From positions 1-32,822 of the forward strand of contig CAMFBT010000003.1 in the NCBI GenBank assembly GCA_945948625.1: DNA of 32,822 nucleotides. Direction: 5' to 3'. Of this stretch, positions 1-32,822 are shown piece by piece (within the stretch, counting starts at the first letter, position 1; every line of letters begins with the position of its first letter). This stretch comes from an uncultured Mycoplasmatota bacterium (GTDB lineage: Bacteria > Bacillota_I > Bacilli_A > RF39 > UBA660). The position numbers and the translations under genes are program-made. The notes under the pieces are model-generated. The model was not told the origin of the DNA. It searched no databases and saw only the letters and a list, made by a program, of their open reading frames with translations.

Positions 1-1364
1 TCATAAAAAATAGTACTAATATTTTTATCTCTAAGTTTATTAAATAAATTAATCTTGTCTTCTGAAGAAACATTATCAAAATTAAGAATCATTTCATAAA
101 ATGAACTTCTTTCACTATCAATAACCCTATGCTCTATATCAAGATTATTATTATATCTAAGCATTTCTTTAATATTAAGCCATACATTATAAATATTATC
201 AGCAAACAATGCATCAACAATAATTTCACTAAGTTTTTTACTAGTTTCCTCTTTAAGTTCTTGAATTAATTTATCTCTATTAGTAAAAGTATATCCATTC
301 TCATCTCGAAGTCTGTAATTAATAAAAAGCATTCTAACATTAGTATCAAAAACAAAAGTATCATTAAAATTATTAAGAATACTAGGATTATTCAAAATAT
401 TAATATATTCCTTAAACATACCAATATTATAATCATACTGGTCTATTAATTCATCATAATATTTATTAAGTTTCTTCTCAATAATCATAGGATCATTATG
501 TCTCTCAATAGAGTTAATATTATTTCTAAATTCAGCAAAATCAGTCTCCTTTAGTAAATCAAAGAAATCATCACGAATAAGAATTTCTCTATTAAATTTA
601 ACCCCACTTCTAATTAAACCTCGAATCCCTGGAATTTTTTTATATAGATATATACTTCTTCTATCATATTCAAAGAAATAAGATACAACATCTTTTCTAA
701 AATAAGATATAATTTTAATCAAAGTATCATCATTAAATGCCTCATCAAGTAATTTCTTTTGATTATCACTATCCAAACAAGAAATAAAATTACACCCGAT
801 ATTTTCTTTAATAAAATTTATTTCTTCTAATTTATAAATAGTTCTAACAATAACATCATAACTAAGAGAAGCAAATATAGAATACATATCATCAGATAAA
901 AACATAACTTCCCTAAACAAATTATTATCACTAAGAATCCATTCCATAACTTTATCAGGATTTTTTTCAAATAAACAAACAAATAACTTATATTCATTTT
1001 TCTTTCTATTGACACTATCACTAATCTTTTTAGAAATTATACCTAATACTTCATAATTACCATTATTATAATCATTTTTATAATTAGGAAAATCACTTAT
1101 AGTAAGCTCTTTATAAAAATTATTAATTATATTATAATCAAATATCTTAAATATATCATCTAAATCAAGAATATTAAGTATTTCTCTAAAATTACGATAA
1201 ATATCACCTTTATTACAATCTTTAAGTAACTCACTTCTCAATTTATTCAAAACACTTGAATTATTAAGTACACTCTTTCTCTCACTCGTAGATAAAAAAG
1301 CCATATTATTAACAAGTGAAAGACTATCCATATTATTAACTAATTCTTCATCATTAAAATTCAC
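1..1364 (-). CDS. Hypothetical protein, 3'-truncated by the window edge (about 454 aa visible), absent from the ORF track
   Basis: Continuous open frame read manually on the minus strand from a GTG at 1364 (VNFNDEELVNNMDSLSLVNNMAFLS...) to position 1 with no stop. SD-like AAAGGTAGG lies upstream of the GTG. It overlaps the dinB-like stop region. Start codon is inferred. Confidence 0.75.
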   Translation of the reverse strand, partial: MNFNDEELVNNMDSLSLVNNMAFLSTSERKSVLNNSSVLNKLRSELLKDCNKGDIYRNFREILNILDLDDIFKIFDYNIINNFYKELTISDFPNYKNDYNNGNYEVLGIISKKISDSVNRKKNEYKLFVCLFEKNPDKVMEWILSDNNLFREVMFLSDDMYSIFASLSYDVIVRTIYKLEEINFIKENIGCNFISCLDSDNQKKLLDEAFNDDTLIKIISYFRKDVVSYFFEYDRRSIYLYKKIPGIRGLIRSGVKFNREILIRDDFFDLLKETDFAEFRNNINSIERHNDPMIIEKKLNKYYDELIDQYDYNIGMFKEYINILNNPSILNNFNDTFVFDTNVRMLFINYRLRDENGYTFTNRDKLIQELKEETSKKLSEIIVDALFADNIYNVWLNIKEMLRYNNNLDIEHRVIDSERSSFYEMILNFDNVSSEDKINLFNKLRDKNISTIFY

Positions 1365-1372
1365 ATTAAATC

Positions 1373-2575
1373 CTACCTTTCATCATTATCAATATTATTA
1401 ACATATCCAATAACACTATTACCATATCTATCCCTAATCTCATCAATAACATTCTGAAGTCTATCGTCTTCTTCTATATCATCACCATCAATATCAAAAA
1501 TAGATAACTGCTTCTTTCTCTCATTAGATAAACCACTAACAAAAACACATACACTTCTAATACCATCTTCATAATTCCAAATATCATTAAAAATTATAAT
1601 AGCATTATTATATATTTCATCATCATTTGAGATACTAAAATTAAGTTTTTCTTGTCTACTAATTTTATCAAAATAGTTATATTTAATCCAAATACCAACA
1701 GTACCAGCATACATTTTATTGTTTCTTAATTTCTTTCCAATATCAGCAGATAACTTTCTAATAACATCATATATCATATTAATATCATGATAATTGTATG
1801 GAAGCACTGTAGAAGAAGAAATGCTCTTAACATTTTCTTTTTCATAATTAACAGGACTATTATCAATACCATTAGCATATTCATGCATCAGTTTTCCCCT
1901 AGATTTAAATTTCTTAACAAGTATATCTTCGTTAGTATTAGCAAGTTCTCCTATTGTATTAATTCCCATTTCATGAAGTTTTTTACTACTAGACTTTCCT
2001 ATCATAAATAAATCATCTACCTTCAAAGGAAACATTTTTACTTTAATTTCATCATAAAACAAAGTGTGTACCTTATTAGGCTTATCAAAATCTGAAGCCA
2101 TTTTAGCAAGCAATTTATTATTACCAATACCAACATTAACAGTAAATCCAAATAAATTATATATATCATCTTTTATTTTATAAGCAATCTTAATAGGATC
2201 TCCAAATAAACTAAGACTTCCAGTATAATCAAGAAAACATTCATCAATAGAATATCTCTCAATAATATCCGTATATTTACACAAATATTCATACATCTTA
2301 TCAGAAAAATATTTATAAACATTAAAATTAGGTTTATATATTTCCAAATATGGACATTTTCTTCTAGCAGAATAAATAGGTTCAGCAGTAACAACACCTT
2401 TTCTCTTACAAGGATTACTTTTAGCAAGTACAATTCCCTTTCTCTCAGTTTCATCACCTGCTATAATAGCATATCTATCTCTAATATCATATTTATAGCC
2501 ATTTTTAAGCATATAAACCGCAGTCCAACTAAGAAAAGCATTATTTACATCAATATGTAAAATAATTCTATCCAT
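1373..2575 (-). CDS. DNA polymerase Y family (DinB/Pol IV-like) translesion polymerase
   Basis: HIDVNNAFLSW N-terminal motif, YSIDECFLDYTG catalytic motif, HhH-like region, and a C-terminal QLSIFD resembling a beta-clamp-binding motif. The track start at 2587 is a TTG; ATG at 2575 with upstream GAGGTG is preferred. Confidence 0.9.
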   Translation of the reverse strand: MDRIILHIDVNNAFLSWTAVYMLKNGYKYDIRDRYAIIAGDETERKGIVLAKSNPCKRKGVVTAEPIYSARRKCPYLEIYKPNFNVYKYFSDKMYEYLCKYTDIIERYSIDECFLDYTGSLSLFGDPIKIAYKIKDDIYNLFGFTVNVGIGNNKLLAKMASDFDKPNKVHTLFYDEIKVKMFPLKVDDLFMIGKSSSKKLHEMGINTIGELANTNEDILVKKFKSRGKLMHEYANGIDNSPVNYEKENVKSISSSTVLPYNYHDINMIYDVIRKLSADIGKKLRNNKMYAGTVGIWIKYNYFDKISRQEKLNFSISNDDEIYNNAIIIFNDIWNYEDGIRSVCVFVSGLSNERKKQLSIFDIDGDDIEEDDRLQNVIDEIRDRYGNSVIGYVNNIDNDER

Positions 2576-2576
2576 C

Positions 2577-3818
2577 TTACACCTCAATATAATAATCAGT
2601 TTTATATAACTTATCTTTAATTTTATAATAAATAGTATATTTACCTTTTAATCCATTTAAATTAATATATTTAATATCTTTGACTTCATATATTCTTTTA
2701 TCAAAAAGTTTATCAAATATAACATAAATAGTATCATCTTCTTCATTATTTATAGTAATTCTATTTACATCCATACTAATTTCAATAGAAGAAATATCCC
2801 CAGTAGTATATTTGATAATAGAAATATTCTTATCACTAATCTTAGTACTATCAAGTTTTCCATACCTAATACCTGGAACAATTTTATAATTAGAAACATT
2901 ATCATAAAAATTAAAAACATTATTTGGTTTATTATAAGTACATTCTTCATATTCATTATCAGAATTAATCATATAATATTTATCATCATTACCTAAAATA
3001 ATACCACTATCTTTAGCAGAAATATAATTATAATTATTATTAATATATTTTGAAGTAATAGTACCAGTTTGACTATCTATAACTAAAATATCTTTTGATA
3101 TTGCATAAATATTACCTTCATTATAATCACTATAACCATAATAACCATCACTAAGTAAATATTCATTAAATATTTTACCAAGCAAATTCATTTTATAAAT
3201 AGAAATAGAAGTACCATTATCATTATAACTATCACTACCCAAAATAATATTATCATCATAAACAGTAATATTGCCATAATATTTTTTATTAAAATACCAT
3301 CTAACATTACCTCTATCATCAACTGCATAAGGATAATTATCATTATAAAAAGTAAAATTACCTAAAGAAGTACTAATATTACCAAAATCATCAGGAAGAG
3401 GATCAGTCTTAATATTAATATTTTTTTCTTTTCCCTCGCCTTTAATTAAAATAGTATTATTATAATTAGGATATAAACCATATATAGGAATCATATGATA
3501 TTTACTTCTTTCAAAAGTATAACTTATATTGCAATTTCCTTCCATATCTTTTATACAAATAGATACTTCACTGTAACTATCAGTTTCAAACATAACAATC
3601 GCAGTAAGAGGACTATTACCATAAGGATTAATAATAATATTAGGATTATCAATACTATATCCATATGAAACAAAGTACACTTCCTTATTACTTTGTATAT
3701 CTAGAATATCCCTATCTTTATTAATACTAATATTTCCAGTAACCATATTACATCCTACTATAGTAATAAATAAAATAAATATTATAAATATTAAAATAAA
3801 TATATAACTCTTCTTCAT
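2577..3818 (-). CDS. Lipoprotein with arylsulfotransferase (ASST) N-terminal-like domain and truncated propeller-like region
   Basis: Lipobox-like ...ITIVGC; INPYGNSPLTAIVMFETD and IPIYGLYPNYNNT match the ASST N-domain pattern; AVDDRGNVRWYF follows. Confidence 0.7.
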   Translation of the reverse strand: MKKSYIFILIFIIFILFITIVGCNMVTGNISINKDRDILDIQSNKEVYFVSYGYSIDNPNIIINPYGNSPLTAIVMFETDSYSEVSICIKDMEGNCNISYTFERSKYHMIPIYGLYPNYNNTILIKGEGKEKNINIKTDPLPDDFGNISTSLGNFTFYNDNYPYAVDDRGNVRWYFNKKYYGNITVYDDNIILGSDSYNDNGTSISIYKMNLLGKIFNEYLLSDGYYGYSDYNEGNIYAISKDILVIDSQTGTITSKYINNNYNYISAKDSGIILGNDDKYYMINSDNEYEECTYNKPNNVFNFYDNVSNYKIVPGIRYGKLDSTKISDKNISIIKYTTGDISSIEISMDVNRITINNEEDDTIYVIFDKLFDKRIYEVKDIKYINLNGLKGKYTIYYKIKDKLYKTDYYIEV

Positions 3819-3879
3819 ACTACCACATTATATATTATACTAAAAATAAGCCGAAAAATAAAGGATTTTTCTATATTTT

Positions 3880-3962
3880 ACACTAAGAGCCTAAGGTCTC
3901 TTTAGTGTTTTTTAAAGCCTAAAGTCTTTAAAAAATAATTTTAAGCCAAAGTCTTAAAATTA
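3880..3962. repeat. Three contiguous stem-loops of 28/28/27 nt with shared loop core G-CC(T)AA[A/G]GT-C
   Basis: ACACTAAGAG-CCTAAGGT-CTCTTTAGTG; TTTTTTAAAG-CCTAAAGT-CTTTAAAAAA; TAATTTTAAG-CCAAAGT-CTTAAAATTA. Units 2 and 3 have perfect 10-bp stems; unit 1 has one bulge. Confidence 0.85.
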
Positions 3963-4026
3963 ACTATAAATATTTCTAAAATAATTATTCATACTAATAA
4001 TATAATTAATTATAAGGAGGAACAAA

Positions 4027-4569
4027 ATGAATTTAAAAAAAATAAAAATAATCGCCGTAATTGGAATATTCTTATTATCATTCATATCCCACTTTACTTA
4101 TGAATTATTTCCTAATATCATATTCTCATTCATATTTCCAGTAAATGAAAGTATCTGGGAACATATGAAAATAATATTTACATCAACCCTTATCTATGGA
4201 ATAATAGATTATCTTTTACTAAAAAAATATAAAATAAAATATAATAACTTCCCATTTCAACTATACTTTACTTCCTTAATAGGAATACCTATATATTTAG
4301 TAATATATCTTCCATTATATAAATTACTCGGAGAAAACATGATAATATCCATATCATTATTACTTTTAGTATATATAATAACACAAATAGTAAGTTATAA
4401 CATCCTAAAAGAAAAAAAATTAAAAATCCTAAATATCATAACAATTCCTGTAATATTATTATCATATCTAGGATTCATATATCTAACATATAATCCACCA
4501 CACACATATATTTTCTACGACATAACTAAAGATAAATACAGTATAGATGACTATATTTATCTAGAATAA
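4027..4569 (+). CDS. DUF6512-like integral membrane protein
   Basis: Multiple TM segments, FPVNESIWEHMKIIF motif, and a strong SD (AAGGAGG) upstream. Confidence 0.7.
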   Translation: MNLKKIKIIAVIGIFLLSFISHFTYELFPNIIFSFIFPVNESIWEHMKIIFTSTLIYGIIDYLLLKKYKIKYNNFPFQLYFTSLIGIPIYLVIYLPLYKLLGENMIISISLLLLVYIITQIVSYNILKEKKLKILNIITIPVILLSYLGFIYLTYNPPHTYIFYDITKDKYSIDDYIYLE

Positions 4570-4594
4570 AAGATAGACAAAAGTCTATCTTTTT
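4568..4594. terminator. Bidirectional intrinsic terminator between convergent genes
   Basis: AAAAGATAGAC-AAAA-GTCTATCTTTT, perfect stem with T/A tracts on both sides. Confidence 0.9.
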
Positions 4595-5457
4595 AACTTT
4601 TTAATAGGATTATTTCTTAACCTATTAATTTCTTCGTTAATCTTATTTTCACACTTATAATTAACCTTCTTTAGAACATTAATAAGTTCCATTCTACTAT
4701 TAATTAAAGGCAAATCATCACTTCTAATAATAACATTTCCAGTACCAATTTTATCATCATTATAAAATATATTAGGAGAATTAACATTCAAACTATTAAA
4801 AGTATCATTTTTTATCTTAATCTCACTAATAGCACTAATTAAACTATCTTTGCTTAGTATACTAGGAGATTCAATATATAATCTACCAGCATCAATAATG
4901 GCATTATCTAAATAAATAGTTCCATTAATTGAAGACATGTTAATATTATTTTTACTATTACAAAAAATACTACTGTTTGAAATGCACAAATTATGTTTAG
5001 AACCAATTCTAGTATTTCTATAACTATTTATTTTAGAATCAATAATTGATAAATCATCTGCAATAATATCAAGAGAAGGATAACAATCAAAATCACAAGA
5101 TTCAATTCTACAAGTACCTCTAATACAAATAAAAGGAAAATATTTAAACTTACAATTTCTTATAATAACATTAACATTATCATATCCAGCCATTGTAATA
5201 CTAGCATAATTTTCAAAATTAATGCCATCAATAACATAATAAATTGGTTTATTAATATTATAAGATTTAGTAAGTTTCATATTTTCTTCACTACTACTAT
5301 TATAAAGCCTTATAACTTTACTACTTTCATTATAATGATTAATATAACAAGTAATTCTATCATCGCTTTCAACAATTTTACCCAAATTACCAGTAATATA
5401 CTTAATAGATATTTTTCTTAATGAATTATACATTTTTCTTTCTAGTTTATCATTCAT
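4585..5457 (-). CDS. Hypothetical protein with right-handed beta-helix-like repeats, no signal peptide
   Basis: Short repeating strands such as NVNVIIRNCKFKYF, TCRIESCDFDCYPSLDIIADDLSIIDSKINSY and NLCISNSSIFCNSKNNI. The N-terminus is charged (MNDKLERKMYNSLRK). Confidence 0.6.
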   Translation of the reverse strand: MNDKLERKMYNSLRKISIKYITGNLGKIVESDDRITCYINHYNESSKVIRLYNSSSEENMKLTKSYNINKPIYYVIDGINFENYASITMAGYDNVNVIIRNCKFKYFPFICIRGTCRIESCDFDCYPSLDIIADDLSIIDSKINSYRNTRIGSKHNLCISNSSIFCNSKNNINMSSINGTIYLDNAIIDAGRLYIESPSILSKDSLISAISEIKIKNDTFNSLNVNSPNIFYNDDKIGTGNVIIRSDDLPLINSRMELINVLKKVNYKCENKINEEINRLRNNPIKKLKR

Positions 5458-5475
5458 ATTACATCTCCTAAAAAT

Positions 5476-5504
5476 ATTATATATTAAACATTTATATTTG
5501 TCAA
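5476..5504 (-). promoter_or_regulatory. SigA-type promoter for the beta-helix gene
   Basis: Minus strand TTGACA-N17-TATAAT, perfect consensus, followed by AGGAG SD and ATG at 5457. Confidence 0.85.
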
Positions 5505-5528
5505 TGTTTCATACTGATAAGTAAAAAA

Positions 5529-5557
5529 AGAAAATACTATATTTTCAAGTATTTTCT
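5529..5557 (-). terminator. Intrinsic terminator overlapping the 3' end of ftsX
   Basis: AGAAAATACT-9nt-AGTATTTTCT followed by a T tract on the minus strand; the ftsX stop lies at the loop/3'-arm border. Confidence 0.85.
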
Positions 5558-6457
5558 TACAGCTTGATAACTTCCTATCATACCAACAACAATACCAATA
5601 AGAAGCAGGATTCCAGAAATATTGTATATAAATGGCATAGGCTCAACTAAAGTAGCAAGTGCAGATCCAAATAACTTACCACCAAAGAAATCATACAAAG
5701 AAGTATAACCAAATATAGTAATAAGTATAGGAATAATAGAACCAATTATACCAATAAATAATCCCTCAATAATAAATGGAATTTTTATAGATATATTTGA
5801 AGCACCAACCAATCTCATAATTTCAATTTCTCTTCTTCTTGAATATATAGCAAGTTTTATAGTATTACCAATCAAGAAAGCAGTAACAAGAACAAGAGAC
5901 AATACAGCAACTATACATATTTTTTCAACAACATTAAACACAACAATAAGTTGATGAACAATATCTTCACCATAATTAATATTATTAATTTTATCTTTAG
6001 AAAATGTTAAATTTTTAACCTGATTTACAGTATCATCAATTTTTTCTATATCAACAACCTTAAACATATAACTATCAAGTAAAGGATTAGTCTCTTCAGT
6101 CCATCTATCTACAGTAGTAGCAAATATATCACTACCCTCTTTCAATTCTTTAGCAGAATCAACCTTACTTTTAAATTCAATAGAATTACTGTCTATATTA
6201 CTAATAGTTTTAAGTTCATTTAAAATTTTATTTTCATCTTCTTTAGTAGTGTCACCTTTTAAAAACATAACAACAGTGACATCTTTTCTAATAGAATCAG
6301 AAAAATTCTCTACATTCATAGATAAAATAAGTGAAGCAGCTACTACAATTAAAGTAATAGTAATACAAGATATTGAAGCAACTGATAATGAAAAGTTTCT
6401 AAAAACACCATGTATAGCATCTCTAAAATATCTCTTTAAACTTCTAACACTTTTCAT
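5537..6457 (-). CDS. ftsX: Cell division ABC transporter permease FtsX
   Basis: FtsX-type N-terminus (RYFRDAIHGVFRNFSLSVASISCITITL) and a four-TM permease. Start moved from 6499 to ATG 6457 (MKSVRSLKRYF) after AAAGGTGG, overlapping ftsE. Confidence 0.93.
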   Translation of the reverse strand: MKSVRSLKRYFRDAIHGVFRNFSLSVASISCITITLIVVAASLILSMNVENFSDSIRKDVTVVMFLKGDTTKEDENKILNELKTISNIDSNSIEFKSKVDSAKELKEGSDIFATTVDRWTEETNPLLDSYMFKVVDIEKIDDTVNQVKNLTFSKDKINNINYGEDIVHQLIVVFNVVEKICIVAVLSLVLVTAFLIGNTIKLAIYSRRREIEIMRLVGASNISIKIPFIIEGLFIGIIGSIIPILITIFGYTSLYDFFGGKLFGSALATLVEPMPFIYNISGILLLIGIVVGMIGSYQAVRKYLKI

Positions 6458-7139
6458 TATAATAACCACCTTTCTCAATATCACGAACAAGTCTACCATG
6501 GTCTAATATAATAACTCTCTTTTTCATCCTATCTACAATATCTCTATCATGAGTAGCCATAATAATTGTAGTTCCCATTGCATTAATTTCTTCAAGAACT
6601 TTCATAATTTCCATTGAAGTATCAGGATCCAGATTTCCAGTAGGTTCATCACAAATAAGAAGTTTAGGCTTATTAACAATTGCTCTCGCTATAACAACTC
6701 TTTGTTGCTCTCCACCAGATAATTGATCAGGATATTGTCTAACTTTATTTTTAAGACCTACCAAATCAAGAACTTCAAGAACTCTCTTTCTTATTTCTTT
6801 TTTATCATAACCAAGTACTTCCATGGCAAAAGCTACATTCTCAAATACAGTAAGTTTTGGAAGCAACTTAAAATCCTGAAATACTACTCCCAATTTTCTT
6901 CTCAAGACATATACTTTTCTATTTTTTAATTTTGCAACATTAATACCACCAATAATAATAGACCCTTTATCAGGTTTTTCTTCTCTATATAACATCTTAA
7001 TAAGAGTAGATTTTCCACTACCAGAAGCACCAATTACAAATACAAATTCACCCTTTTTAATACTAAGATTTAAATCATATAAAGCAACAGTACCAGTTTT
7101 ATAAGTCTTTTGAACATCACTAATTCTAATTAACTCCAT
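6444..7139 (-). CDS. ftsE: Cell division ATP-binding protein FtsE
   Basis: Walker A GASGSGKST, signature LSGGEQQRVVIARA, Walker B LLICDEPTGNLD; adjacent to ftsX. Confidence 0.95.
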   Translation of the reverse strand: MELIRISDVQKTYKTGTVALYDLNLSIKKGEFVFVIGASGSGKSTLIKMLYREEKPDKGSIIIGGINVAKLKNRKVYVLRRKLGVVFQDFKLLPKLTVFENVAFAMEVLGYDKKEIRKRVLEVLDLVGLKNKVRQYPDQLSGGEQQRVVIARAIVNKPKLLICDEPTGNLDPDTSMEIMKVLEEINAMGTTIIMATHDRDIVDRMKKRVIILDHGRLVRDIEKGGYYNEKC

Positions 7140-7211
7140 AAAATACTACCTCCACATCATACATAATATTATAACATTATTTAAAATATTTTAAAACAAT
7201 TATATTCAAGT

Positions 7212-8090
7212 TTACAAAAATTTCCTATCATACTTAGAAACAGAATAACTATCAGTAACAAGAAAAAATGCATCCTTATCTATTTCTTTAACAACTTCCT
7301 TCAATTTAATATATTCAACAGTAGGTATAACACATAAAATCATTTTTTTCTTTTTATCAGAATATCCACCTTTAGCATTAACAACTGTAACAGTATAATT
7401 TAAATTATTAATAATATATTCCTTAACATCCTTAACCTTATTAGTAATAATATAAAAAGCCTTATTTTGAGACACACCTAACATAATTTTATCTCCAATA
7501 TATGAACTAATATATAATCCAATACCAGAATAAATAGCTTTGTTAAGACCAAAAATAAATGTACTAGCAAATATAATAATAATATTACAAAATAAACTAG
7601 CTTTACCAACAGATATTTTAAGTTTTTGATTAAGTATGTCATATATAACATAAAAACCGCCCAAGCTATATCCCGACTTCTTAACCATTCCAAATCCAAT
7701 ACCAGAAAGGACACCCCCAATAAGAATAAGTAAAAAAAGTGAAGTATTATCAAAATTAACAACCCTATTAATTAAACTAGCAGCCTTTATAAATACTGGA
7801 AACAAAATAGTACCTAATATATTTTTAGCACCATATTCAAGACCAAATACACAAAAACTAACAGCCAAAAGAATAGAAGATAATGAAAAGACAATTAAAG
7901 ACAAATCAATATCAATATAATTAGAAATAAGAATAGAAAGTCCAGTACAACCAGTAGTAACAAGACTATTAGGTTTATAAAAAACACTAACTGCTACTGA
8001 TGTAATGAGCATTCCAATAATAAATTCACAAAAATTTCTATATGTATTTTTATCTTTAATTTTTTTCTTAATGACATCAATATTAATCAT
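7212..8090 (-). CDS. YitT family membrane protein (DUF161/DUF2179)
   Basis: TM bundle plus C-terminal domain with VVNAKGGYSDKKKKMILCVIPTVEYIKLKEVVKEIDKDAFFLVTDSYSV. Confidence 0.88.
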   Translation of the reverse strand: MINIDVIKKKIKDKNTYRNFCEFIIGMLITSVAVSVFYKPNSLVTTGCTGLSILISNYIDIDLSLIVFSLSSILLAVSFCVFGLEYGAKNILGTILFPVFIKAASLINRVVNFDNTSLFLLILIGGVLSGIGFGMVKKSGYSLGGFYVIYDILNQKLKISVGKASLFCNIIIIFASTFIFGLNKAIYSGIGLYISSYIGDKIMLGVSQNKAFYIITNKVKDVKEYIINNLNYTVTVVNAKGGYSDKKKKMILCVIPTVEYIKLKEVVKEIDKDAFFLVTDSYSVSKYDRKFL

Positions 8091-8989
8091 GAAAAATCAC
8101 CTTTTTCACTAACCTCATAAGAGTCACAAACTAAGAAAAACAAATTTTTATCAATTTCTTTTAATCCATCTTTAACAATAAAATAACTTCTGGAAGGAAC
8201 AACAGCTAAAAGTAAAGTCTCTTCATTATTAGAATATCCACCTTCTGCATCTATAATAGTAGTTCCAACACCATCTATTGATAAAAGAAATTTTCTTATC
8301 AGTTCATCATTTTTTTTATCAGTAACTATATAAAATGCTTTACATTTAGAAATACCTAGTAACACCTTATCAGTAAATACAGATATCAAATAAGAAACAA
8401 GTATAGCATATAAAACAATATCCCAAGAAAATACAATTTTACCTATTAAAACAATAATACCATTAACAATAAGACTTGCATTTCCCATTGAAATTTTAAA
8501 GTACTTACAGATAATACCAATAATAACATCAGTACCACCAGTAGAAAAATCACTTTTATAAATTAAACCATATCCAATACCAGCAAAAACACCACCAAGT
8601 ATTGCAATAACAACCATTTCAGTATTACCTAAATCAATATGTTTAGTAATCAGTTCAGTAAGAGATACAAATATAGGATAAGATAAAGCACCAACTAATT
8701 GGTTTTTCATATTCTCATATCCTAATACAAAAAAAGCAATAATCATAAGTACTATATTAGAAATCAAAATAAACAAAGATGGATTAACTCCAAATTCATT
8801 AAGTACAATAGATATACCGCTTACTCCAAAACAAACAATACCATATCTAAGAAAAAATAAATTAAAAGAGAAGGCCACAATTAAACAACCAAGAATAAGC
8901 ATTAAATACCTCTTACCAACATTTTTTTTCTTAATTGTATCAACAATAGTATCAATCTTTTTTCTTCTAAAATAATCAAACATTCCCAT
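8087..8989 (-). CDS. YitT family membrane protein (paralog of the adjacent gene)
   Basis: STGGTDVIIGIICKY and IDAEGGYSNNEETLLLAVVPSRSYFIVKDGLKEIDKNLFFLVCDSYEV; 4-nt overlap with the next gene. Confidence 0.9.
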   Translation of the reverse strand: MGMFDYFRRKKIDTIVDTIKKKNVGKRYLMLILGCLIVAFSFNLFFLRYGIVCFGVSGISIVLNEFGVNPSLFILISNIVLMIIAFFVLGYENMKNQLVGALSYPIFVSLTELITKHIDLGNTEMVVIAILGGVFAGIGYGLIYKSDFSTGGTDVIIGIICKYFKISMGNASLIVNGIIVLIGKIVFSWDIVLYAILVSYLISVFTDKVLLGISKCKAFYIVTDKKNDELIRKFLLSIDGVGTTIIDAEGGYSNNEETLLLAVVPSRSYFIVKDGLKEIDKNLFFLVCDSYEVSEKGDFS

Positions 8990-8991
8990 AT

Positions 8992-10084
8992 TTACTCCTT
9001 TTTACACTTTAAATTAGCCTCTAACATTTCACTAATTTCGCCATTTAATATATCATCAACATTACTACTCTCATATCCACTATCATTATCTTTAACAAGC
9101 CTATAAGGTTGCATGACATAACTTCTTTTAGCACTTCCAAAACCATTACTAACAATTTCTCCCCTAATATCACTAACTTCTTCTTTCTGTTCTTGTAAAA
9201 GAATAGAATAAAGTTTACTTTTAAGTACTTCCAAAGCCTTTTCTTTATTTCTAATCTGACTTCTCTCATTTTGACAAGTAACAACAATACCTGTAGGAAT
9301 ATGGGTAATCCTAACAGCACTATCAGTAGTATTAACACCCTGTCCCCCAGGACCACTACTACGATATATATCAATTCTAATATCATTATCATTAATATTA
9401 ATATCTATATCATTATTAATTTCAGGTATAACATCAACTGCGGCAAAAGAAGTATGTCTTCTTTTATTAGAATCAAAAGGACTAATTCTAACAAGTCTAT
9501 GTACCCCTCTCTCACCCTTTAAATAGCCATAAGCATTATTACCATTAATCTGAAACATAATAGACTTAATACCAGCTTCTTCGCCATCTTGCTTATCAAG
9601 TAAAATAGTATTATAACCATTCTTTTCAGTATATCTAATATACATTCTATATAGCATACTTACCCAATCACAAGATTCAGTACCACCTGCTCCAGCATGA
9701 ATTTCCATAATAGCATTCGAATTATCATATTTTCCATTTAAATAAGTTTCAAGTTCTAATTTATCAACTCTATCTTTTAAAATAGAAAGTTCATCTTCAA
9801 GTAAAGAACAAATATCACTATTATTAGATTCCTCTAACATAGATAGAGCATCATCTACAGAATTAGTAAGTTCATTAATATTAAGAATAATGCTTTTTAT
9901 ACTCTTAAGTTCTATCATCAATTTATCCGCTTTTTCTCTATCATCCCAAAAAGCAGGAGAAATCATAAGATCATTTATCTCTTTTTCTCTTTCAACTTTA
10001 TTATCTAATTCAAAGAGACCTCCTAAGTTCATTTAATTTATCACTAAGTATTTTATACTCTCTTTTTAAATCCAATATTTCCAT
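8992..10084 (-). CDS. prfB: Peptide chain release factor 2, expressed via programmed +1 frameshift; complement(join(8992..10011,10013..10084))
   Basis: Upstream ATG at 10084 encodes MEILDLKREYKILSDKLNELRRSL, then AGGAGG TCT CTT TGA A; a +1 shift joins to ELDNKVEREKEINDLMISPAFWDD. GPGGQGVN and the RF2-type SPF motif are present. Confidence 0.95.
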
Positions 10085-10147
10085 ACAATCACCTAGTATA
10101 AGTATACATTAATTATTAAAAAAAAGAAAGAGATAATTGTAAAATTA

Positions 10148-10176
10148 TTGACACAAATAAAACAAAATGATAATAT
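10148..10176 (+). promoter_or_regulatory. SigA-type promoter with extended -10
   Basis: TTGACA-N17-TAATAT with TGA immediately before the -10; about 26 nt upstream of the ATG, with GAGGAGG SD. Confidence 0.8.
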
Positions 10177-10202
10177 AAAAATAGAATACGAGGAGGATAA
10201 TA

Positions 10203-10610
10203 ATGAGTAAAAAACAATACACAATAATTGGAGTAAGTATCCTAATATTTATCATAATAATAATATTTATACTAATAAAAGGCCAAAATAACACTTGGAC
10301 AAATGAAATACTAACATCAACTTCATACGAAATATATAAAGAAGACTGTAACAATAATCAAACTAAATTAGATAACAAAGTCATGAATAATATTGACACA
10401 TATTGGAAAGATTTATCGAATAATGGTCCATGGCTAGGAGATAATAATAATTGTTATGAAAAAATAACAATAAAATATGATAAAAATGGTATTATACAAG
10501 AAAAAGAACTATTATTAATAGATGATAAATCTATTGTATTAAGAGTAAATAATACTGATACGTATTATGTAAATGCCAATAATCTAATAAAATATTTAAA
10601 AGGTATTTAG
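10203..10610 (+). CDS. Hypothetical membrane-anchored or secreted protein, 135 aa
   Basis: One N-terminal hydrophobic helix followed by a polar domain with two Cys; strong SD, promoter and downstream terminator. Confidence 0.8.
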   Translation: MSKKQYTIIGVSILIFIIIIIFILIKGQNNTWTNEILTSTSYEIYKEDCNNNQTKLDNKVMNNIDTYWKDLSNNGPWLGDNNNCYEKITIKYDKNGIIQEKELLLIDDKSIVLRVNNTDTYYVNANNLIKYLKGI

Positions 10611-10665
10611 TAATAATTTTAGTAATAATTCAAGTTCATAATATAATTTTAAAAAACAAATAACT

Positions 10666-10692
10666 AACTACTAATTACTTCTTTTAGTAGTT
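10666..10692 (+). terminator. Intrinsic terminator of the 135-aa gene
   Basis: AACTACTAA-9nt-TTAGTAGTT followed by TT. Confidence 0.6.
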
Positions 10693-10713
10693 TTAAATAT
10701 AATTTATAGCATT

Positions 10714-10742
10714 AAAAGAGACAACTATTTTGTCTCTTTTTT
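10714..10742. terminator. Terminator at the pepF 3' end (potentially bidirectional)
   Basis: AAAAGAGACAA-CTATT-TTGTCTCTTTT; the pepF stop is in the loop. Confidence 0.88.
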
Positions 10743-12512
10743 ATACATATCTAGAATATTTTTAAACTCATCAAGTGCACTAGTAACAACTTCTTTCTTA
10801 GTTAAATCAACACCAGCAAGTTTTAAAGATTGAATAGGATTCTTTTTAGAACCACATTTCAAGAATTCAATATAACCAGCTACTGCACCATCTTTATGAG
10901 ATAAAATATTCTTTACTATTATTGTCGCAGCACTAAGACCAGTAGCATATTTATAAACATAAAAGTCATAATAAAAGTGTGGTATTCTCTCCCATTCATA
11001 TCTAATATAATCATCTACAACTACAGTATCACCAAAATAAAACCTATTTAGATCATAATATATATTACATAATTTATCAGAAGTAAGTGCTTCATCATTA
11101 TCAATCATACCAGATATCTTTTTTTCAAATTCAGCAAACATTGTCTGTCTATATATAGTAGCCCTATATAATTCCATAAGATTATTTAATATAAATAGTC
11201 TTTCTTCCCTACTATTACTATTCTCTAACATATAATAACTAAGTAATAATTCATTAACTGTTGAAGCAACTTCAGCCACAAAAATACGATATTCACTATT
11301 TTGATAATCATTGTAACTTCGTGAATAATAACTATGCATAGAATGACCCATCTCATGAATTAAAGTAGACATATCATTATACTTATCCTGATAATTAAGA
11401 AGAATATAAGGATATGTATCATAACTACCACCAGAATAACCACCAGTTCGTTTACTTTTAGTAGGATATACATCAATCCATCTATTATCTAATCCTTCTT
11501 TAACCATATTAATATATTCATCGCCAAAAACACTAAGAACCTTAAGAATAATTTCTTTAGCTTCTTCATAATTATATTTCTTATCAAATTCTTCAACTAT
11601 TGGAACATAAACATCATATAAATGAAGTTCATCTAAACCAAGAATTTTTTTCTTTAAATCATAATACTCATAAATATAATTAATTTTCTCATGAACACTA
11701 TCAATTAAATTATCATAAACAGAAATATCTACATCATCTGCAAACAAAGACATTTGAATTGCACTATCATATTTTTGAAGTTTAGCAAGAGTAGACAACT
11801 CTTTCATATTTGTAGAAATTAAACTAGCAAAAGTATTAGAATATTTTTTATATTTACTATGCAAAGTATTAAAAGCACTTTCTCTAACATTTCTATCTTT
11901 ACTTTCTATAAATAAAGAATAATTACTATTAGTAAGGTAGACTTTTCTACCATTCTCATCAATAATTTCATCAAAAGACATATCACAATCTTTAAAAAGT
12001 TCATAAGTATCATAAGAAGAACCAATAATTTTACTAATACCTGATAAAATTTTTTCTTCACTATCACTTAAAATATGCTTATTATATCTATATACTTCAT
12101 TAATATAGAACTTATAATCATTAAGTTTTATATTTTCCTTATAGAATTTTTTCAAAGTTTTACTATTAAGTTTCAATATACTAGGAACAATAAAATAACT
12201 ATTGGTATTAAAATCACTTCTTAAATTAGATATTTTCTCACAAAGTTCTTGTTTATCATTATTTGAAGTATCTAAATCAAAAGATAAACTAGTATAAACA
12301 GATAATTTACTAACAATTCTATCAATATCAAAATATAACTTAATAGTTTCATAGAAACTATCACTATCAAGAATCATCTTTTTATCATAATTCTTAAGTC
12401 TTTTTATCATCTTTTTAGCCTTATTATAATCTTTATCAAAACATTCAAAATCACTATAAATAACATCTAAATTCCAAGTATATTTTTTATCAATATCTTT
12501 TCTATCTTTCAT
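10725..12512 (-). CDS. pepF: Oligoendopeptidase F (M3 family)
   Basis: Zinc motif LIHEMGHSMHSYYS and M3B-type architecture, 595 aa. Confidence 0.95.
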   Translation of the reverse strand: MKDRKDIDKKYTWNLDVIYSDFECFDKDYNKAKKMIKRLKNYDKKMILDSDSFYETIKLYFDIDRIVSKLSVYTSLSFDLDTSNNDKQELCEKISNLRSDFNTNSYFIVPSILKLNSKTLKKFYKENIKLNDYKFYINEVYRYNKHILSDSEEKILSGISKIIGSSYDTYELFKDCDMSFDEIIDENGRKVYLTNSNYSLFIESKDRNVRESAFNTLHSKYKKYSNTFASLISTNMKELSTLAKLQKYDSAIQMSLFADDVDISVYDNLIDSVHEKINYIYEYYDLKKKILGLDELHLYDVYVPIVEEFDKKYNYEEAKEIILKVLSVFGDEYINMVKEGLDNRWIDVYPTKSKRTGGYSGGSYDTYPYILLNYQDKYNDMSTLIHEMGHSMHSYYSRSYNDYQNSEYRIFVAEVASTVNELLLSYYMLENSNSREERLFILNNLMELYRATIYRQTMFAEFEKKISGMIDNDEALTSDKLCNIYYDLNRFYFGDTVVVDDYIRYEWERIPHFYYDFYVYKYATGLSAATIIVKNILSHKDGAVAGYIEFLKCGSKKNPIQSLKLAGVDLTKKEVVTSALDEFKNILDMYKKETK

Positions 12513-12527
12513 AATTATCCTTTCTTA

Positions 12528-13625
12528 CTACACATTAAATCTAAAATGACATATATCCCCATCTTGCATAATATATTCTTTTCCCTCAATTCTAGCCTTA
12601 CCTAATTCTCTAACCTTAAGTTCATTACCAGCAGTAACTAAATCACTATAAGACATAACTTCAGCCTTAATAAAACCTTTTTCAAAATCAGAGTGAATAA
12701 TTCCAGCACACTCTGGAGCTTTCATACCTTTCTTAAAAGTCCAAGCCCGAACCTCATCCTTACCAACAGTGAAAAATGTAGCAAGTCCAAGTAAATCATA
12801 AGTTTTATTAATAAGAGTTTCAACTCCACTTTCTTTAATACCTAAATCATCTAAAAACATTTTCTTTTCTTCATCATCTAATTCAGCAAGCTCACTCTCA
12901 AGCTTAGCACATATAATTGCAGTCTCACTACCCTCTTTATTAGCATAACCTATAACTTTTTTAGTATACTCATTTCCAATATTAATATCATTATCTTCTA
13001 CATTCATAGCATAAATAATAGGTTTCAAAGTAATCAAATTAAATGAACTAATAAGTTTCTTTTCTTCATCATCAAGTCCTAACTTTCTAACAGGAATATT
13101 ACTCTCTAATGCACACTTTATTTTTTCTAATAATTCTATTTCTTTAACATCATCTTTGTTTTTAGTAGTCATAGCTTTTTTACCAATCTTATTAATTCTT
13201 GAAGTAACAATCTCTAAATCAGATAAAACAAGTTCCACATTAATAACCTCAATATCCCTAATAGGATCAACACTACCATCAACATGAATAATATTAGGAT
13301 CATCAAAACATCTAACAACTTCTACAACAGCATCAACTTCTCTAATATGAGACAAAAACTTATTTCCAAGCCCTTCACCATTACTAGCTCCCTTAACAAG
13401 TCCAGCTATATCAGTAAATTCATATGTTGTTGGAATAACCCTTTCAGGATTATACATATTTTTAAGTACATCAACTCTATCATCTGGTACAACAACAACT
13501 CCCACATTAGGATCAATCGTTGCAAAAGGATAATTTGCCATTAAAATATTCTTTTTTGTAATAGCATTAAATAAAGTAGATTTACCAACATTAGGAAGAC
13601 CCACTATACCCGCTGTCAAACTCAT
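12528..13625 (-). CDS. ychF: Redox-regulated/ribosome-binding ATPase YchF
   Basis: [44 protein letters not shown]-terminal TGS-like [31 protein letters not shown]. Start corrected to 13625. Confidence 0.95.
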
Positions 13626-13649
13626 AATATCACTTCTTTCTACCAAATT

Positions 13650-13678
13650 ATTATAACAAAAAAAGTCGTATAATACAA
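13650..13678 (-). promoter_or_regulatory. ychF promoter overlapping the upstream terminator
   Basis: Minus strand TTGTAT-N17-TATAAT with extended -10 TGT. Confidence 0.7.
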
Positions 13679-13688
13679 TACAACTTTT
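13658..13688 (-). terminator. Terminator downstream of the AbgT-family gene
   Basis: AAAAGTTGTAT-TGTATT-ATACGACTTTT, 11-bp stem including one U-G pair, followed by a T tract. Confidence 0.8.
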
Positions 13689-13692
13689 AATT

Positions 13693-15228
13693 TTATAACA
13701 TAACCCCAGTACCAATACCAATTGGAATACCAATAATATAAAATGCAAGAATAATAATTAACCATAATATAGTAAAAGCAATAGTATACGGAATCATCAA
13801 ACTCATAGCATCAGTAATAGTAATAACATCATTTTTTCTTTTATTATAAATATGTAAAAATCCTATTAAAATAACAAAATAACTAAATATAGGAGTAAGT
13901 CCTTTGATACTACTATCAGCAGCTCTAAATACAGCTTCAGCAAATTCTGGTGTCATTGAACTTTGCATAAACATTGGAACAACAATAGGAGAAAGAATTG
14001 CCCACTTAGTTGATGCCATTGGTATAAAGAAAGTACAAATAGCAACAATTATAAAAGTAACAACAATTAATAATAATCCTGTTAACTGAAATTCATTAAG
14101 AAGTTCAGATAAAGAAGCAACTATAAACAGTCCTATATTAGTTTCCTTAAATATCATACAAAATTGAGCAGCAAAGAATATTAAAACCAATAACGATGCA
14201 ACATCCTTCAAATAATAACTCATACCATCAACTAAATCTCTATTATCTTTAATAGTACCAACTCTAATACCATATATTAACGAACTAAATATAAGTAAAA
14301 AAGAAAATATTGTAACAGACCCTTTATAAAAATAAGAACCAGAGCCAAATAACATATCGACATATTTATTTTGATTCAAATCAAGTAACAATCCAGAAAA
14401 AGGAAGACCTTTTATAATACAATAAACCAAAAGAATAACTGCTATCAAAGTAGCACCAAGAGATAAAATAACTCCTTTTCTTTCTTTTTTACTAACAACA
14501 TCCTCTTGAGAAGGTTCTTCTTCATCAAAATAATATTTACCAAGTTTAGGAATAATAAATTTTTCAGTAACAAGCATACCAACATATGCAACCAATATCA
14601 TACTAATAGCAGTAAAAATAATATTACCATATAAATTAACATTATATGAAGAATCAAGTATTTTACTAGCCTTCTCAGAATATAAAGTAAGCATAGAATC
14701 AAATCTATTAACAATAATATTAGCACCATATCCAAAAGTAATACCAGAAAAAGCAGCACATATACCAGCAGAAGGATGTCTACCAAGATTCATAAATAGT
14801 ATTGCAGCTAAAGGAATAAGTATAACATATCCAACTTCATAAAACATCGAAAAAATAATACCTAACAAAACAACAATAAAAGTTAAAAACTTTCTTGGTA
14901 CTCTCTCACCAATCATTTTAAATAAAGAATTAAGTAATCCTGATTTATATGCAACACCAACACCAAGTAAACCAATAATTAAATTACCTAATGGTGCAAA
15001 ATTAAGAAAATTATTAAGCATATTACTAATCAAATACTGAAGTCCAGTTCTATTAAATAAGTTATTAATATTAACGACCTGACTAGTTAAATCACCAGTG
15101 GCCTCATTAACAACATAATAACTAGCCTCTAAATTAAGAATACTGCCAATACTACTAAAAATCATAATACCCAAAGTAAGTAATAAAAATAGTAATGCTG
15201 GATGAAGTCTAATTTTTTTCTTTTTCAT
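13693..15228 (-). CDS. AbgT family transporter
   Basis: LHPALLFLLLTLGIMIFSSIGSIL N-terminus; MFYEVGYVILIPLAAILFMNLGRHPSAGICAAFSGITFGYGANI; PMASTKWAILSPIVVPMFM. Confidence 0.85.
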   Translation of the reverse strand: MKKKKIRLHPALLFLLLTLGIMIFSSIGSILNLEASYYVVNEATGDLTSQVVNINNLFNRTGLQYLISNMLNNFLNFAPLGNLIIGLLGVGVAYKSGLLNSLFKMIGERVPRKFLTFIVVLLGIIFSMFYEVGYVILIPLAAILFMNLGRHPSAGICAAFSGITFGYGANIIVNRFDSMLTLYSEKASKILDSSYNVNLYGNIIFTAISMILVAYVGMLVTEKFIIPKLGKYYFDEEEPSQEDVVSKKERKGVILSLGATLIAVILLVYCIIKGLPFSGLLLDLNQNKYVDMLFGSGSYFYKGSVTIFSFLLIFSSLIYGIRVGTIKDNRDLVDGMSYYLKDVASLLVLIFFAAQFCMIFKETNIGLFIVASLSELLNEFQLTGLLLIVVTFIIVAICTFFIPMASTKWAILSPIVVPMFMQSSMTPEFAEAVFRAADSSIKGLTPIFSYFVILIGFLHIYNKRKNDVITITDAMSLMIPYTIAFTILWLIIILAFYIIGIPIGIGTGVML

Positions 15229-15403
15229 TATATACCACCTTTTTAATTTTTTTATTTAATAAAATTCTAGGAATCATAATAACTCTAGAACATTTAACAC
15301 ATTTAATTTTAATATCTGCCCCAAGTCTTATAATTTCAAAGTCACTACAACCGCAAGGATGAACTTTCTTTAATGTAACAATATCACCTAAATTATAATT
15401 CAT
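15209..15403 (-). CDS. DUF951 family small protein
   Basis: LGDIVTLKKVHPCGCSDFEIIRLGADIKIKCVKCSRVIMIPR, four-Cys pattern typical of DUF951. Confidence 0.9.
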   Translation of the reverse strand: MNYNLGDIVTLKKVHPCGCSDFEIIRLGADIKIKCVKCSRVIMIPRILLNKKIKKVVYNEKEKN

Positions 15404-15502
15404 ATAATCACTTCCATATTCACATTATAGCATTAATTTTATTTTAAGTAAATTAATAACTATACATTTTATTTTTTTATTTTGTATCTTTTAATCAAAA
15501 TG

Positions 15503-15531
15503 TTGTAAAAAATAATATCATTTGTTATAAT
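15503..15531 (+). promoter_or_regulatory. SigA-type promoter for the 447-aa gene
   Basis: TTGTAA-N17-TATAAT with TGT extended -10. Confidence 0.8.
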
Positions 15532-15558
15532 ATAGAAGTATAGAAAAGGGATGATGAA

Positions 15559-16902
15559 GTGAAAAAAGAAGTAAATAATGTAAGAAGAAAAAGAAAATTA
15601 AATTTTCAAAAAATATTTAATTTAGTAAGTGCAACATTTATACTAGCTTGTTGTATTTTCTATGGAACAAGATTCATAAAATTATATATAGAAAATAATA
15701 AAGTAGAAAAAATAACTGTACTAGCAGATAATATTAAAGAAAATAATAAAGAAAACAATAACTTTAAACAAATTAATGAAGATTACTATTTTACAAATGA
15801 GGATGAAAATAATTATATAAAATATTCAAATATATTATGGAGAATTATTAAAATAAATTCTGATAAAACAATTACATTAGTATCAAATAATTCATTAACA
15901 GCATTAGCTCCTGGTAACGAAAAAGAATATGAAAAAACATATTTAAATATTTGGTTAAATAAAACAGAAAAAGATAATTCTGGTATCTTACAAACAAATT
16001 TAAATAATATTGAGAAATATTTAACCTTCACCAAAACATGTAAAGACATTGTTACTAATACTAAAAATATAACCTGTAAAGATAAAATTGAAGATACATA
16101 TATAACAATTCCATCAATATATGATTATATAAATACTGGTGGCAACAAAGGATTTATGAATAATGAAGAATATTTCTATTTAGCAAATATGAATAATGAA
16201 AATAAATTAATGTATATAGATAGTACTGGTAAAACAAATTATACAGACGAAAATGATATATTAGGAATAAAACCTGTAATAACAATAAAAAATACAATAA
16301 CATTAAAAGAAGGAAATGGTACTAAAGATAATCCATATACTTTTGAAGAAGAACAAGGATTACTAGGAAGCTATATAAAATTAGGTAATGACATATGGAG
16401 AATATATAGTATTGAAGATAATATCGTAAAACTATCACTAAATAATTATCTAAAAATAAATAATACTGAAGTAAAATACAAATATTCAAATAATGGATAT
16501 TATCATAATGACACAAAACAAGGTTCACTTGCATATTATTTAAATAATACATATTTAAACTCACTTAATTACAAAGATAAAATAAAAGAAACAAAATTCG
16601 CTAATGGAATATATAGTAATACAACCAATTATGACTATTCAAAAGTATTAACAACAAATGTTGATACAAAAATATCAGTATTAAGTATAGGAAATATTTT
16701 CCTAAACAATCAAAATACTAATTACTTTTTATCAACAGGAATATCAAAAGATAGTAGTTTAGTTTATGTTATGCAAGATGATTATAAAGTATATACAAAA
16801 GTATCAACCACTAATTTAAGAATTATTCCTACAACATCTATAGAAAAAAGTTTATTAACAAAAGGAAATGGAACAGAAAATAATCCATACGAGGTAGAAT
16901 AA
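15559..16902 (+). CDS. Membrane-anchored extracytoplasmic protein with a duplicated domain
   Basis: Basic N-terminus plus one TM. Two modules start YIKYSNILWRIIKINSD / YIKLGNDIWRIYSIED and end GNGTKDNPYTFE / GNGTENNPYEVE. GTG start. Confidence 0.8.
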   Translation: MKKEVNNVRRKRKLNFQKIFNLVSATFILACCIFYGTRFIKLYIENNKVEKITVLADNIKENNKENNNFKQINEDYYFTNEDENNYIKYSNILWRIIKINSDKTITLVSNNSLTALAPGNEKEYEKTYLNIWLNKTEKDNSGILQTNLNNIEKYLTFTKTCKDIVTNTKNITCKDKIEDTYITIPSIYDYINTGGNKGFMNNEEYFYLANMNNENKLMYIDSTGKTNYTDENDILGIKPVITIKNTITLKEGNGTKDNPYTFEEEQGLLGSYIKLGNDIWRIYSIEDNIVKLSLNNYLKINNTEVKYKYSNNGYYHNDTKQGSLAYYLNNTYLNSLNYKDKIKETKFANGIYSNTTNYDYSKVLTTNVDTKISVLSIGNIFLNNQNTNYFLSTGISKDSSLVYVMQDDYKVYTKVSTTNLRIIPTTSIEKSLLTKGNGTENNPYEVE

Positions 16903-16903
16903 T

Positions 16904-17932
16904 ATGAGTAAAAGAAATAATAAAAAAATATATAAATCAACGATAGTTTTTATCATATTAGACATAATAGTAATAGGATGCTTTATAATGATGTATGGAC
17001 CATGGGATAAAATAAGAAACATGTATGTAAATACAGCATTAAAAACAATGAATCACCAATATTTTGCTAACATATTTTATAGTCAAGAAACAATAGATAA
17101 AATAAATAGCAATAGTTATTTTGTTACAATAAATGAAGATGCAAATATTGATGATGTTATAATAAACACAAAAGAAAAAACAAAATATAAAGATAAATAT
17201 GAAGAAGAACTATTTACAAGAGAAAATCCAGATGATACATATAAAATAATAAACCTAAAAATAGGAACATCAAAAGGATATCTTGTAGCAATCTATGAGC
17301 CAGAAAAAGTAAAATTAATATCAATAAAACAATTTGATATTGGTGGAAAAGGTGAAAGAGTCATAACAATGTGCGAAAGATATGGAGGTTCTGTCTGCAT
17401 TAATGGCGGAGGTTTCCAAGATGAAGGATATGGATCTGATATACCAATAGGAATAGTAATTCAAAATGGAGAAATCACTTGGGGTAAAGATACTGCTGAT
17501 ACAGCAAGGGATAATGTTATAGGAATTACAAAAGATGGAAAACTAAAATTAATGGCAAATGCCACAGCAAATGAAGCTTTAGCAGCAGGAATAAATGATG
17601 CAATGATATTTGGGCCATTTCTAATAGTCAATGGAAAACCTTTAGAAATAGTTGGAGATCCATGGGGCCAAGCACCAAGAGTAGCTATAGGACAAACAAA
17701 AGATGGAATAATGCTTTTCTTAGTAGTAGACGGAGAAAATTATATTAATGGTGCAAGCCTTCAAGATATGGTAGATATTTTACAAAGATATGGAGCATAT
17801 AATGCTGCAAACCTAGATGGAGGACAATCATCAAGTTTAGTAGTAAACAACAAATTATATAATAATCCACCTCCAGCAGCTAAGAGACAAGGTGGAAGAT
17901 ATGTAGTAACAGGTTGGGGATTAATAGATTAA
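16904..17932 (+). CDS. Phosphodiester glycosidase family protein (NAGPA domain)
   Basis: One N-terminal TM; INGGGFQDEG, NANDAMIFGPFLIVNGK-like region, GASLQDMVDILQRYGAYNAANLDGGQSSSLV. Confidence 0.9.
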   Translation: MSKRNNKKIYKSTIVFIILDIIVIGCFIMMYGPWDKIRNMYVNTALKTMNHQYFANIFYSQETIDKINSNSYFVTINEDANIDDVIINTKEKTKYKDKYEEELFTRENPDDTYKIINLKIGTSKGYLVAIYEPEKVKLISIKQFDIGGKGERVITMCERYGGSVCINGGGFQDEGYGSDIPIGIVIQNGEITWGKDTADTARDNVIGITKDGKLKLMANATANEALAAGINDAMIFGPFLIVNGKPLEIVGDPWGQAPRVAIGQTKDGIMLFLVVDGENYINGASLQDMVDILQRYGAYNAANLDGGQSSSLVVNNKLYNNPPPAAKRQGGRYVVTGWGLID

Positions 17933-17959
17933 AAGCTTACTTTTTAGTTAAGCTTTTTC
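17931..17959 (+). terminator. Intrinsic terminator after the NAGPA gene
   Basis: AAAAGCTTA-9nt-TAAGCTTTT with T tract. Confidence 0.8.
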
Positions 17960-17960
17960 A

Positions 17961-17989
17961 TTTACAAAGAATAACATTTTTGTTATAAT
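17961..17989 (+). promoter_or_regulatory. SigA-type promoter for the CapA-family gene
   Basis: TTTACA-N17-TATAAT with TGT extended -10; ATG at 18011 preceded by AAGGAGAG. Confidence 0.82.
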
Positions 17990-18010
17990 AACAATGTAAG
18001 GAGAGTAAAA

Positions 18011-19261
18011 ATGAGTACAAGAAAAAGAAAAAGAAAATTAAAAAAGAAAGTAAAAATAACATTAATAATATTATTAATAGTTGGAATATCCATATATCCA
18101 ATATATAAAATAACACATAAAGAAACAACATCTAACAAAACAGATAATAATAAAATTGAAGAAAAAGAAAAACACTATGAATTATCTCTAATTGCTGTAG
18201 GAGATAATCTAATACATGGATCAGTATATAGAGATGCAAATAAGCATGCAAATTATAATGGTTATGATTTTAAACCTATAATAACAAATATAAAAGAAAT
18301 AGTATCAAACTATGATGTAGCTTACTATAATCAAGAAACAATTTTAGGAGGAACAGAACTAGGATTATCTGATTATCCAACTTTTAATTCCCCTTATGAA
18401 GCCGGAGATGCGATGATAGATGCCGGATTCAATCTAGTAAGCTTAGCAACAAATCATACCATGGATTCAGGTAAAAAAGCTGTTGAAAACTCTTGTAAAT
18501 ATTGGAACGAAAAAAAAGAAGTATTAACTTCTGGCAGTTATTGTAGTGAAGAAGAAAAAAACGAAATAAGAATAAAAGAAAAAAACAATATTACCTATAC
18601 AATGTTAAATTATACTTATGGAACAAATGGAATGCCAGTACCAAATGATTACCTAGTTAATGTATGGCCCACAGATATAGATAATATAAATAATCCAGAA
18701 AAAGATACAAAATATCAAGCATATAAAACCAAAGTAAAAGAAGATATTGAAAAAGTAAGAGATAAAGTAGATCTTTTAATTGTAGCAATGCACTGGGGTG
18801 TAGAATATACACATAATCCAACCGAATATGAAAAAGATATGGCTTCTTACTTATCATCACTAGGAGTAGACCTAATAATAGGAACCCATCCCCATGTCAT
18901 TCAACCAGTAACATGGATAGATAATACCTTGGTAATATATTCATTAGGAAACTTTTTATCAGCACAATATCAAAACAAAAGTACTTGTACATATTATAAG
19001 TGTACAACAGGATTAATGACAAGTTTAAAAGTAGAAAAAATAGAAAAAGGAAAGAATAAAGAAATAAAAATAACAAATATAGAAAATGAATTAATATATA
19101 ATTACTATAACCAATCAACATGGAGAGAATTTAAAATAATACCATTTAGTAATCCAGAAATAAAAGAATATCTAACAGATTATAAAAAAGTTTATGATAC
19201 ATATAAAGAAGTAGTACAAAGACTAGATAATACTATGTATGTAAAACCAGCAGCAGAATAA
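18011..19261 (+). CDS. CapA family protein (PGA_cap metallophosphatase-like)
   Basis: VGDNLIHG, YNQETILGG, LATNHTMDSG, AMHWGVEYTHNPT, IGTHPHVIQPVTW. Confidence 0.92.
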   Translation: MSTRKRKRKLKKKVKITLIILLIVGISIYPIYKITHKETTSNKTDNNKIEEKEKHYELSLIAVGDNLIHGSVYRDANKHANYNGYDFKPIITNIKEIVSNYDVAYYNQETILGGTELGLSDYPTFNSPYEAGDAMIDAGFNLVSLATNHTMDSGKKAVENSCKYWNEKKEVLTSGSYCSEEEKNEIRIKEKNNITYTMLNYTYGTNGMPVPNDYLVNVWPTDIDNINNPEKDTKYQAYKTKVKEDIEKVRDKVDLLIVAMHWGVEYTHNPTEYEKDMASYLSSLGVDLIIGTHPHVIQPVTWIDNTLVIYSLGNFLSAQYQNKSTCTYYKCTTGLMTSLKVEKIEKGKNKEIKITNIENELIYNYYNQSTWREFKIIPFSNPEIKEYLTDYKKVYDTYKEVVQRLDNTMYVKPAAE

Positions 19262-19289
19262 AAATATCACTTAATTGTGATATTTTTTT
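19260..19289. terminator. Bidirectional terminator between the converging CapA and ClpC genes
   Basis: AAAAATATCAC-TTAATT-GTGATATTTTT. Confidence 0.88.
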
Positions 19290-21582
19290 CTTCACATATA
19301 GAATTAATAACAACTTCTTTCTTTCCATTAATAACACTATCAATAATAATATTTTCAATATCTTTAGAAATAATTTTATCAATTCTTCTAGCACCAAAAT
19401 CAAAAAAATTACATTTATTCATAATCTCGTTACTAATATTTTCAGATAATTTAATATTAATATCAGAATATCTATTTCTAACTTCCTCAAGTCTCTTATC
19501 TATAATACTAATAATATTATTCCTATCTAATCTATTAAAAATAAGAACATTATCAAGTCTATTAATAAAAGCAGTACTAAAATAATTCTTCAAACTAGAA
19601 TAAATATTATTATTAGAAATCTTATTAAAACCAATCGAAGATTTTTCAAAACCAATATTTGATGTCATAATAATAACAACATTATTAAATCTAACAATTC
19701 TTCCTTTAGAATTTTTTATTTTTCCTTCTTCAAGTATCTGATAAAATAAATTAATAACCGAAGGATGAGCTTTATCAATTTCATCAAGTAAAAGAACACT
19801 ATTTGGTTTATTTCTAATTTCTTCTAAAATATTTTTATTATCATCATAACCAACATATCCAGGTGAAGAACCAAGTATCTTATTAATAGAAGTACTATCA
19901 GAATATTCACTCATATCAAGTCTAATAAAATTATCTTCCCCAACTAAAACCTTAGCATATTCTTTTGCTAATATACTTTTACCAACACCACTAGGTCCTA
20001 CAAATAAAATAGAATAACATTTATCATTATATCCATATCTAATTCTTTTAGTAATATCCATCAAATAATTAATAACACTCTCTTGTCCTATAATAGTATT
20101 AAGTAATTTATCTTTTATACTATCAATATCTTTAAGACTATCAGAAACAATTTCATATACAGGAATACCACATCGGTTACTAATAACAGATGCTACATCA
20201 CTTTCAGTAACAATATTCTTATCATTTTTACTAGATAATTCAAAATTATTAAGTAATGACATAAGTTCAGTTTCTTTTTTTCTCAAATCATAGGCTTTAA
20301 CAATATTATTATCAATAATAAAACTATTCTTATCTTTACTTAATTTATTTAATTGCTTCTTAATATCTTTAATTTCATTATCAAGAAAAGATCCCTTTAA
20401 ACCTACACTAGAGGAAACTTCATCTAAAATATCAATTTCTTTATCTGGCCTATTTCTATCAAAAATATATTTTTCAGACAAATTAATAATAGAGTCAATA
20501 ATTTTTTCATCAATAAAAACATTATGATATTCCTCATATATTCCTTTAATTTTCATCAAAATATTTTTCGTCTCAGAGACACTTGGTTCATTAATATATA
20601 CTTTTTGAAATCTTCGCTCAAGTGCTGAATCTTTTTCAATAAATTTCTTATATTCTTCAGTAGTAGTAGCACCAATACATCTAATTTTACCTCTAGCTAA
20701 TGCAGGCTTTAAAATATTTGAGGCATCAATAGCACCTTCAGCACCACCTGCACCTACTAAAGTATGAATTTCATCAATAAATAAAATAATATCGTTATTA
20801 TCTTCAATTTCTTTAATAACTTTCTTCATTCTTTCTTCAAATTCTCCACGATATTTAGTACCTGCTACCATCGTAGCCATGTCAAGAGAAATAATCTTTT
20901 TATTCAACAAAGACCTAGGAACATCATCATTAGCAATAAGCCTAGATAATTCCTCTACAATAGCAGTTTTTCCAACTCCAGCATCACCAATTAAAATTGG
21001 ATTATTCTTTGTTCTTCTACATAGTATTTCCATAACCCTTTTAACTTCTTTTCCTCTTCCAATAACAGGATCAAGACCATCGGTTTTAGCTATATTAGTA
21101 AGATCTATACCTAAATCATATATAAGTAATTTTTTCTTCTTATTACTTTTTAATTTTTTTATTAAACTATAAGAAAAATCATCATATAATTTTTCAATAT
21201 CAATTCCCATGCCAATAATAATTCTAATTGCAATACCTTCACCTTCCTCAAGCATTGAGAAAAATAAATGTTCTATAGTAACCTCACCATCATTATTTTC
21301 TTTACTATCAATAATAGCATTTTGAATAACCTTTCTAAGTAAAGGAGTATATAAAAAAACTTCATTCTTTTTATCCGTAGTACCAACAATTTTACATAAT
21401 TCATCCTTAAAATTATTATACATAAGTCCATATCCATTAAGTCTACTACTAATATTTGTATCACTATTTAATATAGCAAGAAGAAGATGCTCTGTTCCAA
21501 TATAAGGATGACCAAGTTCAATCATTTCATTTTTAGCATTAATTAAAACAGTTTGTGCCTCATCATTAAAATTTCCTATCAT
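19267..21582 (-). CDS. clpC: ClpC-type AAA+ Clp protease ATP-binding subunit
   Basis: Clp N-domain ([32 protein letters not shown]), two Walker A motifs ([17 protein letters not shown]), [22 protein letters not shown]. Confidence 0.92.
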
Positions 21583-21663
21583 AATTTTCTCCTTTCATAC
21601 TTATTCTATGAATATAATGCTATATTTTGAAAGATTTTAAACAAAAAAAAAAGACATTTTTAT

Positions 21664-21692
21664 AAAAAAAGATATCTACTTAAGTAGATATC
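21664..21692 (-). terminator. Terminator after the YfcC-like gene containing a perfect 22-bp palindrome
   Basis: GATATCTACTTAAGTAGATATC followed on the minus strand by T7. Confidence 0.85.
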
Positions 21693-21699
21693 AAAATAA

Positions 21700-23154
21700 T
21701 TATATTAAAGCCATTACTAATAATATAAGAATTACAAGTAAGAATAACATTAATACAAATCTCCAAATATACTTAACCCATGAAGTATATGGAACATCAA
21801 AATATTTAAGTGCCACTATTAAAAGGAAACTAGTAGGTCCAATAATAGATACTATACCATAAATACTTTGAAAAGCCATAGCATATGTACTTAACATAGA
21901 TTGATCTTCAATCAAGGCAATCATTGGAGAATAAACTCCAGCAATAGTATAATAGAAATCAGTATGTAATAAACTACCTAATACTGAAATAATACTAGAA
22001 GTAAATAAGTTTATTCCTAATTTAGTTTCAGAAATCCAAGTAATTATATTAGACATAAATCCATGATTATATGTACATACAAGTATAGTATAAGTAATAA
22101 TAACTAGAAAGATAATAGGAATCATTTTCTTAGATCCACTAACAAAGTTATCAAATACTTCACTAAATTTAACTTTATAAACAAACTTAATAATTAAAGT
22201 AAATATAATCAAAGTAATGATAATTGACATATAAGAGCCCAAGTTAGCCCAATTACCAAATGAATAAATACTATTATATATAATATTAGAAAAAATAGAA
22301 AATTCTCCAATCTTAAGACCTAGTAACCATTCATTAAACTTATCAAAACATTCAATACCAAATAAAGTATTCCAAGGTAAATATCCTAATACTAAAACAA
22401 CAAATATAATAGATAGGATAACAATCATAGGCCAAGTTTTAATATTTTTATAATCTCCCTTAACCTCAGATACATAAGCCTCAGAACTTTCATTAAGCTC
22501 ATATTTAACTTTTTTATCCTTAACATTCTTTATATGTCTATCAATAAAGAAAATAAGTAAAGCTGTACCTAATACTAATAAAATTAATTTAGGCCATAAG
22601 TTAGTATAATCACTAATACCTGTCAACCTTTCAATAGTAGTTGCACTATAACCATAATAATTATTAGGATCTCTAAAAGTTACATATAAACTACTCAAAA
22701 ATCCTACTAACATAGCAACAATTGTAGAACTAATAGCCACTAATTTATCATAACCAAGAAGTAAGATAATAGCAACAATAAAAGGTACAAACACTAATAG
22801 AACATTAACAAGTCCTGTAACAAAGGTAAGTACTGCAAATAGAGCAGTAACAATAAAAATAAATAATTTACTATGTGATTTAACCTTTTGAGCAATATTA
22901 TCTATTAATTTCTTATAAGCAGGTACTTCGTTAATAACAGCATAAAATGCTCCTAATACTAATAAATAAACCGCAGTATCAAAGAAATAATAGAATGATT
23001 GAGCAAAATTAATAAAAACATCACCAAAAGAAATCATTGTATATTTACCCTCTAATCCAGGAACAAAATATCCAAGAATAGCAAGAATACCATCTACAAC
23101 AAATAGTGCACCTAAAACAATTAAAATTACTTTAAATAAACTATGTTTCTTCAT
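21700..23154 (-). CDS. YfcC-like/C4-dicarboxylate-carrier-like multi-TM transporter
   Basis: About 12 hydrophobic segments; FVTGLVNVLLVFVPFIVAIILLLGYDKLVAISSTIVAMLVGFL; IIGPTSFLLIVALKYFDVPYTSWVKYIW. Confidence 0.65.
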   Translation of the reverse strand: MKKHSLFKVILIVLGALFVVDGILAILGYFVPGLEGKYTMISFGDVFINFAQSFYYFFDTAVYLLVLGAFYAVINEVPAYKKLIDNIAQKVKSHSKLFIFIVTALFAVLTFVTGLVNVLLVFVPFIVAIILLLGYDKLVAISSTIVAMLVGFLSSLYVTFRDPNNYYGYSATTIERLTGISDYTNLWPKLILLVLGTALLIFFIDRHIKNVKDKKVKYELNESSEAYVSEVKGDYKNIKTWPMIVILSIIFVVLVLGYLPWNTLFGIECFDKFNEWLLGLKIGEFSIFSNIIYNSIYSFGNWANLGSYMSIIITLIIFTLIIKFVYKVKFSEVFDNFVSGSKKMIPIIFLVIITYTILVCTYNHGFMSNIITWISETKLGINLFTSSIISVLGSLLHTDFYYTIAGVYSPMIALIEDQSMLSTYAMAFQSIYGIVSIIGPTSFLLIVALKYFDVPYTSWVKYIWRFVLMLFLLVILILLVMALI

Positions 23155-23174
23155 AATAACCTCCTCTACTCATA

Positions 23175-23202
23175 ATTATATCACAAATGAACTAAATGTA
23201 AA
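23175..23202 (-). promoter_or_regulatory. SigA-type promoter for the YfcC-like gene
   Basis: TTTACA-N16-TATAAT with TGA extended -10; AGAGGAGG SD before the ATG. Confidence 0.78.
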
Positions 23203-23205
23203 TAA

Positions 23206-23233
23206 AAAAAGAGAAAAAACTATAGTTTTTCCC
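23206..23233 (-). terminator. Terminator downstream of lysS
   Basis: Minus strand GGGAAAAACTATAGTTTTTTCTCTTTTTTT. Confidence 0.75.
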
Positions 23234-23254
23234 TTATTTTTATAGGTTTGATAT

Positions 23255-24736
23255 CTATTTTCTTTCTTTCATAGTAGGAAAAAGAATAACATCTCTTATA
23301 GAATCAGACTCAGTAAATAACATACATAATCTATCTATTCCATAACCAATACCACCAGCTGGAGGCATACCATATTCTAAAGCTTCAACAAAATCTATAT
23401 CTATATCGTTAGCTTCATCATTTCCAAGATTTCTCTCTTTAATTTGATTTTCAAATCTTTCTAATTGATCAATAGGATCATTAAGTTCAGTATAAGCATT
23501 AGCAAACTCTTTTCCACCTATAAATAATTCAAATCTATCTACAAATCTAGGATCTTCTGGATTTTTCTTAGTTAAAGGACTAATTTCAATAGGATGTCCA
23601 TATAAGAATGTAGGTTGAATCAAAGAATCCTCAACATACTTTTCAAAAAATAAATTAACAATATGACCAAAACTCTTTTCATGTTCTTCAACTTCAATAT
23701 TATGTTCTTCAGCTAGTTTTAAAGCTTCTTCAAGTGTCATATCTTTTTTAAAATCGATGCCTGTTTTTTCTTTAATAGATTCTACCATACTAATTCTCTT
23801 CCATGGTCCTTCTAAATTAATTTCATTACCACACCAATTAAAAGTCAATCTTCCAAAAACCTCTCTACCAATAGTTTGAAACATATCCTCTGTCATATCC
23901 ATCATACCATCTAAATTACTAAAAGCAAGATATGCCTCAAGTTCAGTAAATTCCGGATTATGTCTAGTATCCATACCTTCATTTCTAAATACTCTTCCAA
24001 TCTCATAAACAGCTTCCATACCACCAACAAGTAATCTTTTTAAAGGAAGTTCCAAAGCTATTCTAAGATACATATCCAAATCCTGTGCATTATGATGTGT
24101 AGTAAAAGGTCGAGCACTAGCACCTGTAAGTAAAGTAGTAAGAACAGGAGTTTCTACTTCAACAAATCCTCTATTATCCATAAAATTTTGAATACATCTA
24201 ATAATTTTTGGTCTAAGAAAAGCATTTCTTTTAGATTCCTCATTCATAATTAAATCAACATATCTTCTTCTATATCTCTCTTCAATATCAGTAAGACCAT
24301 GATACTTTTCAGGTAAAGGTCTAAGAGCTTTAACCAAATGAGTATACTCCAAACACTTAATAGTAAGCTCACCAGTTTTTGTTTTCATAACCTTACCAGT
24401 CACACCAACAATATCTCCAATATCCGCAGTCTTAAATAAATTATAAGATTCTTCACCAACATCATTAATAGATATATATACTTGCATTTTACCAGTCTTA
24501 TCCTGAATACTAAAGAAAGAAGCTTTTCCCATCTTTCTAATAAACATAATCCTACCAGCAATAGTAACTCTATCATCTAATTCTTCTAATTTATCATGAT
24601 CATAATCTTTATATTTATCTTTTATCTCACTAGCAAAATGACTCCTATCAAATCTATGTCCAAAAGGATCAATACCCATTTCTCTAATTCTATTTGCTTT
24701 TTCAATTCTAACTAATTCTTGATCAGTTCTTTCCAT
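23255..24736 (-). CDS. lysS: Lysyl-tRNA synthetase, class II
   Basis: OB-fold N-terminus, RYRRRYVDLIMNEESKRNAF, VYEIGRVFRNEGMDTRHNPEFTELEAYLAF, PPAGGIGYGIDRLCMLFT. Confidence 0.97.
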   Translation of the reverse strand: MERTDQELVRIEKANRIREMGIDPFGHRFDRSHFASEIKDKYKDYDHDKLEELDDRVTIAGRIMFIRKMGKASFFSIQDKTGKMQVYISINDVGEESYNLFKTADIGDIVGVTGKVMKTKTGELTIKCLEYTHLVKALRPLPEKYHGLTDIEERYRRRYVDLIMNEESKRNAFLRPKIIRCIQNFMDNRGFVEVETPVLTTLLTGASARPFTTHHNAQDLDMYLRIALELPLKRLLVGGMEAVYEIGRVFRNEGMDTRHNPEFTELEAYLAFSNLDGMMDMTEDMFQTIGREVFGRLTFNWCGNEINLEGPWKRISMVESIKEKTGIDFKKDMTLEEALKLAEEHNIEVEEHEKSFGHIVNLFFEKYVEDSLIQPTFLYGHPIEISPLTKKNPEDPRFVDRFELFIGGKEFANAYTELNDPIDQLERFENQIKERNLGNDEANDIDIDFVEALEYGMPPAGGIGYGIDRLCMLFTESDSIRDVILFPTMKERK

Positions 24737-25332
24737 TTTTTATCATCCTCTCCTATTACTTTAGTCTTAGCAATAATATCATGTAATCCTCTACCATCCT
24801 TCTTATACAACATCATAAGAAGTGATATAACAATAAATAAGCTTTCAATAACAGATACTACACTAACACTATAATTAAAACTTTCAATATCTAAAAAGTT
24901 AATACTAATTAAACTATATAAAGTTGTAATAATACCATATATAAATAAACTCCTAATTAAAATATTCCATATACTAGCTCTTTCACCTTTATCATTTACA
25001 ACTCTAATCTTACAAATCTTCTTACCTAAAGTTTGTCCCTTATTAAAATAAGCAAAAACAATATAATAGCCAATGATTATAACGCAAGTTATAACATTGA
25101 CAGGAAGTTTCCGTTTAGTAAGTTCATAATTAAGGGGCAATGCTTCTTCATTATATTCTTCAATCGTAATATTTCCATTTTTATATTCATTAGTTAAATT
25201 ATTAACCTTTTCTGTAATATCACTACCAACATTAATATTAGCAGTAATAAAAGATAGAACAAGTAAAATAATAAAATAATCAATCATATATGCAAATATT
25301 CTCTTAAAAAAATCTGCCTTCATTAAAATCAC
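24712..25332 (-). CDS. RDD family membrane protein
   Basis: FFKRIFAYMIDYFIILL, FNKGQTLGKKICKIRVVNDKG; overlaps the lysS start. Confidence 0.88.
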   Translation of the reverse strand: MILMKADFFKRIFAYMIDYFIILLVLSFITANINVGSDITEKVNNLTNEYKNGNITIEEYNEEALPLNYELTKRKLPVNVITCVIIIGYYIVFAYFNKGQTLGKKICKIRVVNDKGERASIWNILIRSLFIYGIITTLYSLISINFLDIESFNYSVSVVSVIESLFIVISLLMMLYKKDGRGLHDIIAKTKVIGEDDKKWKELIKN

Positions 25333-25343
25333 CTGTAAATATA

Positions 25344-26327
25344 TTATATACTATTTTCCAATATTTTCAAATAATTATTTAAAATTTTCTGAAGTTCCTC
25401 TTTTGTAGTAGCTTTAAATATCTCTTTTTTTACTTCTTGACTACCAGGCATACTCTTTAAATACCAAGCAATATGACTTCTCATTTCAAGAACAGCAACC
25501 TTCTCTGACTTAATCTTTAATAAATAATCTAGATGATGAAAACACATATCAATCTTTTCTCTATAATTAGGTTTATCTATTATAATACCAGTTTCAAAAT
25601 AAGTAACTAGTTGCTTAATAAACCAAGGATTCCCAAGCACACCCCTTCCTATCATAATAGCATCACAACCAGTATAAGAAAACATTTTTTTAGCACTCTC
25701 AATATCTTTAATATCACCATTACCAATAACAGGAATATGAACACTCTCTTTAACTTGTTTTATAATATCTAAATCAACATTTCCAGAATAACCTTGACTT
25801 CGTGTTCTCCCATGAACAGTAATAGCGCTTGCACCAGCTTTTTCACAAATCATAGCAACTTCCACTGCATTAATACTATTATTATCCCAACCACTTCTAA
25901 TCTTAACAGTTACAGGAACACTAACAGTTTCCACTACTGATTTAACAATATCATAAATCTTATCAGGACTCTTAAGTAATGCAGCACCAGCTTGCGATTT
26001 AATAGCAACTTTAGGAACAGGACATCCCATATTTATATCAATAATATCAGGATTCATAATATTTTCAACCATTTTTGCAGCTTCCACAAAAGTTTCTTTA
26101 TCGCTACCAAATATTTGTTGAGTTATAGGTCTCTCACACTCTTCAAAATAAAGCATATCTTTAGTTTTTTTACTATCATATATAAGCCCCTTATCACTAA
26201 CCATTTCAGCATAGATAAGACCACAACCCATCTCTTTAATAATTTTTCTAAAAGCACTATTACAAATACCAGCCATAGGAGCAAGAACAATATTATTTTT
26301 AATTAACACATTACCTATTTTAAACAT
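25344..26327 (-). CDS. dusB: tRNA-dihydrouridine synthase
   Basis: LAPMAGICNSAFRKI, INMGCPVPKVAIKSQAGAALL, TVHGRTRSQGYSG. Start corrected to 26327 (MFKIGNVLIKNN). Confidence 0.92.
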   Translation of the reverse strand: MFKIGNVLIKNNIVLAPMAGICNSAFRKIIKEMGCGLIYAEMVSDKGLIYDSKKTKDMLYFEECERPITQQIFGSDKETFVEAAKMVENIMNPDIIDINMGCPVPKVAIKSQAGAALLKSPDKIYDIVKSVVETVSVPVTVKIRSGWDNNSINAVEVAMICEKAGASAITVHGRTRSQGYSGNVDLDIIKQVKESVHIPVIGNGDIKDIESAKKMFSYTGCDAIMIGRGVLGNPWFIKQLVTYFETGIIIDKPNYREKIDMCFHHLDYLLKIKSEKVAVLEMRSHIAWYLKSMPGSQEVKKEIFKATTKEELQKILNNYLKILENSI

Positions 26328-26365
26328 AAAATCACCCACTTGTAAGTATTTTAACATAAATAAAA

Positions 26366-26395
26366 GAAAAAATTAAGTAAAATCTTAATTTTCTC
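26366..26395 (-). terminator. Terminator downstream of the DUF1146 gene
   Basis: Minus strand GAGAAAATTAAG-ATTTTA-CTTAATTTTTTC then TTTT. Confidence 0.75.
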
Positions 26396-26397
26396 TT

Positions 26398-26586
26398 TTA
26401 TTTAACAATATATAAAAAATCATATAAAAAATTAGTAACCAAATAAGATAATCCAAAAATTAACAATATATAAAAAATCTTTGCTTGATATATCTTATTT
26501 TTCTTAAATATTCCATTCAAATTTAAACCACCAATAGCATAAACAACTAAAGGTAGAATAAATAAATATAAAATAAACTTAATCAT
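26398..26586 (-). CDS. DUF1146 (YwzB-like) small membrane protein, 62 aa
   Basis: Two TM segments separated by KKNKIYQAKIFYILLIFGLSYLVTNFLYDFL. Confidence 0.8.
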   Translation of the reverse strand: MIKFILYLFILPLVVYAIGGLNLNGIFKKNKIYQAKIFYILLIFGLSYLVTNFLYDFLYIVK

Positions 26587-27025
26587 TTTCTATTTCCTTA
26601 ATCATATTATTTCTTCTAATATACTTATTAATATTAGAAAAAGGCGTAGTAATAAAACAATTAACTATTTTTTTCATCAAATCATAATCAATTTCTTCAC
26701 TCATAGCAATAACATTAGCATCGTTATGACTTCTAGATAGAATAGCCTCACTTTCATTAGATACTTTAGCACAATAAACACCTTTCATTTTATTTAATGC
26801 AATACTCATACCAATTCCAGTACCACATATTGCTATACCAAAATCAATTTCATTATTCTGAATATCTTCTCCCAATTTTTTAGCATATATAGGAAAATCA
26901 ACAGATTCAGAACTATTAGTACCATAATCAATAATAGTAATATCAATCTCATCAAAATATTCTTTAAGCCTTTCTTTGACATTAAAACCTCTATGATCAC
27001 TAGCAATTCCAATTTTAATATTCAT
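26579..27025 (-). CDS. rpiB: Ribose-5-phosphate isomerase B
   Basis: IGIASDHRGFNVKERLKEYF, DFGIAICGTGIGMSIALNKMKGVYCAKV, SRSHNDANVIAM. ATG 27025 preferred because of SD spacing. Confidence 0.94.
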   Translation of the reverse strand: MNIKIGIASDHRGFNVKERLKEYFDEIDITIIDYGTNSSESVDFPIYAKKLGEDIQNNEIDFGIAICGTGIGMSIALNKMKGVYCAKVSNESEAILSRSHNDANVIAMSEEIDYDLMKKIVNCFITTPFSNINKYIRRNNMIKEIEND

Positions 27026-27125
27026 ATATATCATCCTCTTTCAATATCAATTATAACCAATAAAATAAATAAATAAAACATAATTATACAATTTTTACAT
27101 TTTTTTTACATATATAAATATAAAA

Positions 27126-27147
27126 AAAGACAACAATTATTGTCTTT
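27126..27147 (-). terminator. Terminator overlapping the mreB/mbl 3' end
   Basis: AAAGACAA-TAATTG-TTGTCTTT then T tract; the stop codon is in the loop. Confidence 0.82.
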
Positions 27148-28129
27148 CTAACATATATAAGTTATCAAGTAAAATACCAGTTCCCTCAGCTACACAAGTA
27201 AGTGGAGATTCTGCTATAAATACAGGTACTTTTAATTCCTGACTAAGAATTTGAGAAAATCCATCTACTAAAGCACCGCCACCAGTAAGAACAATTCCTT
27301 TATCAATAATATCAGCAGATAATTCTGGTGGAGTTTGTTCCAAAATACCTTTAACAGCATGAATAATAGTATAAACACTTTCTCTAAGTGCCTCTTCTAC
27401 CTCATCACTAGTTAAAGTAATAGTATGAGGTAATCCGGTAACTAAATCTCTGCCTCTTACTTCCATTTTTTCATTTCTAGAACCTGGAAATACAGTACCA
27501 ATAGTAATTTTAATTTCTTCAGCAGTTCTTTCTCCAACTAAAAGCTTATATTTATCTTTAATATATTTAACAATATCATTATCAAAAGCATTACCAGCAA
27601 TCCTAATTGAAGCACTATTAACAATACCACCTAAAGATAAAATAGCAATATCAGTAGTACCTCCACCAATATCAATAACCATGTTTCCACTAGGTTTAGA
27701 AATATCCATACCAGCACCAATAGATGCCACCTTAGGTTCTTCCTCTAAAAATACTCTTTTTGCTCCAGTTCTTTCAGCAGCTTCTTTAATAGCATTTTTT
27801 TCTACCTGAGTAATATTAGATGGACAACAAATAAGAATTCTAGGTCTAGAAAAAAAACTTTTACCATTAACTTTTTTAATAAAATAATTAAGCATAACCT
27901 CTGTAGTTTCAAAATCCGCTATTACACCATCCTTCATAGGTTTAATAGCTTTAACTTTACCAGGAGTTCTTCCAAGCATCTCATGAGCTTCAGAACCTAC
28001 TGCTAAAGGTTTCTTAGTATCAGCATCAATAGCTACAACAGATGGCTCATTTAAAACAATACCCTGCCCCTTAATATAGATAAGTACATTCGCAGTTCCT
28101 AAGTCAATACCAATATCCTTATTAAACAC
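27137..28129 (-). CDS. mbl: MreB/Mbl rod-shape actin homolog
   Basis: DIGIDLGTANVLIYIKGQGIVLNEPSVVAID, VIDIGGGTTDIAILSLGGIV, GKGIVLTGGGAL-type motif. Adjacent to spoIIID as in Bacillus. GTG start. Confidence 0.9.
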   Translation of the reverse strand: MFNKDIGIDLGTANVLIYIKGQGIVLNEPSVVAIDADTKKPLAVGSEAHEMLGRTPGKVKAIKPMKDGVIADFETTEVMLNYFIKKVNGKSFFSRPRILICCPSNITQVEKNAIKEAAERTGAKRVFLEEEPKVASIGAGMDISKPSGNMVIDIGGGTTDIAILSLGGIVNSASIRIAGNAFDNDIVKYIKDKYKLLVGERTAEEIKITIGTVFPGSRNEKMEVRGRDLVTGLPHTITLTSDEVEEALRESVYTIIHAVKGILEQTPPELSADIIDKGIVLTGGGALVDGFSQILSQELKVPVFIAESPLTCVAEGTGILLDNLYMLERQ

Positions 28130-28186
28130 AAAATCACCATCCTTATCTCTATTTTACCACAATTTAACATTTTTTAATATACTTAA

Positions 28187-28441
28187 TTACACATTTCTAG
28201 TCAAAAACTTTCTTTTTGTTGATTCTCCACCTCTAATATGTTTAATATCAGTATGATAATTCATAATATTTGACACTTTTTCATATAACAATTTGTCAAT
28301 CAAATAAAGACGATCTCTCATATCTTTATGTACAGTACTTTTAGATACCCCAAAAATATAAGAAGTTTCCCTAATAGTTTTATCATTTAAAATAATATAT
28401 TCTGCTTCACTAATAACCCGATTATATATTCTATTATTCAT
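28187..28441 (-). CDS. spoIIID: Sporulation transcriptional regulator SpoIIID
   Basis: HTH IRETSYIFGVSKSTVHKDMRDRL and C-terminal NYHTDIKHIRGGESTKRKF match the known SpoIIID pattern. Confidence 0.94.
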   Translation of the reverse strand: MNNRIYNRVISEAEYIILNDKTIRETSYIFGVSKSTVHKDMRDRLYLIDKLLYEKVSNIMNYHTDIKHIRGGESTKRKFLTRNV

Positions 28442-28500
28442 ATATTCACCTAAATAATTATATTAAATATAGAATATAATTATGTAAAAAACTATTTATA

Positions 28501-29145
28501 CTATAATTCATCTAAAGATTTATTATAATATTCTTCTGGATTAACAATTTTTCCTTTGTAATATAATTCAAAATGTAAATAGTTACCATCACTATTTTCA
28601 ATATTAGACAAACCACTTTTAGCAATAATTTGACCCTGAATAACTTTATCATCCTTGCTTACATTAACTTCAGATAGACTTTGATAAACAGATATTAAAT
28701 CATTATTATGTCTTATCTCAATTGTAGTACCCATGATATCATTCTTTTGAACAGAAATAACCGTACCATCTAAGACGCTAATAATATCAAACACATTTTC
28801 ACAAGTATAATCTACACCAGAATTTTGCATATATGTATTTTCATAAAAAATAATAGATTTTTCTTGTTGATCACTGCTAGCATTATAATCATAAAAAGAT
28901 TTAGCAATTTTAACATTATTATCAAGATAAGGTCTAACAATAGAATTAATAGTACTAACAACAGGAACATCCTTATTAGCACCTTCAATAATTTCACCAT
29001 CAACATATTTTAAATTATTATTCTTATTTGAAAACAATACATTATTAGCAAATTTACCAACAAAAAACATAGTAAATAAAAATGCAATTACCAAAGTACC
29101 ATATATTACAGGTACAAAAAATGATTTAATTCTTTTATTATTCAT
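28501..29145 (-). CDS. spoIIQ: SpoIIQ-like M23/LytM-domain protein (degenerate metal site)
   Basis: One TM plus LytM-like domain (ISVLDGTVISVQKNDIMGTTIEIRHNNDLISVYQSLSEV...NYLHFELYYKGKIVNPEEYY); between spoIID and spoIIID. Start moved to ATG 29145 after AGAGGTGA. Confidence 0.85.
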   Translation of the reverse strand: MNNKRIKSFFVPVIYGTLVIAFLFTMFFVGKFANNVLFSNKNNNLKYVDGEIIEGANKDVPVVSTINSIVRPYLDNNVKIAKSFYDYNASSDQQEKSIIFYENTYMQNSGVDYTCENVFDIISVLDGTVISVQKNDIMGTTIEIRHNNDLISVYQSLSEVNVSKDDKVIQGQIIAKSGLSNIENSDGNYLHFELYYKGKIVNPEEYYNKSLDEL

Positions 29146-29162
29146 AATTTCACCTCTAATAT

Positions 29163-29191
29163 AATTGTTTCCTAAATTTAAAAATATATAC
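29163..29191 (-). promoter_or_regulatory. Possible SigF-type promoter for spoIIQ
   Basis: Minus strand GTATA-N14-GGAAACAATT compared with SigF consensus GYATA-N15-GGNNANAHTR. Confidence 0.35.
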
Positions 29192-29192
29192 A

Positions 29193-30119
29193 TCAATTTT
29201 CCATTTTTTTTATATTAGTACCTGAATAATAATATTTTAAAATTTCTTTATAATTATACCCTTCCTGTGCCATTCCTTCTGCACCATATTGACTCATACC
29301 AACACCATGTCCATATCCTATTGTATCAATAATAATCTTATCACCTACTTTTTTTAAAGAAAAATCGGTAGATTTAAGACCTAATTTATCATATAAACTT
29401 CTTCCAGTAAATTCGGTACCATTAATACTTAAAGAAATAATTCTATTAGTACTACTTCTTTTTAAAACTTTAAAATCAAAAGTATTAGAAAAAGATAACC
29501 CTAATTTTTCATAAAAAGAATTTATATTCATTGAAGTAGTACTTCTAAAAGCCGAACTAGTTTTTTCATCCCAAGAAGATTTGACACTTTTCAAATAAGG
29601 TAAATCAATATCAAATACTAAAGATGCAGTTTCAGTATAACCATTACTCGTAGAAAAAAATAAAGCATCAATAACCTCATTATTATATTCCAAGTATTCC
29701 ATACTAGTTTCATTAACTGCTTCTCTTAATTTATTTATATTATTAACATAATTTTCTCCCCATGCATTTTTTAAATAATCAGAATCCAAATATACTTGAT
29801 TCATTATCGAGTCAACAACATCATAAGTATTATTAATATTATAATTCATTCGTGTAAGTGCATAACTTCGAGCAGCAACAGCCTGAGCTTTAAAAGCTTC
29901 TTTTTCAAAATAAATTGGCATTTCCCCTGCTAAAACACCAACAATATATTCTTCAAAAGGAATATACTCAATATTCCCAGTATTAACTCTTTTAACCCTA
30001 ATAATAGTATTAGACATATATTCAATTTTTATTTCATCTTTTTTATCAATATCATAAAAATTAATTATTAAAAAAGGAACAAAAATTACAAAAATAGTAA
30101 TTAAAATAATTTTTTTCAT
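29193..30119 (-). CDS. spoIID: Stage II sporulation protein D
   Basis: IPFEEYIVGVLAGEMPIYFEKEAFKAQAVAARSYALTRM and IDTIGYGHGVGMSQYGAEGMAQEGYNYKEILKYYYSGT. Confidence 0.95.
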   Translation of the reverse strand: MKKIILITIFVIFVPFLIINFYDIDKKDEIKIEYMSNTIIRVKRVNTGNIEYIPFEEYIVGVLAGEMPIYFEKEAFKAQAVAARSYALTRMNYNINNTYDVVDSIMNQVYLDSDYLKNAWGENYVNNINKLREAVNETSMEYLEYNNEVIDALFFSTSNGYTETASLVFDIDLPYLKSVKSSWDEKTSSAFRSTTSMNINSFYEKLGLSFSNTFDFKVLKRSSTNRIISLSINGTEFTGRSLYDKLGLKSTDFSLKKVGDKIIIDTIGYGHGVGMSQYGAEGMAQEGYNYKEILKYYYSGTNIKKMEN

Positions 30120-30136
30120 ATTAATACCTCAATTTA

Positions 30137-30165
30137 ATTATATGATATATAATAAGAAAATAATG
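30137..30165 (-). promoter_or_regulatory. Possible SigE-type promoter for spoIID
   Basis: Minus strand CATTATT-N14-CATATAAT, imperfect match to KMATATT-N14-CATACANT. Confidence 0.3.
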
Positions 30166-30174
30166 TCGAAAAAA

Positions 30175-30196
30175 AGAAGTGTTAATTACCACTTCT
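30175..30196 (-). terminator. Terminator at the 3' end of the 3D-domain gene
   Basis: AGAAGTG-8nt-CACTTCT then T tract on the minus strand; stop codon in the loop. Confidence 0.78.
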
Positions 30197-30889
30197 CAAA
30201 ACTTCAAACTTTACATTTCTAGTTAAACTTAAAATATTAGGATCCTTTTCAGTAGAAAATGCTAAATCAAATAAAGTACCTTTATCAAATCCAACATTAC
30301 CACCTCTATCAAGTACAATAGCAAGAAAACTATTCATACCTGGAACACCACTTATCCTAATTATAGAATAAAATGGAAAATATTTATCAGCGGCTACTAT
30401 TCTAACACTTCCAAATTCACTATCTTCATAATATATATTTTTTGTTAAATCATAACCAGTACTAGTTTTTCCCCCACAACCTACACAATCTGGACCATAT
30501 CCTGTTAAATTACCAGTAAATGTTTCAATTGCTACTCTATCACTAAAATCAGGAACTAATGGTGTACTATTACTTTCTTCTTTTTTAGAAGTTTCTTCCT
30601 TTACATCTTCTTTATTCACTTCAACATTATTATCATTAACCTTCTCATCTTCTTGATTTTCTTCATTCAAAGGAATAACAATACTATCATCAAAAGAATT
30701 AAGAAGTTTTTCCTCTCTCTTAAAAAGGATAGACGTTTTATCAGACATCTTTTCAAAATTATTATTATTAACAACTATATTTTCACTATTATCTTTACCA
30801 TAAAAAACAATAAATAAAAATAAACTAACAACTAACAATTGTGAAGAAATAGTTATAACCTTAGCAGTTATTTTCTTCATTAATCTCAC
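30182..30889 (-). CDS. 3D domain-containing secreted protein (RpfB/YabE-like C-terminal domain)
   Basis: N-terminal TM, acidic linker, then GNLTGYGPDCVGCGGKTSTGYD...VRIVAADKYFPFYSIIRISG...AIVLDRGG. Confidence 0.88.
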   Translation of the reverse strand: MRLMKKITAKVITISSQLLVVSLFLFIVFYGKDNSENIVVNNNNFEKMSDKTSILFKREEKLLNSFDDSIVIPLNEENQEDEKVNDNNVEVNKEDVKEETSKKEESNSTPLVPDFSDRVAIETFTGNLTGYGPDCVGCGGKTSTGYDLTKNIYYEDSEFGSVRIVAADKYFPFYSIIRISGVPGMNSFLAIVLDRGGNVGFDKGTLFDLAFSTEKDPNILSLTRNVKFEVLRSGN

Positions 30890-30923
30890 CTCATTAATAT
30901 TTTAAAGCATATTAATTGTAACA

Positions 30924-31685
30924 TTATTTAGAAAAAAAGTCAAATATCTCCTCCGCATTAGCAGTAGTAACCTCTGAAACATCATTAATTGAAATGTTTT
31001 TAATATCTGCTATTGTATTAGCAATAAGTGGTATATATTCAGGACTATTACTCTTACCACGATAAGGAACAGGTGTAAGATAAGGACTATCAGTTTCAAG
31101 TAAAATGTGTGATAAATCAATATTTTTAACTACTTCTCTAATATTTTTTGCATTTTTATAAGTAATTATACCACCAATTCCCAATTTATAACCAATTTTA
31201 ATAAATTCTCTAGCCATTTCAACTGAACCACTAAAACAATGAATGCTCCCAAATAAATTATACTCTTTTAATATATTATATGTATCTTGAATAGAATTTC
31301 TACTATGAACAATAATTGGTTTATTATACTTATTTGCAATATCAAGTTGTCTCTTAAATATTTCTTTTTGTTTATCCTTATCTGTATTATCATAATAATA
31401 ATCAAGACCAATTTCTCCTATTGCAACAATTTTAGGATTACTAATATTATTCTCTAAAAATTCAAAATATTCATCTTTAAAATCATCTAACTCAGTAGGA
31501 TGAAATCCTATGGCTCCATAAATAACATCGTACTTGTTAACAAGTTCTAAAACTTCTTTATTAGAATTTATATCACAACCATTTACAATAATTCTATTAA
31601 CATTATTCTTTTTACACTGATTAACAACTTCATCAATATTATCATAATATTCACTAAAAACATGACAATGTGTATCAATAAACAT
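30924..31685 (-). CDS. TatD family metal-dependent hydrolase
   Basis: MFIDTHCHV, AIGFHPTEL, IGEIGLDYYY, IVHSRNS, IHCFSGS, LLETDSPYLTPVPYRGKSNSPEYI. Confidence 0.95.
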   Translation of the reverse strand: MFIDTHCHVFSEYYDNIDEVVNQCKKNNVNRIIVNGCDINSNKEVLELVNKYDVIYGAIGFHPTELDDFKDEYFEFLENNISNPKIVAIGEIGLDYYYDNTDKDKQKEIFKRQLDIANKYNKPIIVHSRNSIQDTYNILKEYNLFGSIHCFSGSVEMAREFIKIGYKLGIGGIITYKNAKNIREVVKNIDLSHILLETDSPYLTPVPYRGKSNSPEYIPLIANTIADIKNISINDVSEVTTANAEEIFDFFSK

Positions 31686-31728
31686 AAAACAACCTCCTAA
31701 TAAAAAATCATACTAAAATATAGTACAA

Positions 31729-31884
31729 TTATTTAATATAAAAATATATAATAGAAATTAAAACCAAACCAACATAAAAATAATCAATAATATTACCATA
31801 AATTAAAACAAATAAAATAAATAATAATATTAAAAATAAAAATAACACTTTAAACAAAACACCTTGATTTTTTTTCTTAAGCAT
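31729..31884 (-). CDS. Small membrane protein, 51 aa, absent from the ORF track
   Basis: MLKKKNQGVLFKVLFLFLILLFILFVLIYGNIIDYFYVGLVLISIIYFYIK*, ATG at 31884 preceded by AAAAAGGAGGTAGGCA. Promoter upstream. Confidence 0.75.
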   Translation of the reverse strand: MLKKKNQGVLFKVLFLFLILLFILFVLIYGNIIDYFYVGLVLISIIYFYIK

Positions 31885-31923
31885 TGCCTACCTCCTTTTT
31901 AAGTACTGCAATACTACAAACCA

Positions 31924-31952
31924 AATATAACATAATTTTAAAGATATGTAAA
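31924..31952 (-). promoter_or_regulatory. SigA-type promoter upstream of the 51-aa smORF
   Basis: TTTACA-N17-TATATT with TGT extended -10. Confidence 0.72.
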
Positions 31953-31973
31953 TAAAATATCAACCATTTTACA

Positions 31974-32000
31974 AAAAAAGAATTAAGAATTACTTAATTC
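31974..32000 (-). terminator. Terminator overlapping the metG 3' end
   Basis: GAATTAAG-5nt-CTTAATTC then TTTTTTT on the minus strand; the metG stop is in the 5' arm. Confidence 0.82.
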
Positions 32001-32822
32001 TCAATTCTTTGAAATAAAACTTCTGATTTATTAACTTTAGTACCAGACTTATAACCACCAAATTCAAATATACTATCGTAAGAAGTATTAAAAGTATTAA
32101 TCTGATTAAATATCTTATCACAAGTATCAGGAATAAAAGCCTGAAGAAGCACACTGCTAATTCTAATACATTCAATTAAATTATATAAAACTGTATTAAG
32201 TCTATCTCTCTTAGATTCATCTTTAGCAAGTACCCAAGGCATAGTTTCATCAATATATTTATTACAATTTCTAAGTAAATCAAAAATACTAGTAATAGCT
32301 TTTGATACCTCTAATTTATCCATATAATCATTAACAACATTTCTTAAATTAATTGCTTCATTAATTAACTTATTATCAATTTCTTCATTAACATTAGTAT
32401 TAGTAACAATACCATCAAAATACTTATTAGCCATACCAATAGTTCTATTAACTAAATTACCCAAAACATTGGCAAGATCTCCATTAGTTCTATTAATCAA
32501 AGCTTCCTCTGAAAAACTACCATCACTTCCAAAAGGAACCTCCCTCAAAACAAAGTATCTAACAGCATCAACACCATAAGAATTAATATATTCTCTAGGA
32601 TCTTTATAATTACCCAAACTTTTAGAAATCTTACCACCATTAATAACAAGCCATCCATGTCCAAAAACTTTTTTAGGTAATGGTAAATCTAAAGCCATAA
32701 GCATAATAGGCCAAATAATAGTATGAAATCTAACAATTTCCTTTCCAACAATATGTAAATCCGCAGGCCAATATTTTTTAAATAAAGAATCATCATCACT
32801 TAAATAACCTAAAGCTGAAATA
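31994..32822 (-). CDS. metG: Methionyl-tRNA synthetase, C-terminal part (5' end outside window)
   Basis: Open to the window edge: ISALGYLSDDDSLFKKYWPADLHIVGKEIVRFHTIIWPIMLMALDLPLPKKVFGHGWLVINGGKISKSLGN (KMSKS-type motif). Confidence 0.95.
   Translation of the reverse strand, partial: ISALGYLSDDDSLFKKYWPADLHIVGKEIVRFHTIIWPIMLMALDLPLPKKVFGHGWLVINGGKISKSLGNYKDPREYINSYGVDAVRYFVLREVPFGSDGSFSEEALINRTNGDLANVLGNLVNRTIGMANKYFDGIVTNTNVNEEIDNKLINEAINLRNVVNDYMDKLEVSKAITSIFDLLRNCNKYIDETMPWVLAKDESKRDRLNTVLYNLIECIRISSVLLQAFIPDTCDKIFNQINTFNTSYDSIFEFGGYKSGTKVNKSEVLFQRIEN

Follow-up and report, generated by a model that had tools for sequence, protein, structure and literature searches.

The hairpin array at positions 3880–3962 of the window (the whole 32,822-nucleotide stretch analyzed here, from an uncultured Mycoplasmatota bacterium) is one copy of a previously unlisted, genus-restricted family of dispersed hairpin arrays. 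Literature searches turned up no account of arrays of this kind in the bacterial group concerned. With moderate confidence, we read the array as probably being a structure-defined dispersed DNA repeat, similar to REP and double-hairpin elements, which lies in the spacers between transcription units and whose third-hairpin side is prone to rearrangement.

On the plus strand, three abutting hairpins (H1, H2 and H3) lie between a gene for an arylsulfotransferase-like (ASST) protein (2577–3818, minus strand; Pfam PF17425 and PF05935), which is an orthologous neighbor in the genus, and a gene for a DUF6512 protein (4027–4569, plus strand; PF20122). An earlier note on this DNA had described the same three hairpins, and its coordinates and sequences were all exact. 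H2 (3908–3935), for which there is evidence from covariation, has a perfect 10-bp stem and the loop CCTAAAGT (3918–3925), with a C3918·T3925 mismatch, and H3 (3936–3962) has a perfect 10-bp stem and the loop CCAAAGT (3946–3952), with a C3946·T3952 mismatch. H1 (about 3880–3908, loop CCTAAGGT at 3890–3897), read from sequence, is present but imperfect: instead of a clean 10-bp stem, CACTAA pairs with TTAGTG and GAG with CTC only around a one-base T bulge (CACTAA·GAG/CTC·T·TTAGTG). Similarly, the unit length of 28 nt given in the note holds for units 1 and 2, while unit 3, with its 7-nt loop, is 27 nt long. A T-rich tract directly 5′ of H1 (3865–3879, plus strand) is either part of the element or its target, and the A just past H3 (3963, plus strand), which is conserved in 59 of 69 arrays, marks the right edge. 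The T6 that follows unit 1 and also forms the left arm of unit 2 is seen here and is specific to some copies. The additional 7-bp hairpin upstream of H1 (3853–3871, plus strand) was confirmed as described, and its membership in the element is uncertain; an analogue (AAAGnCTT-AAAAT-AAAGnCTTT plus a T-rich stretch) occurs at the polA array (L009) and at the window locus of the congener G010, and most arrays have no such hairpin.

These hairpins are unlikely to be a product of base composition, as the window contains five perfect 10-bp hairpins with a 7–8-nt loop, compared to 0.6 per shuffled window, and one abutting pair of perfect hairpins, compared to none in 20 shuffled windows. The local fold of the array also beats shuffled sequences on both strands (z of −2.35 on the plus and −2.67 on the minus strand). 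We built two covariance models, R1 from 30 single units and R2, a tandem model, from 14 real 55-nt sequences. R1 matches H2 at 42.7 bits (E 1.2e-6) and H3 at 29.6 bits, and R2 gives tandem matches at 3880–3935 and 3908–3962 (E about 1e-11). Searching the window against Rfam gave nothing at the gathering score, and relaxed thresholds gave only chance matches (E 3.2 and 7.8).

The window's own genome (G000; 863 kb scanned, 89% complete) holds many further copies. Allowing up to two mismatches, the loop pattern AAGCCTAARGTCTT occurs at 38 places in this genome compared to 4 for the reversed control, in surroundings that consist of two or three abutting intergenic hairpins with different stems and similar loops. 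R1 finds 60 matches in the same genome and between 1 and 21 in each of ten congeners (those that are named being uncultured Bacillales MAGs, such as UBA3620), with weak scattered matches elsewhere. R2 finds 41 distinct sites in the 863 kb at E below 1e-4, or about one per 21 kb, and arrays were intergenic in 40 of the 42 cases scanned, in a genome that is about 92% coding. All 11 genomes of the genus carry arrays by R2, compared to 0 of 29 other relatives, and R1 has no match among the 190 genomes searched from the rest of the order. When run on 395 genomes sampled across the class, R2 matched two members of the genus and one outsider; the latter is an ordinary terminator matched by chance. 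A viral origin was likewise rejected, the single IMG/VR match (L145) being a chance match. Arrays of two to three units thus recur, with covarying stems and outside any Rfam family, which is what the covariance-model search suggested in the earlier note was meant to establish. The findings that this note had named as speaking against it were the lack of an array in close relatives, the lack of covariation, and a match to a terminator cluster or an Rfam family, and none of these was encountered. The dispersal of the family, its confinement to the genus, its gain or loss from species to species and its polarity go beyond that note.

Across the family, the order on the strand shown is T-rich tract, H1, H2, H3 and A, over 55–85 nt, and some arrays consist of H2 and H3 alone. 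The 10 nt to the left of H1 are 66% T where the left gene is in the sense orientation and 56% T where it is antisense (73 arrays). H1, where recognized, is imperfect in most copies, with Y·Y mismatches 4–5 nt below the loop. Of the conserved loop core initially proposed, the C at the start and the GT at the end hold, while the middle varies freely across other copies; the apex sequence differs even among copies with identical stems. What stays constant in the loop is most readily described as a C·T mismatch above the closing G–C pair, followed by a C–G pair and a short apex, and copies with longer loops extend the inner stem above this same mismatch (CCTATAAAATAGT; CCTACATTTCAGTAGT in L089). 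Among detected copies, 1228 of 1278 stem pairs are Watson–Crick, in a scan that is biased toward good stems.

The mismatches are strand-asymmetric, with 34 Y·Y compared to 4 R·R on the plus strand, which suggests that it is one strand in particular that counts. Read on the minus strand, these mismatches appear as A·G and G·A, and it is conceivable that this strand is transcribed, and that its hairpins with A·G and tandem G·A pairs form a protein-binding RNA array (a CsrB-like sponge or multicopy small RNA). The mismatches of the minus strand are indeed purine–purine (G·A, A·A), of the kind found in structural RNA motifs, the minus strand folds slightly more stably as RNA in 29 of 40 arrays (p 0.005), and the polA copy (L009) is followed by a good terminator on that strand. 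However, terminators are not enriched 3′ of the arrays on the minus strand beyond those of the flanking genes themselves, the orientation of arrays relative to neighboring genes is unbiased, G·T wobbles are more common on the plus strand (9) than on the minus strand (3), individual hairpins can be inverted between orthologous sites (L020 versus L082), and no Rfam family matches, such that we consider this RNA reading unlikely.

Selection on structure together with a conserved loop feature, as initially proposed, is supported by stems that covary over copies and species. In alignment A2, 93.7% of cells pair (62.8% when shuffled) with 92 double changes (25.6 when shuffled), and in alignment A5 the corresponding values are 98.9% (76%) and 50 (11.2). 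These shuffles leave relatedness in, and orthologous sites therefore matter. At the ATPase locus, the H3 arms are TAAATTGAAG/CTTCAATTTA in G000 and TAAATTAGAG/CTCTAATTTA in G006 and G007. Beside a gene for a small coiled-coil protein (starting MEVQ), the arms are TACTTTAGAG/CTCTAAAGTA in G001 and G003 and TAATTTAGAG/CTCTAAATTA in G008, and upstream of rnjA four species have, at the same site, arrays with unrelated yet paired stems. More generally, the position of the array is conserved at parA, rnjA, secA and polC while the stems change. The persistence of arrays at rnjA and parA, together with stems that are intact in nearly all detected copies, points to a function for the host rather than to a purely selfish element, and mutational palindrome correction could also contribute to the covarying stems. 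We note separately that, in the orthologous array at the secA locus, the H3 stem is kept and the loop is inverted, reading CCTGTAGT in G000 (L020, 1285–1312) and ACTTATGG in G006 (L082).

The genes next to the arrays include what we take, from reading their sequences, to be polA, polC, parA, topA, gyrB/parE, secA, uvrA, smc, rnjA, pheT, mutL and proS. Orientation is balanced, with both neighbors in the sense of the array in 13 cases and both antisense in 11. Terminator signals sit where the flanking genes need them, in no fixed relation to the array, and on neither side do the arrays have a terminator of their own in addition to those of the genes around them. The window array lies upstream of both neighbors, ∼60 nt from the ASST-like start and 64 nt from the DUF6512 start, which would fit a cis-regulatory leader or attenuator of either gene. 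The same type of array nevertheless occurs next to about 40 unrelated genes, in either orientation, and five congeners have no array at the orthologous locus although both genes are retained there. With unrelated housekeeping neighbors in either orientation at the 41 sites and no dedicated terminator, leader, attenuator and small RNA roles for the ASST and DUF6512 genes are unsupported, and we regard the cis-regulatory reading as largely refuted and highly improbable.

The same gene context bears on a further reading, in which the arrays mark transcription-unit boundaries, with DNA cruciforms or read-through RNA serving as bidirectional insulators, or as structures that counter read-through or protect 3′ ends, like some functions of REPs. 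Arrays do lie between transcription units and behind terminators of either strand, mostly 9–61 nt past the stop codon of left genes in the sense orientation, and they hold their position at parA, rnjA, secA and polC while their stems change. They are, however, not terminators as such, since the T-tract precedes H1 and an A-tract follows H3, leaving no hairpin with a U-tract on either strand; many neighbors already have a terminator; and most spacers, as well as all related genera, manage without arrays. Overall, we consider a boundary function rather unlikely.

Comparing orthologous sites also provides insight into gain and loss. The DUF6512 gene is kept at the window locus in 11/11 genomes of the genus, and the spacer measures 208 bp with the array in G000, and 85–108 bp without an array in G002, G004, G006, G007 and G009, the five congeners that retain both genes. 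In G003, G008 and G010, this spacer contains a different two-hairpin structure, and the ancestral state is therefore uncertain. This structure (L121 in G003, L133 in G010 and L134 in G008) consists of CCGC-TTT-GGCGG followed by AAAYTAAC-AAA-GTTARTTT behind a T-rich tract, with a compensatory C–G/T–A change between species and no C·T mismatch, and in G003 an AAA ATPase-like gene lies on its right side. At the rnjA locus, arrays are present in G000, G005, G006 and G009 and absent from G002 and G007, and the next gene is common to G006, with the array, and to G002 and G007, without it. Finally, G003 carries near-identical 55-nt copies at unlinked sites, with the similarity stopping at the hairpins. 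These presence/absence differences and near-identical copies support dispersal, although at rnjA and parA the arrays keep their place from one species to the next; the flanks are so AT-rich that target-site duplications are unreadable. As a side observation, two arrays on contig C13 of G005 (L075, at 6974 and 8890) share H3 and more than 30 bp of right flank, and in the one at 6974, H1 is missing along with the greater part of H2, as though a duplication had cut it short.

The two sides of the arrays are not equivalent. Of 40 intergenic arrays of the window's genome, seven come to within 70 bp of where their contig ends, and it is invariably the H3 side that faces the end; the expectation is 0.8 per side for a distance of 250 bp (P 1.6e-5). 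All three pairs of arrays less than 400 bp apart are convergent, with H3 sides facing each other across 11, 57 and 361 bp, as is a fourth pair 2.5 kb apart, the second member of which scored as one atypical unit. In a comparison of gene order, a G000 homologue was found only on the H1 side in 11 arrays and only on the H3 side in 3, a comparison based on open reading frames (ORFs) that is noisy, with small or spurious ORFs inflating the number of missing homologues, and that we use as supporting evidence only. On inspection, for example, the parA array proves to have rnpA on its H3 side in G000 as well as in G006, where a 91-aa ORF intervenes. In G003, a 6.3-kb block lies between two arrays, the first of which separates it from a conserved gene, and a HAD gene comes after the second. 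In G001, this HAD gene stands directly behind the first array; among nine genus genomes searched, it was found only in G001 and G003. Taken together, these observations point to variable DNA next to the H3 edge, as a lead rather than proof, given fragmented MAGs and small ORFs.

We note also that, in the interval between uvrA and an ATPase gene, two facing arrays enclose a Bro-N-like gene. This gene is short in G000 (contig C29, L108, 2109–2611); in G006 (contig C9, L076, 36–2213) it is longer and accompanied by a second ORF, while G007 (L083) has other sequence in its place. The DNA in this interval is cargo between inverted arrays.

In a bolder reading, the arrays would be chromosome-wide, attC-like attachment sites that are read as folded single strands through their C·T/A·G mismatch and tandem hairpins, with a recombinase other than an integron integrase or a RAYT exchanging gene blocks at the H3 edge. 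We consider this improbable. As to enzymes, the genome has only two PF00589 proteins, with best matches to XerD and XerC, and integron models scored far below cutoff against both in this 89% complete genome; neither a tyrosine recombinase nor an integron integrase was retained as a candidate. Mobilization by RAYT was rejected, as PF01797 (Y1_Tnp) is found only in G003 and is absent from G000 and 9/10 congeners. Reverse transcriptase (PF00078) is limited within the genus to G000, G003, G006 and G008, and the one in G000 is stand-alone and unlinked to arrays, and was rejected as mobilizer. None of the enzymes looked for thus fits as the agent of mobilization, which counts against reading the arrays as a dispersed repeat. 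That ORF (L154, contig C16, 307–1806 of the locus) encodes 499 aa and is possibly of the defense type.

Returning to the reading that we favor, that of a structure-defined dispersed repeat, the entity recognized would be a folded single strand (a single-stranded DNA hairpin or an extruded cruciform arm) carrying the C·T mismatch, or A·G on the other strand, rather than the stem sequence. Recognition of shape plus mismatch would leave the stems free to drift by compensatory change. Copies may then spread to, and be tolerated in, T-rich spacers behind terminators or before promoters, through an enzyme acting in trans, while the H3 edge would be a preferred junction for strain-specific DNA, such that the arrays could act as rearrangement boundaries. 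What normally defines palindromic repeats in bacteria is a stem sequence that is conserved and, in those cases that are understood, a RAYT. The present family, from an uncultured small-genome lineage of Bacilli, keeps only a shape and one mismatch, and sequence-based repeat finders would therefore largely miss it. It also offers a clean comparative system, in which 11 genomes provide orthologous sites that have or lack an array, as well as sites where the stems differ, for studying how palindromes are maintained and whether arrays of this kind steer the rearrangement of genomes.

How the arrays relate to known systems depends on the property compared. The XerCD dif site measures 28 bp, with a center of 6–8 bp between arms of about 10 bp, dimensions that the units of the arrays share, but the arms of the arrays are variable and perfectly palindromic, and no consistent XerD arm is found in them. 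A separate dif-like 28-bp site, ACTTCCTATAATTAATATTATGTTAAGT, lies at position 9855 of contig C11 of G000, with 4 mismatches and ∼1.7 kb from a xerD-like gene. Pneumococcal BOX elements are modular intergenic repeats with a variable number of modules, as in the arrays, but BOX modules are sequence-conserved, which sets them apart by description. Integron attC sites are recognized as folded single strands with unpaired bases, and are polar sites adjoining variable DNA (PMC3053210); the arrays appear to share the latter feature and perhaps the former, but differ in having no enrichment of the GTTRRRY/RYYYAAC core (1/40 arrays, compared to 35/200 random windows), no integron integrase and no clustering in cassette arrays, and in consisting of a few short hairpins where attC has a single long one.

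REP, BIME and REPIN elements are 20–40-nt intergenic palindromes in tens of copies and inverted pairs, of which the CGTC-type REPs likewise have no known transposase (PMC3116915, PMC3733652). The arrays resemble them as short palindromes in many intergenic copies, between unidirectional as well as convergent genes, but carry a T-tract on the left and an A on the right in place of a GTAG/CGTC tag, vary in stem sequence, form tandem head-to-tail units where REPs are single, and have no RAYT in the window's genome or 9/10 congeners. Mitochondrial double-hairpin elements, and the Repetitive Hairpin-forming Elements (RHE) of sponges, keep their stem sequence and vary their loops within a genome (PMC2800124). 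Like the arrays, they are dispersed, intergenic, in some cases AT-rich, and composed of single, double or triple tandem hairpins, and they are lineage-specific, differ between close relatives and are under pressure to keep the hairpin (PMC2800124). The arrays likewise place two or three tandem hairpins in dispersed spacers, and the combination of conserved stem and variable loop holds for the copies of G003, though not for those of the window's own genome. They differ in residing on a bacterial chromosome rather than in an organelle, in stems that diverge by compensatory change, and in a fixed mismatch. By the tests made, the arrays belong to none of REP/REPIN, attC or dif, nor would they clearly belong to double-hairpin/RHE; their nearest counterparts would appear to be mitochondrial double-hairpin elements in anatomy, REP/REPIN in distribution and, perhaps, attC in the logic of recognition.
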